Shown in pieces: positions 1 to 64,000 of a stretch of 64,000 nucleotides of DNA; the first letter of the stretch is position 1, and every line of letters begins with the position of its first letter. The stretch spans positions 1-64,000 of the forward strand of contig NZ_JAJQYA010000014.1 in assembly GCF_021729155.1 (NCBI RefSeq), written 5' to 3'. Both the position numbers and the translations under genes were made by a program. The DNA is from Membranihabitans marinus. GTDB taxonomy: Bacteria > Bacteroidota > Bacteroidia > Chitinophagales > Saprospiraceae. The notes below the pieces were generated by a model. It had not been told where the DNA came from, ran no database searches, and saw nothing but the letters and a program-made list of their open reading frames with translations.

Positions 1-90
1 CAAATGCCGTAAATCGGCATTTGACGATGGAACCGAGGCCACTGTGCCGAGGTATGACTGAGCTTATAAATTATAAACGTAATTCGTATA
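1..90. repeat. Hairpin module and MITE-like end at left edge
   Basis: Positions 1-23 form a perfect hairpin with 9-nt arms (left arm CAAATGCCG) around the loop TAAAT. A connector and a CACTGT-centred element with short GGC/GCC arms follow (about 33-52). Positions 71-90 read TTATAAACGTAATTCGTATA, which matches one end variant of the MITE-like family seen near 6373. The other end would lie outside the window. No gene is visible in 1-144. This is probably the right part of an element like the one at 6065-6373. Confidence 0.6.
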
Positions 91-144
91 ACTACTCTAT
101 CTACCAAATCACAATCCATAGAATGGAGAAATAGACCTCAGTCC

Positions 145-696
145 TTATACAAATTTCATCTTGTAGTCCACACTGATTTTTCCCTTTCGGATTTTATCCA
201 ATTTCCTTCGCAAAATATTGCGCTTTAAGGGATTGATCTTTTCAATAAACAATACTCCATCGATATGGTCGTATTCGTGCTGGATAACTCTGGCGTTGAC
301 ACCTTCAAACTCTTCTATCACCTCTTCCATATCTTCATTGAGATACTTTATCTTTAGTTTTCTAGGCCTCATAACATCGGCGCGTATATCGGGAATACTT
401 AGACAGCCCTCTTCATAACTGAATTCTTCACCATACTCCTCCAATTTCTCGGCATTGATAAATACTTTTTTTATTCCTTCGGCCTCCTTTCCTTCTTCCA
501 TTATTTGAACCGTATCTACAATAAACAGTCTCAAACCTTGTCCCACTTGAGGGGCGGCCAAACCAACACCTGAAGCATTGTACATGGTTTCCCACATATT
601 GGCAATCAATCGCTCCGTTACTTCATCCATCTCCTCAATCCGACGTCCTACTTTTTTTAATACTGGCTGCCCGTAGGCAAAAATCTCTAATATCAT
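145..696 (-). CDS. def: Peptide deformylase
   Basis: This metalloenzyme removes the N-formyl group from the initiator methionine of nascent cytosolic proteins. All three family motifs are present: GVGLAAPQ (residues 43-50), EGCLS (96-100, Cys metal ligand) and HEYDH (140-144, two His ligands and the catalytic Glu). At 183 residues the length is normal for a bacterial deformylase. It starts 3 bp after the end of the RuvX/YqgF gene, so the two are almost certainly co-transcribed, a frequent arrangement in Bacteroidota. Identification is secure. The downstream side runs directly into the repeat at the left edge. Confidence 0.96.
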   Translation of the reverse strand: MILEIFAYGQPVLKKVGRRIEEMDEVTERLIANMWETMYNASGVGLAAPQVGQGLRLFIVDTVQIMEEGKEAEGIKKVFINAEKLEEYGEEFSYEEGCLSIPDIRADVMRPRKLKIKYLNEDMEEVIEEFEGVNARVIQHEYDHIDGVLFIEKINPLKRNILRRKLDKIRKGKISVDYKMKFV

Positions 697-699
697 TCC

Positions 700-1113
700 C
701 TAAATATGTTTTAAATACTCCTGTAATATAATGGCAGCGGCCACCTTGTCCACCAATGTCTTGTCCCGTCTTTTCTTCCTAGATCCCGCCACTTGATACA
801 CGACCTCTCTCGCTCTACGGGAGCTAAAGGTCTCATCTTGTAACAAATAAGGCAATTGAGGAAAAGTCTTTGCAAAATTTTTAACAAATTCCATGACCTT
901 TACATGATGTTGAGCTGGAGTCTGTCCATCGGCCATAAATGGTTCTCCTACCACTACAAGCTCCACTTCTTCATTCTTAAAATACTCGGTCAAATAAGAC
1001 ATCAAATCTTTGGTTTCCACTGTAATCAATGGTGTAACAATGATTTGCAATGGATCAGTCACAGCCAATCCCGTCTTTTTGCTACCATAATCTATACTCA
1101 TTATTCTGGCCAT
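700..1113 (-). CDS. ruvX: Pre-16S rRNA nuclease / RuvX (YqgF family)
   Basis: This is an RNase H-fold nuclease of the YqgF/RuvX family, linked in other bacteria to maturation of the 16S rRNA 5' end and proposed as a Holliday junction resolvase. The N-terminal DYGSKKTGLA motif (residues 8-17) carries the first catalytic Asp. A VVVGEP strand, DETFSSRRA, and DKVAAAIILQEYL near the C-terminus supply the remaining conserved acidic positions. The length of 137 residues is typical. It is the first gene of a two-gene unit with def. A TATTTTTG box lies just 5 bp upstream of its ATG on the minus strand. Confidence 0.93.
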   Translation of the reverse strand: MARIMSIDYGSKKTGLAVTDPLQIIVTPLITVETKDLMSYLTEYFKNEEVELVVVGEPFMADGQTPAQHHVKVMEFVKNFAKTFPQLPYLLQDETFSSRRAREVVYQVAGSRKKRRDKTLVDKVAAAIILQEYLKHI

Positions 1114-1117
1114 AACG

Positions 1118-1125
1118 CAAAAATA
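1118..1125 (-). promoter_or_regulatory. Possible -7 box (TATTTTTG) of ruvX
   Basis: The plus strand reads CAAAAATA, i.e. TATTTTTG on the minus strand, an exact match to the Bacteroidota -7 consensus TAnnTTTG. It sits so close to the ATG that the transcript would be nearly leaderless. No convincing -33 TTG was found at normal spacing. The same octamer precedes cysC and yebC. Confidence 0.35.
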
Positions 1126-1200
1126 GGAATTAGATTAAAGAAAATAAGCATCCGCTTGATATTTTGAAATCTATACCGAGGGTAATCTCCTCCATTTCTA

Positions 1201-2172
1201 CTATACAGAAAATGGATGAGGACTGTTGGGTAGCTGCCATAGAGGATGATTTGCCCGTCCATTCTCCAATTTTGACAACTCAATGTTGCGGATACTATGG
1301 ACTAGATTGATCGATGGTTGGGCATCGGTAAGACCAAAACCTTGGCCAGACAATATCTTTTCGTAGGATACCGTGTGCAGATCTTCAAACCCATTGCTAA
1401 AATCCACAACTTGTCCATCGATTTCCAGCGAACGATAAGAATGTTGACTCCCCTCAGAAGCCACCGCATCTATATGACTGGGATTGATACTGAGAAAATA
1501 TTGTACACTGGCGTTTTTCAATTCCAATTGCCCCCCCACTCTATCGTGGCTCCTCACAAAGACCTTGTGTTCAATCACCTCGCCAAAAACCCATATTAAC
1601 ATATCGAAAAAATGAATTCCTATATTGGTCGCTATCCCTCCTGACTTGTTTTCCTCTCCCTTCCAACTGGCATAATACCACTTTCCTCTAGGAGCAATAT
1701 AGGTCAAGTTGATTTTCTGCTTTTTCCGACCTCTATCGAGGGACAAAGTTTGTTTTAACTGTAAAATTACCGGATGCCAGCGCAATTGTAATATAGTGTA
1801 AGCCCTTACATCGACTTGTTGCTCTATTTCAATTAAAGCATCCATATTCCATGGATTGAGGACAGTTGGTTTTTCACAAATCACATCAGCTCCATACCGC
1901 AAGCCGAATCTAATATGGGCATCGTGTAAATAATTGGGCGTGCAAATAACAATATAATCAATGGCCCTTCCCAGTCTTTTTAACTTCTCCAAATGCCGAT
2001 CAAATCGCTCAAATTCTGTAAAAAATGAAGTATTTGGGAAATACCGATCCAAGATACCCACAGAATCAAAGGTATCCAAGGCAGCGACCAACTCGTGACC
2101 AGTATCGCGAATGGCTTTCATATGTTTAGGTGCAACATATCCCGCCGCACCCATTAAGGCAAACTGTTTCAT
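1201..2172 (-). CDS. wlbA: Gfo/Idh/MocA oxidoreductase, WlbA/WbpB type
   Basis: This is probably an NAD-dependent 3-dehydrogenase acting on UDP-N-acetylglucosaminuronic acid, the oxidation step that precedes 3-amination in the route to UDP-2,3-diacetamido uronic acids. The N-terminal Rossmann signature GAAGYV (residues 8-13) followed by APKHMKAI is highly characteristic of WlbA/WbpB. CEKP lies near residue 100, and an NIGIHFFDML helix in the second domain fits the family. The length of 323 residues is near the usual 315. The gene overlaps the upstream wlbB-like gene by 4 bp. No WlbC/WbpE-type 3-aminotransferase is seen in the window, so the pathway is incomplete here. Confidence 0.88.
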   Translation of the reverse strand: MKQFALMGAAGYVAPKHMKAIRDTGHELVAALDTFDSVGILDRYFPNTSFFTEFERFDRHLEKLKRLGRAIDYIVICTPNYLHDAHIRFGLRYGADVICEKPTVLNPWNMDALIEIEQQVDVRAYTILQLRWHPVILQLKQTLSLDRGRKKQKINLTYIAPRGKWYYASWKGEENKSGGIATNIGIHFFDMLIWVFGEVIEHKVFVRSHDRVGGQLELKNASVQYFLSINPSHIDAVASEGSQHSYRSLEIDGQVVDFSNGFEDLHTVSYEKILSGQGFGLTDAQPSINLVHSIRNIELSKLENGRANHPLWQLPNSPHPFSV

Positions 2173-2759
2173 ATCTTGGGCTTTATCTGGTCAGCCACCA
2201 AGTGGTATTTTCTCTCACAATGAGGGCAGTGATATTCATCTTCTGTGCTCTGTTCTAGGTTTTGACCACATTGGCATATCCAAGCGGCAAAGCGAGCTGG
2301 TTGACCGATGACCAAGGCATAATCTGGAACATCCCGAGTCACCAAACCTCCTGCAGCTACCATGGCATACCTACCTATACTATGACCACAAACGATGGTG
2401 GCATTGGCACCAATAGTAGCTCCTAGGCCGATATGGGTAGGTGCAAAATTATTCTTTTGCTCTATAAAAGCACGGGGTCTGGTCACATTGGTAAAAACTA
2501 CCGATGGTCCCACAAAGACATGATCTTCGAGACGGAGTCCGGCATAGAGAGATACATTATTCTGAATCTTACAACCCTGGCCCATTTCCACACCAGGTCC
2601 CACAAAGACATTTTGACCCAATATGCAATTTTCCCCCAACCGTGCACCGGACATAATGTGGCAAAAATGCCAAACTTTGCTTCCCGCACCGATATGTACA
2701 CCACCATCTACAAAGGCAGACGAATGTACAAAAAAATCATCCTTGGGTTTTTCAGCCAT
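2169..2759 (-). CDS. wlbB: Hexapeptide N-acetyltransferase, WlbB/WbpD type, with zinc-ribbon tail
   Basis: This is a left-handed beta-helix acyltransferase, probably N-acetylating the 3-amino group of UDP-GlcNAc3NA with acetyl-CoA. Hexapeptide repeats (VHIGAGSKVWHFCHI, then ILGQNVFVGPGV and similar) span about residues 18-150, followed by the typical RDVPDYALVIGQPAR loop. The C-terminal part has a CQC...CPHC arrangement that looks like a small zinc ribbon, an extension often seen on bacterial WbpD-like proteins. The 4-bp overlap with wlbA supports translational coupling and a shared substrate. It lies 66 bp after cysN and may belong to the same transcript. Confidence 0.87.
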   Translation of the reverse strand: MAEKPKDDFFVHSSAFVDGGVHIGAGSKVWHFCHIMSGARLGENCILGQNVFVGPGVEMGQGCKIQNNVSLYAGLRLEDHVFVGPSVVFTNVTRPRAFIEQKNNFAPTHIGLGATIGANATIVCGHSIGRYAMVAAGGLVTRDVPDYALVIGQPARFAAWICQCGQNLEQSTEDEYHCPHCERKYHLVADQIKPKI

Positions 2760-2825
2760 AATCCACGGTTATGCAGACAATCAAAAAGACATTCTAAAAA
2801 TCAAGCTATTGAAGCTTAGCCCCCA

Positions 2826-4124
2826 TTATATTATCATACCTGCGGCTACGGTATTATTATTTCCTTCGTCGATTAAGATTATACTTCCTGTACTTCTATT
2901 CTTGCGATATGAGTCATAAAATATTGGCTTCGTAGTACGCAATACTACTCTACCTATATCATTCATTTTCAATTCGGGATTCTCCTGATCTCTATGCAGG
3001 GTATTGATATCCAATTTATATCTGATTTCTTTCACCAAACAACGCGCTTCATTCGTCGTATGCTGAATAATGTATTTGCCTTTAGCACGCAAGGGTTGAT
3101 TGCTGTCAAACCAGCAAAGCATCACCTCAACATCTTGTGATACCGTCGGTTGATTATTGGGACGGACAATCATATCACCTCTTCCCAAATCCATATCGTC
3201 TTCCAACAATATAGACACTGATTGGGGTGGGAATGCACAATCCAATTCACCGTCAAAACTATCTATCTTCGCAATTTTGGTCGTAAATCCACTGGGCAAC
3301 AACATTACCTCATCTCCTTTCTTAAATACCCCACCAGCTACTCGACCGGCATATCCTCTATAATCGTGAAATTCGTCATTGTATGGTCTCAATACCTGCT
3401 GAACAGGGAACCTGCTATCGATAAAATTGTGATCGCTGGCTATGTGGACATTCTCTAGATAATACATTAAAGTAGAACCTTCATACCAATCCATATTGGT
3501 AGATCGCGTCACTACATTGTCTCCATTCAATGCTGAGATAGGAATATAGTTGACATCTGATACATCCAACTTCGAAGAAAATTTTTCAAATGATTCTTTG
3601 ATGCTTTCATATACAGACTCGCTATAATCCATCAAGTCCATCTTGTTGATACATACCAACAAATGGGGAATCTGCAACAACGAAGCAATGATGGCGTGTC
3701 TACGAGTTTGCTCTACCACACCATTACGAGCATCTATCAATATCAAAGCCACATTGGCTGTAGATGCACCAGTCACCATATTTCTAGTATACTGAATATG
3801 TCCTGGAGTATCCGCTATGATAAACTTTCGCTTAGGCGTAGAGAAATATCGGTAAGCCACATCGATGGTGATCCCCTGCTCTCTCTCTGACTTAAGACCA
3901 TCGGTAAGCAAAGCCAAGTTCACTGATGTCTCTCCTCTGCGCTCACTGGCGGATTTGACTGCATCATATTGATCTTCGAAGATTGATTTACTATCATACA
4001 AAAGTCGACCGATTAGGGTAGACTTACCGTCATCCACGGAACCCGCGGTGGTAAATCTCAACAATTCAGTGTCTTCGTATTCCTGTTGTAAGTTATGATT
4101 GGTATTATTGTTATTATTATTCAC
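2826..4124 (-). CDS. cysN: Sulfate adenylyltransferase subunit 1 (GTPase)
   Basis: This is the regulatory GTPase subunit of ATP sulfurylase, which drives formation of adenosine 5'-phosphosulfate (APS) with CysD. EF-Tu-like motifs are clear: G1 loop GSVDDGKST (residues 28-36), DTPGH (105-109) and NKMD (160-163), followed by two beta-barrel domains. It ends at residue 432, so there is no fused C-terminal APS kinase as in CysNC proteins; a separate cysC lies upstream. The start chosen is GTG at 4124. The first residues are a run of Asn encoded by AAT/AAC repeats. It is third in the order cysC-cysD-cysN. Confidence 0.95.
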   Translation of the reverse strand: MNNNNNNTNHNLQQEYEDTELLRFTTAGSVDDGKSTLIGRLLYDSKSIFEDQYDAVKSASERRGETSVNLALLTDGLKSEREQGITIDVAYRYFSTPKRKFIIADTPGHIQYTRNMVTGASTANVALILIDARNGVVEQTRRHAIIASLLQIPHLLVCINKMDLMDYSESVYESIKESFEKFSSKLDVSDVNYIPISALNGDNVVTRSTNMDWYEGSTLMYYLENVHIASDHNFIDSRFPVQQVLRPYNDEFHDYRGYAGRVAGGVFKKGDEVMLLPSGFTTKIAKIDSFDGELDCAFPPQSVSILLEDDMDLGRGDMIVRPNNQPTVSQDVEVMLCWFDSNQPLRAKGKYIIQHTTNEARCLVKEIRYKLDINTLHRDQENPELKMNDIGRVVLRTTKPIFYDSYRKNRSTGSIILIDEGNNNTVAAGMII

Positions 4125-4187
4125 GTATAGCTATTTGAAAGCATCCTTAATTTCGATGCGATGATTAAAAAGTAAATGGACAATTGA

Positions 4188-5090
4188 CTAAAAGTATCCT
4201 TGTTTCTTGCGATCCTCCATGGCCGTCTCCGAACGTTTGTCATCGGTTCTTCCTCCTCGCTCTGTCATTCGAGTAGTGGCTACTTCTTCAATAATTTCTT
4301 CCACTGTTGAGGCTTCAGATGCCCACACTCCAGTACATGTCATATCTCCTATGGTTCTGCAACGCACCACCTGCTCCACAACTTCTTCATTGGGCTTTTT
4401 CTCGATATATTCCGAATCTGCCAACAACACACCATCACGCATAAAGACTTGACGTTTGTGTGCAAAATACAAGTTGGGCAATGGCACATTTTCTATAGCC
4501 AAATACTGCCAAACATCCAATTCCGTCCAGTTAGAAATAGGAAATACTCTGAAATGCTCGCCCATGTGTTTCTTGCCATTGAAAATATTCCAAAGCTCAG
4601 GTCTTTGATTTTTGGGATCCCACTGTCCAAATTCATCTCTGTGTGAGAAAAATCTTTCCTTGGCTCTGGCTTTTTCCTCATCTCTACGACCACCACCCAA
4701 GGCGGCATCGTATTTACCTTCCTCTAAGGACTCCAACAATACCGAGGTTTGCAATAAATTTCTACTGGCGTTCACACCTCTTTCTTCTACTATTTTTCCT
4801 TCATCGATGGCTGCTTGTACACTGCCCACTTTTAGGTTAAGGTTATATTTAGCAACCAAGTCATCCCTAAATTTAAGGGTCTCTGGAAAGTTATGTCCAG
4901 TATCGATGTGTAGTAAAGTAAAGGGTACTCGAGCCGGATAAAATGCTTTAACCGCTAGATAGACCATTAAAATACTATCCTTTCCACCGCTGAATAACAA
5001 TACCGGATTTTGAAATTGCGCAGCTACTTCTCGCAAAACAAAAATTGATTCCGACTCCAGTTCTTTTAAATGATTAAGATGATAATCCAT
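4188..5090 (-). CDS. cysD: Sulfate adenylyltransferase subunit 2
   Basis: This is the catalytic subunit of ATP sulfurylase, making APS from ATP and sulfate in complex with CysN. It belongs to the adenine-nucleotide alpha-hydrolase (PP-loop) fold, with the SGGKDS motif at residues 34-39. The typical GGGRRDEEKARAKER stretch and the KKPNEEVVEQVVRCRTIGDMTCTG region are also present. The length of 300 residues is normal. Its ATG shares one base with the cysC stop codon, so translation is coupled. A 63-bp gap separates it from cysN. Confidence 0.96.
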   Translation of the reverse strand: MDYHLNHLKELESESIFVLREVAAQFQNPVLLFSGGKDSILMVYLAVKAFYPARVPFTLLHIDTGHNFPETLKFRDDLVAKYNLNLKVGSVQAAIDEGKIVEERGVNASRNLLQTSVLLESLEEGKYDAALGGGRRDEEKARAKERFFSHRDEFGQWDPKNQRPELWNIFNGKKHMGEHFRVFPISNWTELDVWQYLAIENVPLPNLYFAHKRQVFMRDGVLLADSEYIEKKPNEEVVEQVVRCRTIGDMTCTGVWASEASTVEEIIEEVATTRMTERGGRTDDKRSETAMEDRKKQGYF

Positions 5091-5683
5091 TATAACTTAA
5101 TGTATTTTAACACGTAATTTAATAATATTTGGATATTAGATTCCTCGGATTCTTCTTCGGTATCCAAAACCAAATCAGGGTTTTCTGGCAAATCAAAAGG
5201 AGCGTCAATCCCAGTAAAATTTTTCAATTCACCTCCCAATGCCATTTTATAAAGTCCTTTAGTATCCCGTTGGATACAGGTTTCTACACTCGCTTTTACA
5301 TGAATCAAATGAAAATCTGATGCCCCAATGGTTTCTTTGGCCAACTGACGCATGGATTGAAGAGGGCTGACAAAGGAACAAATGGTCACAATGCCATTGC
5401 GTACAAAAAGTTTGGCCAATTCCGAGATACGTCGAACATTTTCTTCGCGATCTGCTTCAATAAAGGTCAAGTCCTTACACAATCCACTTCTCACATTATC
5501 TCCATCCAATATGGTGGACAAATGATTCAATTTAAGCAGGGATTTCTCCAATTTTAGCGCTAGCGTACTCTTGCCACTACCCGACAGTCCGGTCAGCCAA
5601 AATACTGTACCCCGCTGCCCAAGGAAGTTTTCTTTTTCTTCTCTTGGTACAGAATTATTATAAATCGGATATATGTGCTCCAT
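5090..5683 (-). CDS. cysC: Adenylylsulfate kinase
   Basis: This P-loop kinase phosphorylates APS to PAPS. The Walker A motif GLSGSGKST is at residues 32-40, the LDGDNVRSGL substrate loop at about 59-68, and the family FTGIDAPFDLPENPDL segment lies near the C-terminus. The length of 197 residues is typical. It is the first gene of cysCDN. Because the CysH at 33115 carries the four-cysteine iron-sulfur ligand pattern of APS reductases, the PAPS made here may serve sulfotransferases rather than assimilation. That is inference, as no sulfotransferase is seen in the window. Confidence 0.95.
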   Translation of the reverse strand: MEHIYPIYNNSVPREEKENFLGQRGTVFWLTGLSGSGKSTLALKLEKSLLKLNHLSTILDGDNVRSGLCKDLTFIEADREENVRRISELAKLFVRNGIVTICSFVSPLQSMRQLAKETIGASDFHLIHVKASVETCIQRDTKGLYKMALGGELKNFTGIDAPFDLPENPDLVLDTEEESEESNIQILLNYVLKYIKL

Positions 5684-5711
5684 AATCGTTTGAAATACAT
5701 GCTTAAAAATG

Positions 5712-5719
5712 CAAAAATA
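5712..5719 (-). promoter_or_regulatory. Possible -7 box (TATTTTTG) of cysC
   Basis: TATTTTTG on the minus strand, about 29 bp upstream of the cysC ATG, matches TAnnTTTG exactly. No -33 element at good spacing was found. It would drive cysC-cysD-cysN and possibly wlbB-wlbA. Confidence 0.35.
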
Positions 5720-5815
5720 AAGGAATAATTGAGTCTTACTTAACCATTCTTATCAAATTATTTAATTTTCAATAAATAAGTCTCAAAATTATCCATAATT
5801 CATTTAATATCAACA

Positions 5816-6061
5816 TTATAAACCAAATTCAATTAATCGAAGAATTAATAACATATGTATTTTATAATGCCTTTTAGGATTTTGAATGTCCGATCGAAAT
5901 GTAAAGCATCGAAGATCGTTAATCGACCTTCGGTGAGAACGACCGAAAGCTGTACGAAGTACCCAATCCATAAAATATGGATTGGATAATTTGTACTTCA
6001 TTCAATCATGCCTCTACATTAAATCATAATATAGCCGACAATTATAAATGTATTTAGTATA
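5816..6061. repeat. Degenerate MITE-like element with internal hairpins
   Basis: The right end (about 6033-6061) matches the MITE-like family end: GCCGACAATTATAAATG followed by a degraded TTTGGTA-like terminus. The left end near 5816 is uncertain. Inside are a 9-bp hairpin with one mismatch (5910-5918/5924-5932, loop TTAAT), a GTAC-GAA-GTAC hairpin (5952-5962), and a perfect 9-bp hairpin (5963-5971/5977-5985, left arm CCAATCCAT, loop AAAAT). The connector CGACCGAA precedes them, as in the array at 63811. No gene is supported in 5684-6394. Confidence 0.5.
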
Positions 6062-6064
6062 AAT

Positions 6065-6373
6065 TATACGATTTACATTTTATGATAACGGAAAAGATTT
6101 TGAAAATATTTGAAGATAGACGAGGCAAAAAACACAGGCATAGCCGTAGCTACGGTGTGATTGAGTAAAGTTGCCAGAATGGCAACCAAAGGTCGTAAAT
6201 CGACCTTTGACGAAGGAACCGAGGCCACTGTGCCGAGGCGTGATTGCCCTGGAATTCCTTGTTAAGATACTACCAGTATAGCATTACGTCTTAATCCACA
6301 ATATTTAAGCCGCAATGCATTGCGGCTCTACAATAGATCGAAAGATTTCCGTTAATTATAAATGTAATTCGTA
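6065..6373 (-). repeat. MITE-like element with nested hairpins
   Basis: Relative to the copy at 23086-23244 this element is reverse-complemented. The segments TTTTATGATAACGGAAAAG, TTTGAAAATATTTGAAG and GACGAGGCAAAAAACACAGG match that copy closely, and the far end (AATTATAAATGTAATTCGTA) matches the end at 71-90. The interior holds two abutting hairpins: 6170-6175/6181-6186 (GTTGCC) and 6187-6195/6201-6209 (arm CAAAGGTCG, loop TAAAT). A CACTGT-centred unit and a palindrome around GCAATGCATTGC (about 6312-6330) follow. It fills the gap between cysC and the flippase gene. Confidence 0.6.
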
Positions 6374-6394
6374 TTACTCCTCAAAATTGAATGG

Positions 6395-7864
6395 TTAATC
6401 AATTCTCATTAGAACTTGATTCACCATGGATATTGCCATTGATCTAATCTCGCCTACCAATCTCGGCATCCCTATCCAGGCCACTGTAGCTACCAGTAGT
6501 CCATACCCCATCCCAAACACTAAACAGTGTAACAAAGGTGAGGGAATTACATCGTAAATAAAGAACTTATAAAAGCCGTAACATAGAACACCAATTACAA
6601 TAGGCATAATAATAACCACAATTATGTCTTGAAATTGTTGAAACAAGGCATACTTTATAAACCGTCTACTGTAAAAAGCATTTAGATACAATTCTATAAC
6701 CCCATACCCAATCTGAAAATACAACAAGCCGTAGATGCCGTAGGGAAAAATAATCAACAAGCCCAGAACCAATAAAATTTTCTTAATCACCTCCAATCGC
6801 AAATATAAATCACTGCGACCGAAGACCTTTAACAAGGTCATGTTATAGGCCTGCAAAGGTTGCAATAAGCCCACCACACAGAGCAATTGAAAATAAGGCA
6901 CTGCCGCCAACCATTTATCGGTCAACAAAAAGACAAATAAATTTTCTGCCATAATATACACGAAAACCAATGCTGGAGTCAGAATCAAATAGACCATGGA
7001 TAATAATTTCTTATAATTTTGTTTTAGGAATTCATCATCTGACTGCATCTTGGAAAACAAGGGAAAAATTATCTTATTCGTACTCGACACCAATAAACTG
7101 GGCAGAAAATTTTGCATCGCATAAGCCCTATTGTACAATCCCAATACCGAGGCCAAGTACATTTTGCCTATCATTAAATCATAGATATACTTAAAAAATG
7201 TCTGTAACAAGGAGGACAAAGCCAACTTATAACCAAAATCGAAGTGCTGTCTTCCCCTTTCCCCGTCAATGATGAATCTCGGTCGCCAATCCGACCAGAG
7301 ATAGACAAACACAGCAGTCAAAATCGATTGTGTGAGATACATATACAACAGGGACCACAGTCCATAATCATTGTAGGCCATTATTACACCGACACCGCCA
7401 CTGATGACCAGAGCTGGAGATTGCACCACAAACAAGGTCTTGAATTGAAGTTCCTTTATCCAGATGGTCCAATGAACACTGTAGAGGGATCCGATAATCA
7501 GTGACGTCCCCAACAATCGAATAATCAAAGTGAGCTCTTCAGCATTAAAAAAATCAGCTATCCAAGGAGAAGCAACAAAGAGTAATCCATAGAGAAAGAT
7601 ACTGGATACAAGATTGATTACAAAAACCGTAGAATAATCGCGTTCATTGACCTCTGTTGACCGGATCAAAGAAGCCGTCATCCCCGATCCTACTAAACTC
7701 TGACCAATTTCCACAATAATGATTACGATAGCAATTAAACCAAAATCTTCGGGCAATAACAATCGCGCCAAGACAATATTTAAAACAAATCTAAACCCCC
7801 TGTTGAAAAATTGCTCCAGGAGGACAAATAACAGACTAGAAATGCTTTGTTTTTTCAGCGACAC
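6395..7864 (-). CDS. Polysaccharide flippase (WzxC-like, MOP superfamily)
   Basis: This is a predicted inner-membrane flippase moving undecaprenyl-linked oligosaccharides to the periplasm. The N-terminus (KKQSISSLLFVLLEQFFNRG, then LARLLLPEDFGLIAIV) is typical of the WzxC/AmsL/TuaB branch of the polysaccharide-export MOP family. Hydrophobic segments run over the whole 489 residues, consistent with about 12-14 membrane spans. It starts 9 bp after the UDP-glucuronate decarboxylase gene, at the end of a minus-strand sugar operon. A second flippase at 47110 belongs to the plus-strand locus, so two polymers or two repeat units may be handled. Confidence 0.9.
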   Translation of the reverse strand: MSLKKQSISSLLFVLLEQFFNRGFRFVLNIVLARLLLPEDFGLIAIVIIIVEIGQSLVGSGMTASLIRSTEVNERDYSTVFVINLVSSIFLYGLLFVASPWIADFFNAEELTLIIRLLGTSLIIGSLYSVHWTIWIKELQFKTLFVVQSPALVISGGVGVIMAYNDYGLWSLLYMYLTQSILTAVFVYLWSDWRPRFIIDGERGRQHFDFGYKLALSSLLQTFFKYIYDLMIGKMYLASVLGLYNRAYAMQNFLPSLLVSSTNKIIFPLFSKMQSDDEFLKQNYKKLLSMVYLILTPALVFVYIMAENLFVFLLTDKWLAAVPYFQLLCVVGLLQPLQAYNMTLLKVFGRSDLYLRLEVIKKILLVLGLLIIFPYGIYGLLYFQIGYGVIELYLNAFYSRRFIKYALFQQFQDIIVVIIMPIVIGVLCYGFYKFFIYDVIPSPLLHCLVFGMGYGLLVATVAWIGMPRLVGEIRSMAISMVNQVLMRID

Positions 7865-7873
7865 ATTACAATT

Positions 7874-8824
7874 TTACATAAAAATTTTGTCTCTAAAATA
7901 AGATAAAGTATACTGTAACCCTTCATCCAATCCAATTCTCGGCCACCAATTTAGAATTTCATTAGCTTTACTAATATCTGGTCTACGGCGTTGGGGATCG
8001 TCTTCGGGCAAAGGTAAATGCACGATGTCAGAAGAGGAGTTGGGGGATAAAGAGCGTATTTTACGAGCCAATTCTATTATGGTAATTTCATCGGGATTGC
8101 CGAGATTAATCGGCAGATTATACGGCACTTCCAACAAACGAACCACCCCTCGAATCAAATCGTCGACATAACAAAAAGACCTCGTCTGTTCTCCATTGCC
8201 ATAGATGGTCAAGGATTCTCCCAACAATGCCTGAGCCAAAAAACTAGGTAGGGCCCTGCCATCTTTCACCCTCATCCTCGGTCCATAGGTGTTGAATATC
8301 CGAGCGATTCGGCAGTCGATCTTGTGTACTTTGTGGTAGGCCATGGTCATGGATTCTTGAAACCGTTTGGCTTCATCGTAGACTCCCCTCGGCCCAATAG
8401 GATTGACATTGCCCCAATATTCTTCAGTCTGGGGATGAACCAATGGGTCTCCGTATATTTCTGAAGTAGAGGCAATCATAAATCGCGCTCCTTTGGCCCT
8501 GGCCAGCCCCAGTAAATTATGGGTCCCAAGTGATCCTACCTTTAAGGTCTGAATGGGCATTTCCAAGTAATCTATGGGACTTGCTGGAGAGGCAAAGTGC
8601 AATATCACATCGAGATCGCCAGCTACATGTACGTACTTGGAAACATCCTGCTCGTAAAAATCAAAATTGACTTCGGAAAACAAATGAGCTATGTTGTCTA
8701 CACTTCCAGTCACCAGATTGTCCATGGCGATTACGTAATACCCTGCCTCCGAGAAATAATCACAGAGGTGAGAGCCCAAAAATCCTGCGCCTCCTGTGAT
8801 TAATATTCTTTTTTGTCTAGACAT
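7874..8824 (-). CDS. uxs: UDP-glucuronate decarboxylase (UDP-xylose synthase)
   Basis: This is an extended SDR enzyme predicted to oxidise and decarboxylate UDP-glucuronate to UDP-xylose. The NAD-binding GGAGFLG motif lies at residues 11-17 and the catalytic Y149xxxK153 in VYDEAKR. The substrate-recognition strings [16 protein letters not shown] and [10 protein letters not shown] are those of UXS enzymes. The length of 316 residues is normal for the single-domain form. The UDP-glucose dehydrogenase gene immediately upstream would supply its substrate. Confidence 0.93.
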
Positions 8825-8870
8825 TATTACTTTTTTTTAAAGCAGAAAAAAAGCCTAGGCTCTACGTAAA

Positions 8871-8927
8871 TATAACCGACAATTAAAAATTCATTTGGTA
8901 TTACAGCAAAAACTTGTAATTCGTATA
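8871..8927. repeat. Solo ends of the MITE-like family
   Basis: In the 139-bp gap between the UDP-glucose dehydrogenase and uxs genes, 8871-8900 (TATAACCGACAATTAAAAAT, ending in TTTGGTA) matches one terminus of the MITE-like family. Positions 8914-8926 (TGTAATTCGTATA) match the second end variant. This looks like a collapsed copy with its interior lost. Confidence 0.5.
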
Positions 8928-8963
8928 AACCATTATCGATCCTATCCTCTACATATCGGGCTG

Positions 8964-10274
8964 CTAGGTCGTCGACCGTCCAATACTCTCGTAGTGTATC
9001 CCCATTTCGCGCATAAAATCAACTTCATATAGATTTCTACCATCGAAAATCACTGGAGATTTCAACAATTGTTTGATCACCGAGAAACTAGGCGTTCTAA
9101 ACACACTCCATTCCGTGACAATCGCTAGGGCATCGGCTTCGATCAAGGCTTCGTATTGGTCGGAACAAAAACTAATTTTATCCCCAAATATCTTTTTGAC
9201 ATTGTCCATAGCTTCTGGATCATAAACTTTAACTCCAGCTCCCAATGCCAACAATTTTTCAATAATATAAATGGCTGGAGCTTCTCTGATGTCATCGGTA
9301 TTGGGTTTAAATGCCAATCCCCATACTGCTATAGTCTTACCGGTAATATCGCCGCCGAAATAGTCTACAATTTTATCGACCAACACCTGTTTTTGTCTTT
9401 TATTGACATCCATAACGGCATTGAGGATCTGGAAATCGTATTCGTTGACCTCAGCAGTCTTGGCCAAAGCTTGAACGTCTTTAGGGAAACACGATCCACC
9501 GTAGCCCACTCCAGGGAATAGGAATCTTTTCCCTATTCTAGAGTCCGACCCTATCCCTATGCGAACCTGATCTACATTAGCTCCTACTTTCTCACAGAGA
9601 TTCGCGATTTCATTCATAAACGATATCTTGGTAGCCAAGAAACTATTGGCTGCGTATTTAGTCATTTCAGCCGATCGTTCATCCATAAAATAAATGGGAT
9701 TCCCCTGTCGCACAAATGGCTTGTACAGTCGTTCCATAATTTTCTTGGCTCTTTCCGACTTGGTACCGATGATAACCCTTTCTGGACGCAAAAAATCTTC
9801 TACAGCTACCCCTTCCCTCAAAAACTCGGGATTGGACACTACGTCAAACAAGTTCGTATCCAAATTCTTTGCCAAGGCTTTGTGCACTTCATCAGCCGTA
9901 CCCACTGGCACAGTACTCTTATCGATAATTACAGAATAACTGGTAATTAAATGAGACAATTCTTCGGCCACACCCAAAATATAGGACAAATCCGCTGAAC
10001 CGTCCTCTCCAGGAGGTGTAGGCAATGCCAGAAAAATAACATCGGCATTCTGGATACCTGTGGCCAAGTCAGTAGTAAAACTCAATCGCTTTTGCCTAGA
10101 ATTTCTCTCGAATAGCAACTCTAAACCCGGTTCGTAAATGGGTACTTCCCCATTCTTCATTCGATTGACTTTATCTTCATTTACATCAATACATACCACT
10201 TGATTCCCAGTCTCAGCAAAACAAGTACCTGTAACCAATCCTACATATCCAGTTCCTACTACAGCTATATTCAT
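8964..10274 (-). CDS. ugd: UDP-glucose 6-dehydrogenase
   Basis: This enzyme oxidises UDP-glucose to UDP-glucuronate in two NAD-dependent steps, feeding the decarboxylase downstream and the UDP-GlcA 4-epimerase at 36259. The Rossmann motif GTGYVGL is at residues 7-13. The catalytic Cys262 sits in GYGGSCFPKD, with the STVPVGT and NPEFLREG motifs between. The length of 436 residues is normal for the bacterial class. The next upstream gene ends 53 bp away on the same strand. Confidence 0.95.
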   Translation of the reverse strand: MNIAVVGTGYVGLVTGTCFAETGNQVVCIDVNEDKVNRMKNGEVPIYEPGLELLFERNSRQKRLSFTTDLATGIQNADVIFLALPTPPGEDGSADLSYILGVAEELSHLITSYSVIIDKSTVPVGTADEVHKALAKNLDTNLFDVVSNPEFLREGVAVEDFLRPERVIIGTKSERAKKIMERLYKPFVRQGNPIYFMDERSAEMTKYAANSFLATKISFMNEIANLCEKVGANVDQVRIGIGSDSRIGKRFLFPGVGYGGSCFPKDVQALAKTAEVNEYDFQILNAVMDVNKRQKQVLVDKIVDYFGGDITGKTIAVWGLAFKPNTDDIREAPAIYIIEKLLALGAGVKVYDPEAMDNVKKIFGDKISFCSDQYEALIEADALAIVTEWSVFRTPSFSVIKQLLKSPVIFDGRNLYEVDFMREMGIHYESIGRSTT

Positions 10275-10327
10275 ATTACAATAAACAGTTAATTTTTTAT
10301 AAGAGAAATGTCCTTTGTGTGAACACC

Positions 10328-11290
10328 TTAATTTACTTTTGAAAAATAATTCTTTAAATAGGCTACCGTCAATTTCAACCCAGTTTCGATATCCACACTT
10401 GGTGAATAATCCAATAGGGTTTCAGCCTTAGAAATATCGGCCAAACTATGGGGGATATCCCCAGGTCTCTCAGGCCCATATTGCACTTCGATATTTGTCC
10501 CCAAAACAGTATTGATCATGGCCCACAATTCGTTGAGATTCGTCCTATATCCACAAGCCACATTGTACACTTGATTATATGCCGTAGATTCTTTTGAAAA
10601 CAAAGCATTGATATTGGCCTGCACGGCATTGTCCACATAAGTGAAATCCCTACTAAAACTGCCGTCGCCATTAATGGTTGCAGGCTGACCGGACAAGGCG
10701 GCCTGAACGAATAAAGGGATCACAGCTGCATAGGCACCTTTGGGACTTTGATAGGGGCCGAAAATATTAAAATAACGCAGACCAAACATCTCCATATCGT
10801 AAAGAGCACCGAAGTTGTCGGCATATAGTTCAGACACTTTTTTGGTAACCGCGTATGGGGACAATGGTCGTCCTACCCTACTTTCTACCTTGGGCATATT
10901 GGCTTCATCTCCGTAGACAGAAGAACTAGAAGCATATACCACTCGCTTAATGTCCAAGTCTCTGGCCGCCGTAAATACATTTAAAGTACCAGTAATATTG
11001 TGATCGTTGGTCAACACCGGATTTTTAATCGATCTAGGCACCGATCCCAGTGCAGCTTGATGACATATGGCATCTCCTCCGCTGAATACCTTAAGACAAG
11101 TATCCATATTTCTAATATCTCCTTCGACAAATTCCAAACGATGATCGTCTAATATATCGGCTAGATTTTCGATATTTCCCGTCAAGAGGTTGTCCAAAAC
11201 AGTTACTTTTTCTACATCCTCTCTACGCAATAAGGCACGCGCGATATTGGATCCAATAAAACCCGCACCGCCTGTAATAATTATTTTCAT
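10328..11290 (-). CDS. wbpP: UDP-N-acetylglucosamine 4-epimerase, WbpP type
   Basis: This SDR epimerase is predicted to interconvert UDP-GlcNAc and UDP-GalNAc. It has GGAGFIGS (residues 7-14), the SSSSVYGD strand and catalytic Y146xxxK150 in SPYAVTKK. WbpP-type strings LGSVPRSI, LRYFNIFGPYQSPKGAYAAVIP and RPGDIPHSLADISKA are all present. It is shorter (320 residues) than Pseudomonas WbpP because the N-terminal extension is missing. Together with the next gene it forms the WbpP/WbpO or TviC/TviB pair, which would yield UDP-N-acetylgalactosaminuronic acid. Substrate preference is inferred from family only. Confidence 0.87.
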   Translation of the reverse strand: MKIIITGGAGFIGSNIARALLRREDVEKVTVLDNLLTGNIENLADILDDHRLEFVEGDIRNMDTCLKVFSGGDAICHQAALGSVPRSIKNPVLTNDHNITGTLNVFTAARDLDIKRVVYASSSSVYGDEANMPKVESRVGRPLSPYAVTKKVSELYADNFGALYDMEMFGLRYFNIFGPYQSPKGAYAAVIPLFVQAALSGQPATINGDGSFSRDFTYVDNAVQANINALFSKESTAYNQVYNVACGYRTNLNELWAMINTVLGTNIEVQYGPERPGDIPHSLADISKAETLLDYSPSVDIETGLKLTVAYLKNYFSKVN

Positions 11291-11335
11291 ATCGAAATAT
11301 CGTTGATTTTTTAATATTGTACTAATCGTTTATAA

Positions 11336-12610
11336 TTACAATCTTGCCTGACTTAATTTTTTATCCCAAAACCCTTTCACGTCATATATCAAGGTATTTC
11401 CGTTTAGGGAGATAGGATCAATAGATTCAAATGCCCGGTGTGAAACACACAACACAATACAATCGTAGTGGTTCAAATCCGGCAAGTCCTCCAACAAATC
11501 TATAGCCAGCTCTTGTGATACTTGACTTGGATCAGCCCAAGGGTCATAGACGTCGATGGCCAAATCATAATCGGCCAATTCACGATAAATATCTACAGCC
11601 CTTGTATTTCTTATATCGGGACAGTTTTCTTTAAACGTAATCCCCAATTGCAATATTTTTGAGTTTTTAAGCGAAAGGTCATTTTTCACCATCAACTTTA
11701 TGATTTCCTGGGCTACAAAACTCCCCATTCCATCGTTAATGCGTCGTCCAGCCAATATCATTTCAGGATGATACCCTACTTCCTGAGCTTTTTGTGCCAA
11801 ATAATATGGATCTACTCCTATACAATGTCCGCCGACCAAACCCGGTCTAAATGGCAAGAAATTCCATTTACTCCCAGCGGCCTCTAGGACTTCAATGGTA
11901 TCGATATTTAGCTTATTAAATATCTTGGCCAATTCATTGACAAAGGCAATATTGATGTCTCTCTGACAATTTTCAATGACTTTGGCCGCCTCGGCCACTC
12001 GAATGGAAGCCGCTCGATATGTACCTGCGGTAATAATGGAGCGATAGACTTCATCGATCTTCTCTGCTACTTCCGGCGTGGATCCCGCTGTGATTTTGAC
12101 GATTTTGGTCAACGTATGTTGTTTATCCCCCGGGTTGATTCTTTCTGGACTATACCCTACAAAGAAATCTTTATTGAACTCTAATCCCGATTCCACACTC
12201 AATATCGGAACACATTTTTCCTCTGTTGCTCCTGGATATACCGTCGATTCATAGACCACTATATCTCCTTGCTTCAAGACCTGGCCTACCGTAGTGGAAG
12301 CCGAAATCAATGGGCCGAAATTGGGTTTTTTATTAGAATCCACTGGTGTAGGTACGGTGATAATATAAAAATTGCAATCCCCGATATCATTGAGCTCACA
12401 AGTCAAAGTCAACCCACTTTCCTCAGCCTCACTTCCCAGGACTTCTCGAAGCTCTTCTTCCTCCACTTCCATGGTACTATCATGAAATCCATTTAACTCA
12501 GCTACGCGCGATGATTGAATATCAAAACCGACAACAGGATATTTTTTGGCAAATTCCACTGCCAAGGGCAAGCCGACGTAGCCCAAACCAATAATTCCAA
12601 TTTTCAACAT
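11336..12610 (-). CDS. tviB: UDP-N-acetylhexosamine 6-dehydrogenase, TviB/WbpO type
   Basis: This nucleotide-sugar dehydrogenase oxidises C6 of UDP-GlcNAc or UDP-GalNAc to the uronic acid. It has GLGYVGLP (residues 8-15), ESTVYPGATE, GYSPERINPGD and the catalytic Cys263 in GGHCIGVDPYY, all standard for the Vi/WbpO subgroup. The length of 424 residues is typical. It sits between two SDR genes on the same strand. The product could also supply the WlbA/WlbB pair if it acts on UDP-GlcNAc; sequence alone does not settle the epimer used. Confidence 0.9.
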   Translation of the reverse strand: MLKIGIIGLGYVGLPLAVEFAKKYPVVGFDIQSSRVAELNGFHDSTMEVEEEELREVLGSEAEESGLTLTCELNDIGDCNFYIITVPTPVDSNKKPNFGPLISASTTVGQVLKQGDIVVYESTVYPGATEEKCVPILSVESGLEFNKDFFVGYSPERINPGDKQHTLTKIVKITAGSTPEVAEKIDEVYRSIITAGTYRAASIRVAEAAKVIENCQRDINIAFVNELAKIFNKLNIDTIEVLEAAGSKWNFLPFRPGLVGGHCIGVDPYYLAQKAQEVGYHPEMILAGRRINDGMGSFVAQEIIKLMVKNDLSLKNSKILQLGITFKENCPDIRNTRAVDIYRELADYDLAIDVYDPWADPSQVSQELAIDLLEDLPDLNHYDCIVLCVSHRAFESIDPISLNGNTLIYDVKGFWDKKLSQARL

Positions 12611-12617
12611 ATAATTT

Positions 12618-13571
12618 TTATTTATTACTGGAAGGAACGAGGAGTTCTTGGTTGTTTAGTATAAAATGATTAGAAAAAGTATACACTTCATTAATCAGCG
12701 CTTCCTCAATTTTATTCTCAGTCAATAACCGAGCATCATTTACTTCCAAGCTAGGCACTTTTTGGCCTTGATTAATATGAATATACTCCAAATTGGGGAT
12801 AATTTCTCTTAATATAAATCGTATTTGATTAATGCTAATATTAAAATCTACTAGGTTGTGAATTTTCAAACCGTATCCGGGTTTTTTACCCGTTGGCAAT
12901 GTATTCATCAAGGCTTTTGACAGTGAATCGATATGGATAAATGGTCGCTTTTGTTCCCCATCTCCATAGATCTTTATTTTCCCATAACACAGGGCTTCAA
13001 ATATAAATCGATTGATAACAGAATCCAATCTCACCGCTCTGTTGTAGCCGTAAACATTCCCTATCCTCAATACATCGACGATCATCCGATTGGCCAATAA
13101 TTGAATAAATTTTTCTGCTTCCCGCTTCGATCGACCATAAGCATTCATAGGATTGGGTTCCATCAATTCATTTTCCACATGGTGAAAACCATACACAGAG
13201 GCTGTACTCAAAAAGATAAATTTTTGAACTCGAGTATTTTTCTCTAAACACTGAACCAAATTGGCCGTCCCCCAAAGGTTGATCTGCTCGTACTTCAAAC
13301 TATCTTCATGACTGTATGGTGACTTTACCACCCCGGCCAAATGGTAAATAGCATCTATGTCCTGGAGCACTCGCATTAACTCAATGTGATTGAGAATGTC
13401 GCCTTGAACAAACTCCACTTTATCTAATTTAACTCCGTTAAAGAAAAAACGAATATTGTTGTGCGACATGTTATCGTATATCACAATACGCTTAACTTCT
13501 GGATTTTGATGCAGGGCTTCAACCAAGGATGTCCCTATATATCCAGCCCCTCCTGTTACTAAAATATTCAT
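12618..13571 (-). CDS. NAD-dependent epimerase/dehydratase (SDR), substrate unknown
   Basis: This is an extended short-chain dehydrogenase/reductase acting on a nucleotide sugar. It has GGAGYIGT (residues 7-14), STASVYG, and catalytic Y145xxxK149 in NAYGRSKR. The late domain RPFIHIDSLSKALMNTL fits GalE-like epimerases. No substrate-specific signature was recognised. It is the first gene of the minus-strand sugar block and ends 7 bp before the TviB-like gene. The 291-bp gap upstream (13572-13862) is AT-rich and probably holds the promoter, but no clear box was found. Confidence 0.82.
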   Translation of the reverse strand: MNILVTGGAGYIGTSLVEALHQNPEVKRIVIYDNMSHNNIRFFFNGVKLDKVEFVQGDILNHIELMRVLQDIDAIYHLAGVVKSPYSHEDSLKYEQINLWGTANLVQCLEKNTRVQKFIFLSTASVYGFHHVENELMEPNPMNAYGRSKREAEKFIQLLANRMIVDVLRIGNVYGYNRAVRLDSVINRFIFEALCYGKIKIYGDGEQKRPFIHIDSLSKALMNTLPTGKKPGYGLKIHNLVDFNISINQIRFILREIIPNLEYIHINQGQKVPSLEVNDARLLTENKIEEALINEVYTFSNHFILNNQELLVPSSNK

Positions 13572-13862
13572 ATTCTAATAGTTATCAATTTCAAACGAAG
13601 ATACACTATCCTAAACAATTCAATAGAAGTCTTTTAATAATTTTATTTTTTACAATACCTTCTATAGAGGAAATAAATATCGTCGTTTTTCATACGATAC
13701 AAACTCACAATTGCCTCTAATCTTGCGATTTAAATAAGTCTAACCTGGGTTTAAAACAACAATAATTTAACATACTATAATGATACCTCGTCATGCCTCA
13801 GGGGGTGAATTCAGTCATGCTCAGTCATCTCAATTTCCATGGATTTTCAAAAAAACCACAGA

Positions 13863-14765
13863 CTAATCCAAATATTGAAACTCCCCCTTCTGTTTCCGGC
13901 TTCTGTATATTCGAGGATATTTAACCATCATTCTCGTGACTGCTATACATAAATATCTGATCTCTTTGACCTGACCTCGACGAAGACTCCCTATCAATAC
14001 TTTAACCACATCATAACCGAACTTCAATACGGCCTTTATCCATCCATCATTGACATTTTTTAATCCCACCATAAAATAACGCTCATAGTCTTGGGGTGAT
14101 TCAACCTTCTGACGTGAATGACGATCCAAATGATACCCCTTGACAGACGTATTGACCACAACGGATAGACCGGCATGGTGAAGGCGGTGAATATAATCAT
14201 TGTCCTCACCATAGAGGAAAAAGAGAGGATCAAATCCCCCTACTCTGCGAATGGTAGCCATTGGTAAATACCAAAAAGCAGCATTGACAAATTGAACCAA
14301 CAAAAGATGATGGTGATCACGGTAATACCTATTTTCATCCAACGCCCGACGAATATAGGACTCGAAATATACATCCAAAGTTTCTCCATCGCTGTAATGC
14401 ATAGGAGACAGTACTCCTATATCGGGATATTGCAGAGATGTTTGTCGCAAACCGGTCAACATTGTTGGAGTGGATACCGTATCTTGATTGACCAACAGGA
14501 CGGCTTCATATGCATTATCTCGCGCATATCGCAATCCCTGGTTATTGGCCTGTCCAAAACCCAGATTTTCAACATTGGATAACAATTCGATGTCCTTGCC
14601 AAAAGTTTGAAGAATGGACAAGGTACGGTCTGTTGAATGATTGTCGACAACTAAAACATCACAGCCTTCCATGTCCAATAACGAGGAAATACAGGCCTCT
14701 ATATACTGCTCACCGTTATAGGACACTACTATGGCTAGGGTTAGATTTCCGCCATCTGCCCTCAT
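13863..14765 (-). CDS. Family 2 glycosyltransferase (rhamnosyltransferase-like)
   Basis: This is a cytosolic GT-A glycosyltransferase of family GT2. The N-terminus has the nucleotide-binding pattern VSYNGEQYIEACISSLL...VVDNHSTDRTL. A later VLLVNQDT and GEDNDYIHRLHHAG resemble WbbL-type rhamnosyltransferases. The length of 300 residues is normal. Its start overlaps the upstream GT2 gene by 4 bp (ATGA type), so the two are coupled. Donor sugar and linkage cannot be read from sequence. Confidence 0.85.
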   Translation of the reverse strand: MRADGGNLTLAIVVSYNGEQYIEACISSLLDMEGCDVLVVDNHSTDRTLSILQTFGKDIELLSNVENLGFGQANNQGLRYARDNAYEAVLLVNQDTVSTPTMLTGLRQTSLQYPDIGVLSPMHYSDGETLDVYFESYIRRALDENRYYRDHHHLLLVQFVNAAFWYLPMATIRRVGGFDPLFFLYGEDNDYIHRLHHAGLSVVVNTSVKGYHLDRHSRQKVESPQDYERYFMVGLKNVNDGWIKAVLKFGYDVVKVLIGSLRRGQVKEIRYLCIAVTRMMVKYPRIYRSRKQKGEFQYLD

Positions 14766-15781
14766 ATTTCTTTTAATTTTCGATTTAGGAATCTAAATCT
14801 CGACGCCAGTACATAACTCAATGCCTTGCCCAAGATCTTTTGCCCCAAAGAGGTAGTGACAAAAATAGGCCAAATCCCTAAAAACACTTTCATGGCTGGC
14901 GTTAAAGGAAGATCGTGGGAGGTACAAAACCCATGGCCCCGCTCGATGGCCCGACCTTGATTGCGACTCAACAGATAGGCGAAAAAATAAAACAATCGAT
15001 AAGTATAACTATGGATCAAAAAAGAATTTTTCACATCCATATTGTCATAAATCTCCTGTAGTGTTTGATACATGATGTCTATTTCTTCCGAGGTCAACAC
15101 TTTGGACTTGCTGATTCTATTGGTTTCATCGTGAATGCGATACATTACATCATGTGGTCGATCGCTAGCGCATTTGACCTTATATCCAGCCATCATATAC
15201 CGAATATAAAAATCCCATTCTTGCCAACGAGGCATAGATTCTCTAAACCATATGCCATTTCCATTTCTCCAGATATTCCGAATAAATCCTCCATTCACAG
15301 TCCACAAATTCTGAAGCAAAAATCCAAAATATTCTTCTTGTCGACCATAGTCAACCTTAGCCATCATAGTTATATTGTCTATATTCTCCCGAAAAAGAGC
15401 TGAAGAAAACATCCAAGCATCACAATCGGCATGATCTTGTACAAATGCAATGCGATTCATTAAACAATGAGGCAACAATAAATCGTCAGAATCTAAGAAA
15501 ATCACATAATCGCCTTGGGCAAGATTCAACCCAATATTGCGACAAGTATTACTGCCCTTGGGTTGACGTGCTCTCTTGTACAACTTAAATCTGTCATCAT
15601 CGGCGACAAATGACTGAATTGAGGCAAATACCTCATCTTCGGAACCATCATCCACAACAATGCACTCCCAATACACATAGGTTTGTTCTCGGACAGACGT
15701 CAGGGTCTGCCGCAACAATTCCTTCCTATTCCAGGTCGGTATAATGATGGATACTAAAGGATAAGCTGTGGACTGGGTCAT
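14762..15781 (-). CDS. Family 2 glycosyltransferase
   Basis: This GT-A enzyme starts with VSIIIPTWNRKELLRQTL and has VVDDGSED, then the metal-binding LDSDDLLLP (about residue 96) and RWQEWDFYIRYMMAGY, all classic GT2 features. At 339 residues it is a soluble or peripheral enzyme with no obvious membrane span. It precedes and overlaps the next GT2 gene. The pair lies between bamA and the sugar-nucleotide block and may add side residues to the polymer handled by the flippase at 6395. Confidence 0.87.
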   Translation of the reverse strand: MTQSTAYPLVSIIIPTWNRKELLRQTLTSVREQTYVYWECIVVDDGSEDEVFASIQSFVADDDRFKLYKRARQPKGSNTCRNIGLNLAQGDYVIFLDSDDLLLPHCLMNRIAFVQDHADCDAWMFSSALFRENIDNITMMAKVDYGRQEEYFGFLLQNLWTVNGGFIRNIWRNGNGIWFRESMPRWQEWDFYIRYMMAGYKVKCASDRPHDVMYRIHDETNRISKSKVLTSEEIDIMYQTLQEIYDNMDVKNSFLIHSYTYRLFYFFAYLLSRNQGRAIERGHGFCTSHDLPLTPAMKVFLGIWPIFVTTSLGQKILGKALSYVLASRFRFLNRKLKEI

Positions 15782-15849
15782 GTATCTACTATATTCAACA
15801 AACCAATATACAGCAATCCAGAGAAAAAATCTAATTGCAGTTATACCAT

Positions 15850-18390
15850 CTACTCAGGCTCAAACCCTAACAAGATCTGGAATTTTCCAAAATCTGTAAA
15901 CTTGGCATCGGTAGCTTGTAAATTCGGTTTATCCCAACCAATACCGTAATCAAATCCAATCAAACCAAACATTGGCAAGAAGACACGAAGTCCCAAACCT
16001 GTAGATCGTTTAATATTAAATGGATTGAAAGCAGTAAAACTATTAAAGGCATTACCCCCTTCCAAAAAGGCCAAGGCATAAATGGTAGAACTCGGATTAA
16101 GTGAGAATGGATATCTCAATTCCAAGGTATATTTATTGTACACACTAGATCCGGTAATGGTAGAACCATCTAAGGTTACCGCGGGGAAATTACTGGATTC
16201 ATACCCCCTCATATTCACACGATCTTGTCCGGTAATTACATAATTGGACGACAATGGTTCTGCACCAAAATCGAATCTCTCAAATGGAGAATCCCCAATT
16301 TCACTATTATAATGACCTACAAAACCTAGTTTTGCACTAGCTTTGACAACAAATTTTCCAAAGACTTGTCTATACCATTCTGCCTTTATATTCCACTTGT
16401 GATACTCTACCCATTTGTATTTATCTTGAGGTTCCAGTCCCGCATAAGTTTTGTCATTTAACAAACTATAAGGCGGAGTCAACTGAATGGCCAAACTAAA
16501 GGTTGCACCCTCTGTAGGGAAAATGGGTTCATATATAGTACTTCTAGCGATAGTGGTTTCTAGATATACGTTGTTGTATTCCCCATTGGAAACCGAAGTT
16601 CCGTCCAACAATCTAAAGACCGAACCGTAGTTATTGATGTTGATCTTCTGATAATTCAGGGTATTGTTGATAATAAAGTTTTCATCCGGCCATTTCAACG
16701 GAGATCCCAATCCCAAGGTCAACTGGGACATGGTCAAGTATTGACTGATCTGAAGTACACTTGAATATTTGGTATGGTAGGCCGCCAATGTAAAAGAATT
16801 GGGACGCTTACCCCCCATCCATGGTTCGGTAAATGAAAAATTATAAGACTGGTAATAATTACCATTGGATTGTGCTCTCACACTCAGCTTTTGTCCATCA
16901 CCAGTAGGGAGAGGATGCCATGCTTCTTTGTTGAAGATATTCCGCAGTGAAAAGTTGTTAAAGGTCAGACCTAAAGTACCAATCAACCCCCCACTAGTAC
17001 CGTAGTACTGATCTGCAGGCTGGTAACCGGCCGACAATTCCAATTGGTCAGAAGATTGTTCCTCGACATCGTATTCTATATCCACTGTACCTCGCTGCTC
17101 ATTAACCGGGGTATTGATACCCATGGTCTCTTGATTAAAATAGCCCAAGGCCAAGACCTTTCTTTGTGATCGAATAATATCAGATCGACTAAATTTTTTG
17201 CCTGGCAAAGTGGTCAATTCTCTTCTGATTACGTGTTCGTGAGTTCTGTCATTTCCAGTAATCACTACTTTGTCAATGGTTGCTTGAGGTCCTTCAAAAA
17301 TTCGAATCTCTATATCTACCGAATCTTGCTCTACCGCTGTTTCGATAGGATTGGCAGAGAAAAACAAATAACCGTCATCCATATACAATGCAGACACGTC
17401 ATTTCCATCCAAGGAGAAGCTCAACCTCTTGGTCAATTCTTCGAGATTGTAAAGGTCTCCCTTTTTCATTCCCAGCACACGGCTCAATTGATCGGTACTG
17501 TAAAGGGTATTCCCCTTCCATCCAATTTGACGGATATAATACTGATTGCCTTCTTCTACTTCAATATCAATGACCATATCGCCATCTGGCTCTCGACTGA
17601 TGGAATCGCTCAATATTTTTGCATCTCTAAAACCAAGAGATTGGTAATAGGTGATGATTTTCTTTTTATCGTCTTCGTACTTTCTTTTTATCCACTTGGA
17701 AGAAGCAAACAATTTTCTTTTGGTTTTGGTATCCTCCAATTGTTTACGGAGTTTTCTATCGGACACCAAGGAATTGCCTTTAAAATTGATATCTTGGATT
17801 TTCACTTTACTGCCCCGATCGACATTGATCTTCAGTTGCACTCCATTTTCCAATTTTTCTTCTTTGACTTGGACCATTTCGACTTCTGCATCCAAGAAAC
17901 CTTTCTCCGTATAATATCTTTTAATGGCACTTGAGGCCTTAGTTGTAGCACTTTGGGTCACAATTCCTCCTTTGACTAAGAAAGGCTCCACGGCCTCTTT
18001 GAGGTCATCTTCCTGAGATTTTTTAATGCCTACAAAATCAAATCGAGTCAATCTCGGTTTCTCCGTCACTCGAATTTCTAAAAAGATTACCTTATCTATG
18101 ACCTTTCGCTGAACAATTTGAATATCTGAAAACAAATTCAATTCCCATAGGTTGTTGAATGCTTCTTGGACATCGTCGGGGAGATTCAATTTTCCTCCTT
18201 CTTTTATGCCAGCTACTACTTTGAGGGCCTTGGGATCGGTATGCTCTGATCCAACGATGGTTACTTCCCCAACTTCATAACGCTCACCTTCTTCCAATGC
18301 TTGACTATAACCAGTCAATGGCGACCATATCATCAAGATAAAAGCCAATAGGAGAGTTAAAAAATGTATCTTCTTAGTGTCGAATTTCAT
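15850..18390 (-). CDS. bamA: Outer-membrane protein assembly factor BamA
   Basis: This is the Omp85-family beta-barrel insertase of the outer membrane. A signal peptide (residues 1 to about 30, ending near TGYSQA) is followed by POTRA repeats over roughly residues 35-450, recognisable from EGxxY/F...I and GN/GxxDAxI patterns. A C-terminal 16-strand barrel of about 390 residues contains QDRVNMRGYESSNFP and RSTGLGLRVFLPMFGLIGFDYG. The length of 846 residues is normal for Bacteroidota. It follows uppS by 79 bp, the usual uppS-bamA order in this phylum; the Skp/OmpH gene often found next is absent here. Confidence 0.95.
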   Translation of the reverse strand: MKFDTKKIHFLTLLLAFILMIWSPLTGYSQALEEGERYEVGEVTIVGSEHTDPKALKVVAGIKEGGKLNLPDDVQEAFNNLWELNLFSDIQIVQRKVIDKVIFLEIRVTEKPRLTRFDFVGIKKSQEDDLKEAVEPFLVKGGIVTQSATTKASSAIKRYYTEKGFLDAEVEMVQVKEEKLENGVQLKINVDRGSKVKIQDINFKGNSLVSDRKLRKQLEDTKTKRKLFASSKWIKRKYEDDKKKIITYYQSLGFRDAKILSDSISREPDGDMVIDIEVEEGNQYYIRQIGWKGNTLYSTDQLSRVLGMKKGDLYNLEELTKRLSFSLDGNDVSALYMDDGYLFFSANPIETAVEQDSVDIEIRIFEGPQATIDKVVITGNDRTHEHVIRRELTTLPGKKFSRSDIIRSQRKVLALGYFNQETMGINTPVNEQRGTVDIEYDVEEQSSDQLELSAGYQPADQYYGTSGGLIGTLGLTFNNFSLRNIFNKEAWHPLPTGDGQKLSVRAQSNGNYYQSYNFSFTEPWMGGKRPNSFTLAAYHTKYSSVLQISQYLTMSQLTLGLGSPLKWPDENFIINNTLNYQKININNYGSVFRLLDGTSVSNGEYNNVYLETTIARSTIYEPIFPTEGATFSLAIQLTPPYSLLNDKTYAGLEPQDKYKWVEYHKWNIKAEWYRQVFGKFVVKASAKLGFVGHYNSEIGDSPFERFDFGAEPLSSNYVITGQDRVNMRGYESSNFPAVTLDGSTITGSSVYNKYTLELRYPFSLNPSSTIYALAFLEGGNAFNSFTAFNPFNIKRSTGLGLRVFLPMFGLIGFDYGIGWDKPNLQATDAKFTDFGKFQILLGFEPE

Positions 18391-18469
18391 ATAAATAAGT
18401 GCTTTACTTCACGTTAAAACGAAACATGTATTCCGCTTTTTTTTAGTTTGTTGTACATTTAACATATTC

Positions 18470-19219
18470 TTAAACAATCTGCTCCCCGGTTTTTCCAAAT
18501 CGCCTCTCCCTGTTTTGAAAAGCTATAATTGCTTCAAAAAAGTCTTCCTTCGTAAACTGAGGCCACATCTTTTCTGTAAAGAAAAATTCAGTATATGCAC
18601 ACTGCCACAACAAAAAATTACTTAAACGCATTTCACCACTGGTCCGAATCAATAATTCGGGATCAGGCATAAAATGGGTCGCAAGGTAATTAGAAATCAT
18701 TGATTCTGTTATATCTTCTGGTTTAATTTTATCATCTACGGCATCTGCTACCATAGATTGTATGGCATTTTTGATTTCCCATCTACCGCTATAATTGAGT
18801 GCCAGAGTCAAATCCATATGACTATTTTCTTTGGTATCTTCTATCCCAGACATCAAGGCATCATATGTTTTGGAAGGCAATTGACTCAAATCGCCTATTG
18901 CTCGCAGTCGAATATTGTTTTTGTTTAGGGTTTCTATTTCGCGGTGAATCGTCTCTACCAATAATGACATCAAGGCATTGACTTCGATCTTGGGTCGCGA
19001 CCAATTTTCGGTAGAGAAAGCGTATAGAGTCAAATATTTCACACCTATTTCTGCCCCTGCTTCGGAGATGGCTCTTACGGCCCGCACACCATTTCTATGG
19101 CCAAAAATCCTGGTTTTTCCCATATTTTTGGCCCACCTACCATTGCCATCCATTATTACGGCAACATGTTTGGGCAGTGGGTTATCTTTTATCCTATTTT
19201 TTAATTCCAAATGATCCAT
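18470..19219 (-). CDS. uppS: Isoprenyl transferase (undecaprenyl diphosphate synthase)
   Basis: This cis-prenyltransferase makes undecaprenyl diphosphate, the lipid carrier for peptidoglycan and for the polysaccharides encoded around it. The family motif VIMDGNGRWAK (residues 21-31) carries the catalytic Asp24. GHRNGV, YAFSTENWSRP and the late RTSGEMRLSNFLLWQ region are all conserved. The length of 249 residues is normal. It lies between yebC and bamA; the 182-bp gap upstream suggests its own promoter. Confidence 0.96.
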   Translation of the reverse strand: MDHLELKNRIKDNPLPKHVAVIMDGNGRWAKNMGKTRIFGHRNGVRAVRAISEAGAEIGVKYLTLYAFSTENWSRPKIEVNALMSLLVETIHREIETLNKNNIRLRAIGDLSQLPSKTYDALMSGIEDTKENSHMDLTLALNYSGRWEIKNAIQSMVADAVDDKIKPEDITESMISNYLATHFMPDPELLIRTSGEMRLSNFLLWQCAYTEFFFTEKMWPQFTKEDFFEAIIAFQNRERRFGKTGEQIV

Positions 19220-19401
19220 CTTGGGATTTGACGCGAAAATAATAAACTAATTCCAGAAACACTTCATCCAGCATTCTATCACAAACCTTTACACCGCAAA
19301 GTTCACTTTATTTTTGACATTGAAAAGAAAATATTTTCTACACAGCTATTCAACAACGACATAGGATATTCTTTAATGTCTTCTATGAACACGACACTTA
19401 C

Positions 19402-20124
19402 TTATTCTAGGTTATGAAAAACACTTTGTACATCGTCGTCTTGTTCCAAACGATCGATCAATTCCAATACCTCATCGACCTCGGCTTCGGACAATTCTTT
19501 GGTAAATGAAGGAATTCTCTCCAATTCCGATTTCTCTACGGCGTAGCCCACTTCTTCTAATCCCGACTGCATAGTACCGAAATCGGTAAACGCCACATAG
19601 GCTTTATAAAATTGACCTTCTTCCGTCTCTTCTAGCTCCAATTTTTCCAATCCATAATCGATTAACTGCAATTCAGCTTCTTCGACGTCTGATATTTCTT
19701 CCTCTTTAATGTAAAAAACTCCTTTGCGATCAAAAATAAAATCGTGCATTCCTGAAGTCCCCAAGGATCCACCTTTTTTATTAAAACAAGCCCTTACATT
19801 GGCTACGGTTCGCTGGGGATTGTCGGTGGCTGTTTCTACGACGATGGCCACACCGTGTGGTCCCATGCCTTCGTATGTGATCTCTTCATATCCCGAGGTA
19901 TCCTTATCTGTTGCTTTTTTAATAGCGGCTTCCACCTTGTCCTTTGGCATTTGAACGGACTTGGCATTCTGGATGGCTCGCTTGAGTTGAATATTGGAAT
20001 CGGGATCAGGTCCACCTTGCTTTACAGCGATTGTAATCTGTCTGCCAGCCTTAGAAAATTGCTTGGCCATCTTGTCCCATCTTGCAAATTTGGTTGCCTT
20101 TCTATATTCAAATGCTCTTCCCAT
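19402..20124 (-). CDS. yebC: YebC/PmpR family protein
   Basis: YebC-type proteins were first described as transcription regulators; recent work on the family points to a role at ribosomes stalled on proline stretches. The sequence has GPGGVAI-like GMGPHGVAIVVETATDN, RTVANVRACFNKKGGSLG and an acidic C-terminal domain, over the usual 240 residues. The N-terminus MGRAFEYRKATKFARWDKMAK is the Bacteroidota form. A TATTTTTG box lies about 20 bp upstream on the minus strand, consistent with its own promoter. Confidence 0.94.
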   Translation of the reverse strand: MGRAFEYRKATKFARWDKMAKQFSKAGRQITIAVKQGGPDPDSNIQLKRAIQNAKSVQMPKDKVEAAIKKATDKDTSGYEEITYEGMGPHGVAIVVETATDNPQRTVANVRACFNKKGGSLGTSGMHDFIFDRKGVFYIKEEEISDVEEAELQLIDYGLEKLELEETEEGQFYKAYVAFTDFGTMQSGLEEVGYAVEKSELERIPSFTKELSEAEVDEVLELIDRLEQDDDVQSVFHNLE

Positions 20125-20591
20125 GATATTTTAAATTTATTTCGCAAAAATAGTATTCCTTTTTGAGTTATGCCATTCACAGTTAATTATTTCGGCTCAA
20201 TAGACGATAAATTTCATACCCAGATCAATGATTACAGTAAAAAAATATACAATAGTGTAAATTCCCCACAAACACCGCCTACTCTACATCATACTTACAT
20301 TTATTTTGATTTGATAAAGTATTTTTTTCATTAAAATACAAAAAATAAGGCATTCACCTGTGACGAGGGGACTTAGTTATAGTCTCAATACCGATTAACA
20401 TCTAGAAATAACGCTGGTAAATATTCTTAGAGTATCACATAGTTTGAATAAACACGAGGAGATTTCAAACCAATAATTTAAAGAAAATTATCCTTAATGA
20501 ACACATTCATTACCATCCATTGAACATAGACAAAAGTTAATAGAGGCCATCACGATGTTTTTATTTATTCACAAATCATAACACGCATACA
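20125..20591. promoter_or_regulatory. Divergent intergenic region yebC / aqpZ, with a possible yebC -7 box
   Basis: This 467-bp AT-rich gap separates the minus-strand block from the plus-strand genes and must hold both promoters. For yebC, 20145-20152 reads TATTTTTG on the minus strand, an exact TAnnTTTG. No equally good box was found ahead of aqpZ. No ORF, repeat or RNA gene was recognised. Confidence 0.4.
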
Positions 20592-21275
20592 ATGAAAAAA
20601 TTTATTGCTGAATTTATTGGAACCCTGTGGTTGGTATTGGGGGGATGTGGCAGTGCGGTATTGGCTGCAGCTTACCCCGAACTGGGTATAGGGTTCGCAG
20701 GAGTAGCCTTGGCATTTGGTCTTACTGTATTGACCATGGTCTATGCCATAGGTCATATTTCCGGTTGCCACCTCAATCCGGCGGTATCTATCGGACTATG
20801 GATAGGGGGACGATTTGACAAAAAAGATCTTATTCCATATATCATTGCCCAGGTCTTAGGAGGAATCGCGGGGGCGGCCATACTATACCTTATAGTCAGT
20901 GGGAAAGCCGGATTTGAGATTGGTGGCTTTGCCTCCAACGGCTATGGAGAGCACTCCCCCGATGGCTATTCTATGACTTCTGCACTGGTCACAGAAATCA
21001 CCATGACCTTTTTCTTTCTTATTATCATATTAGGCGCCACACACCCCAAAGCACCCCAAGGAATGGCTGGCTTAGCCATTGGACTCGGACTTACCCTAAT
21101 CCACCTTATCAGTATACCTGTCACCAACACCTCAGTGAATCCAGCCCGTAGTACAAGTCAGGCTATTTTTGCAGGAGATTGGGCCTTGGGACAATTATGG
21201 TTGTTTTGGATTGCACCCATCATAGGGGCGGTGATAGCGGGAGTCGTTTATAATTTTATATCACCCAACGAGTAA
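20592..21275 (+). CDS. aqpZ: Aquaporin Z
   Basis: This is an inner-membrane water channel of the MIP family with six predicted spans. The two NPA loops are present (residues 62-64 in [10 protein letters not shown] and 183-185 in TSVNPARS). Selectivity-filter residues Phe42, His171, Thr180 and Arg186 are those of water-selective AqpZ rather than glycerol facilitators. The length of 227 residues is normal. It is monocistronic: a strong terminator follows 60 bp after the stop codon. It is unrelated to the polysaccharide genes and marks the left border of the repeat field. Confidence 0.96.
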
Positions 21276-21334
21276 AAACAAGAATTCCTATTCAAGTATT
21301 TTTTATATACTTTTTCATAATTATTCCCATCTTG

Positions 21335-21377
21335 ATGTGCATTGATTGTCGACACAAAATCAATGCACATTTTTTTG
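21335..21377 (+). terminator. Intrinsic terminator of aqpZ
   Basis: A perfect 12-bp inverted repeat (21335-21346 ATGTGCATTGAT with 21359-21370) and a 12-nt loop are followed directly by a T run (21370-21376). It lies 60 bp downstream of the aqpZ stop codon and is the clearest rho-independent terminator in the window. Confidence 0.85.
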
Positions 21378-21429
21378 TGATATACCAGTCAGCATTTCCG
21401 GCTTGATCGCACCGTAGGTTGATAGCAAA

Positions 21430-21570
21430 TTACCGAGGCGTTATCTTCTAATTATTTTTGATGACACGACCGAATGTAGTTCGAAGAACCGTAGACCTTA
21501 AATAGGTCTACGATGAGGGAGCCACGACCACTGTGTCGTGGGTGTGAACGAGCGAAATACGAAGTATAAT
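21430..21570. repeat. Hairpin module cluster upstream of repeat A1
   Basis: After the connector CGACCGAATGTA come three hairpins in a row: GTTC-GAA-GAAC (21479-21489); 9-bp arms CGTAGACCT around TAAAT (21490-21498/21504-21512); and 7-bp arms CCACGAC around CACTGT (about 21522-21541). A nearly identical copy occurs at 24853-24975. The order and loops equal those at 63811-63885, but the stems are different sequences. Confidence 0.7.
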
Positions 21571-21774
21571 TGTCAGAACATGATGGAAAACATGTTGTGA
21601 TATTCAAGATAATCCTAGCCCAAATCATAGACAGCATCTTGTTCACTCTTATCAGTCCTGTGGAGGATTCGTCCCACTTCGATAAAACTTCGAATCAAGA
21701 ACTTAGCCTCACCTAATTGGAATGCTGCATAGGCTATCGTGCTGATCATTCTATCTTACCAATCCTGTTCAGAC
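21571..21774. repeat. Repeat A, copy 1 (about 205 bp)
   Basis: The unit starts TGTCAGAACATGATGG and ends AATCCTGTTCAGAC. It also contains ATAGACAGCATCTTGTTC near its middle. It recurs at 21941, 24613, 25137, 25360 and 25731. The 3' half of this copy diverges from copy 2 and matches copy 7. No intact coding frame is shared by the copies. Confidence 0.8.
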
Positions 21775-21940
21775 CACTTTGCTTCGGCGTGGTTGCACCG
21801 TATGTCGATAGGATTTCATGGAATCTCGTCGCAGCGCAGTGGCTGCGACTTCTCTCGCCAGAGCCCGATTTACGGGCTCTGGTGCTGCGCACTTTGCTCG
21901 TTCACCCCGGCGTGTGAACGAGCAAAATACGTAGTATAAT
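21775..21940. repeat. Hairpin modules between repeats A1 and A2
   Basis: In reverse orientation to the 63.7-kb array, this spacer holds GTCGCAGC arms around GCAGTG (about 21833-21854), 10-bp arms CCAGAGCCCG around ATTTA (about 21862-21886), and 13-bp arms TTTGCTCGTTCAC closing over CCCGGCGT (about 21893-21926). GCAGTG and ATTTA are the complements of CACTGC and TAAAT, so the loop rule is kept. Confidence 0.65.
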
Positions 21941-22145
21941 TGTCAGAACATGATGGAAAACATGTTGTGATATTCAAGATAATCCTAGCCCAAATCATAG
22001 ACAGCATCTTGTTCACTCTTATCAGTCCTGTGGAGGATTCGTCCCACTTCGATAAAACTTAGGATCAAGACCTTCTACAAAGTTCTGTGCAGCGACCTCA
22101 AAGATTATCTTGACCATCCTTTTATCATATTAATCCTGTTCAGAC
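21941..22145. repeat. Repeat A, copy 2
   Basis: A full-length copy with the standard 5' end and the CAGACAAAGGGCT tail. Its 3' half (GTGCAGCGACCTCAAAG) is the version shared with copies 4 and 6 and with the partial copies next to the transposase gene and its fragment. Confidence 0.8.
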
Positions 22146-22199
22146 AAAGGGCTGCGTCATGGTTGCACAGTATGTCGCAAGGATTTCGCCTTAATTTAT

Positions 22200-22290
22200 T
22201 ATGTCGTCCTTTCAGGACTTGTATTTATACCATATCCTAAGACAGGACTTCGTCCTGCCCTGACATATTACGTCCTTTCAGGACTTTTCT
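22200..22290. repeat. REP-like hairpins upstream of the transposase
   Basis: Three short hairpins share the loop TTC: 22206-22218 (arm GTCCT, preceded by TATGTC), 22243-22257 (arm CAGGAC) and 22272-22284 (arm GTCCT). Two inverted partners flank the gene start: about 22466-22486 and 22536-22548 (arm ACCCT, loop GAA, then GTGACATAAT). A conserved TATGTC-type foot with a small hairpin, in both orientations, is the usual look of REP sequences used by RAYT transposases. Confidence 0.6.
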
Positions 22291-22558
22291 ATGAATAAAT
22301 ACGAACTGTTAATATCTATAAATTTCCTTTTCATAGAATAAAATAAACTTAAAATCTGATTGAATCATTGATCGAAAAATTTTGATAATACACAATAAAA
22401 CAATTCTTTACATTCGTTTTCATATAGACACTTGTAATTAAACAATAATCTTATATTGAGAGGATAAGTCCCGAAGGAGACGACATATGTTAGCGATGGA
22501 AGCATTCCATCGTAAAGTTTGTTTGCAATTAATAAACCCTGAAAGGGTGACATAATAT

Positions 22559-23011
22559 ATGGGACAATCGCTTGTAAAAAACTATGTTCATATTATATTT
22601 AGTACCGAACATAGACAGCCTTTCATAAAACCTCCTTTTGATAATGAACTTCATCGTTATTTAGGAGGACTCTGTAACAAATTTGAGTGTCCTGTATTAA
22701 TAGTAGGGGGTCATATAGATCATATACATATCTTATGCATGTTATCAAAAAAGGTGGCTTTAATGAGCTTCATTCAAAAAATAAAGTCTAATTCTTCTAA
22801 ATGGATTAAATCGAAATATAAATCTCTTGATAATTTTTACTGGCAAGATGGATATGGAGCCTTTTCTGTATCTCCAGATGAAATAAAAGATACGATTGAT
22901 TACATAAAAAATCAGAAGCAACATCATTCAAAGATGAACTTCAAACAAGAATATATTACTTTTTTAAAAAAGTATAAATTAATTTACAAGGAGCCCTACG
23001 TTTGGGAATAG
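22559..23011 (+). CDS. IS200-like Y1 transposase / REP-associated tyrosine transposase
   Basis: This is a single-domain HUH endonuclease that would cut and join single-stranded DNA at hairpins. The HUH pair is His55 and His57 in GGHIDHIHIL, and the catalytic Tyr115 lies in DYIKNQKQHH, typical of IS200/RAYT proteins. The length of 150 residues is full for the family. There is no TnpB partner, and no clear left and right element ends beyond the REP-like hairpins around the start. Its last 30 or so codons and the following 115 bp are duplicated at 26083-26290. It is probably intact; the ATG follows a REP-like hairpin by about 10 bp. Confidence 0.87.
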   Translation: MGQSLVKNYVHIIFSTEHRQPFIKPPFDNELHRYLGGLCNKFECPVLIVGGHIDHIHILCMLSKKVALMSFIQKIKSNSSKWIKSKYKSLDNFYWQDGYGAFSVSPDEIKDTIDYIKNQKQHHSKMNFKQEYITFLKKYKLIYKEPYVWE

Positions 23012-23584
23012 TTATATCCTTCACTTCGACTTCGCTCAGTGCAGCGACCTCAAAGATTATCTTGAACATCCTTTTATTTTATTTATACCAAATACGTTTA
23101 TAATTGTCGGTTATATTTCGATTTATTTGAAGTTTTACATCGTTAAAAATACTCACCGTAGCTACGGCTATGCCTGTGTTTTTTGCCTCGTCTAACTTCA
23201 AATACTTTCAAAATCTTAACCGACATCATAAAACGTATTTGGTATTAATCCTGTTCAGACAAAGGGCTCCGGCTTGACTGCAACGTAATTTGTCAGGTTT
23301 TTAGCCACCATGCCGAGGCGTGATTTGAATACAATTTATCAAGATTTTGATTTATCACTTGTCCTTTAATTAGGTTTTTACCAAATCCTTTGTGACCTTA
23401 GTGTACATCTTTGTGTCCTCCGTGGTGAATACCGAATAATGTCAAATGGGTAAAACCTCTGATTAATGAAAACCACTAGGAGTTAAATCTTGGATATATC
23501 CCGATTTTATATCCCCCTAAAATAGAATATCATCAAATTTGATTTTTTCAATTAATTTTATAAATTTCAATCTAAATCATCGTC
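23012..23584. other. Gene-free gap with repeat remnants
   Basis: From left to right: the 3' half of a repeat A copy (about 23038-23085 and 23245-23258), split by a MITE-like insertion; a partial repeat C (about 23312-23358); a short degenerate CTTTGTG-type tandem (about 23388-23427); and an AT-rich stretch before the FemAB-like gene. No ORF with family support is present. Confidence 0.7.
23086..23244. repeat. MITE-like element, copy with 159-bp interior form
   Basis: The ends are near-perfect inverted repeats. The left end reads TACCAAATACGTTTATAATT then GTCGGTTA; the right end reads TAACCGAC, ATCAT, then AAACGTATTTGGTA. The interior contains CCGTAGCTACGG and a TGCCTGTGTTTTTTGCCTCG segment. 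It splits a repeat A copy at TTTTATT/TTAATCC, which fits insertion at an A/T-rich target; the exact duplication length cannot be fixed. It has no coding capacity. Confidence 0.75.
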
Positions 23585-24481
23585 TTGCATATCACCAAAG
23601 ACCAAAAAATATATAGAAATCTAACCATCCAACAAAAACATCTGTTTTTACAACCAGTTTGGCTGGATGCCAGTCTGGGTCAATCCAACTGGTCTGCCTA
23701 TATTATATACGACGACCACGATAAAATACTGGCCGCATGGCCTTTTACCCATCAACACAAATTGGGAATTCATCGGCTAAATCCCGCCCCATACAGCGCC
23801 TACAACGACATCATCATATTTGATAAAAAAGCCGAAACAGCCATCCTGCAGCAGTTGATGAAAACCATACCCTACCTATCATTGATCAAAATCAATCAAC
23901 TACAACCATTAACTACCCCTTCTTGGGGTCAACAAATCATCAAGCGTCGCCAATCCATCGTCTATCGACCCAACCTCGACGACTACATGGAAGCCATCCA
24001 ACCGAGAAAACGCAGTTTGATTAGAAAAGCCTTAAATACTTACACCATTACAGCAACATCCAATCCCCGTGAATTGCTATCGGGAATGAAGGAAAGCTTC
24101 GACCGTCAATACATTCCCCTACTCCAATCCACTACATTACAGCGGTGGTTCGATATTTTTGACAACATCATTGGCTTTATTATCAAGGACGTGGACAATC
24201 GTATTCTTGGCTCCATGATAGCCATAGAACACCAACATATACTATATGCCGTGGCCGGTGGTAAAAACTATTCGAAAAATCAACCCGGCATTATGGAAGG
24301 TCTGTACTGGCATCTTATTCAACAAGGCCATCAACGACAATGCGATATCGACCTCTGTGGCTCCTCCCTCCCCGGCGTGGCCGACTTCAATCGACGAATG
24401 GGAGGCAGTGAATCCACCTACTTTCAACACCTGATTACCCGCCCCCACTTCTTATTGCCCCTGTTGAAACTCTGGAAATAA
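23585..24481 (+). CDS. FemAB/GNAT-like acyl- or aminoacyltransferase
   Basis: The 298-residue protein resembles Bacteroidota GNAT-superfamily proteins of the FemAB/BioF2-like type: an N-terminal aromatic-rich half (AYIIYDDHDKILAAWPF, NPAPYSAYNDIIIF) and a C-terminal acyltransferase half with GSMIAIEHQHILYAVAGG and a DLCGSSLPGVADFNRRMGG end. Some relatives transfer amino acids to cell-wall or sugar acceptors; the substrate here is unknown. The start is TTG at 23585, the only one that gives the full domain. It is a lone gene flanked on both sides by repeats A, C and hairpins, so it sits as a passenger in the repeat field. Confidence 0.7.
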   Translation: MHITKDQKIYRNLTIQQKHLFLQPVWLDASLGQSNWSAYIIYDDHDKILAAWPFTHQHKLGIHRLNPAPYSAYNDIIIFDKKAETAILQQLMKTIPYLSLIKINQLQPLTTPSWGQQIIKRRQSIVYRPNLDDYMEAIQPRKRSLIRKALNTYTITATSNPRELLSGMKESFDRQYIPLLQSTTLQRWFDIFDNIIGFIIKDVDNRILGSMIAIEHQHILYAVAGGKNYSKNQPGIMEGLYWHLIQQGHQRQCDIDLCGSSLPGVADFNRRMGGSESTYFQHLITRPHFLLPLLKLWK

Positions 24482-24612
24482 TACGAAGTACATTTGTTCG
24501 GTCCGGCGTGATATTAATAAAATTTCATGATAATCTTTATTGGCATCAATGGATAAAAATTTCGATTTATGAAAATTAGATTTAGACGCAAGGCATTGCG
24601 TCTCTACGGAAT
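24482..24612. other. Spacer with a GCAA-loop palindrome
   Basis: Between the FemAB-like gene and repeat A4 is a short palindrome with arms AGACGCAA and TTGCGTCT around GGCA (about 24581-24600). Similar palindromes with other arms occur near 6312 and 26290 around TGCA. Nothing else is recognised. Confidence 0.5.
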
Positions 24613-24817
24613 TGTCAGAACACGATGGAAAAGATGTTGTGATATTCAAGATAATCCTAGCCCAAATCATAGACAGCATCTTGTTCAATATTATCAGTCC
24701 TGTGGAGGATTTGTCCTACTTCGATAAAACTTAGGATCAAGACCTTCTACAAAGTTCTGTGCAGCGACCTCAAAGATTATCTTGACCATCCTTTTATCTT
24801 ATTAATCCTGTTCAGAC
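24613..24817. repeat. Repeat A, copy 4
   Basis: A full copy, 205 bp, with TGTCAGAACACGATGG at its start and TTCAGAC at its end. It is followed by GGCTTCGGCGTGG and the hairpin cluster at 24853-24975, the same order as seen around copy 1. Confidence 0.8.
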
Positions 24818-24852
24818 AAAGGGCTTCGGCGTGGTTGCACCGTATGTCGTAA

Positions 24853-24975
24853 GCGAATTACGGAGGCGTTATCTTCTAATTAATTTTGACGACACGACCG
24901 AATGTAGTTCGAAGAACCGTAGACCTTAAATAGGTCTACGATGAGGGAACCACGACCACTGTGTCGTGGGTGGGT
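24853..24975. repeat. Hairpin module cluster, second copy
   Basis: Near-identical to 21430-21545: connector, GTTC-GAA-GAAC, 9-bp arms CGTAGACCT around TAAAT, and 7-bp arms CCACGAC around CACTGT. The few differences lie outside the stems (for example GATGACAC against GACGACAC). Confidence 0.7.
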
Positions 24976-24983
24976 AGGCCACC

Positions 24984-25136
24984 GTGCCGAGGCGTGATAA
25001 GAATATAATTTATCAAAATTTTGATTTCTGACATTCTAACAATTATTACGGGTACCAATTCTATTTTATCCACCCCCGCCTTTCAGGCAGTCCCGCCAAC
25101 GGGGGACATTAGAGCAACTTCATTCGTCGTATTAGT
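24984..25136. repeat. Repeat C, copy 1
   Basis: The unit starts GTGCCGAGGCGTGATAAG, continues through AATATAATTTATCAAAATTT and ATTACGGGTACCAATTC, and ends in a GC-rich palindrome: CCCCCG and CGGGGG closing over a segment containing CCTTTCAGGCAG. It occurs again at 25581 and 25951, each time placed before a repeat A or the transposase fragment. Confidence 0.75.
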
Positions 25137-25317
25137 TGTCAGAACATGATGGAAAAGATGTTGTGATATTCAAGATCATACGAGCCCCAAATCATAGACA
25201 GCATCTTGTTCAATATTATCAGTCCTGTGGAGTATTCGCTCTACTTCGACATCCATCTGTTCGGTGGCTTCAAAAATCATCTTGACCATCATTCTATCTT
25301 ATTAATCCTGTTCAGAC
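25137..25317. repeat. Repeat A, copy 5 (shorter form)
   Basis: A 181-bp copy with a different middle (ATCATACGAGCCCC instead of ATAATCCTAGCCC) and a short 3' half. It follows repeat C copy 1 without a gap. Confidence 0.75.
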
Positions 25318-25359
25318 AAAGGGCTCCGGCGTGTGAACGAGCGAAATACGAAGTATAAT

Positions 25360-25565
25360 TGTCAAAACACGATGGAAAACATGTTATGATATTCAAGATC
25401 ATACGAGCCCCAAATCATAGACAGCATCTTGTTCTCTCTTATCAGTTCTGTGGAGGATTCGTCCTACTTCGATAAAACTTAAGATCAAGACCTTCTACAA
25501 AGTCCTGTGCAGCGACCTCAAAGATTATCTAGACCATCCTTTTATCTTATTAATCCTGTTCAGAC
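25360..25565. repeat. Repeat A, copy 6
   Basis: A 206-bp copy joined to copy 5 by GTGTGAACGAGCGAAATACG, the same joiner that precedes copies 1 and 2. The 3' half is of the GTGCAGCGACC type. Confidence 0.75.
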
Positions 25566-25580
25566 CACTGTGCTCGTTCA

Positions 25581-25730
25581 CCGAGGCGTGATTGGAATAT
25601 AATTTATTAAAATTTTGATTTCTGACATTCGAACAATTATTACGGGTACCAATTCTATTATATCCACCCCCGCCTTTCAGGCAGTCCCGCCAACGGGGGA
25701 CATTAGAGCAACTTCATTCGTCGTATTAGT
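25581..25730. repeat. Repeat C, copy 2
   Basis: Same unit as 24984-25136, starting CCGAGGCGTGATTGG. It is followed directly by repeat A copy 7. Confidence 0.75.
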
Positions 25731-25935
25731 TGTCAGAACATGATGGAAAAGATGTTGTGATATTCAAGATCATACGAGCCCCAAATCATAGACAGCATCT
25801 TGTTCAATATTATCAGTCCTGTGGAGGATTTGTCCTACTTCGATAAAACTTCGAATCAAGAACTTAGCCTCACCTAATTGGAATGCTGCATAGGCTATCG
25901 TGCCGATCATTCTATCTTACCAATCCTGTTCAGAC
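25731..25935. repeat. Repeat A, copy 7
   Basis: The 5' half is of the copy 5 type and the 3' half of the copy 1 type (AACTTAGCCTCACCTAATTG). It is therefore a mosaic, which suggests recombination between copies. Confidence 0.75.
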
Positions 25936-25950
25936 CACTTTGCTCGTTCA

Positions 25951-26080
25951 CCGAGGCGTGATTGGAATATAATTTATTAAAATTTTGATTTCTGACATTC
26001 GAACAATTATTACGGGTACCAATTCTATTATATCCACCCCCGCCTTTCAGGCAGTCCCGCCAGCGGGGGACATTAGAGCA
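25951..26080. repeat. Repeat C, copy 3
   Basis: Identical in layout to copy 2 but broken at GAGCAAC. The sequence then continues with the 3' end of the transposase gene instead of repeat A. Confidence 0.7.
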
Positions 26081-26245
26081 ACATCATTTAAAGATGAACT
26101 TCAAACAAGAATATATTACTTTTTTAAAAAAGTATAAATTAAATTACAAGGAGCCCTACGTTTGGGAATAGTTATATCCTTCACTTCGACTTCGCTCAGT
26201 GCAGCGACCTCAAAGATTATCTTGACCATCCTTTTATTTTATTTA
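26081..26245 (+). pseudogene. 3' fragment of the Y1 transposase gene with its downstream flank
   Basis: From ACATCATTTAAAGATGAAC onward the sequence repeats 22919-23085 almost base for base: the last 30 or so transposase codons, the stop codon, and the partial repeat A. The 5' part of the gene, including the HUH motif, is missing. It is a dead copy made by segmental duplication rather than a new insertion, since the flank and the next MITE site were copied too. Confidence 0.8.
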
Positions 26246-26574
26246 TACCAAATACGTTTATAATTGTCGGTTATATTTCGATTTATTGTAGAGTTGCAAT
26301 GCATTGCATCTAAATTATTTTGAATAGAGACGTAATGTAGACAGCGGTACTGGTGCTATGCCGGCTTACCCACCCGAAACGCGGACACCCAACCCGGAGC
26401 ACAGTGGCTCCGGTTCCCTCGCCAAATGTCCATTAAGGACATTTGGTTGCTCTGAGGAGCAACCTCGCTCGGTCATCTTCATCAAAGGTCGATTTACGAC
26501 CTTTGGTTGCCCTAAAGGGCAACTACATTCAGTCATTCAAAAATCTTAACCGACATCATAAAACGTATTTGGTA
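26246..26574. repeat. MITE-like element with hairpin-array interior
   Basis: The ends are the same as those of the element at 23086-23244 and sit at the same point of the same duplicated flank, but the interior is different and longer. It carries five perfect hairpins: 26394-26413 (arm CCGGAGC, loop ACAGTG), 26422-26446 (CCAAATGTCC, ATTAA), 26445-26464 (GGTTGCTC, TGAG), 26483-26505 (CAAAGGTCG, ATTTA) and 26506-26523 (GTTGCCC, TAAA). No gene is present. A 64-codon frame inside it is a by-product of the palindromes. Confidence 0.75.
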
Positions 26575-26778
26575 TTAATCCTGTTCAGACAAAGGGCAAG
26601 AAATAGCAGCTCAATGTAATTCCTTTATTTTCACAAACATTACACTACAAAATTTACATCTACAAAAAAAAATCCCGATATTGCACCTACCCCCCTTGAG
26701 AAGTAAAATATTTCAAACAAAAGTTGAACCTCAATACCAAAAAACTATGGATATTGGTTCTCTATAGAAATTGTCTCT
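26575..26778 (+). promoter_or_regulatory. Leader region of the plus-strand polysaccharide locus
   Basis: After the tail of a repeat A copy (to about 26590) comes about 190 bp of AT-rich sequence without repeats, ahead of the first gene of the locus. A promoter is expected here, but no TAnnTTTG box with good spacing was found. Confidence 0.3.
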
Positions 26779-27843
26779 ATGTACGATATTATACTCAGTT
26801 TTATTACCTCACTCGTCCTTACCTTCTTTGCCATACCTTCTATTATAAGAGTAGCTAGAGTCAAACACCTCATGGATGAACCCGGAGAGCGAACCAGCCA
26901 TAGCGAACGTACCCCTTCACTGGGAGGCATTGCCATCTTCGCCGGCGTGCTGTTCTCCATTGCCTTTTGGACGCCATTCCAATTATTTGGCGACCTCCAA
27001 TACATCCTATGTTCCTTTATTATCATATTTCTAATCGGCGTCAAGGACGACATCCTACCCATGAGCCCATCGAGAAAATTCGCCGGACAACTCCTAGCTT
27101 CCCTCATCTTAGTGTTTTTCTCCAAAATCAATATTACCAGTTTCCACGGATTATTCGGCATCTATGAAATACCATTATGGCTGAGCTATATCGTCAGTAT
27201 CACCACCATCCTTATGATTATCAATGCCTTTAACCTCATCGACGGCATCAATGGATTTACCGCTTTGGTCACCATCTTAATTACGACCTTCTTTTCCGCT
27301 TGGTTTTTCTTAGTAGATCAGCACGCACTATCCCTTATATCCTTTGCTACCACTGGAGCCTGCTTTGCCTTCTTATACTACAATATGACACCGGCCAAAA
27401 TATTTATGGGAGATACCGGAGCCCTCTTTATCGGATTGATCTCTGCTATTCTGGCTTTGGAATTTATCGAAATCAATAAAACACTTGACCAATCGAGATT
27501 TTTTATTCAAAATTCACCAGTAGTGGCCATCAGCATACTTTCATTGCCTATATTTGATACCTTAAGAGTATTTTCTATTCGCATTATCCGAGGTCGGTCA
27601 CCCTTTTCTGCAGATCGACTCCACATCCATCATTTGGCCATCGACGCCGGCCTTTCCCACATGGAAGCTGCCGTCACCCTAACCCTATTCAATGCCTTTA
27701 TCATCTATCTGACCCTCATGCTTCAACATCTCAATATAAATCTTCTATTTTTCATCCTCATTATGACGACCATTCTATTCACCGCAATTCTACACCTAAA
27801 AGCCAGGAAACTATTGCCTAAAATATCGTTTTCACAAGACTAA
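26779..27843 (+). CDS. Undecaprenyl-phosphate sugar-1-phosphate transferase (WecA/MraY family)
   Basis: This polytopic enzyme is predicted to start repeat-unit synthesis by moving a sugar-1-phosphate (often GlcNAc-1-P) to undecaprenyl phosphate. Motifs in order: DEPGERTSHSERTPSLGG (33-50), VKDD (88-91), NAFNLIDGINGF (149-160), MGDTG (210-214) and the cytoplasmic HIHH loop (282-285), with about ten membrane spans between them. The length of 354 residues is normal for WecA/TagO/WbpL. It is the first gene of the plus-strand locus, a logical place for the initiating enzyme. The exact donor sugar is not determined. Confidence 0.92.
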   Translation: MYDIILSFITSLVLTFFAIPSIIRVARVKHLMDEPGERTSHSERTPSLGGIAIFAGVLFSIAFWTPFQLFGDLQYILCSFIIIFLIGVKDDILPMSPSRKFAGQLLASLILVFFSKINITSFHGLFGIYEIPLWLSYIVSITTILMIINAFNLIDGINGFTALVTILITTFFSAWFFLVDQHALSLISFATTGACFAFLYYNMTPAKIFMGDTGALFIGLISAILALEFIEINKTLDQSRFFIQNSPVVAISILSLPIFDTLRVFSIRIIRGRSPFSADRLHIHHLAIDAGLSHMEAAVTLTLFNAFIIYLTLMLQHLNINLLFFILIMTTILFTAILHLKARKLLPKISFSQD

Positions 27844-27934
27844 TACTCCATGCATTTTATGATGCTAACTTTGAAAAAAAGAGTAATTAACCATAGTCGT
27901 TAACCTTGAATTCACTGAGTATAATTAAGCATTT

Positions 27935-27942
27935 TATCTTTG
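27935..27942 (+). promoter_or_regulatory. Possible -7 box (TATCTTTG) ahead of rfbA
   Basis: An exact TAnnTTTG match, 46 bp before the rfbA ATG, in a 145-bp gap. The nearest upstream TTG is 26 bp away, a little more than usual. Confidence 0.35.
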
Positions 27943-27988
27943 GTCAAAATAGAAATATTATCTTCGTACAAATCAAACAACCTAAGCA

Positions 27989-28846
27989 ATGAAAGGAATC
28001 ATATTGGCCGGTGGATCAGGTACTCGGCTCTATCCGATAACCAAAGCTATCTCGAAGCAATTAATGCCTATTTACGACAAACCTATGATATATTATCCCC
28101 TGTCCATCCTTATGTTGGCCGGCATTCGGGAGATCCTCATCATCACCACACCGGAAGACCAATCCTCCTTCCAACGGTTATTGGGAGATGGCCAATCACT
28201 GGGTTGTAAGTTTGAATACGCCGCACAAGAAGTGCCCAATGGATTGGCTCAAGCCTTCGTTATTGGAGCCGACTTTATCGGACAAGACCCTGTCGCACTC
28301 ATCTTGGGAGACAATATATTTTATGGAAATGGTCTCAGTCGTTTACTCCAATCCTGTAGGGATGTAAATGGTGGATTTGTTTTTGCCTATGGGGTCAAAG
28401 ACCCTGAACGCTACGGCGTAGTAGAATTTGACGACAATCACAAAGTCATTTCTATAGAGGAAAAACCCCAAAAACCCAAATCCAATTATGCCGTTCCCGG
28501 TCTGTATTTCTACGACAATCGTGTAGTAGAAATCGCCAAAAACCTTAAACCCTCCAGTAGAGGGGAATACGAAATCACCGATGTCAACAAAGCCTATTTG
28601 GAAATGGGCAAACTTCAAGTGGCCATGATGACTAGAGGTACGGCTTGGCTGGATACCGGCACCTTTGAATCCCTTCACGATGCATCAGAATTTGTACGCG
28701 TCATCGAAAAACGACAAAATCACAAAATAGGATGTATCGAAGAAATCGCCTTTCGCATGGGATTTATCGATAAAAATCAGTTGTCCGCATTGGCAGAACC
28801 TTTAAAGAAAAGTGGCTATGGACAATATTTGGATAGTATAAAATAA
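27989..28846 (+). CDS. rfbA: Glucose-1-phosphate thymidylyltransferase
   Basis: This enzyme couples glucose-1-phosphate and dTTP to dTDP-glucose. The nucleotidyltransferase motif [11 protein letters not shown] is at residues 8-18, followed by [25 protein letters not shown] and [16 protein letters not shown], all diagnostic of RmlA. The length of 285 residues is normal for the short form. rfbB follows after 121 bp. No rmlC or rmlD is found in the window, so the end product is not fixed from here. Confidence 0.96.
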
Positions 28847-28967
28847 ATCCGTTAATTAGGTAGTTCTTTACAAAGCCATAACGAAACCTAGTATCAATAG
28901 ATTGATAAAAATTAAATAGCTTTGGCTTATAAATAAATATATAATACTCATTTAATTACATTATACC

Positions 28968-30041
28968 TTGGATACGAAGAAAAACATATTAATTACCGGA
29001 GGAGCAGGCTTTATAGGATCCCATGTGGTTCGGCTATTGGTCAATAAATATCCCGAATACCACATCTACAACCTCGATGCCTTAACCTACGCCGGCAATC
29101 TATACAACATAACCGATATAGAGGGAAAGGATAATTACACTTTTTTACAACGCGACATCTGTGATCTAGACCTTATGCGACAGACCATCAAAGATTGCGA
29201 CATCAGCCACATTATCCACTTGGCCGCAGAATCCCATGTTGATCGTTCTATATCCAATCCACTGGTCTTCTTAAACACCAATATCCTCGGCACCGCCAAT
29301 CTATTGCAGGCGGCCAAAGAATACTGGGATACGACTTCGCGTCAAGACCATTTATTTTATCAAGTATCTACCGATGAGGTATACGGCGCCCTTGAAATGG
29401 ACAATACCATGTTTACCGAAGATACGGCCTATGACCCCCGCAGTCCTTATTCTGCTTCCAAGGCCAGTGCCGATCACCTGGTGAGAGCGTGGTACCACAC
29501 TTTCAAACTACCCGTCGTAGTATCCAATTGTTCCAACAATTATGGATCTCATCAATTTCCGGAAAAATTAATTCCTCTCTTTATTCACAATATCAAAAAC
29601 AATCTGGCCCTTCCCGTTTATGGCAAAGGCGAGAATGTACGAGATTGGCTCTATGTGGAAGATCATGCTCGAGCCATTGACACCATATTGCATCGCGGAA
29701 AGATTGGAGAAACCTACAACATCGGCGGCCACAACGAATGGACCAACATCGACCTCATTCACCTACTCTGTGACCTAATGGATCAAAAACTCGACCGCAA
29801 GCCCGGTCAATCGAGATCTCTGATCTCCTTTGTCACCGATAGAGCCGGCCACGACTTGAGATACGCCATCGACGCATCCAAGATGCAACGCGAATTGGAT
29901 TGGTTGCCTTCTCTGCAATTCGAGCAAGGCATTGAACTGACCATCGACTGGTACCTCAACAATGAAACCTGGCTGCAAAACATCATGGATGGCTCGTATC
30001 GAAATTATTCTCCCACTGTGCAGAAAGACCTATCCATATGA
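28968..30041 (+). CDS. rfbB: dTDP-glucose 4,6-dehydratase
   Basis: This SDR dehydratase makes dTDP-4-keto-6-deoxyglucose. It has GGAGFIGS (11-18), the catalytic Thr135-Asp136-Glu137 triplet in VSTDEVYG, and Y161xxxK165 in YSASKASADH, with HLAAESHVDRSI typical of RmlB. The start is TTG at 28968; no in-frame ATG fits the conserved N-terminus better. Its 3' end overlaps the exporter gene by 4 bp. Without local rmlCD the product may feed L-rhamnose made elsewhere or another deoxysugar. Confidence 0.95.
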   Translation: MDTKKNILITGGAGFIGSHVVRLLVNKYPEYHIYNLDALTYAGNLYNITDIEGKDNYTFLQRDICDLDLMRQTIKDCDISHIIHLAAESHVDRSISNPLVFLNTNILGTANLLQAAKEYWDTTSRQDHLFYQVSTDEVYGALEMDNTMFTEDTAYDPRSPYSASKASADHLVRAWYHTFKLPVVVSNCSNNYGSHQFPEKLIPLFIHNIKNNLALPVYGKGENVRDWLYVEDHARAIDTILHRGKIGETYNIGGHNEWTNIDLIHLLCDLMDQKLDRKPGQSRSLISFVTDRAGHDLRYAIDASKMQRELDWLPSLQFEQGIELTIDWYLNNETWLQNIMDGSYRNYSPTVQKDLSI

Positions 30042-33000
30042 TTCGAAATTTTTACCAAATATTGATCATCTTATTCTTCTCTGTATTGTGTCGGTCCGGC
30101 ATGGCTCAAAACCCAGTGCCCCTAGCTACGGAACAAATGGCCAAACAAGAATTGGCTTCCCGTGGTTTAGACGAAGCCGAAGTGCAACAGCGATTACAGG
30201 CTAAGGGATTCGACGTCAACAATATCAGTCCAGAACAAATGCCAGCACTAGAAGCGGCACTCAAAGAAGTGATCGACGAAATGGAAAGCGAAAAAGCGGC
30301 CCAAGCCGCCGATCAAACTACTGAAGTCATCGCCCAACCCATACCAGATTCGCCGGAAGAAGCCATAGGTCAAATACCGGGTACAACCAGTCCCAATGAA
30401 AAAATAAAGGCCGACCTTCAAGAAAAGGAGGAAAATGCCAGTGTAGAAGAAGTGATATCTGAAGCCAAATCGGATTTTATTGCCTCGGCTCAATCCGATC
30501 CATCGCAGATCTACGGACACGATATCTTTACAAACGCCAACCTAGCTCTATACCGAAATACCGATGATATCCCTACCCCGCCCAACTATATATTGGGTAC
30601 CGGTGACGAATTAAAAATATCCATCTTCGGCCGGTCACAGGCAGACTTCCAATACGTCATTGGCAAGGATGGCTATATCCAACCCAGTCAAATGGGCAAA
30701 ATATTCTTAAAAGGTCTGTCTATTGAACAAGCGCGCACCCTAATTCGAAATCGATTTAGCCAGCGCTATTCCTTTACTCCCGAACAGTTTTCCGTCGTCC
30801 TAAGCACGGCTCGAACCGTGACCATAAGCATATTTGGAGAAGTTCCCCAACCCGGATCATATACCATTTCCGCCCTCAATACCGCCTTCAATGCACTGGT
30901 AGCATGTGGTGGTCCGAAGGCCAATGGATCCATCCGTAAAATTCGCTTAGTTAAAGAAAATGGAGAAACCCATGAACTCGATGTCTACCAGTATTTATCT
31001 GATCCCCTTACTCGGTTTGACTATCCCATCGACAACGGCGACCTCATATATGTGCCTTTTAGCAAAAAGATCGTCAGTATATCTGGTGGAGTAAAACGCC
31101 CCATGCGCTACGAATTGAAGGAAGACGAAGGTCTACAAGCATTGATCAAACTCACCGGAGGACTACTGTCCAATGCCTATACCGACCTCATCACCATCAA
31201 TCGCCAGGGTGAAAATCAACGACAACTTCTCGAGCTCGACCTCGGTCAACTTTTGGAATCCAATGCAGACTACAACCTCCAAGATGGGGACAACATATCC
31301 ATTAAGACCCAAGCCAATGAACTAAAATCATTTGTCAGTATAGATGGGGCCGTATTATTTCCCGGCAATTACGCCAGTACGGCAAACACCTATTTGTCTA
31401 CCGTATTGGAAAAAGCACAGTTTGCAGAATATGCGCGCAGAGATTTTGCTTATTTAATTCGAACCAAAAACAATGGATCTGCCCAATTGATCTATTTCAA
31501 TCCCAATGCCATATTAGCTGGACAAGAAGCCGACATCCTCCTTCAGGCCAAAGACCGGATCAATATCTATAGCCTCGGTCGATTTATGGATGAGACCAGA
31601 GCCATATCTATATCTGGTGCCGTTCGTCATCCGATTACCGAATCCTTTGATGGTCAATCCAACATCCGGCTCTCCGATTTTATCGAAATGGCTGGAGGAC
31701 TATTGCCCAATGCCACAGGAAAGGGACTATTGTCCAGACGATCTATATACAACAATCTAGACATTGAATATATACCACTAGATCTCAATGCTGCAATCAG
31801 TTCTCCTACCTCCAATGCCAACCTCGTTTTGCAACCGGGAGACCAAATCCAGGCCTATAACGTGGAATATTACGAAGAACAATACGATGTCAGCATCGTG
31901 GGTATGGTCCGCAATCCCCAGACTTTTGTCTACGATGAGTCCCTGACTTTTCAAGACATCATCATCGATGCCGGAGGACTCCTACCCCAAGCCAATAGAT
32001 ATGGTATGGTCGTACGAAAAGATATCGAAGATCCCCTCATTCGACAATACGAAATGATCGATGTCGACGCCATTCTATCCGGCAACGAGACCTTCGATCT
32101 ACAGCCGGGGGATGAAATCAGAATATACAATTCAGAGACCTACAAGGATCAATTCGATATTCGAATCGTGGGTTCGGTAAAAATCCCGGGCAACTACGTC
32201 TACGACCCTTCCCTATCCCTTAAGGATGCCCTTTTAATGGCTGGAGGTTTGGAATTCAGTGCCAACCCGAGAAGAGTAGAAGTATTTCGCCTCCAATTCA
32301 ATGGCAGCGAAAGTCCAAAAACCTTGGTCAAAACCATAGCCCTAGATACATCGGGGGAATTAGTCGATGCCGAAGACAAAAACTTTCAACTAGAACCCTT
32401 CGATATCGTCATTATCCGAACCATACCGGATTTCCGCTATCAGGAATTGGTTGAAATCACTGGCCAAGTTAAATACCCCGGCCCCTATGTTCTCGAACAG
32501 CGACCGGAACGACTCGATCAATTGATTCGCAGAGCAGGTGGACTATTGGGTGATGCCTTCCCGGAAGCCGCCACCCTCATCCGTACCGATGGCAATATTA
32601 CGGGAGATGTCGTGATTTCACTCCATAAGGTCATGTCCAATAAACACCACAACTCCAATATTATCCTGCGGAAAGGCGACATTATTCACATCCCCAAACG
32701 AGAAAATCTTGTGGCCATCGACTTGACAGCTACCCGAAGTCAATCACTTATCAACGAGGCCGGACTGAGCAGGGAAAAAATAAATGTAAACTTTGACGGC
32801 CACAGGAGTGCGGCTTGGTATGTGCGCAACTACGCCGGGGGGTTTGCCTCCAAGGCAGATCGCAAATCCCTAAAAGTCATCTACCCCAATGGCAAAATAA
32901 CAGGGACAAAGGGATTGTGGATCTTTAGAAAATACCCCACCGTGACCTCGGGCAGTTTGGTACTGATGAATATGAAACCAGAAAAGGTAAAAGGAGAACG

Positions 33001-33103
33001 CAAAGAAGTAGATTGGGGACAGGTTCTCCAGACCACATTGACTACGACCACTATTTTGTCAACATTAGTGACCACTATAGTGTTAGTTAAAAACCTAAAG
33101 TAA
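30038..33103 (+). CDS. Polysaccharide export protein with many SLBB domains (Wza-like)
   Basis: This is a periplasmic/outer-membrane exporter for the polymer. A signal peptide (residues 1-24, ending SGMAQ) and a charged Glu/Ala-rich stretch lead to a Poly_export domain at about 180-265 (NYILGTGDELKISIFG). A long series of SLBB beta-grasp domains follows (recurrent GxVxxPGxY...L...AGG, e.g. GEVPQPGSYTI, GSVKIPGNYVY, GQVKYPGPYVL). A hydrophobic C-terminal segment (about 995-1017) is probably a membrane anchor. At 1021 residues it is nearly three times the size of E. coli Wza, a form common in Bacteroidota. It overlaps rfbB by 4 bp. Confidence 0.92.
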   Translation: MIRNFYQILIILFFSVLCRSGMAQNPVPLATEQMAKQELASRGLDEAEVQQRLQAKGFDVNNISPEQMPALEAALKEVIDEMESEKAAQAADQTTEVIAQPIPDSPEEAIGQIPGTTSPNEKIKADLQEKEENASVEEVISEAKSDFIASAQSDPSQIYGHDIFTNANLALYRNTDDIPTPPNYILGTGDELKISIFGRSQADFQYVIGKDGYIQPSQMGKIFLKGLSIEQARTLIRNRFSQRYSFTPEQFSVVLSTARTVTISIFGEVPQPGSYTISALNTAFNALVACGGPKANGSIRKIRLVKENGETHELDVYQYLSDPLTRFDYPIDNGDLIYVPFSKKIVSISGGVKRPMRYELKEDEGLQALIKLTGGLLSNAYTDLITINRQGENQRQLLELDLGQLLESNADYNLQDGDNISIKTQANELKSFVSIDGAVLFPGNYASTANTYLSTVLEKAQFAEYARRDFAYLIRTKNNGSAQLIYFNPNAILAGQEADILLQAKDRINIYSLGRFMDETRAISISGAVRHPITESFDGQSNIRLSDFIEMAGGLLPNATGKGLLSRRSIYNNLDIEYIPLDLNAAISSPTSNANLVLQPGDQIQAYNVEYYEEQYDVSIVGMVRNPQTFVYDESLTFQDIIIDAGGLLPQANRYGMVVRKDIEDPLIRQYEMIDVDAILSGNETFDLQPGDEIRIYNSETYKDQFDIRIVGSVKIPGNYVYDPSLSLKDALLMAGGLEFSANPRRVEVFRLQFNGSESPKTLVKTIALDTSGELVDAEDKNFQLEPFDIVIIRTIPDFRYQELVEITGQVKYPGPYVLEQRPERLDQLIRRAGGLLGDAFPEAATLIRTDGNITGDVVISLHKVMSNKHHNSNIILRKGDIIHIPKRENLVAIDLTATRSQSLINEAGLSREKINVNFDGHRSAAWYVRNYAGGFASKADRKSLKVIYPNGKITGTKGLWIFRKYPTVTSGSLVLMNMKPEKVKGERKEVDWGQVLQTTLTTTTILSTLVTTIVLVKNLK

Positions 33104-33114
33104 ATTATATCATT

Positions 33115-33789
33115 ATGTTGACCAAGCAAGAAGCCTTTAGACAACTCATTGAATCGGTACACAATCAACTGGCCACATTTCAGGCCCACCACCGTTCCAT
33201 GGTCTGTAGTTCTTCTTTTCAGACCCAGTCTGTGCCCTTATTACATATATTGTCCATGTACGATCGCAATATCGAAGTAGTGTTTTTGGAAACCGGCTTT
33301 TTATTTCCCGAGACCATTGCCTTTCGCGATACTTTAATTGAGAAAATGGGACTCAATGTACGGATAGAAAGATCAGATATTCCCCATTCCCAACAAATGG
33401 ACAGTACTGGTCTGTTTTACTACAACTCCGACACCAACTATTGCTGTCATCTAAATAAGGTCATGCCTATGGATCGCGTACTCAAAGAATACGATGTATG
33501 GATCAATGGGGTGCGAGCCGACCAATCCAAGGTTCGGGCCAAATTTGAACCCGTCATGGAAACCAACAACGGCATTATTCGCTACCATCCCATGTTGTAT
33601 TGGACTTCTAAGATGATATACGACTACATTCATGCCTTTGATTTGCCCAAACACCCCCTACACGATGCTGGCTATAAATCTATCGGCTGTGTTCCCTGTA
33701 CTGTATCGTGGATCGACGAAATGGGCCGTGAAGGTCGATGGCAGGGTCAAAATAAAACGGAATGTGGACTCCACACCGATTTAACATAA
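33115..33789 (+). CDS. cysH: Phosphoadenylyl-/adenylylsulfate reductase (CysH, iron-sulfur type)
   Basis: This reductase converts APS (or PAPS) to sulfite. SSSFQTQSVPLLHIL (about 32-46) is the PP-loop equivalent, and the catalytic ECGLH motif is at 216-220 (Cys217). Cys110-Cys111 and Cys192-x2-Cys195 form the four-cysteine pattern that binds a [4Fe-4S] cluster in APS-using reductases; PAPS-only enzymes lack it. The length of 224 residues is compact but complete. It is placed between the exporter and the regulators, 28 kb from cysCDN, an unusual location for an assimilation gene. Confidence 0.9.
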   Translation: MLTKQEAFRQLIESVHNQLATFQAHHRSMVCSSSFQTQSVPLLHILSMYDRNIEVVFLETGFLFPETIAFRDTLIEKMGLNVRIERSDIPHSQQMDSTGLFYYNSDTNYCCHLNKVMPMDRVLKEYDVWINGVRADQSKVRAKFEPVMETNNGIIRYHPMLYWTSKMIYDYIHAFDLPKHPLHDAGYKSIGCVPCTVSWIDEMGREGRWQGQNKTECGLHTDLT

Positions 33790-33897
33790 TCCCTCAGTCT
33801 AACTAATTTTTGATTTTATTTTCAGCCTCAAAATAAACGTTAAAATTATTCCGTTTTAGTATAAATCGAGTACTTTTAGTACCCATATAAGAAACAG

Positions 33898-34437
33898 ATG
33901 ATAGAAGCACTCATTTCATCAAAAACACGTATTAAGCTGTTATTGAAATTTTTTCTCAACAGCAATACCTCCTCCTATCTCCGTTCCTTGGAATCGGAAT
34001 TTGAGGAATCGTCCAATGGAATTAGAAAAGAGCTCAATCGTTTGGAAAGTGCTGGTCTACTATCCTCTTTCTTTGAGGGCAACAAAAAAATATTTCAAGC
34101 CAACACCCAACACCCCCTTTTTAAAGAAATTAATAATATTGTCCGCAAACAAGTGGGCATTGATAAGATTATTTCCAATGTCGTTAAAAAATTGGGCTCG
34201 GTCAATCAAGTCTATGTTTTGGGAGAATTTGCCAAGGGCAGAGACAGCGACATTATCGACATCTTATTGATCGGCGCTGTTGATGAAGTTTATTTAATAC
34301 ACTTAATCTCCAAAGTCGAAAAAATTATCCAGCGCAAGGTCAGATATCTAATTCTAGAACCCCAGGAAGCTTTGGGTTTTATGGACAAAAGAAATAAAGA
34401 AGATTTTTTATTAATCTGGGAACAAGGACATGAGTAG
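33898..34437 (+). CDS. Winged-helix regulator fused to a nucleotidyltransferase-like domain
   Basis: The N-terminal half (residues 1-75) looks like a winged helix-turn-helix (KTRIKLLLKFFLNSNTSSYL, then IRKELNRLESAGLLSSF). The C-terminal half (about 88-179) resembles a minimal nucleotidyltransferase fold: VYVLGEFAKGRDSDIIDILLIG carries G-x-F and acidic residues at 116, 118 and 121. In active MNT enzymes the Gly-Ser pair is strict; here Ser is replaced by Glu, so it may be a binding rather than a catalytic domain. It overlaps the NusG-like gene by 8 bp, a gene pair often found ahead of Bacteroidota polysaccharide operons. Confidence 0.75.
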   Translation: MIEALISSKTRIKLLLKFFLNSNTSSYLRSLESEFEESSNGIRKELNRLESAGLLSSFFEGNKKIFQANTQHPLFKEINNIVRKQVGIDKIISNVVKKLGSVNQVYVLGEFAKGRDSDIIDILLIGAVDEVYLIHLISKVEKIIQRKVRYLILEPQEALGFMDKRNKEDFLLIWEQGHE

Positions 34438-34975
34438 ATTGCCCATAAGCCATATTAATCACCTATCCAATACTTGTTGTAAATGGTTTGCCGTACGCAC
34501 CAAGTATAAGACGGAAAAATACATTGTCGACCAATTGCAGAAAAAAGGCATTGAGGCTTATCTTCCACTGCAGACCTTGAGTCGTCAATATGGGCAGAAA
34601 AGAAGAATGATTCAACAGCCCCTAATTCACCAATACGTATTTGTACATATCGATCGGCAGTCCTATTTAAAGGTCTTGCAGACCAATTACGTCTTGGGAT
34701 TTTTAAAAAATGGGAAAGACTTAATCTCTATTCCCGAGGCCGAAATCAATACTTTAAAGCGTATTGCCGGTGACCTTTTACCCGTTAAGGTAGAGGAACT
34801 CAGTCTACTGCCTGGGAAAAAAGTAGAGGTTATTGGTGGATCCCTCACTGGGGTCCAAGGGATATTGATGGAACAAGTCAATAAAAAATATTTTACGGTT
34901 CAATTGCATTCCATGGGCATGCAGCTGAATATCGATATTGATAAAAACTTATTGAGGCCACTATATCCTCAATAA
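34430..34975 (+). CDS. NusG-like transcription antiterminator (UpxY/RfaH type)
   Basis: This is a specialised NusG paralogue predicted to ride RNA polymerase and keep long polysaccharide operons transcribed. An NGN domain spans about residues 16-110 (KWFAVRTKYKTEKYI, QPLIHQYVFVHI). A KOW motif lies at about 126-150 (LLPGKKVEVIGGSLTGVQG). The 181-residue length and location at the head of the Wzz-Wzy-glycosyltransferase block match UpxY proteins of Bacteroides. In those, the target is the leader of the same operon; the 216-bp gap downstream or the leader of 33898 would be the place to look. Confidence 0.88.
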   Translation: MSRLPISHINHLSNTCCKWFAVRTKYKTEKYIVDQLQKKGIEAYLPLQTLSRQYGQKRRMIQQPLIHQYVFVHIDRQSYLKVLQTNYVLGFLKNGKDLISIPEAEINTLKRIAGDLLPVKVEELSLLPGKKVEVIGGSLTGVQGILMEQVNKKYFTVQLHSMGMQLNIDIDKNLLRPLYPQ

Positions 34976-35191
34976 GGAAGATAAACATATAACTTAACAA
35001 TAGGTAAGATGGCTGGACACATCAAGGGCGAAGCCGTGTCAAATATTAAGCAAAACTGTTTTATAACCCTTTACCTTGCTACATCAGAATAATAAACGCA
35101 TTGTATATCTCATGATACCAAATCAATGTGAAATATTAATATAGTATCTTCACCTCAAACACCCATTTGCTCTAAAAATTTAAACCATTAT
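34976..35191 (+). promoter_or_regulatory. Gap between NusG-like gene and wzz
   Basis: 216 bp, AT-rich, with a weak stem (GACAC/GTGTC) near 35016-35042. It could be a leader acted on by the NusG-like protein, but no ops-like element or inverted repeats flanking a promoter were recognised. Confidence 0.25.
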
Positions 35192-36262
35192 ATGGCAGCA
35201 AACGAAAATATGGACCACGAGATAACCTTAAAGGAACTTATATTCAAGGTTCGAGAATTTGCCCTCTACATCTGGGATCAAAGAAAATATATTTTACTAT
35301 TTACTATTCTATTGGGCTTAGCTATGGGGGTTTACGCTTATATGCAACCTAAAATATTCACCAGTCAACTCACCTTTATGGTCAATGAAGACGAAGGTGG
35401 ATCTACATCCTCAGCAACATCTGTCCTCAGTCAATTGGGACTGGGCCTGGGCAATTCCAACACCCTCAACTTTGAGCGCCTAGTATCCCTTGCCAAATCC
35501 CAAAACATAGTGAATGCAACCCTCCTCGATTCCACAGAAATAGAGGGAAAAACGGATCGATTAGCTAATTTCTTAATTGATCATTTCAACCTCCACGAGA
35601 AATGGAAGGAAAATGAAGAACTACGAAATTATTATATTCCAACCAAGGTTCAGTCAGAAGATGAGATCAATGTCAACAAAGCCTTAAAGGCACTCTATGG
35701 CTGCTTAATCCTAAAAGATCAGGCCAAAACACCTGGGGTTGTTCAAATTTCCTTCGACGACGAAAGTTTTATTGTCACCATGACGGGAAGTGCAGAAGAC
35801 CCTGATATTACCCAGCGGTGTTTGGAATTACACTACGACAATCTCAGTAAATTTTATATCGACAAATCCATTGAAAAACAAAAAACCACGGTTGATGTCT
35901 TAAAATCACGCAAAGACTCTATTGAGTTACTGCTCAACCGAACGGAGACAAATATGGCCAGTATGCAAGATCGATCACTGGGCGTATATCTCAACAAAGA
36001 TTTGACCCAACTCAGTAAAATGAATAGAGAAAATCAAGTGCTGGCCATCATGTATGCCGAAGTAGTGAAAAACTATGAAACGGCCAACTTTATGTTGGAC
36101 AATCAAAAGCCCATTTTTCAAGTCATCGACCGCCCCCTTCCCCCCATATCCGGAAGTAAGAAAAGTCCAATTACTCAAACCATAATGGGATTCATCCTAG
36201 GCGGTATTCTATCCAGCCTATTTTTCTTTGTTAAAAAAATAATATCAGAATCACTTATATGA
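35192..36262 (+). CDS. wzz: Chain-length determinant protein (Wzz family)
   Basis: This inner-membrane polysaccharide co-polymerase sets polymer length. It has the two-span Wzz layout: TM1 at about 33-52 (KYILLFTILLGLAMGVYAYM), a large periplasmic helical domain, and TM2 at about 327-350 (GFILGGILSSLFFFV) after a PPISGSKKSP proline motif. There is no C-terminal tyrosine kinase domain. The length of 356 residues is normal. Its stop codon overlaps the start of the UDP-GlcA epimerase gene by 4 bp. Confidence 0.88.
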   Translation: MAANENMDHEITLKELIFKVREFALYIWDQRKYILLFTILLGLAMGVYAYMQPKIFTSQLTFMVNEDEGGSTSSATSVLSQLGLGLGNSNTLNFERLVSLAKSQNIVNATLLDSTEIEGKTDRLANFLIDHFNLHEKWKENEELRNYYIPTKVQSEDEINVNKALKALYGCLILKDQAKTPGVVQISFDDESFIVTMTGSAEDPDITQRCLELHYDNLSKFYIDKSIEKQKTTVDVLKSRKDSIELLLNRTETNMASMQDRSLGVYLNKDLTQLSKMNRENQVLAIMYAEVVKNYETANFMLDNQKPIFQVIDRPLPPISGSKKSPITQTIMGFILGGILSSLFFFVKKIISESLI

Positions 36263-37308
36263 AAATATTAGTCACCGGCGCAGCAGGATTTATTGGCTAC
36301 CATGTAGTATTGCATCTTTTAAAGGCCGGCCATGAGGTGATAGGCTTAGACAATATCAATGACTATTACGATGTAGAGTTAAAATACGATCGACTGAAAC
36401 AATGTGGGATTGAAAGACCTCAAATAATAGAGGGACAATTATTGCCTAGTAACCTATATCCCAATTATCAATTTATCCAAATAGATTTATCTAATGCCCC
36501 AGCGGTTAATGATTTATTTGAGGATACAGGCTTCGATCAAGTCTGTCATCTTGCTGCTCAGGCAGGGGTTCGATACAGCTTGATTAATCCTTCATCCTAT
36601 ATCCAGAGTAATATTGTTGGATTTAACAATATACTGGAGGCGAGTAGACATCATCAGATCCAACATCTGGTCTATGCCAGTAGCTCCAGCGTATACGGCC
36701 TCAATGAAAAGATGCCCTTATCCACTGCCGACGCCGTCAACCATCCGATATCCCTCTACGCAGCGAGTAAGAAAAGCAATGAATTAATGGCCCATACCTA
36801 TAGTCACTTATTCAATCTTCCTACCACTGGACTGCGATTCTTTACCGTTTACGGTCCTTGGGGAAGGCCTGACATGGCATTATTCCTCTTTACCAAGGCC
36901 ATAATTGAGGGCAAACCTATTCAAGTATTCAATCACGGAGCCATGTCTAGAGACTTTACCTATATCGACGACATTGTAGAAGGTATAGTCAGATTAATGG
37001 ATGCACCCGCTCAGCCCAACAAAGACTGGGACGGTCAACACCCAGATCCTGCGACTTCTTCAGCACCTTATCGCATATACAATATTGGCAATAGTCAGCC
37101 AGTACAACTTAGCAAATTTATCGATGCCATAGAAGCAGAAATTGGTCGCAAGGCCATTAAAGAATATACAGATATTCAACCCGGAGATGTAGTATCGACC
37201 TATGCCGACATTCAGCCATTGACGGATCGAATTCAGTATAAACCTCAAACCTCCATTGATCGCGGTGTACACGACTTCGTTCAATGGTATATCCAATACT
37301 ACAACTAA
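36259..37308 (+). CDS. UDP-glucuronate 4-epimerase
   Basis: This SDR epimerase converts UDP-glucuronate to UDP-galacturonate. The N-terminus MKILVTGAAGFIGYHV with DNINDYYDVELKYDRL is the signature of the CapI/LpsL/GAE group. HLAAQAGVRYSL and catalytic Y167xxxK171 in LYAASKKSNE agree. The length of 349 residues is slightly long for the bacterial form. Its substrate would come from the dehydrogenase at 8964. Wzz overlaps it upstream; the polymerase gene may overlap its 3' end. Confidence 0.93.
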   Translation: MKILVTGAAGFIGYHVVLHLLKAGHEVIGLDNINDYYDVELKYDRLKQCGIERPQIIEGQLLPSNLYPNYQFIQIDLSNAPAVNDLFEDTGFDQVCHLAAQAGVRYSLINPSSYIQSNIVGFNNILEASRHHQIQHLVYASSSSVYGLNEKMPLSTADAVNHPISLYAASKKSNELMAHTYSHLFNLPTTGLRFFTVYGPWGRPDMALFLFTKAIIEGKPIQVFNHGAMSRDFTYIDDIVEGIVRLMDAPAQPNKDWDGQHPDPATSSAPYRIYNIGNSQPVQLSKFIDAIEAEIGRKAIKEYTDIQPGDVVSTYADIQPLTDRIQYKPQTSIDRGVHDFVQWYIQYYN

Positions 37309-38549
37309 TAGCCTTGCCTTTTAACATTACAGGGACCAAGATTCAAGTAGCCTGCCTCATCTATATATCATTATGGTGTACGGCTCCGCCCTTGGGCTAT
37401 GCTTTGGTCTTTCGACTCTTGGCCATTATGGCATTAATGCTGTGGTTGATCATTGAAACCCAACAGCAAAGAAATATTATTAAATACCCAACCTACCCCA
37501 GCATAGCGGTCTTCTTTTATCTGGCCTATATATCTATCCTCGAGATCTTTGTCGACGACGGCATCACCATTGTCCAAAATATCCAGATCTACATCCTCTT
37601 ACTTTTTTTAGTCTTTCAACAAGGTCATTTTAAGCGTTCTGTCTATGACCTCGTCCCCATATTGTGGACGATTTTACTGAGCTATCCCCTATGGTCGCTA
37701 CGATCACTTTACGCTCTATGGCAAGATCCCAAAGTCATGCGCACCATTGTCCGGTCCAGTGGAGCGGCCAAGGAATTGGCCCTTTCCGGCGTAGGCGGTT
37801 ACGGCTTTGCCTATAGCATGGTTTTTTTACTTCCTTGTCTTATAATTTTATATTTAAACAGAGAAAAGCTTAAACCACTTAACCATAGTAAATACCTAAT
37901 AGCAAGTATACTACTGAATATTGCAATTAGTTCAATCGTTATCCTGTTATCTGGTTATAGCATCGCTATAATATCAATTTCAACAATAATTACCATTCTA
38001 TTTTTTTTCAATAAAAACAAAATAATAATTAACTCAATTATTATAGTACTAATGACAACGATTGGGATAAGTATTCCCTATTTGATTAATCGATACTATT
38101 TCCAATTACTCGAATTAACATTTGGAACTAATTATTATGCAAAAATACGTGATATTAACGTCAGCTTGCAATCTAGCGAGGTATCTGGCACTTTAGCCGA
38201 TAGAGTTGAACGATATTTAAGAAGTATTGAATATTTTTCACACAACCCTATATTTGGGACACTATCCAAAGCCGATTTAGGTAAACATTCAATGATATTA
38301 GACCATTTTGCTCAATTTGGGGTAGGTGGCGGAATACTATTCCTAACAATAATATTTTGGCAAGTTTTACAGTATTATAGATATGAAAAAAAAGGGAAAT
38401 TATCACTTGCTATAGGAATTGCAATATTGTTAATATTTGGATTAAATAATGCAGTCTTTAATTTTGCTCCTATCCTATTTATTTTATACCCATTAACTAT
38501 AATACTTACACAAGATAATATTCAACATAATGACATTAAAAAAATTTAA
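37284..38549 (+). CDS. wzy: O-antigen polymerase/ligase-like membrane protein (Wzy)
   Basis: This is a predicted periplasm-facing polymerase joining repeat units. It is almost entirely hydrophobic with about 10-12 spans and a loop around residues 290-340 (SGTLADRVERYLRSIEYFSHNPIFG) of the kind seen in Wzy/WaaL proteins. Wzy sequences are poorly conserved, so the call rests on topology, the loop and position. The start is unclear: ATG at 37284 overlaps the epimerase by 25 bp, while TTG at 37314 would leave 5 bp. From about 37850 the gene becomes strikingly AT-rich compared with its neighbours. Confidence 0.75.
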   Translation: MVYPILQLIALPFNITGTKIQVACLIYISLWCTAPPLGYALVFRLLAIMALMLWLIIETQQQRNIIKYPTYPSIAVFFYLAYISILEIFVDDGITIVQNIQIYILLLFLVFQQGHFKRSVYDLVPILWTILLSYPLWSLRSLYALWQDPKVMRTIVRSSGAAKELALSGVGGYGFAYSMVFLLPCLIILYLNREKLKPLNHSKYLIASILLNIAISSIVILLSGYSIAIISISTIITILFFFNKNKIIINSIIIVLMTTIGISIPYLINRYYFQLLELTFGTNYYAKIRDINVSLQSSEVSGTLADRVERYLRSIEYFSHNPIFGTLSKADLGKHSMILDHFAQFGVGGGILFLTIIFWQVLQYYRYEKKGKLSLAIGIAILLIFGLNNAVFNFAPILFILYPLTIILTQDNIQHNDIKKI

Positions 38550-39783
38550 AATCCTTTGGATTGTCAATCAGATCCAACCCGACCTATCCACACACCTCGG
38601 TCTATCTCCATCCGTCTTTGGTGGATGGGTCCATGAAACCATTAACAGCTTGAAACAAGAAGGAGATTTAGAATTAGGAATCGTCTGTCTGGGTGAAAAA
38701 ACTTTGGCAGAATACCGTGTATCAGAAGTTACGTATTTTTTAATTCCTCAAAATCCCAAGGATAAAAGAGATTGTCTCCAAGCCGATGTAGAAGAAGTCC
38801 TCCATCGCTTTCAACCCGATTTAATCCATATCGAGGGTTCAGAGATGGCATTTAAATGGAGATTTTTAAAATATTATAAAGGGTCAAAATTGGTTTCAAT
38901 TCAAGGATTGATCTCTGTAATTAATAAATATGAAATGGGACAAGTTGATACCTTAAATACCAATTATATAAAAGACGTAATATTTACACTATTAAATTTC
39001 ATAAATAAAAATATTATCCTAAAAAGACGAATAAATGCTGAATTAAAAATCATAGCTAATACAAATTATATCTTAGGTCGAACAATCTGGGACAAAAGTC
39101 ATGCCTTTGCCCTCAATCCTCAAGCGCAGTACTTTCACTGCCCGCGAACATTGAGACCGGCCTTCTATGAAGCCGAGAAATGGAAGTTGGAAAAGACTCA
39201 ACCCTATACCTTATTTATGGGCAATGCACAAATAGCTCGAAAAGGGGCCCACTTTGTGATAGAGGCCCTTTCGATTTTAAAGAAAAAATATCCCAACATT
39301 ACACTACATATTGCGGGCGAAAAACCCTACGCCAAAAGTTTTAAAGATTGGAAGAAAATCTGGGGCTATCCCGCCTATTTATTGAGATTGATTAAAAAAT
39401 TAAACCTCGAAGACCATGTAAGCTTTACCGGACTGTTGAACCAGACGGAAATGGCGTCCTACTTGCAGAAGTCCCATGTCTACGTCCTGCCTTCCATTAT
39501 CGAGAACAGTCCCAATACACTAGGCGAAGCCATGATGATAGGCACGCCCTGCGTAGTGAGTTACAATGGCGGAATACAATCTATGGCAGACAACGAAACA
39601 GAAGCCCTTTACTATCGAAGCAACGATGCCGCCATGTTGGCCTATCAAATTCATCGGATATTTAACCAACCGGAATTGGCGAAACAATTATCCCTAGCTG
39701 GACAACAAAAGGCCAACCTCACCCATGATAGAGAAGGGAATAAAGCCCTACTCCTCCATTGTTATCGACAAATTTTAGAATAA
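38530..39783 (+). CDS. Family 4 glycosyltransferase
   Basis: This retaining GT-B enzyme uses a nucleotide-sugar donor. The C-terminal donor-binding half has LFMGNAQIARKGAHFVIEAL, HIAGEKPYAK and VSFTGLLNQTEMASYLQKSHVYVLPS. ENSPNTLGEAM gives the ExxxxxxxE motif. Codons 115-180 are AT-rich, while the C-terminal half returns to the locus average. The length of 417 residues is normal. It overlaps the end of wzy by 20 bp. Confidence 0.88.
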   Translation: MTLKKFKILWIVNQIQPDLSTHLGLSPSVFGGWVHETINSLKQEGDLELGIVCLGEKTLAEYRVSEVTYFLIPQNPKDKRDCLQADVEEVLHRFQPDLIHIEGSEMAFKWRFLKYYKGSKLVSIQGLISVINKYEMGQVDTLNTNYIKDVIFTLLNFINKNIILKRRINAELKIIANTNYILGRTIWDKSHAFALNPQAQYFHCPRTLRPAFYEAEKWKLEKTQPYTLFMGNAQIARKGAHFVIEALSILKKKYPNITLHIAGEKPYAKSFKDWKKIWGYPAYLLRLIKKLNLEDHVSFTGLLNQTEMASYLQKSHVYVLPSIIENSPNTLGEAMMIGTPCVVSYNGGIQSMADNETEALYYRSNDAAMLAYQIHRIFNQPELAKQLSLAGQQKANLTHDREGNKALLLHCYRQILE

Positions 39784-39791
39784 ATTCCAAT

Positions 39792-40730
39792 ATGATATTA
39801 GCCCCCATTATTTTATTTGTATACAATCGTCCCGACCATAGTAGGCAGACGATAGAGGCCTTGGCCAAGAATCACTTAGCCAAAGATAGTATTCTCTATA
39901 TTTTTAGCGATGGGCCAAAATCCATGGCTCAAGAGAATAAAGTAAATGAAGTCCGACAACTCATCAACAAGGTTAAAAATAAAGATCTCTTTAAGGAGGT
40001 AATTATTGTTGAGTCACCGATCAATAAAGGCTTAGCTCAATCTATTAAAGACGGCGTTAGTCAAGTTTTTAATCAATACGACAAAGTCATTGTCCTAGAA
40101 GACGATTTAATAACGGCCGTCGATTTTTTAAGTTTCATTAACCAGTGTTTAATTTATTATCGAGATAAGACCAATATTGGTTCAGTCACCGGATATTCTC
40201 CCATCCCCAACCTCGAAAAACAATTTAGTAAAGACGTTTATATTGCCAATAGAAATTCTTCTCTAGGATGGGGAACTTGGCGTAATCGATGGTCGACTGT
40301 GGATTGGGATTGTCGTCAGTATCAAGCCTTTCGACTCAATTTACCCCAACAATGGGCTTTTGGAAATTACGGCCTCGATCGAGTTAAGCGACTCCATCGG
40401 CAAATCCAGATGAATTCTACTTCATGGTCGATTAAATTTGGTTTTCACCAATTTAACTCAGGACTAATGACCATTTATCCTCGAATTTCCAGACTAAAAC
40501 ACATAGGCTGGGACGGATCGGGCACCCATTCCAATACTTCCGAAGCCCAAACATACGCTCACTTTAACAGTGCTATCTCCTCAGAACCCAGTCCTTTTCA
40601 TTTGGAATTGCCAGAAGAAGATCCTATTATTCGACGTTCCTTCCAAAAAATATACGGCGGAAATTCCATCCAGCAATGGAAGTATCGATTAAGCATCCTA
40701 TGGATACAATTGCTCCAATACTATAAATAA
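39792..40730 (+). CDS. Glycosyltransferase, GT2-like (HlpA/GNT-I-like)
   Basis: This GT-A glycosyltransferase begins IILFVYNRPDHSRQTIEAL. VIVLEDDL (about residue 106) is the probable metal-binding acidic motif, and NSSLGWGTWRNRWSTVDW is typical of the family often named hemolysin HlpA-like in annotations. The start at ATG 39792 is preferred because an earlier in-frame TTG (39759) would overlap the preceding gene by 25 bp and adds residues without similarity. Donor and acceptor are unknown. Confidence 0.78.
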   Translation: MILAPIILFVYNRPDHSRQTIEALAKNHLAKDSILYIFSDGPKSMAQENKVNEVRQLINKVKNKDLFKEVIIVESPINKGLAQSIKDGVSQVFNQYDKVIVLEDDLITAVDFLSFINQCLIYYRDKTNIGSVTGYSPIPNLEKQFSKDVYIANRNSSLGWGTWRNRWSTVDWDCRQYQAFRLNLPQQWAFGNYGLDRVKRLHRQIQMNSTSWSIKFGFHQFNSGLMTIYPRISRLKHIGWDGSGTHSNTSEAQTYAHFNSAISSEPSPFHLELPEEDPIIRRSFQKIYGGNSIQQWKYRLSILWIQLLQYYK

Positions 40731-40731
40731 T

Positions 40732-42309
40732 ATGACTTATATAAAAATCCTCATCCTCGCCATCTGTGTATCTTGTTACACACCACTAACCGTGGTAGAT
40801 GATTCTTATAATAAAGATACAGCCACCCTTTATCAAATGATTCATCAGGCCAAAAACAATAAGGTAATGATCATGCCCAAAGCAGACAGACAGCCCTATC
40901 GCATTAATCAGCGACTTCCCTTACCCTCTAATACCGTCATTGAATTGAGCCCAGCCATCGTTATACAATCCATCGACGACATTGGCGGAATATTTCTATT
41001 CGACGATATCGAAAACACCATAATCAAAGGCAATGGAGCCAAACTTATACAGCGAAGAGACTCCCAGAGATCTATGATCTACCTATTGGGTGGACGCAAA
41101 TGCATCATCCAAGACCTGATATTAGACGGTACGGGCAAGGACGGTATCTATATCGGTACGGGAACTACGACGGGTACGGGACAAGACCACGTAATTCAAG
41201 GCTGTAAGATCTCCAATATGAAGCGTCAAGGCATCTCAGTAGTCGATGCCATTGGTACACAGATTATAGACTGTCATATCGACAATACGCACGGAGCCCC
41301 ACCGGCAGCTGGCATCGACTTAGAAGAAAATGAAAATACCACGGTAGAGAACACCATAATTAAAAACTGTAGATTTACCAACCATACAGAGCAAGCTGGA
41401 ATTGTAATTGCAAAAGCAAACAAGTCCTTAATTTCAAGTTGCAACTTTACTAAAAATAAAATGGGCATTAATATCGACTTGGCCGGGACGGGAACGAGTA
41501 AAGTATCCATTACATCCGTTGACTTAAAAACCAATCAAATCCATGCTCCAAACCATGGATTAAAAGTACACGACCTTGTTATGTTGCGCGCATTGCGTAA
41601 GACGGAAGAGAAAATGGTCAATAACCATCGATATACCTTCAGAGTCTATGAAGTCGTCGACAAAGACCATATTACTCTATCTTATAATTACGGAGCCAAT
41701 CCCGTCACCTTATTGTCGGCTTCCAAAGACTATTATCTTAGAAAATACGAGCTGTCTGAAATCGAGGGTACAACGATCGACAACTGCACCTTTATAGACA
41801 ACGGAGCCAGCATCTATGCAGAACAGGCCAAGAATGTCACCGTAAAAAACTGCAAGATCGAAGGCGGCTACGGCGGTATTAATTTAGTCAATACAGCAAA
41901 TGCCGTCATCCAGCACAATACCTTGCGCAACAATACCGGGGGCCGGGCCATTTTTATAACTGCTGAGAAGGCGTTAATTACCGACAATTACATAGAAAAT
42001 GCCCAAGAAGAAGGAATAGAGATACAAGGAACTGAATGCACCCAAATTTCAAGAAATCTCCTTAAGAATTGTGGTCGAAAAAGTGATATGGCAATAATGT
42101 TAAAATATACTAAGAATAGTATAATTTCAAACAATAATTTAATTGAAGAAAAAAAATTGCGCTATGGATTAGTCCTTATCGAAAGTGTAAATAACCAAAT
42201 CACCGATAATCTAATGCCAACTAATGCTTATAATGAAAATTACGCAGGATCGATAAAAGATAATATTCAGTTGAGATCTAAAAACCAAATTAAAGATCCA
42301 TGTCCATAA
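40732..42309 (+). CDS. Secreted right-handed parallel beta-helix protein
   Basis: A short N-terminal hydrophobic segment (KILILAICVSC) suggests export, possibly as a lipoprotein though the lipobox is poor. The rest is a PbH1-type beta-helix with many Asn-ladder repeats (VIQGCKISNMKRQGISV, IIDCHIDNTHG, TIIKNCRFTNHTEQAGIVI). An insert of about 70 residues (277-345) interrupts the helix. Such proteins act as polysaccharide lyases, hydrolases or epimerases; no catalytic set was recognised. Its place amid glycosyltransferases suggests trimming or modifying the polymer. It overlaps the next gene by 10 bp. Confidence 0.75.
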   Translation: MTYIKILILAICVSCYTPLTVVDDSYNKDTATLYQMIHQAKNNKVMIMPKADRQPYRINQRLPLPSNTVIELSPAIVIQSIDDIGGIFLFDDIENTIIKGNGAKLIQRRDSQRSMIYLLGGRKCIIQDLILDGTGKDGIYIGTGTTTGTGQDHVIQGCKISNMKRQGISVVDAIGTQIIDCHIDNTHGAPPAAGIDLEENENTTVENTIIKNCRFTNHTEQAGIVIAKANKSLISSCNFTKNKMGINIDLAGTGTSKVSITSVDLKTNQIHAPNHGLKVHDLVMLRALRKTEEKMVNNHRYTFRVYEVVDKDHITLSYNYGANPVTLLSASKDYYLRKYELSEIEGTTIDNCTFIDNGASIYAEQAKNVTVKNCKIEGGYGGINLVNTANAVIQHNTLRNNTGGRAIFITAEKALITDNYIENAQEEGIEIQGTECTQISRNLLKNCGRKSDMAIMLKYTKNSIISNNNLIEEKKLRYGLVLIESVNNQITDNLMPTNAYNENYAGSIKDNIQLRSKNQIKDPCP

Positions 42310-43472
42310 AATCGACTAAAACCGTACTATTTCATTATTCCATCTTTAATACTGGGGGTGCCGAACGATCGACAGCCAAATTGATGAAGGCTCTTTGTGA
42401 TCGAGGTTGGCAGGTCACCTTATTGCTCAATGCTGGCGGGGGAGATTTTGAATCTTTTATTGACCCAAGGGTCAATATAATACATCTCAAGCCCAAGCCC
42501 TATGGCAATAAATTTAAATCGGCCAAAACCCTTATAGAAAAAATAAAATACACTTTTGATGCCTTTCTATATCTATACAGTAAAATCATTGAAAAATTCC
42601 GACTCAGACAATTGCGCCATATCCACTTTCAAGCGGCCATAGTATCTCTACAGGGACTATCCCCCAAGATAGTTACGCAACATATTAAGTGTAATGTCAG
42701 AATTCATATGATTAGAAATGACATTAGTAAGATTCACAATCCAGAAAAGATAGCGCAGTCTATCGGTCAATACCATGATGAGATAGACTACTATGTCTGT
42801 GTGGCTCAGGAAAGTAAGGCAGCCTTAATTCGGCAATTCCCTATGCTGGAAGAAAAAGCGCTGGTCATTCACAATTTATTGAATTCTGACAAGATGTTGG
42901 CAGCCATAAAAAATCAAGCCAATCCCTATTTATCCTACGGAAATCTTACCAAAATAGTCTCCGTAGGGCGTTTAAGTGATTCCGCGAAAGGACTCATCAG
43001 AATGGCTGAGGTTCATGCAGCATTATTAGAGAAAGGATATAACCATCTTTGGTTTCTCGTAGGAGAAGGCAAAGACCGAGCACTAATTACCGAAAAAATA
43101 AAATCTCTCGGTATTGAGAAAAGTTTTATCCTCCTCGGTCCCCAATCCAATCCCTATCCCTTTTACTACTATGCCGACATTTCCGCCACCTTGTCTCAGT
43201 ACGAAGGATTATGTGGGGCGGTAAACGAGGCCAAGGTTATGGGCAGACCGGTGATCGCCACCGAATTTTCTGGCATTCACGAACAAATCACCGATGGAGT
43301 CAACGGCTTAATTGTTGAAAATAATAAAGAAGCCATTATAGAGGGGCTTAGAAAACTCCTTATAGATCAAACATTGATCAAACAATTGACAAATGATATC
43401 TTACCAGCAATCATCAAAGACGATAACTTAAAAATAAATCGTCTCGAACAAATAATTGAAAATCATGAATAA
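42300..43472 (+). CDS. Family 4 glycosyltransferase
   Basis: This is a GT-B glycosyltransferase with the N-terminal acceptor domain motif NTGGAERSTAKLMKAL, common in GT4 enzymes. The C-terminal half contains IVSVGRLSDSAKGLIRMAEVHAAL, FLVGEGKDRALI and YEGLCGAVNEAKVMGRPVIATE with the two Glu of the donor site. At 390 residues it is complete. It is translationally coupled to the beta-helix gene upstream and the next GT4 gene downstream. Confidence 0.88.
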   Translation: MSIKSTKTVLFHYSIFNTGGAERSTAKLMKALCDRGWQVTLLLNAGGGDFESFIDPRVNIIHLKPKPYGNKFKSAKTLIEKIKYTFDAFLYLYSKIIEKFRLRQLRHIHFQAAIVSLQGLSPKIVTQHIKCNVRIHMIRNDISKIHNPEKIAQSIGQYHDEIDYYVCVAQESKAALIRQFPMLEEKALVIHNLLNSDKMLAAIKNQANPYLSYGNLTKIVSVGRLSDSAKGLIRMAEVHAALLEKGYNHLWFLVGEGKDRALITEKIKSLGIEKSFILLGPQSNPYPFYYYADISATLSQYEGLCGAVNEAKVMGRPVIATEFSGIHEQITDGVNGLIVENNKEAIIEGLRKLLIDQTLIKQLTNDILPAIIKDDNLKINRLEQIIENHE

Positions 43473-44607
43473 AGATCAAATTATTTATGTAGGAGGTTTT
43501 AGACTACCAGATCAAAATGCTTCCGCTATTCGAGTTAGAGATATTGCTCATTTATTTTCACGACTCAATTATACCATTCATATAGGGGGACTAATAGTCG
43601 ATAAAATTAAGATCGATAACAATTTAAAATATTGGGACTATTCACTGATTAATGGAGATAAAATAAAAAGAGACCGTGAAATCACTCCAATCATTGCCAA
43701 AGTCGAGGAAATCGGGAAAGAAAATCTTAAAGCCATTATTGCCTACAACTACGCCCCGCTAGCGTTTTATAATCTATATCAATACTGTAAAAAAGAAGAC
43801 ATCGTGTTAATCCCTGATATTACAGAATGGTATTTAATCGATGGGAAAGTAAGCTTACAGAAAATATTGCGGATGTGGTTGACGAATTGGCGAATTAAAA
43901 GGATTTCCCCTAAATGTAAGAATGCTATAGTGGCTGTCGATGCCATGAGAAAAAATTTTTCAAATCACAATATTATAGCATTACCACAGGTATCTAGCAT
44001 TAAAAGTGGTAAAAGGAATAATGTCAATAAAAAGAATAATGTAATTAAATTTACCTATGCCGGCTACCCTGGTAGAAAATTTAGCAAGGAAAATATAAAC
44101 TTTGTCATTAAAGCCTTTGAAAAATTACACGATAGATATCAAAATTATGAATTTACCATCATTGGAATCGATAAGGAAACCGCTTTACAAAATGATGCAT
44201 CCTTAAAGTCTGCTATAGAGAAATGCAAGAATTCCATTCGCTTTTTAGGTAGACTTCCCCACAATGAAACCATAAAATTCATTAGTCAAGGAGATTTTTC
44301 AATATTTATTCGACCGGACAATCGAGTGAGTCGATATGGGTTTCCTACCAAGGTAAAAGAAGCATTTGAAATGGGGGTTCCCATATTCACCAACAATACC
44401 GGTGATTTGTCAAAATACATTAAGAATGGGGAAAACGGAATATTAATTCAGGATAATAAGATAACTACCATATCTCGTTCCTTAGAAAAAGTATTCCAAT
44501 ATACCTCGGAGGATATCAATCGCCTAAAAACCAATTGTGCGAAGAAAAACCCCTTTTATGAGGATGAATTTATAGAAGAGTCTGTACAATTCTTTAATAA
44601 ATTTTAA
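43465..44607 (+). CDS. Glycosyltransferase (GT4-like)
   Basis: This GT-B-type protein has a C-terminal part (FTYAGYPGRKFSKENINFVI, IRFLGRLPHNETIKFISQGDF, FPTKVKEAFEMGVPIFTNNTG) that resembles the GT4 at 48620, so the two are probably paralogues. The ATG at 43465 is preferred over the TTG at 43456. The canonical ExxxxxxxE is reduced to KxxEAFEMG, as in its paralogue. AT-rich throughout, unlike the SLBB and Rml genes. A TTG-started MBOAT gene follows after 28 bp. Confidence 0.78.
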   Translation: MNKDQIIYVGGFRLPDQNASAIRVRDIAHLFSRLNYTIHIGGLIVDKIKIDNNLKYWDYSLINGDKIKRDREITPIIAKVEEIGKENLKAIIAYNYAPLAFYNLYQYCKKEDIVLIPDITEWYLIDGKVSLQKILRMWLTNWRIKRISPKCKNAIVAVDAMRKNFSNHNIIALPQVSSIKSGKRNNVNKKNNVIKFTYAGYPGRKFSKENINFVIKAFEKLHDRYQNYEFTIIGIDKETALQNDASLKSAIEKCKNSIRFLGRLPHNETIKFISQGDFSIFIRPDNRVSRYGFPTKVKEAFEMGVPIFTNNTGDLSKYIKNGENGILIQDNKITTISRSLEKVFQYTSEDINRLKTNCAKKNPFYEDEFIEESVQFFNKF

Positions 44608-44635
44608 AAAGTCCAAACTATAAAGATTTTAAAAA

Positions 44636-46084
44636 TTGCTATTTAACTCATTTGATTTTCTATTCTTTTTACCAACAGTTTTTATACTGTATTGGTTTGT
44701 TTGCAATCGCAATTTAAAGTATCAAAATCTCCTGCTATTAATATCCAGTTATATATTCTATGGATATTGGGATTGGAGATTCTTAGGTTTGATATTGTTG
44801 AGTACCATAGTTGACTATTTTGTTGGACTAAAAATATTTAACAATGCAAAAAAAAATACTGCCAAAAAATGGCTCATCTTGTCAATATTTTTTAATCTTG
44901 GTCTCCTTGGTTTCTTTAAATATTTCAATTTTTTTATTGACTCATGGGTTGATTTAATGACAGGTATGGGGTTTCCTATTACCTATACATGGACTCTCAA
45001 TATTATTCTTCCTGTTGGGATTTCGTTTTACACCTTTCAGACCATGTCTTATTCTCTTGACATTTACAACAAGAAACTCAAGCCCACTAAAGACTTTTTT
45101 GGCTTTGCCGCTTTTGTATCATTTTTTCCACAATTGGTAGCCGGTCCCATAGAACGTGCATCAAACCTTCTTCCTCAAATTCTACATAAACGGACATTCA
45201 ACTACGACCAAGCCATCATTGGAATGCGATTAATTCTATGGGGTTTATTTAAAAAAATAGTTGTCGCAGATTCTCTAGCCCCCATAGTGAATGATATTTT
45301 TGCCCATTATGACCAATACAATGGTGGTATATTACTCTTAGGTGCTATTTGCTTTGGATTTCAAATTTATGGTGATTTTTCAGGATATTCTGATATTGCG
45401 ATAGGTGTGGCAAAACTTTTTGGAATCCATTTAATGACAAACTTTAACTTTCCTTATTTTTCAAGAAATATTGGAGAATTTTGGAGACGTTGGCACATTA
45501 GCTTATCTACATGGTTTCGAGATTATCTTTATATTCCTCTTGGAGGATCAAAAGTGAGTATACCTATCGCCCTACGTAACGTCTTTATTATTTTCTTAGT
45601 CAGTGGGTTTTGGCATGGTGCCAATTGGACTTTTATTGCATGGGGGTTTTACCACGCCGCTTTATTTATACCGTCCTTTTTAAATAAAAAGAACCGAAAG
45701 TATATAACCACTAACACAGATCATTTTTTCCCAGATTATAAAGAATTAATTAACATTATTACGACTTTTCTTTTAGTAACTATAGGATGGGTGTTTTTTA
45801 GAGCTGATAATATCTCCATAGCTATCGATATTATTAAAAAAATTATTTTAAACTTTGATTTTTCAATATATCACCATCCTGAAAATCGAAGAATGATTGA
45901 TTATATTTTTGCTGTGTCAATCATGTTAACTGTAGAATATATCTTACATAAAAAACACAAAATCATAACGTATTTCAATAAATACCAATATCTACGATAT
46001 AGCCTATACGCTAGTCTAGTTTTTGCTATATTTATTGCAAGTAGTGAACATAAAGATGTCTCATTTATATATTTTCAATTTTAA
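44636..46084 (+). CDS. MBOAT O-acyltransferase 1 (AlgI-like)
   Basis: This polytopic membrane acyltransferase is thought to pass acyl groups across the membrane for O-acetylation of the polymer. AlgI-type motifs: [88 protein letters not shown] and the catalytic-His segment [11 protein letters not shown] (about residue 320). The start is TTG at 44636, placing the conserved MLFNSFDF at the N-terminus. Its first 340 or so residues are nearly the same as MBOAT 2 (51373), after which they diverge. It is paired with the SGNH gene 2 bp downstream. Confidence 0.92.
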
Positions 46085-46086
46085 AA

Positions 46087-46992
46087 ATGAAATATTTTAT
46101 ATTAAAAACATTAGGTTTTACTATATTTCTATTATTATTTTTAGAAATTATCATTAGAATATTACATTTTTACAATGATGTTCCCTTAAGAATGATAGAT
46201 GACTATGGTAATGAAAAATGGGTACCTTTTCAAGAAGGCTATTTCTATACTGGCACAAAAAAAGAAACAGTATCAAAATATAGAATAAATAATTTTGGGT
46301 TTAATTCAACTTTAAATTACTCTTTTAATCACAGTGATACCACAAAAATTGGATTATTTGGGGATTCTTATATAGAAGGGTTTAATCAAGATGTAGATCA
46401 ATCCATTGGAATTAAAATCATGAATAAAATTCCAATTATTTGCTATGAATTTGGTTTTTCTGGATATGATTTTGCAAGTATTATTCATTTAATAGAAACA
46501 AATGAATCAAAATTTAAAGTTTTAGATAGAATATATATATACCTAAACAATTCTGATTTCAATAGGTCTACTTATACGATAAGCAATCATCAGAAAGAAA
46601 GAACAAATACACTAATATCAACAATTTATAGAAATTTCAAATTCCTTATGTTTTTAAATCATAATGGCTATATAAAAACAATAAAAGAAAAATTTAGATT
46701 TCATTCAAAGAACATAGACAAACCTAATTATAAAATACATAATATCAATCAATTAATTAATAATAGCCATATAGATTGGTCAAAGGTCATTTTTATTATT
46801 GATTCAAGTGAAATAGATTCATTAATAATTCAAAAATTAAATTCCTTAGCCAAAGTCTTAGACATTACTAATATATTTTCAAAATCCAAATACAAAACAA
46901 ATTTTGGATATGATAAACATTGGAACAACCACGGGCGAAGTTTAATATCAGATTTTATTATTAGAAATGAGAACAATTACATTCAATATTAA
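46087..46992 (+). CDS. SGNH-like protein 1 (AlgX/AlgJ-like partner of MBOAT 1)
   Basis: Membrane-anchored by one N-terminal span (about 7-27), the protein has a GDS motif at 92-94 (GLFGDSYIEGF) and Asp276-x-His278 in YDKHWNNHG. These make the Ser-His-Asp set of SGNH/AlgX-type acetyltransferases. It would take the acyl group from the MBOAT and place it on the polymer. The length of 301 residues is fitting. It is one of the most AT-rich genes of the window, suggesting separate origin. It shows no recognisable sequence similarity to the SGNH proteins at 52779 or 59118 beyond the motif residues. Confidence 0.75.
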   Translation: MKYFILKTLGFTIFLLLFLEIIIRILHFYNDVPLRMIDDYGNEKWVPFQEGYFYTGTKKETVSKYRINNFGFNSTLNYSFNHSDTTKIGLFGDSYIEGFNQDVDQSIGIKIMNKIPIICYEFGFSGYDFASIIHLIETNESKFKVLDRIYIYLNNSDFNRSTYTISNHQKERTNTLISTIYRNFKFLMFLNHNGYIKTIKEKFRFHSKNIDKPNYKIHNINQLINNSHIDWSKVIFIIDSSEIDSLIIQKLNSLAKVLDITNIFSKSKYKTNFGYDKHWNNHGRSLISDFIIRNENNYIQY

Positions 46993-47109
46993 TAATTTAA
47001 CAAACAACACATTTTAATCTATAAAAAACATAATTATTTTCAATTCAATTACACAAAATAACAAAGTCCCGCATTAAAAAAGTTAATCATATTAGAAATT
47101 AAATAAACC

Positions 47110-48633
47110 ATGGTGAACCAACGAAAATCTGGTGTTATCCTATCTTATCTTACTTTGTTTATAAAGATAGCGATAGCCATGGTCTATACGCCCTTTTTAA
47201 TTCACAGTTTGGGCAAAAGTGAATACGGTATTTTTAATATAACCGTATCAATCTTATCCTATATGGCTATCTTAGATTTCGGAGTCAATGATTCCACCAT
47301 TCGATACTTGGTTCAAATTAAGAATCAATTGAACTTACCCAAGAGCAAGGAAATCTTAGCTGGAATTAATTTGTTCTATTCTAGCATCGGTATTGGGATA
47401 ATAGGCATTGGGACCCTCCTTTATTTCAACCTAGATACCTTCTTTGGTCAGTCGATGGATGGAAGGGAAATATATTTATTAGAAATCACTTTCTTAATCG
47501 CCTTGGTCAGTACTTTATTCTCGATAGTAATGAATCCCTTTTCAGCCATCTTAATGGCCTATGAGAAATTTGCCTTATTGAAGTGGATAGAGCTCATAAG
47601 CTATTTATTAACCACTGGCCTAATAGTTGTATTTCTACTCCTCGGTTACAAATTAGTGGCTGTAGTCTATATATCTGCTATAATCAATATCCTAGGTATT
47701 GTTTACAAGATTTACTACGTAAAGAGAAAATTAAAATTCCCCTATTCTCTATTACAATACTCTACACAGACGATAAAGACACTGCTAAATTACAGCAGTC
47801 CCATATTTTTAGTCGTCGTAGTAGAACAAATTTATTGGAAATTGGACAATATCCTTATCGGTTCGTATTTGGGAGCTTCCATGGTAGCCATCTATGCTGC
47901 CGGCATCTTCTTTCAAAAGTACATCTTAAGTTTTTCCACATCTATTTCTAGGGTCATGATTCCCAATTTTATAGATAAATTAGACCAAAATGTAGACCTT
48001 AGAGAACGCAGTCGATTGTACATTAAGGTGGGGCGAATTCAATTAATGAGCATACTATTGATCGTGACGACCCTAGGTTTATATGGTTATGAATTTATTC
48101 AGTTGTGGTTGGGCCCAGATTTTACCTTATCCTACTATGTACTATTGGCTATTATGATACCACAGAGTCTGGAAGTTGTGGGCAATATCAGAAATACGGT
48201 ATTGCAAGTCAAAGGATTGTATTGGTTTCGAGCCAGGTTAATCTTTTTTATTTCCCTGATCAATATCGGTTTTACCATTTACTTTCTTAAAGTACATCAA
48301 AGTATTGTATTAGCTGCTGTTTCTACAGGAGTGGGTATCTTATTGGGATATATCATTATCAATACTTATATCCATATCAAACAACTTCTCGATATCAAAT
48401 ATTTCATACTATCAACTTGGATCGCTATTCTGCCCACCATACTTATCCTCGGTATTGCCAATATAGGTTTGAGTTTCATGGTAGCCGATCGGTGGTTTCC
48501 TTTTTTTATAAAGATAGGGATACATATTGCCATATGTATATGGACGCTTTACCTAATATATATGAATACGGAAGAAAAGAACATGATAAAAAAATTAGTC
48601 AATCAACTTAAAACCAAGATTGTTGGTGGATAA
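47110..48633 (+). CDS. wzx: Oligosaccharide flippase (Wzx)
   Basis: This MOP-superfamily flippase has about 12-14 spans over 507 residues. The N-terminus RKSGVILSYLTLFIKIAIAM with LGKSEYGIFNITVSILSYMAILDFG is typical of capsule Wzx proteins. It is likely to export the lipid-linked repeat unit made by this locus. A broken copy of its 5' part lies at 53652-53880. The glycosyltransferase gene downstream overlaps it by up to 14 bp. Confidence 0.9.
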   Translation: MVNQRKSGVILSYLTLFIKIAIAMVYTPFLIHSLGKSEYGIFNITVSILSYMAILDFGVNDSTIRYLVQIKNQLNLPKSKEILAGINLFYSSIGIGIIGIGTLLYFNLDTFFGQSMDGREIYLLEITFLIALVSTLFSIVMNPFSAILMAYEKFALLKWIELISYLLTTGLIVVFLLLGYKLVAVVYISAIINILGIVYKIYYVKRKLKFPYSLLQYSTQTIKTLLNYSSPIFLVVVVEQIYWKLDNILIGSYLGASMVAIYAAGIFFQKYILSFSTSISRVMIPNFIDKLDQNVDLRERSRLYIKVGRIQLMSILLIVTTLGLYGYEFIQLWLGPDFTLSYYVLLAIMIPQSLEVVGNIRNTVLQVKGLYWFRARLIFFISLINIGFTIYFLKVHQSIVLAAVSTGVGILLGYIIINTYIHIKQLLDIKYFILSTWIAILPTILILGIANIGLSFMVADRWFPFFIKIGIHIAICIWTLYLIYMNTEEKNMIKKLVNQLKTKIVGG

Positions 48634-49837
48634 AGTCATATTATATATAAGTCCCATTCCCTGCCCCAGTCCAAGTGCTGCGTTTAGTAGAGTGCTCTAC
48701 AACTGTATGAGTATGCAAAAGGCGGGATACAAGGTCATCATCCTCGGCAGTCCAAGTAATGAAAAAATAAATTCTTCTCAGCCTATAACATATCGAGGCA
48801 TCAATATTTATTCCGTAGAAACTAATTCTACAGCAACGAAATCTAAAATAGGAAAGATCCAGCAATACATCCAGCAAGGCCATCATTCGATTCAATGGAT
48901 GAATGATCACAAAGAACTCCATATTCAAGGCATTATCCTATACAGTGGTTACTCACCTTTTCTAATAAAGCTATTGCCCTATTGTCGAAATAATGGTATA
49001 CCATTGGCTTTTGATACGGTGGAATGGTATCAGGCCAGTAATCGATGGAAGCATTGGTTAAATCCCTATTATTGGAATATAGAATATGCCATGAGGAGAT
49101 TAATTCCTCGTTGTAATAATGTTATTGCTATCAGTGATTATATTTCCCAATATTACGGAAAGAAGGTTGAAAACACAATAAAATTACCCCCATTAATAGA
49201 TACAAAAAACGTTAGTCCAAATTTACATGCTAATGAAAACATTCTTGTCCTGTCTTACACAGGCAATCCGGGAAGAAAGGACTTATTCAACAACTACTTA
49301 GAAGCCGTCTTTGCAATAGTAGAAAATCATCCCACATATGAAAGATCTCTAGTCTTACATATAGCGGGAATTCAAAAGAATCGACTAATGCAATTTCAGG
49401 CCATTCTAAAAAGAAACCTCCTTGAGATACCGGATTTTATTATTAGTGAAGGTAGAGTGTCACAAGAAAGAGCCATAGCCATCACCAGGAATGCTGATTT
49501 CAGTTTATTGCAAAGACCAGTTAATAAGGTAAGTCAAGCCGGCTTCCCGACTAAATTGGTGGAATCCATGGCCGTAGGCACACCAGTCATTCTCAATCAT
49601 ACCAGCAACCTTTCAAAATACGTCCACCATATGGACCAAGGAATTGTTTGTAAAGATGAAAGTCTAGAATCACTAATAGAAAGCATTTTATTGGCCTTGC
49701 AAAGTACGCAAGCAGAAAAAAATAAAATGCGAGAGGCGGCTAGAAAAACGGCTGAAGTCCACTTTGATTATAGAAATCACAGTGATGCCTTTCAAGAATT
49801 TATACATAATTTTCAATTACAAAAAAAACAATCATGA
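48620..49837 (+). CDS. Family 4 glycosyltransferase
   Basis: This GT-B glycosyltransferase has an N-terminal motif YISPIPCPSPSAAFSRVLYN and a C-terminal half with VLSYTGNPGRKDLFNNYLEAV, ISEGRVSQERAIAITRNADFSLLQR and AGFPTKLVESMAVGTPVI. It looks paralogous to the gene at 43465. The start may be TTG 48620 or GTG 48626; both overlap wzx. It ends 4 bp inside the epimerase gene. Its duplicate in the second half of the segmental duplication has been lost. Confidence 0.85.
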   Translation: MLVDKVILYISPIPCPSPSAAFSRVLYNCMSMQKAGYKVIILGSPSNEKINSSQPITYRGINIYSVETNSTATKSKIGKIQQYIQQGHHSIQWMNDHKELHIQGIILYSGYSPFLIKLLPYCRNNGIPLAFDTVEWYQASNRWKHWLNPYYWNIEYAMRRLIPRCNNVIAISDYISQYYGKKVENTIKLPPLIDTKNVSPNLHANENILVLSYTGNPGRKDLFNNYLEAVFAIVENHPTYERSLVLHIAGIQKNRLMQFQAILKRNLLEIPDFIISEGRVSQERAIAITRNADFSLLQRPVNKVSQAGFPTKLVESMAVGTPVILNHTSNLSKYVHHMDQGIVCKDESLESLIESILLALQSTQAEKNKMREAARKTAEVHFDYRNHSDAFQEFIHNFQLQKKQS

Positions 49838-50766
49838 AATTATTGGTAACAGGGGGTGCAGGATTTATAGGATCAAATCTTGTAGAAAAATTAATCCGTT
49901 TAGGCCATTCGGTCTCAGTGATCGATAACCTATCTTCGGGTTACGAATCCAATATCAGAGATTTGGATGTCACCTTTTTCGAAGAAGACGTTTGTAATGG
50001 AGAAGCTGTGGAAAAGATAATACGAAATGGAAATTTTGACACCATCTTTCACCTTGCGGCATCTGTGGGCAACAAAAGGTCGATCGATCATCCCATTTTA
50101 GACTCACAAATCAATGTTATCGGGACCTTAAACATCTTAGAAGCTGCTAGAAAACATAAAGTAAGAAAAATAGTAGCTTCATCTTCCGCTGGAATATATG
50201 GAGAACTAAAGACAGTGCCCATTAAAGAGGACCATCCTATTGATCCGGAATCACCCTATTCGGCGAGTAAATTATGCATGGAGAAGCAGTGTTTGGCCTA
50301 CGGTCACCTATACGATATGGAAGTAATATGCCTGCGATACTTTAATGTCTATGGCAAAAATCAAAGATTTGATGCCTATGGCAATGTCATCCCCAAATTT
50401 GTATTTTTGGCTTTGGAAAATAAAAAAATATCCATTTATGGCGATGGCGAACAAACCAGAGATTTTATCCATGTCGACGATGTAGTACAAGCGAATATTA
50501 AGGCCTTTGAATCCCATGGAATTTCAGGTGCATTTAATTGTGCTTCTCAGACCCAGATCACCATCAATCGATTGGTTAAACTCATCCAAGAATCTATGGA
50601 TCAATCCATAGAAGTAGAATATACCGATGTAAGAAAAGGTGATGTATTACATAGTTTGGCCGATATTTCAAAAGCCAGAAAAGCCTTGAATTTTTCACCA
50701 AAAGTGGATATAGAAACAGGTCTGCAAAATTATATTCATTGGGCTAAAGCATTTAATAAGAATTAA
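49834..50766 (+). CDS. NAD-dependent nucleotide-sugar epimerase (GalE/WbpP-like)
   Basis: This extended SDR has GGAGFIGS (7-14), ASSSAGIYGE and catalytic Y142xxxK146 in SPYSASK. RYFNVYGKNQRFDAYGNVIPKF and RKGDVLHSLADISKA place it near UDP-glucose/UDP-GlcNAc 4-epimerases. The length of 310 residues is normal. A decayed copy of its last third is found at 53936-54127. It overlaps the glycosyltransferase upstream by 4 bp and is followed directly by a broken fnlA. Confidence 0.86.
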   Translation: MKLLVTGGAGFIGSNLVEKLIRLGHSVSVIDNLSSGYESNIRDLDVTFFEEDVCNGEAVEKIIRNGNFDTIFHLAASVGNKRSIDHPILDSQINVIGTLNILEAARKHKVRKIVASSSAGIYGELKTVPIKEDHPIDPESPYSASKLCMEKQCLAYGHLYDMEVICLRYFNVYGKNQRFDAYGNVIPKFVFLALENKKISIYGDGEQTRDFIHVDDVVQANIKAFESHGISGAFNCASQTQITINRLVKLIQESMDQSIEVEYTDVRKGDVLHSLADISKARKALNFSPKVDIETGLQNYIHWAKAFNKN

Positions 50767-50767
50767 C

Positions 50768-51240
50768 ATGAAAATCAAAAATCAAGTTTTACTCATTACT
50801 GGAGGCACAGGTTCCTTCGGTACGGCCGTATAAATCTGTTTTTAGATAGCGCTCATTTTAATGAAATACGATTATTCTACAGAGATGAGAAGAAGCAGCA
50901 CGATATGCGTAAACCGTATAATCATCCCAAGTTGAAGTTTTATATCGGCGATGTTAGAGACTACGACAGCATAGAAAAAGCCAAGCTTGGAGTCGACTAT
51001 GTATTTCAAGCAGCAGCACTGAGGCAAGTACCTTCCTGCGATTTTTTTCTTTTAGAGATACTAAAGCCAGTCAATGGGCATGGCCAATTTTAGTGATGTC
51101 GCTAATCTCTAGGTTAAAATAGTAGCAATTGTTTCGATTCGAAATCGACCCGAGGGATCAGTCTGCTTGACCATATATAGCAATGTTATGAGGACCTATA
51201 ATATCCTTTTTACAAAAAAAATAAGGAAAAAATAAAATAA
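50768..51240 (+). pseudogene. Broken copy of fnlA (UDP-GlcNAc 4,6-dehydratase)
   Basis: The sequence follows 54129 onward almost base for base for 60 bp, then a one-base loss creates an in-frame TAA at 50831 after 21 codons. A second stretch (about 50880-51060) still encodes NHPKLKFYIGDVRDYDSIEK in another frame. Beyond 51060 the match is patchy with internal deletions (e.g. GTCTGCTTGACCATATATAG against the intact GTCTGTTTGACCAGATACGG) and fades near 51240. No functional protein is possible. The intact gene lies 3.3 kb downstream. Confidence 0.88.
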
Positions 51241-51372
51241 TAGGTCTTCCTGATAATTTTAAACCAAAAGGTAATAGATGTGATTCAATAAAGTTCTATG
51301 TGGATATAAATCCTTGCTATGAGAAATTTTAAATTTCGAACCGAAAATATATTAACTGTAAAAAATTAAATA

Positions 51373-52779
51373 TTGCTATTTAACTCCTTTGAATTTCTAC
51401 TCTTTTTACCAACGGTTTTTTTACTGTATTGGTTTGTATGCAATCGCAATTTAAAGTATCAAAATTTCTTATTATTGATATCCAGTTATATTTTCTATGG
51501 ATATTGGGATTGGAGGTTCTTAGGTTTTATATTATTGAGTACCATAGTTGACTATTTTGTTGGACTAAAAATCTTTAACACTGCAAACAACCAGACTGCT
51601 AAAAGATGGCTCATCTTGTCTATATTTTTTAATCTTGGCCTCCTTGGTTTCTTTAAATACTTCAATTTTTTTATTGATTCATGGGTTGATTTAATGGCAG
51701 GTATGGGTTTTCCTATAACTTATGTTTGGACTCTCAATATTATACTTCCTGTGGGGATCTCATTTTACACCTTTCAGACCATGTCATACTCTCTGGACAT
51801 ATACAACAAGAAACTTAAGCCCACTAAAGACTTTTTTTGTTTTGCCGCTTTTGTATCATTTTTCCCACAATTGGTAGCCGGTCCCATAGAACGTGCATCA
51901 AATCTCCTTCCTCAAATTCTACATAAACGGACATTCAACTACGACCATGCCATCATTGGAATGCGGTTAATTCTATGGGGTTTATTTAAAAAAGTAGTAA
52001 TCGCAGATTCTTTAGCCCCCATAGTGAATGATATTTTTGCCCATCATGATCAATACCATGGAGGCATTTTAGTTCTTGGTGCTGTCTTTTTTGGATTTCA
52101 GATTTATGGAGATTTTTCGGGTTATTCAGATATCGCAATAGGGGTGGCAAAACTTTTTGGAATCCACTTAATGACAAACTTTAATTTCCCTTATTTTTCA
52201 AGAAATATTGGAGAATTTTGGAGACGTTGGCACATTAGCCTTTCTACTTGGTTTCGAGATTATCTCTATATCCCACTCGGAGGATCCAAAGTGAGCAAAC
52301 CTATAGCCCTACGAAACATCTTTATTATTTTCTTAGTCAGTGGATTTTGGCATGGGGCCAATTGGACTTTTATCGCATGGGGGTTTTATCACACCGTCTT
52401 ATTTATACCGGCATTTATAAATAAAACCAATCGCAAATATTTAAAAATATCAACGGATCATTTTTTACCCCGGCCCTTCGAAATATTGAACATCCTTTTA
52501 ACCTTTCTCTTAGTCACCATAGGGTGGGTTTTCTTTAGGGCGGATAATTTATTTATCGCATTTGATTATTTGAAGCGAATCATAATTACCTTCGATATTC
52601 CCACATTGTATTTTCTTAAATACCTATTTCCCTGTGGTATTATATTTATTCTTGATTGGTTAAAATATAAAAAAATAGAATTTCAAAATTGGACAGTAGT
52701 GGATAGTCTAACCTTCTTAATTATTATTTATTTCTCACTTATTCAAAATAAATCGCCCTTTATCTATTTTAATTTCTAA
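51373..52779 (+). CDS. MBOAT O-acyltransferase 2 (AlgI-like)
   Basis: A paralogue of MBOAT 1: the first 60 residues differ at only five positions counted by eye, and near-identity continues through [17 protein letters not shown]. From about residue 345 the last four or five membrane segments are different. All AlgI motifs are intact, including the catalytic-His region. It starts with TTG, like MBOAT 1, and its stop codon shares one base with the start of the SGNH gene. At 468 residues it is 14 shorter than MBOAT 1. The sharp change suggests recombination exchanged the C-terminal end together with the partner gene. Confidence 0.9.
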   Translation: MLFNSFEFLLFLPTVFLLYWFVCNRNLKYQNFLLLISSYIFYGYWDWRFLGFILLSTIVDYFVGLKIFNTANNQTAKRWLILSIFFNLGLLGFFKYFNFFIDSWVDLMAGMGFPITYVWTLNIILPVGISFYTFQTMSYSLDIYNKKLKPTKDFFCFAAFVSFFPQLVAGPIERASNLLPQILHKRTFNYDHAIIGMRLILWGLFKKVVIADSLAPIVNDIFAHHDQYHGGILVLGAVFFGFQIYGDFSGYSDIAIGVAKLFGIHLMTNFNFPYFSRNIGEFWRRWHISLSTWFRDYLYIPLGGSKVSKPIALRNIFIIFLVSGFWHGANWTFIAWGFYHTVLFIPAFINKTNRKYLKISTDHFLPRPFEILNILLTFLLVTIGWVFFRADNLFIAFDYLKRIIITFDIPTLYFLKYLFPCGIIFILDWLKYKKIEFQNWTVVDSLTFLIIIYFSLIQNKSPFIYFNF

Positions 52780-53633
52780 TGCTACATTTTTTAAAATATC
52801 TATTACATTTCGGTATTTATACCTTGGTTCTAATCTTTCTCATGACTATATGGGATAAAACCAATAACATATTAATGTTGCCCGACAAGGATGTGACCAA
52901 CCTAAAGAAAAGTCAAGACGTATTTATAGGAAGTTCACACACATTATACCATTTAAACGATTCACTATATCAATCCTTAACTGGAAGACAGGTACATGTA
53001 GTCGCAACTGGGGCACAATATGGACTTGAATCGTTACATTACCTTCACCTATTAGGAGAACGGAAACTGCTAGGAGGTAAAAAAATTTATATTCAACTTG
53101 AAACAAAGGATAATATAAATGTTCATCCAGAAAAATCTTGGATTATAATTAATTCGAAATGGAAATACCTTAAAACGATATGGAAATATGGTCATTCCGA
53201 TGAGAAACTAAATTTCTTAAAGGCCTTCTTTACGGACATTCTTTCAATTGAATGGTTACAAAAAATAAGAATGAGACCCTATAAATATCTTCCAGCCGAA
53301 AAAATTCGTAAATACGTACCATTCATTGAGGACGAATATAAAGTGGCTAAAAAACAAAGAAATGGAGATAAGGCAGATCATTTTAGTCAAAAATTAATTC
53401 AAAAATTCATAGAATCTATCCCCATTTACCAAAAAATGTATAACTGCGAAATAATCTATTACATAGCTGGCGGCTGTCATAGTAATTACTATAAACATAC
53501 AGAGAATACTCACGATCTAAGATGGTTAAGTTTCATGTCAGACCGAGATTATTGGCAAGATACCAATCACTTAAATAGTCAAGGGGCAGATCTATACACT
53601 AGATCCTTGATAAAAATAATGATTTCCAATTAA
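52779..53633 (+). CDS. SGNH-like protein 2 (partner of MBOAT 2)
   Basis: An N-terminal span (about 8-25) anchors a domain with GSSH at 51-54 (DVFIGSSHTLYHLN) and Asp261-x2-His264 in DTNHLNSQG, the motif pair of the SGNH-like proteins found next to MBOAT genes. At 284 residues it is full-length by comparison with its neighbours. It differs completely from SGNH 1 outside these motifs, although their MBOAT partners are near-identical in the first three quarters. Confidence 0.72.
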   Translation: MLHFLKYLLHFGIYTLVLIFLMTIWDKTNNILMLPDKDVTNLKKSQDVFIGSSHTLYHLNDSLYQSLTGRQVHVVATGAQYGLESLHYLHLLGERKLLGGKKIYIQLETKDNINVHPEKSWIIINSKWKYLKTIWKYGHSDEKLNFLKAFFTDILSIEWLQKIRMRPYKYLPAEKIRKYVPFIEDEYKVAKKQRNGDKADHFSQKLIQKFIESIPIYQKMYNCEIIYYIAGGCHSNYYKHTENTHDLRWLSFMSDRDYWQDTNHLNSQGADLYTRSLIKIMISN

Positions 53634-53651
53634 AATTAAAACTCAATTAAA

Positions 53652-53880
53652 TACCGAAAATCAACGCAAATCAGGTGTTATTCTCTCTTACCTGACTTTA
53701 TTTATAATGATAGCCATGATCTTTACGCCGTTTTCTACCCACTATTTGGACAAAAGTGAAAGCGGGATCTTTAATATTACGGTATAGATATTGTACTATT
53801 TGATCATACTTAATTTTGGCATCAATGATTCTACACTCCGATATTTGGTTCGTTTTAAAAATCAATTGACCCTGTCTAAG
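53652..53880 (+). pseudogene. Broken 5' part of a wzx flippase gene
   Basis: It matches 47113-47340 closely (e.g. AATCAACGCAAATCAGGTGT against AACCAACGAAAATCTGGTGT) but has lost the start codon and carries a TAG at about 53786 in the flippase frame. After about 53880 the similarity to wzx ends, and about 55 bp of unassigned sequence follows. Confidence 0.85.
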
Positions 53881-53935
53881 TTAACTTACTGCTATGCCAT
53901 GATAAAGAACTGTCGTAAATTTATCATTCCTAAAC

Positions 53936-54127
53936 AGGAGAGATTCATCCAAAAATCTTTGAATCAATCCATAGAAGTGAATATACCAATTTAAGAAAAG
54001 GTGATGTATTACATAATTTGGCCGATATATCAAAAGCTCGGGAAGCCTTAATTCCACTCCAAAAGTGGATATAGAATTGGGACTGAAAAATTATATCTAT
54101 TGGGTCAAAGCATTTAATAATAAATAA
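53936..54127 (+). pseudogene. Broken 3' part of the nucleotide-sugar epimerase gene
   Basis: It matches 50586-50767 (e.g. AAGGTGATGTATTACATAAT against AAGGTGATGTATTACATAGT), with small deletions that shift the frame. The order wzx-epimerase-fnlA is kept from the first copy, but the glycosyltransferase and most of both genes are deleted. The intact fnlA follows at once. Confidence 0.85.
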
Positions 54128-54128
54128 C

Positions 54129-55166
54129 ATGGAAATTAAAAACAAAGTTTTACTCATTACTGGAGGCACAGGTTCCTTCGGTACGGCCGTACTCAATCGG
54201 TTTTTAGACAGTGATCATTTCAATGAAATCCGAATTTTCTCTAGGGATGAGAAGAAACAGCACGATATGCGTAAGCGCTACAATCATCCCAAATTGAAGT
54301 TTTATATTGGCGATGTCAGAGACTATGACAGCATAGAAAAAGCCATGCGCGGAGTCGACTATGTATTTCAAGCAGCAGCACTGAAGCAAGTACCTTCCTG
54401 TGAATTTTTCCCTTTGGAAGCGACCAAAACCAATGTTATGGGGACGGCTAATGTGATTGATGCGGCTGCCTACCACAAGGTTAAAAAAGTCATCTGTCTC
54501 AGTACGGACAAAGCGGCCTATCCCATCAATGCCATGGGCATTTCGAAGGCATTGATGGAAAAAGTAGCGGTAGCAGCGGCTCGTAATCTAACCGACACCT
54601 CGGTCTGTTTGACCAGATACGGCAATGTTATGGGCTCAAGAGGTTCTGTCATCCCCCTCTTTATCAATCAAATTAAAAATGGAGATGCCATAACCATTAC
54701 CAATCCCCATATGACTCGATTCCTGATGTCGTTAGAAGAAGCGGTGGAATTGGTCCTCTTTGCCTTTGAACACGGAAATTCTGGGGATTTGTTTGTGAAC
54801 AAAGCTCCCGCAGGTACCATTGGCGATTTAGCAACGGCCTTGAAAGAAATGTACGATTCTCCATCTGAAGTGAAGATCATCGGGACCAGACATGGTGAAA
54901 AACTATATGAGACTCTGTGCACCAAGGAAGAAATGCTAAAGGCTGAGGATATGGGGGAATTTTACCGAATTCCAGCCGACAATCGCGATTTAAATTACAA
55001 CCGATATTTTTTTGAAGGCAGTGATGCCATCGATGAAGTAGAAGATTACAATTCTCACAATACCGAACGACAAGACGTAGAAGGGATCAAAAATTTATTA
55101 AAAAAGTTGCCCGTTATTCAACAAGACATCTACGGGGCAACCAACATTGACTATCATCCAGAATAA
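54129..55166 (+). CDS. fnlA: UDP-GlcNAc 4,6-dehydratase/5-epimerase
   Basis: The first enzyme of UDP-N-acetyl-L-fucosamine synthesis (FnlA/WbjB/CapE). It has GGTGSFGTAVL (12-22), and STDKAAYPINAMGISK with Asp127-Lys128 and Met136 where FlaA1-type dehydratases have Tyr; that Met is a known mark of the CapE subgroup. RYGNVMGSRGSVIP is conserved. The length of 345 residues is normal. It is followed by a cupin gene, fnlB and fnlC with little or no spacing, the usual operon order in Bacteroidota. Confidence 0.94.
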   Translation: MEIKNKVLLITGGTGSFGTAVLNRFLDSDHFNEIRIFSRDEKKQHDMRKRYNHPKLKFYIGDVRDYDSIEKAMRGVDYVFQAAALKQVPSCEFFPLEATKTNVMGTANVIDAAAYHKVKKVICLSTDKAAYPINAMGISKALMEKVAVAAARNLTDTSVCLTRYGNVMGSRGSVIPLFINQIKNGDAITITNPHMTRFLMSLEEAVELVLFAFEHGNSGDLFVNKAPAGTIGDLATALKEMYDSPSEVKIIGTRHGEKLYETLCTKEEMLKAEDMGEFYRIPADNRDLNYNRYFFEGSDAIDEVEDYNSHNTERQDVEGIKNLLKKLPVIQQDIYGATNIDYHPE

Positions 55167-55594
55167 TGACTGTACCACATATCATTCCCGGTCAATTATT
55201 TACCGACCACAGGGGAAAACTTCGCTACAACAATGACTACGATTTATCTCAAGTGAGGAGAATCTATGTCATTGAAAATATAAATACCGACCTCAATAGA
55301 GGGTGGAAGGCACATAAAATAGAGCAAAGATGGTTTTCTGCCATCTCCGGTTCTTTTATTGTAAGTGTAGTCCCATTTGACAGTTTTGAGACCTATGACC
55401 GAGAAGGAAAAACACCTTCCGTGCTCGAGTTTGAACTCAACAGTGAACACCTCGACGTTTTACATTGTCCAGCGGGCTATGCCACGGCCATACAAGCCCA
55501 GGAAGATCATGCCCAAATACTGGTGATGGGGGATTATTTACTGGGCAGTACAGAAGACGACTACCGATTCGATATTGATTATTTCAAAAAATAA
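55166..55594 (+). CDS. Cupin sugar isomerase-like protein (WxcM/FdtA-like)
   Basis: A 142-residue single cupin with DHRGKLRYNNDYDLSQVRRIYVIENI, WKAHKIEQRWFSAISGSFIV and LHCPAGYATAIQA, resembling WxcM/FdtA-type nucleotide-sugar isomerases. It is placed inside the fnlA-fnlB-fnlC run and shares one base with the fnlA stop codon. FnlB already has its own cupin domain, so this extra protein may assist an epimerisation step or make a variant sugar. The function is not proven by sequence. Confidence 0.75.
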   Translation: MTVPHIIPGQLFTDHRGKLRYNNDYDLSQVRRIYVIENINTDLNRGWKAHKIEQRWFSAISGSFIVSVVPFDSFETYDREGKTPSVLEFELNSEHLDVLHCPAGYATAIQAQEDHAQILVMGDYLLGSTEDDYRFDIDYFKK

Positions 55595-55599
55595 ATATT

Positions 55600-56709
55600 A
55601 TGATTAAAGTAGGGATTACCGGAAATAAGGGATTTTTAGGGCGCCATCTCCACAATTATCTTCAACTCAATGAGAACATTGAAATTATCCCATTCGAGTC
55701 CTCCTATTTTCAAGAACCGATACAATTGCAAGCCTTTGTCAAATCCTGCGACAGTATTGTACATTTAGCGGCCGTCAATAGACATCCTGATGCCGATGAG
55801 TTGTATAGAATAAATATAGATCTTGTAGAAAAATTGGTTCGAGCCTGCGAAGATACGGACAGTCGGCCTCATATTATTATGTCGAGTTCTACACAAGAAT
55901 ACCAAGACAATCCCTATGGAAGATCAAAACTCAAAGGGAGGGAAGTCTTAGAGCTCTGGGCTAATAAAAACAATGCCATGACTTCAGGCCTCATTATTCC
56001 CAATATTTTTGGCCCCTTTGGTCGGCCCAATTACAATTCCTTTATAGCCACTTTCTGTCATCGATTGATTCACAACGAGAAAGTAGAGATCATTGTAGAT
56101 TCTGATGTATCACTGATCTATGTCAATGACTTGGTTAAAGACATTGCAGAGATTATTTTGAATAAGTCCAAGGGGAAAATTGAAATCCGACCTCGATATA
56201 CGGCTAAAGTTTCAAAAACCCTAGCCATGCTTGAAGGCTTTAAGGCATGTTATATGGAGAAGGGAGAGTTTCCTCAATTAATGGATCCATTTGAAATTGA
56301 TTTATTCAATACTTTTCGCAGTTATCTTCCCGAAGATTTTTTCCCCTTCTTTTATACCAAACACGAAGATGATAGAGGGGCATTTGTTGAAGTGGTCCGC
56401 AGTATGGGCAAAGGGCAGTTTTCGTATTCTACCACCAAGCCAGGCATTACCCGAGGCAATCATTTTCACACCAGGAAGATCGAACGTTTTGCCGTCATCG
56501 ATGGCAAGGCATTGATACAAATCCGAAAGATAGACGATGACAAAGTCATAGAATACATTATCAGTGGGGATCAGCCCGCTTTTGTGGATATGCCCATCTG
56601 GTACACCCATAATATTAAAAATATCGGCGAAGGAATACTCACCACTTTATTTTGGATCAATGAAAGTTATGATCCCACCGATGCAGACACTTACTTTATC
56701 CCAGTATAA
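55600..56709 (+). CDS. fnlB: UDP-2-acetamido-2,6-dideoxy-L-talose reductase (SDR + cupin)
   Basis: The second enzyme of the UDP-L-FucNAc route (FnlB/WbjC/CapF). An N-terminal SDR domain (GNKGFLGRHL at 8-17, NPYGRSKLKG) is joined to a C-terminal cupin from about residue 245 (TTKPGITRGNHFHTRKIERFAVIDG). This two-domain layout is specific to CapF. The length of 369 residues is normal. It lies 5 bp after the cupin gene and 9 bp before fnlC. Confidence 0.94.
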   Translation: MIKVGITGNKGFLGRHLHNYLQLNENIEIIPFESSYFQEPIQLQAFVKSCDSIVHLAAVNRHPDADELYRINIDLVEKLVRACEDTDSRPHIIMSSSTQEYQDNPYGRSKLKGREVLELWANKNNAMTSGLIIPNIFGPFGRPNYNSFIATFCHRLIHNEKVEIIVDSDVSLIYVNDLVKDIAEIILNKSKGKIEIRPRYTAKVSKTLAMLEGFKACYMEKGEFPQLMDPFEIDLFNTFRSYLPEDFFPFFYTKHEDDRGAFVEVVRSMGKGQFSYSTTKPGITRGNHFHTRKIERFAVIDGKALIQIRKIDDDKVIEYIISGDQPAFVDMPIWYTHNIKNIGEGILTTLFWINESYDPTDADTYFIPV

Positions 56710-56718
56710 AAATTAACC

Positions 56719-57864
56719 ATGAATATAAAACGTTTAAAAGTTGTTACCGTTATAGGAACCCGTCCAGAAATCATCAGATTGTCCAGGGTACTTGCTGCTC
56801 TTGAAAACAGTTCGGCCATTGACCATGTATTGGTTCATACGGGACAGAACTACGATTACGAATTAAATGAAATATTTTTCAATGATTTGGGAGTAAAACG
56901 CCCCGATCACTTTCTCAATGCAGCGGGCAATTCCGCCATCCACACGATAGGCAATGCCATTGCAGCCGTTGAACCCATTTTGATCGATGAAAAACCCGAT
57001 GCCTTTCTGGTATTGGGAGATACCAACAGTTGTCTATGCGCCATTCCGGCCAAAAAAATGCAAATTCCCGTCTTTCATATGGAGGCCGGCAATCGCTGCT
57101 TTGATCAAAGAGTGCCCGAAGAAATCAATCGAAAAATCGTAGACCATATCTCCGACATCAACCTAACCTATAGTTCTATTGCTCGAGAATATCTACTCAA
57201 TGAAGGCCTAGCGCCAGAAAGAGTTATAAAGACCGGCAGCCCCATGTTTGAGGTTTTAAACCACTATCGAAGTGGGATTCAAGAATCCACAATATTAAAT
57301 AAATTGGAATTAGAGACTGGTCAATATTTTGTCGTTTCCAGTCATCGCGCTGAAAACGTCGACCCCGAACATCAATTTAAAAAGATTGCCAGTATTATCA
57401 ATCGGGTAGCAGAAGAATACAACCTACCCATCATTGTCTCTACCCACCCACGCACCCAAAACCGCATCGATGCATTGGGGCTTATTTTTCATTCTAAGGT
57501 GAGATTGTTAAAACCTCTCGGATTTTTGGATTATGTTAGACTGCAGCAATCCTCCAAAGCAACCTTGTCTGATAGCGGAACCATCTCGGAGGAGTCTTCG
57601 ATTTTGGGTTTCCCAGCCCTGAATTTGAGAGAAGCCCATGAGCGTCCCGAGGCCATGGAAGAAGCTGCCGTAATCATGACCGGGCTCAACGAAGATCGGG
57701 TTATTCAAGGTTTAGCCGTATTGCAAGACCAAGAAAACCAAACGCCGCCCTATAAGAGTCGGATGGTGGCTGACTACACCATGCCCGATGTTTCACAAAA
57801 GGTTTTAAAAATCATTTTAAGTTATTCCGACTACATTCAAAGAGTAGTTTGGAGAAAAAATTAA
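56719..57864 (+). CDS. fnlC: UDP-N-acetyl-L-talosamine 2-epimerase
   Basis: The last enzyme of UDP-L-FucNAc synthesis (FnlC/WbjD/CapG), a WecB-like non-hydrolysing 2-epimerase. It has VIGTRPEIIRLSRVL, HTGQNYDYELNEIFF, FHMEAGNRCFDQRVPEEINR and SDSGTISEESSILGFPAL. The NRCFDQRVPEE variant, where WecB has LRTGD, is typical of the FucNAc branch. The length of 381 residues is normal. Confidence 0.94.
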   Translation: MNIKRLKVVTVIGTRPEIIRLSRVLAALENSSAIDHVLVHTGQNYDYELNEIFFNDLGVKRPDHFLNAAGNSAIHTIGNAIAAVEPILIDEKPDAFLVLGDTNSCLCAIPAKKMQIPVFHMEAGNRCFDQRVPEEINRKIVDHISDINLTYSSIAREYLLNEGLAPERVIKTGSPMFEVLNHYRSGIQESTILNKLELETGQYFVVSSHRAENVDPEHQFKKIASIINRVAEEYNLPIIVSTHPRTQNRIDALGLIFHSKVRLLKPLGFLDYVRLQQSSKATLSDSGTISEESSILGFPALNLREAHERPEAMEEAAVIMTGLNEDRVIQGLAVLQDQENQTPPYKSRMVADYTMPDVSQKVLKIILSYSDYIQRVVWRKN

Positions 57865-57913
57865 TAGAGGAAGTATTCTCTATTTGATTTACTAAGCATC
57901 TCAAGATTAACCT

Positions 57914-59041
57914 ATGTCCAAGAAAAACATAGCCATCGTCCTCAATGCGGCATGGAATATTTACAATTTTAGACAAGGATTGGTCAAGGCCCTTTTAGCT
58001 GAAGGTTATCATGTCTACTGCATTGCTCCTTCCGATGAATATGTGAGTGAGATAGAATCCTGGGGAGCTCATTTCATCCCGCTAAAACATTTACAGCGCA
58101 AGGGGAAAAACATGGCGGCCGACTATGGCTTATACCGAGAACTAAAATCCCTGTTCAAGACCTATCATATCAATGTAGCCTTGTTGTACACCATTAAACC
58201 CAACATTTTCGGTGCCATGGCGGGTAAATCTACCGATACTCGAACCATTTGTACAGTGACTGGATTGGGTTATACCTTTATTCAAAAGGGTTGGATCAAC
58301 CAATTGGTCAAGGCTTTGTATCATCGGGCATTTTCTAGGGCAGATAAAATCCTTTTTCAAAACTCCGACGACCTCCAGTTATTCCGCGAACTAAAAATCG
58401 GTCACGCTGATAAGATGTCTATTGTACCGGGAAGTGGAATCGATACCAAACATTATGCTCCCTCAGACCCTGTAGGTGAGAAAGAAAACAATGACTTTGT
58501 CTTTTTATTTGTCGGTCGATTTTTAAAAGACAAGGGAATTCGAGAACTCAAGGCTGCAGCAGATCTTTTATCCCAAAAACACCATCACTTCAAACTCCAC
58601 CTCGTGGGCGGTATCGATGATCAGAATCCAGCTACATTATCAGAGGAGGAACTCCGCGAATGGGAAGAAAAATCCTATCTGACCTATTACGGTCAAGTCG
58701 ATGACACCAGACCTTATATTGCCAACTGTGATGCCCTAGTCCTTCCATCGTATCGAGAAGGCCTGCCCCGTGTATGTCTAGAAGCCATGAGCATGGCCAA
58801 ACCTATGGTGGTTAGTGATGTGGCGGGCTGTAGAGACACAGTCATTGAAGGAGAAAATGGATTCACCTGTAAGGTTAAAGATTCCGCTGATCTCGCCGAG
58901 AAAATGGAAAACATAATGGCCTTACCTTATCCCAGACTTCGCGAAATGGGGCGGCAGAGTAGGCAAATGGCGGTTGAAAAATTTGATCAAGATATCGTTG
59001 TTAAACAATATCTTAAAATGATAAGCGAGTTCATCATTTAG
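57914..59041 (+). CDS. Family 4 glycosyltransferase (PglA-like)
   Basis: A GT-B enzyme with VLNAAWNIYNFRQGLVKAL, LYTIKPNIFGAMAGK, TVTGLGYTF and the donor-site pattern YREGLPRVCLEAMSMAKPMV. The TIKPNIFG/TGLGY pair is typical of the PglA/CapM-like subgroup that adds N-acetylhexosamines to lipid-linked sugars. Its position after fnlABC suggests transfer of L-FucNAc or of the sugar next to it (inference). It is the last gene of the long plus-strand run and faces a minus-strand gene. Confidence 0.88.
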   Translation: MSKKNIAIVLNAAWNIYNFRQGLVKALLAEGYHVYCIAPSDEYVSEIESWGAHFIPLKHLQRKGKNMAADYGLYRELKSLFKTYHINVALLYTIKPNIFGAMAGKSTDTRTICTVTGLGYTFIQKGWINQLVKALYHRAFSRADKILFQNSDDLQLFRELKIGHADKMSIVPGSGIDTKHYAPSDPVGEKENNDFVFLFVGRFLKDKGIRELKAAADLLSQKHHHFKLHLVGGIDDQNPATLSEEELREWEEKSYLTYYGQVDDTRPYIANCDALVLPSYREGLPRVCLEAMSMAKPMVVSDVAGCRDTVIEGENGFTCKVKDSADLAEKMENIMALPYPRLREMGRQSRQMAVEKFDQDIVVKQYLKMISEFII

Positions 59042-59049
59042 TCTTCTTA

Positions 59050-59075
59050 TACCAAATGCGTTTATAATTATAAAA
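59050..59075. repeat. Solo end of the MITE-like family
   Basis: TACCAAATGCGTTTATAATT followed by ATA matches the left end of the 23086 element with one substitution in the first 20 bases. The inner CGGTTA part and the other end are missing. It lies in the 76-bp gap between two converging genes. Confidence 0.5.
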
Positions 59076-59117
59076 ATGGAAGGGACAAGAAATTTAAAAA
59101 CATATCAATTATTTAAA

Positions 59118-60077
59118 TTAATCGTTTTCTCCCTCCCTTTTCTTTCTAAATTTCTCTATTTCAACTTTCACCATTTCAGCTTTATTATCTTTTTGAAGCA
59201 ATCCGTTTTCTAACAAAGTATTAAACCATGTTGAAAAAACAACTGCTCCTTTTTGGTTTAAATGACCAAAATCAGCATATTCTTCATCTAGTAGAGGAAA
59301 CCGATCAAAATCTAAAAATGCAACATTCTTAAGTTCGTTTTTCAATATACCCCTCAATTGTTCTTCATTACTCCTAGAAAATTTAAGGTGCTGAGGACTC
59401 CTTATTAAAAAGGTTTTTATGCCAATCTCACTACAATAATCCAATATTTTAATTAAATACAAGATACTTTCATTAGGATCTAGCAATTCTTCCTCTTTTC
59501 TTTGAACACCTTGTTTCTGTTCTGTCAATAGACTATCAATATTACTGACTGTATTTGGTGTAAAACCACCATAATTTGATTTAAAACTATTTCTTTGTAA
59601 TATTAAATCAATTAAATTGACCCGAGTAGACGTCGAGACTAATTGAATAAATTCTTTAGGAAATCTTCTATAAAGATAAATAATATCCTCTAAACTCATA
59701 AATGGAGAATGGACCTGAGATGCTTTGTTCACTCTATCAAAATTAGAAAGCCATTGATCTACACCTGAAGTTAAAACATTATTGGAGTACTCTATAAAAA
59801 TGGCTTTAATATGATGATTTCCCGATATCTCTTTTATTTTTTGATAAGTAAAAAAATAATTTTCAGCTGACTTTGCTAAATTTTTACATTTCAAAATTAT
59901 ACCATCATCAAAAGCCTGCTCGGGGTGAGAATGTCCCATAATCAAATATTCCTTTTCCTTATCTAATTTATAATTCAATTGTTCATGACGTAAGCAATGC
60001 AAGGAAATGACAAAAAGGAATATACACATCACAAAAGATAAAAGTACTTTTACAATTTTAACGATAAATAATTTCAT
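59118..60077 (-). CDS. SGNH-like protein 3 (partner of MBOAT 3)
   Basis: An N-terminal membrane segment (about 5-28) precedes GHSH at 48-51 (YLIMGHSHPEQAFDD) and a late Asp-x2-His in DFGHLNQKG. These are the motif pair of SGNH-like proteins coded beside MBOAT acyltransferases. The length of 319 residues is complete. It follows MBOAT 3 by 3 bp on the same strand. Outside the motifs it has no clear likeness to SGNH 1 or 2. Confidence 0.72.
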   Translation of the reverse strand: MKLFIVKIVKVLLSFVMCIFLFVISLHCLRHEQLNYKLDKEKEYLIMGHSHPEQAFDDGIILKCKNLAKSAENYFFTYQKIKEISGNHHIKAIFIEYSNNVLTSGVDQWLSNFDRVNKASQVHSPFMSLEDIIYLYRRFPKEFIQLVSTSTRVNLIDLILQRNSFKSNYGGFTPNTVSNIDSLLTEQKQGVQRKEEELLDPNESILYLIKILDYCSEIGIKTFLIRSPQHLKFSRSNEEQLRGILKNELKNVAFLDFDRFPLLDEEYADFGHLNQKGAVVFSTWFNTLLENGLLQKDNKAEMVKVEIEKFRKKREGEND

Positions 60078-60080
60078 AGA

Positions 60081-61532
60081 TTAAAATTGGAAATAAATGA
60101 ATTCTTGATCCTTTCCTAAGAATAGAAATAGCATAAAAAACAAGCTATAATAAAATGCCATTCGATACTTTTTCTTCCATACTAATCCAATTTTTTCTAT
60201 GGCGTATTTATCTTTTCTTCCTATCCATTCAATGAATATAAACCCTATAATCATCGCGATTAATGGAAGTATTAACATTTTAGAATAATTAATTCTTGGC
60301 AATGTAAAAAACGATGAAGAGAAAATGGTCAAAAAATAAGAAATGCCATGATTGAGGTCATTAGCTCTAAAAAATATCCATGCCAAGGTAGTTAACCCAA
60401 ATGTAAATATCATTTGATATAATTCTAGAAAGGTGGGGAAGATATTATCTGAAGCTACTACATCGGTATTCTTTCTATTTATTTTAAACAAAAATATAGG
60501 CAAATAGAATAGGGCGTGAAGTCCACCCCATACAATAAAAGTCCAATTGGCACCATGCCAAAATCCACTCACTAGAAATATGATAAAAATATTTCGAATA
60601 CTCAACCACTTCCCATTACGACTACCTCCTAAAGGAATATAAAGGTAATCTTTAAACCAAGAGGATAGGGAAATATGCCAACGCCTCCAAAACTCTGCAA
60701 TGTCTCTTGAGAAATAAGGGAAGGCAAAATTTTGTCTTAAATCAATACCAAATAATCTAGCAGTCCCAATGGCAATATCAGAATATCCAGAAAAATCACC
60801 ATAAATTTGAAAAGCAAAAAATATCGCCCCCAAAAGTAAAGTACTGCCAGGATAATCAGATGAATTGTTAAAGATTTCATTGGCCAATTGTGCCGCATTG
60901 TCAGCGATGACTATTTTTTTAAAAAGGCCCCATAGAATTTGCCTCATGCCATCAACGGCCTTTGAGTAGTCAAAAATTCTGTCTTTATAAAATTGAGGCA
61001 ATAAATGACTAGCCCGCTCGATGGGTCCTGCGACCAATTGGGGAAAAAAACTAACGAAGGCTGTAAATGCCATTAAATCTCTTGTCGGATTCAGTCTCTT
61101 TTTGTACACATCTATAGTATAACTCAGGGTTTGAAAGGTATAGAAACTAATACCTACAGGAAGAATAATATTTAGTGAGTTCGCTTGAATGTCCCGTCCC
61201 ATAAAGGTAAAAGCCGCTATAAAATTATCCTGAAAAAAATTGAAATACTTAAAAAACCCTAGCATTCCAAGGTTTACAATCAAACTAATCCATAATAGGA
61301 ATTTCCGCTTATTTGGTCTTTCCTCAATACCTAACCTCCGCCCTACACTGTAATCTACAAGAGTACTAAACAAAATCAACAACAGAAATCTCCAATCCCA
61401 AGAACCATAAAAGAAGTAACTGGCCAATACTACAATATAGTTTTGCAACCTAACATTGTTCTTGCCCAAGTACCAATAAAGGGTAAATACAATAGGTAAA
61501 AAAATAGCAAAATCTATAGAATTAAACAACAT
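60081..61532 (-). CDS. MBOAT O-acyltransferase 3 (AlgI-like)
   Basis: A third AlgI-like acyltransferase, 483 residues with ATG start. Motifs: [88 protein letters not shown] and [11 protein letters not shown] with the catalytic His. It is clearly a more distant paralogue than the MBOAT 1/2 pair. It is oriented against the capsule locus and forms its own two-gene unit with SGNH 3. It may decorate the same polymer or another envelope glycan. Confidence 0.92.
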   Translation of the reverse strand: MLFNSIDFAIFLPIVFTLYWYLGKNNVRLQNYIVVLASYFFYGSWDWRFLLLILFSTLVDYSVGRRLGIEERPNKRKFLLWISLIVNLGMLGFFKYFNFFQDNFIAAFTFMGRDIQANSLNIILPVGISFYTFQTLSYTIDVYKKRLNPTRDLMAFTAFVSFFPQLVAGPIERASHLLPQFYKDRIFDYSKAVDGMRQILWGLFKKIVIADNAAQLANEIFNNSSDYPGSTLLLGAIFFAFQIYGDFSGYSDIAIGTARLFGIDLRQNFAFPYFSRDIAEFWRRWHISLSSWFKDYLYIPLGGSRNGKWLSIRNIFIIFLVSGFWHGANWTFIVWGGLHALFYLPIFLFKINRKNTDVVASDNIFPTFLELYQMIFTFGLTTLAWIFFRANDLNHGISYFLTIFSSSFFTLPRINYSKMLILPLIAMIIGFIFIEWIGRKDKYAIEKIGLVWKKKYRMAFYYSLFFMLFLFLGKDQEFIYFQF

Positions 61533-61767
61533 GTATTAAGGGTTCTTATAAGTTTGATATTGAAGCCTGACAAGAACAATAAATATGACAACAAATACTT
61601 CTATATTAGTATATATAATATAAGAAACAAAGATAATTTTATAATTATATAATTCAAAATCAATATTATAAAAAATATTCTCTTCCTCATAAACCAACCG
61701 CCTCATAAATAGGTCGTGATATGAAATAATGTCAATTTATCGGACAATTTCTTACCTTTAAGTTTAT
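61533..61767. promoter_or_regulatory. Divergent gap between MBOAT 3 and the KAS III-like gene
   Basis: 235 bp, very AT-rich. TACCTTTA (61753-61760) is one base off TAnnTTTG but lies only 7 bp before the plus-strand ATG, which would imply a leaderless transcript. Nothing else was recognised. Confidence 0.25.
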
Positions 61768-62847
61768 ATGAATAATAATTATAGTGTCATTATAGGGACG
61801 GGAAGCTATATTCCTGCCAATGTCGTAGAGAACGAAGCCTTCGCTGACCATGTGTTTTACGATGGCAAGGGTCGAGAGATTCAAAAGGAAAACAGCGAAA
61901 TTTTAGATAAGTTTGAGCAAATCACTACCATCGCCGAGCGCCGTCATGCTTCGGACAAATATGTGACTTCAGACATCGCCTACATGGCAGCCCAAGCCGC
62001 CATCGAAGATGCTGGAATAGATGTGGAGAGTTTGGATTATATTATTCTGGCCCATAATTTTGGCAATATAAAAGCCGGACAAAATCGGTCAGACATCTTA
62101 CCTACTTTAGCGGCTAGAGTAAAACAAAAATTGGGCATCGAAAATCCTGCCACCATAGCCTACGACATTACTTTTGGTTGCCCAGGTTGGGTGCAGGCCA
62201 TGATTCAGGCCAATTATTATTTGAGGTCTGGTGATGTAAATCGCATTTTGGTAATCGGTGCCGATATATTGTCCAGAGTCTGTGATCCCCACGATCGCGA
62301 CAGCCTATTGTATGCCGACGGAGCCGGTGCGGCCATTCTAGAGCGAAAAGAAAGCGAATCACCTATTGGCATCATTGGTCACAGCAGTCGATCCGACACT
62401 TTAAATCACGCCCACCTCCTATTTATGGATGGCTCTTACAACAAGGAACATGAAGATCCATCGGACTTATTTTTGAAAATGCACGGTAGACGTCTTTACC
62501 AATATGCTTTGGAAAATGTACCGACGGCGATCCGGGATTGTTTAATCAAAACCAAGGTCGATCTCGCCGACATCAGTAAAATATTGATCCACCAAGCCAA
62601 TGGCAAGATGGATGCGGCTATTTTGGAGCGTTTGTATGAATTGTATCCCGATGTAGAAATACCAGACAATGTCATGCCTATGACGGTAGATTATCTGGGG
62701 AATTCTTCGGTAGCTACAGTGCCTACCTTATTGGATTTAATTCTCCACGGTAAAATGTCTGATCATTCTATTCAACCGGGCGACAAGATTGTATTGACTT
62801 CAGTAGGAGCAGGTATGAATATCAATGCCATCATTTATGAGTTTTGA
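61768..62847 (+). CDS. 3-oxoacyl-ACP synthase III family protein (FabH-like)
   Basis: This thiolase-fold condensing enzyme has all three KAS III catalytic residues: Cys138 in DITFGCPGWVQAM, His275 in ILIHQANGKM and Asn312 in YLGNSSVATVP. The length of 359 residues is longer than E. coli FabH (317), with an insertion after SDTLNHAHLLFMDGSYNKEHEDP. Such longer Bacteroidota forms are often not the housekeeping FabH. It is followed after 20 bp by a FemAB-like gene, so both may act on one lipid or amino-acyl product. The substrate is unknown. Confidence 0.87.
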   Translation: MNNNYSVIIGTGSYIPANVVENEAFADHVFYDGKGREIQKENSEILDKFEQITTIAERRHASDKYVTSDIAYMAAQAAIEDAGIDVESLDYIILAHNFGNIKAGQNRSDILPTLAARVKQKLGIENPATIAYDITFGCPGWVQAMIQANYYLRSGDVNRILVIGADILSRVCDPHDRDSLLYADGAGAAILERKESESPIGIIGHSSRSDTLNHAHLLFMDGSYNKEHEDPSDLFLKMHGRRLYQYALENVPTAIRDCLIKTKVDLADISKILIHQANGKMDAAILERLYELYPDVEIPDNVMPMTVDYLGNSSVATVPTLLDLILHGKMSDHSIQPGDKIVLTSVGAGMNINAIIYEF

Positions 62848-62867
62848 TATAACAATACTCTATTGAG

Positions 62868-63569
62868 ATGATAAGGGATAGATCGAAAAGACTCTCCACC
62901 TATTATTTTCCCCGCAATCTGCCGAGGTTTTCGTTAGATATTTATGATTATTGCACATTCGATCAGACTTCCTTTTACTATAAAAAAGAATCGTTTAGAT
63001 CACTGGTCCTAGATCTAGAGGCTAGGGAGGAAGAATTGCTTGCCTCTTATCAGTATCGCGTTCGTCGATATGTGAAACGGTCTAAAGATATGGATTTTAG
63101 GATTGAAGTGCATCGAGATGGGCGGCCCTTCTACTATTTACAAGACAGTGTAGTGAGGCAGAACCAAGCGGTAGACTACTATCCCATGGAGATGTTGAGT
63201 CCAGCTCATCATCGACTGTTTACTACGATTCAACACAGCGAAATGGGAGTTTTGGCCATGCACGGTCATTTGATGGATGCAGAGAACCAAGTGGTATTGC
63301 TGTCTATGAACATCTCCAATTACCGACAATTTATTAGACCTGAGGATAGACAGATGGCGGGGATGGCCAATACCTATTTGTTTCACTGTGATTTTCTCCG
63401 ATTTCAATCTATGGATTACAAGGTTTACGATATGGGAGGATATGAGAATCCATCATTGATGCAGTTTAAGAAAGGATTTGGAGGACAGATCGTCCATTAT
63501 TTTCGCTACAAGCCCAAGCCCGTAATTTTTGCCAAGAAAATAATGAAGGGTCTCAAGGGCAAAAAATAA
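62868..63569 (+). CDS. FemAB/GNAT-like protein
   Basis: A 233-residue protein whose C-terminal half (VYDMGGYENPSLMQFKKGFGGQIVHYFRY) matches the closing part of FemAB-like/GNAT proteins of Bacteroidota, while the N-terminal half is only weakly alike. It is shorter than its cousin at 23585 (298 residues). It is probably transcribed with the KAS III-like gene. An acyl- or aminoacyl-transfer role is inferred from fold only. Confidence 0.6.
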   Translation: MIRDRSKRLSTYYFPRNLPRFSLDIYDYCTFDQTSFYYKKESFRSLVLDLEAREEELLASYQYRVRRYVKRSKDMDFRIEVHRDGRPFYYLQDSVVRQNQAVDYYPMEMLSPAHHRLFTTIQHSEMGVLAMHGHLMDAENQVVLLSMNISNYRQFIRPEDRQMAGMANTYLFHCDFLRFQSMDYKVYDMGGYENPSLMQFKKGFGGQIVHYFRYKPKPVIFAKKIMKGLKGKK

Positions 63570-63660
63570 ACGGTGGAATGTGAGAAATCAAAATTGTGAT
63601 AAATGGATTCTGAGGATCTAGATTTTATTTATCTATAAGATATTTTTTATTAAGAAACAT
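63570..63660. other. AT-rich spacer before the hairpin array
   Basis: 91 bp without ORF or repeat, between the FemAB-like gene and the first hairpin unit. No terminator with a clear T run was seen. Confidence 0.4.
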
Positions 63661-64000
63661 ACTCACGCCTCGGTGAACGAGCAAAGTGCACGACTGAATA
63701 AAGTTGCTCTATTGAGCAACCAGATGAACTAAATGTTCATCTGATGAAGGAGCTATGACCACTGTGTCATGGGTGGGTAGGAGAGCCCGTAAATCGGGCT
63801 CTGGCGAGAACGACCGAATATAGTACAAAGTACCCAATCCATTAAATATGGATTGGATGAGGGAGCCGAGGTCACTGTACCTCGGGTGGGTTAGCCACTG
63901 CGCTGCGACGAGATTCCATGAAATTCGCTAACGATGGATGGGGCAGTCACGCCGGAGCAAGTGGCTCCGGTTCCCTCGCCATTGATCCATTTAGGATCAA
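63661..64000. repeat. Hairpin array with constant loops and changing stems
   Basis: About ten short hairpins follow each other. Arms and loops: 63703-63720 GTTGCTC/TATT; 63721-63743 CAGATGAAC/TAAAT; 63755-63770 ATGAC/CACTGT; 63782-63802 AGAGCCCG/TAAAT; 63823-63833 GTAC/AAA; 63834-63856 CCAATCCAT/TAAAT; 63866-63885 CCGAGGT/CACTGT; 63893-63904 AGC/CACTGC; 63952-63970 CCGGAGC/AAGTG; 63982-64000 TTGATCC/ATTTA, cut by the edge. All arms listed pair perfectly. Linkers such as GATGAAGGAGC, GATGAGGGAGC and CGACCGAATATA recur elsewhere in the window. Confidence 0.8.

Follow-up and report, generated by a model that had tools for sequence, protein, structure and literature searches.

REP, BIME and REPIN elements with their RAYT partners are short, high-copy, mostly intergenic palindromes arranged in mosaic arrays, and PMC3733652 describes some complementary stem variation among them too. 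The repeats described here share these traits and depart from REPs in their architecture: the unit is a three-way junction and not a single hairpin, its hairpin H2 is flanked by the 3′ arm of hairpin H1 and an RYGARG linker and lacks a constant GTAG/CGTC tag, its stems differ between genera while the loops stay and number 29 even within 1.88 Mb of one genome, and two carrier genomes, G015 and G067, are ones in which no Y1 gene was found. MITEs are likewise short, non-coding and dispersed, and some of our arrays lie inside a repeat with terminal inverted repeats, but the unit itself showed no terminal inverted repeats, and one recombinase site, with an inferred pre-insertion sequence, showed no target duplication. 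Integron attC sites are folded single-stranded DNA recognized by shape with variable sequence, and each consists of a single long, imperfect hairpin that bears core-site boxes and needs the integron integrase; the likeness to our element would lie in the shape-recognized, sequence-variable single strand and the difference in the single long hairpin with its boxes. In the organelle genomes of fungi and algae, double-hairpin elements and palindromes are mobile hairpin repeats with stem changes and in this respect resemble the present element, but they are organellar and we know of no three-way junction among them. DNA mini-hairpins with GNA or AAA loops, such as d(GCGAAGC) and d(GTACAAAGTAC), are known as in vitro structures and have the same loops as the short H1 of our unit, and we found no report in the open PMC literature of a genomic element built on them. 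Rfam and the open PMC literature yielded no prior description of the element itself. The usual definition of a dispersed bacterial repeat is its sequence; here the fold is what selection keeps. Our preferred reading, to which we assign a probability of about 0.6, is that the array at the end of the analysed DNA is a mosaic of a REP-like mobile element that acts as folded single-stranded DNA, with the fold under selection and with putative recognition letters.

The window, a 64,000-nt stretch of a Membranihabitans marinus contig, contains seven perfect hairpins with arms of at least 7 bp in positions 63661-64000, compared to a mean of 0.08 and a maximum of 2 when these 340 bases were dinucleotide-shuffled 500 times. 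Shorter or one-wobble hairpins such as 63823-63833 and 63753-63772 bring the number near the roughly ten hairpins counted in an earlier sequence-only reading, and the arms and loops named there are present in the sequence. The loops that it singled out also recur well beyond the array: across six whole contigs (1,373,546 bases, picked for holding hits), perfect 7-bp hairpins with a TAAAT loop number 85 versus 3, 1, 1, 2 and 1 in five shuffles, and those with a CACTGT loop number 24 versus 0 in each of five shuffles. The window hairpins are confirmed as real and far above chance. The draft of the source genome comprises 5,396,799 bases in 78 contigs, and many of our counts cover 1.88 of its 5.40 Mb; within these 1.88 Mb, TAAAT is the commonest loop among perfect hairpins with 5-nt loops (n = 161), followed by TTAAT (26) and TCAAT (13), both variants of the TAAAT loop. 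The multi-copy stretch extends past the window end to approximately position 64039.

These hairpins belong together in a single larger structure, a three-way junction of 53-61 nt composed of a closing helix with a tandem G·A step, hairpin H1 and hairpin H2. The flanks of 162 TAAAT hairpins follow a fixed grammar, in which the closing helix pairs C-Y-GA-R-Y opposite R-Y-GA-R-G, H2 has 9 bp and a T-N-A-A-T loop (typically TAAAT), and the unit is usually followed by a hairpin H3 (7 bp; loop CACTGT or CTCCGT, for example) and then GGGTGGG, with GTGGGT as another example of a G-rich tail behind H3. A linker-pattern scan identified 131 units, 89 of them distinct, each with a left linker of 13 nt and a right linker of 6 nt and with an H1 of 11 nt in 63 copies and of 17-18 nt in 68. 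Watson-Crick pairs connect the linkers at Y10:R1 in 129/131 units, at R9:Y2 in 122/131 and at Y6:R5 in 119/131, where the pattern preset the purine/pyrimidine classes and the GA letters and pairing was scored on the remaining free choices; each pair occurs in number as both A-T and G-C types. Between these pairs GA stands on both sides and reads as a tandem G·A step. Because the linkers pair around GA/GA, the unit is a three-way junction, and this pairing and covariation of the linkers is a feature absent from the earlier reading.

Covariation extends to most pairs of the unit. Across 41 distinct short-H1 units, 98.0% of 697 cells are paired, 15 of 17 pairs show double changes, and double-changed cells number 229 versus 74.8 after shuffling, counts that are not independent because the copies are kin to one another. 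The covariation score reaches 0.834 versus 0.258 in shuffled alignments and at most 0.174 in slid controls, in which only 24-42% of cells are paired. Strong covariation within one genome and across genera shows that selection acts on the fold, which upholds the earlier proposal of selection on single-stranded structure with conserved loops; the fold is kept in other genera. Energy folding of six strands recovered H2 and H3 in 6/6 and the H1 hairpin in 4/6, with 2/6 strands favoring another pairing of the H1 region. The G·A closing helix was not predicted by energy folding in the six strands tried, and it is covariation alone that points to it.

The window array is a mosaic of copies of this small dispersed element of some Saprospiraceae (Table 1). 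The copies are nested, with the unit at 63690 sitting within an outer unit whose uninterrupted relatives elsewhere in the genome read GTGAACGAGC..GTGC..GCACCAGAGCCCG.

Table 1. Element copies and their parts in the window, with the array at the window end listed first.
Feature	Positions	Strand	Evidence or remark
Outer unit, left part (left linker and H1 left arm)	63673..63689	+	Interrupted by the next unit, resumes at 63782; sequence
Three-way-junction unit 1	63690..63749	+	Hairpins and linker covariation
Unit 1 parts	Left linker 63690-63702; H1 63703-63720; H2 63721-63743; right linker 63744-63749	+	H1 7 bp; H2 9 bp, TAAAT
H3 of unit 1 and tail GTGGGTAGG	63750..63781	+	H3 63753-63772, CACTGT loop, one G·T pair
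Outer unit, remainder: AGAGCCCG-TAAAT-CGGGCTCT and right linker GCGAGA	63782..63809	+	
Three-way-junction unit 2	63810..63862	+	Covariance model R1 match, 68.3 bits
Unit 2 parts	H1 63823-63833; H2 63834-63856; right linker 63857-63862	+	H1 GTACAAAGTAC; H2 9 bp, TAAAT
H3 of unit 2 and tail GTGGGTTAG	63863..63894	+	H3 63866-63885, CACTGT
Right half of another H3-type hairpin (CCACTGCGCTGCGACGAG), left arm missing	63895..63912	+	Full forms elsewhere
H3 of minus-strand unit (CCGGAGC/GCTCCGG)	63952..63970	-	
Minus-strand unit, H2 stem CATTGATCC	63974..64000, on to contig position 64026	-	R1 match C5:63974-64026:-, 72.2 bits
Degraded unit, H2 stem CCAATCCAT	5941..5985	+	No matching right linker
Unit and H3; H1 GTTGCCA/TGGCAAC, H2 CAAAGGTCG	6157..6238	+	
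Further unit and H3; H1 GTTC-GAA-GAAC, H2 CGTAGACCT	21466..21544	+	
CAGAGCCCG hairpin and GTCGCAGC hairpin	21828..21882	-	
Unit and H3	24894..24977	+	Near-identical unit
Array: hairpins of two units (H2 stems CAAAGGTCG, CAAATGTCC) and one H3	26394..26523	-	

Stem sequences vary in a more orderly way than the sequence-only reading had supposed. It described the stems as free and the arms as unrelated between copies; stem variation is borne out, but the 161 perfect H2 copies with the right linker in 1.88 Mb reduce to 29 recurring stems, and 20 of these have a neighbor at one base-pair change versus 6.0 in a column-shuffled control. Its statement that both arms always change together does not hold, as 59 copies with one mismatch and 9 with two stand beside the 161 perfect ones. 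The one-mismatch copies represent 45 distinct stems, 3 of which bridge two stems both known in perfect form, and chimeric stems combine a left arm from one family with a right arm from another. Because the stems are linked step by step through single-mismatch intermediates, there is no need for the suggested mechanism in which one arm is rewritten as a copy of the other, and stem change is compensatory drift together with recombination. The contrast drawn with ordinary REPs was overstated, since complementary stem changes also occur in REP families according to PMC3733652.

Covariance model R1 gave at least 153 matches in the source genome and, in a sample of the family, matches in 8/120 genomes including the source. 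Model R2, for which matches from the source and from other genomes were combined, found 15/396 genomes in a sample of the order, including the source and all of them Saprospiraceae, and 1/395 in a sample of the phylum, which was the source itself. For samples of more than 40 genomes stricter filters lose weak matches and E-values are rough, and the family and order genome counts retain doubtful weak matches at L141 (G087, without the GA step), L144, L225, L227 and L236. A DNA search of 40 relatives found a match in 2/40 including the source, and scanning named genomes for the pattern turned up three loci, spread over two MAGs (Saprospiraceae, Saprospirales). Among 40 distinct foreign units (21 from G001, 10 from G015, 7 from G067 and one each from G100 and G096), Watson-Crick pairs are present at Y6:R5 in 34, at R9:Y2 in 35 and at Y10:R1 in 38, in units found and aligned by a model already containing these pairs. 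The G015 unit has an 11-bp H2, an H1 of TGC-GAA-GCA and linker pairs T-A, G-C and T-A, and one unit from G067, the MAG with contigs CALFUK010000050 and CALFUK010000124, consists of CTAC-GAA-GTAG and TGAATGCAC-TAAAT with the H3 loop CTCCGT, its stems entirely different. The same fold is present in other genera with differing stems, and there too the closing helix retains its GA/GA step and the loops retain specific letters. The repeat is a real, strongly structure-conserved dispersed element, found within a single bacterial family across the samples that were searched, and its fold matched nothing that we searched.

Within 1.88 Mb of the source genome, 229 units form 117 clusters, 54 of them single. 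Neighboring units have the same orientation in 96/112 cases, and a spacing of exactly 53 bp, seen for 24 same-direction neighbors, is the commonest tandem spacing. By a simple ORF finder with a coding fraction of 0.82, 193/229 units lie outside ORFs of at least 120 aa, and many of the called ORFs that contain the other 36/229 look like chance frames through arrays. Replication strand shows a weak bias, with the net element strand coinciding with the G-rich strand in 37/95 clusters (p 0.04, after 22/117 clusters with balanced orientation, a short flank or skew below 0.02 were dropped) and with 77/193 units on the G-rich strand. Copy number may be underestimated because several draft contigs end at elements; contigs end in or beside elements at C5:127471-127563, C33:8-60 and C9:91661.

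Mobility of the elements is well supported. Two serine-recombinase paralogs in G067 are interrupted by the element, and two others in the same genome have no insert there. Judged by eye, the interrupted genes lack about 14 nt of the uninterrupted sequence at the insertion point, with no visible target duplication at this one site, where the pre-insertion sequence can only be inferred because the uninterrupted paralogs, with one in-frame TGA each, are not clearly intact. The elements in the two insertions are identical at 86/87 positions, the adjacent 50 bases on either side match at 43/50 and 42/50 and a longer right side at 174/200, and the shared insertion point can be due either to independent insertion at one place or to gene conversion. 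At one pair of syntenic genes the element is present in G001 and, as read from this single site, absent in G000. Several copies in G001 share sequence beyond the unit, and the moving entity there may be larger than the unit. The left neighbors of 131 units, in a rough regex sort, include another unit in 36 cases, and 17/131 units begin directly where another unit's left linker and H1 left arm end; among 56 copies left unsorted and read by eye, some units start behind an H2 loop or behind the apex of an unrelated palindrome.

Under our preferred reading, in which a mobile element acts as a folded DNA single strand, the elements very probably are or were mobile and are preserved because the fold is selected, with letters of the loops and the junction as putative recognition sites for a protein or RNA and stems that most likely drift by paired changes. 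New copies would probably land preferentially at the apex of existing hairpins, in a landing that appears to replace some target bases and leave no obvious target duplication. Junctions located at hairpin apices, chimeric stems with arms from two families and the replaced target bases in the recombinase gene would also be expected with no dedicated machinery at all, if replication template switching or short-fragment illegitimate recombination occurred at hairpins and the stable fold were itself the cause, and three candidate enzymes were indeed not found in G015. We consider this account rather unlikely, since the closing helix, GA/GA and loop letters are kept across genera, which stability alone would not demand, and every match in the sampled genomes falls within one bacterial family.

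The loops of H1 are informative about the nucleic acid that folds. All 41 distinct short-H1 units have a GNA (37) or AAA (4) loop, and 20/28 distinct long H1 hairpins with 3-nt loops are again GNA or AAA, while other loops are found in long H1 hairpins and in several foreign H1. Tandem G·A pairs in DNA favor Py-GA-Pu contexts, and tandem G·A steps are found in RNA too. PMC4686876 and PMC6479982 describe GNA mini-hairpins in DNA as extraordinarily stable and nuclease-resistant, and d(GTACAAAGTAC), to which the H1 at window positions 63823-63833 is letter-identical, is a published DNA hairpin by a title in the reference list of PMC6479982. Both the DNA and RNA parameter sets of ViennaRNA returned the same value for all ten loops per set with no GNA bonus and were uninformative.

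A covarying three-way junction with conserved loops is typical of RNA families, and a structured regulatory or small RNA in high copy, with the fold selected in the transcript, is an alternative that we regard as unlikely. Some foreign H1 loops resemble RNA tetraloops by eye, namely CTTG (L194, L198) and C-GAAA-G (L221), both of which are known RNA tetraloops. However, the short H1 loops of the source genome are GNA or AAA, and none of its 20 distinct units with 4-nt H1 loops (7 loop sequences) has a GNRA or UNCG loop. No Rfam 15 family reached its gathering score in the window, and a search of 63600-64000 (401 bases) with E up to 10 gave a best E of 0.86-0.95, which is chance level. Nor is G·U clearly in excess over A·C, as mismatches are G·T in 41 cases versus A·C in 29 (p 0.19), marking neither strand; a strand call from this ratio, which an early by-eye tally of 12:3 had placed toward the plus strand, was given up when the count fell to 41:29. 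The upstream gene is co-oriented with the unit in 73/135 cases (near neutral) and the downstream gene in 45/135 (mostly opposed), counts from a simple ORF finder in which units are not independent, and copies lie inside genes and inside one another. We hold it moderately more likely that the acting form is folded single-stranded DNA than RNA. If the folded strand is DNA, the element would represent a natural use of hyperstable DNA mini-hairpins and offer a covariation-based route to DNA elements recognized by shape.

A Y1_Tnp (IS200-like) gene lies among the arrays at window positions 22559-23011, with a 3′ fragment of it at 26076-26168. Its location, together with mosaic palindromic arrays that are largely intergenic (193/229 units outside ORFs), would suit ordinary REP/BIME elements moved by this RAYT-like transposase, but that explanation is improbable: Y1_Tnp matches were found in 3/5 carriers (G000, G001, G100) and not in G015 or G067, drafts that may miss genes and that both hold many copies, the constant GTAG/CGTC tag is missing at the foot of H2, and stem sequence is not conserved. 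The window gene moreover has different, CGTC-type palindromes beside it, GTCCTTTCAGGAC (22206, 22272) and CCTGAAAGGG (22538), which agree with the CGTC repeats described, Bacteroidetes included, in PMC3733652; the CGTC-type palindrome GTCC[TC]T[TC]CAGGAC was matched 57 times in 1.88 Mb. Many hairpins within 300 bp could in principle be transcription terminators or inverted repeats that arose by chance, but this account can be dismissed in practice, as the loop counts are 85 versus 1-3 and 24 versus 0 in shuffles, no T-run stands behind the window-array hairpins, and linkers and loops are conserved.

The reverse-transcriptase family RVT_1 matched in 4/8 genomes, in three above cut-off, with no match in G000, G015, G099 or G349 (drafts that may miss genes), and Y2_Tnp matched in G002 only (1/8 genomes). 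By these family searches, Y1/RAYT, Y2 and reverse-transcriptase enzymes are unsupported as general mobilizers. Returning to the mobile single-stranded DNA element that we favor, a narrower and tentative version of it is an element defined by its three-dimensional single-strand fold and not by sequence (three-way junction, GNA/AAA triloops, tandem sheared G·A helix), with a putative family-specific enzyme inserting at hairpin apices. Such a putative mobilizer is a concrete target, and G015 is a carrier in which family searches found neither Y1, Y2 nor reverse-transcriptase matches.

Several other repeats and genes accompany the elements. A repeat with terminal inverted repeats (TAATACGAATTACATTTTATAATGACGGAAAAGATTTCGA and reverse-complement variants) often frames arrays, in the window at 6064-6380 and 26225-26580 and in many clusters, and is a possible MITE acting as a landing site. 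By eye, a repeat of about 200 bp (ATTGTCAGAACATGATGGAAAACATGTTGTG ... AATCCTGTTCAGACAAAGGGC) has several copies between arrays, at window positions 21579-21650, 24610-24830 and 25130-25950. By eye, elements at L229 (G051), L235 (G100) and L224 (G069) also neighbor tRNA-Asp genes or follow a partial copy of tRNA-Asp; ARAGORN called one tRNA-Asp in L229, one in L235 and none in L224, whose flanks merely resemble tRNA remnants. Tandem units at L226 (G375) carry an extra insert, CTGTA[AG]GACGGTGCCTACTGGATAAATC, in their H3 loops. Judged by translations only, window positions 7000-62000 read largely as a surface-polysaccharide gene cluster, with sugar epimerases, UDP-sugar dehydrogenases, glycosyltransferases, flippases and three MBOAT-like acyltransferases.
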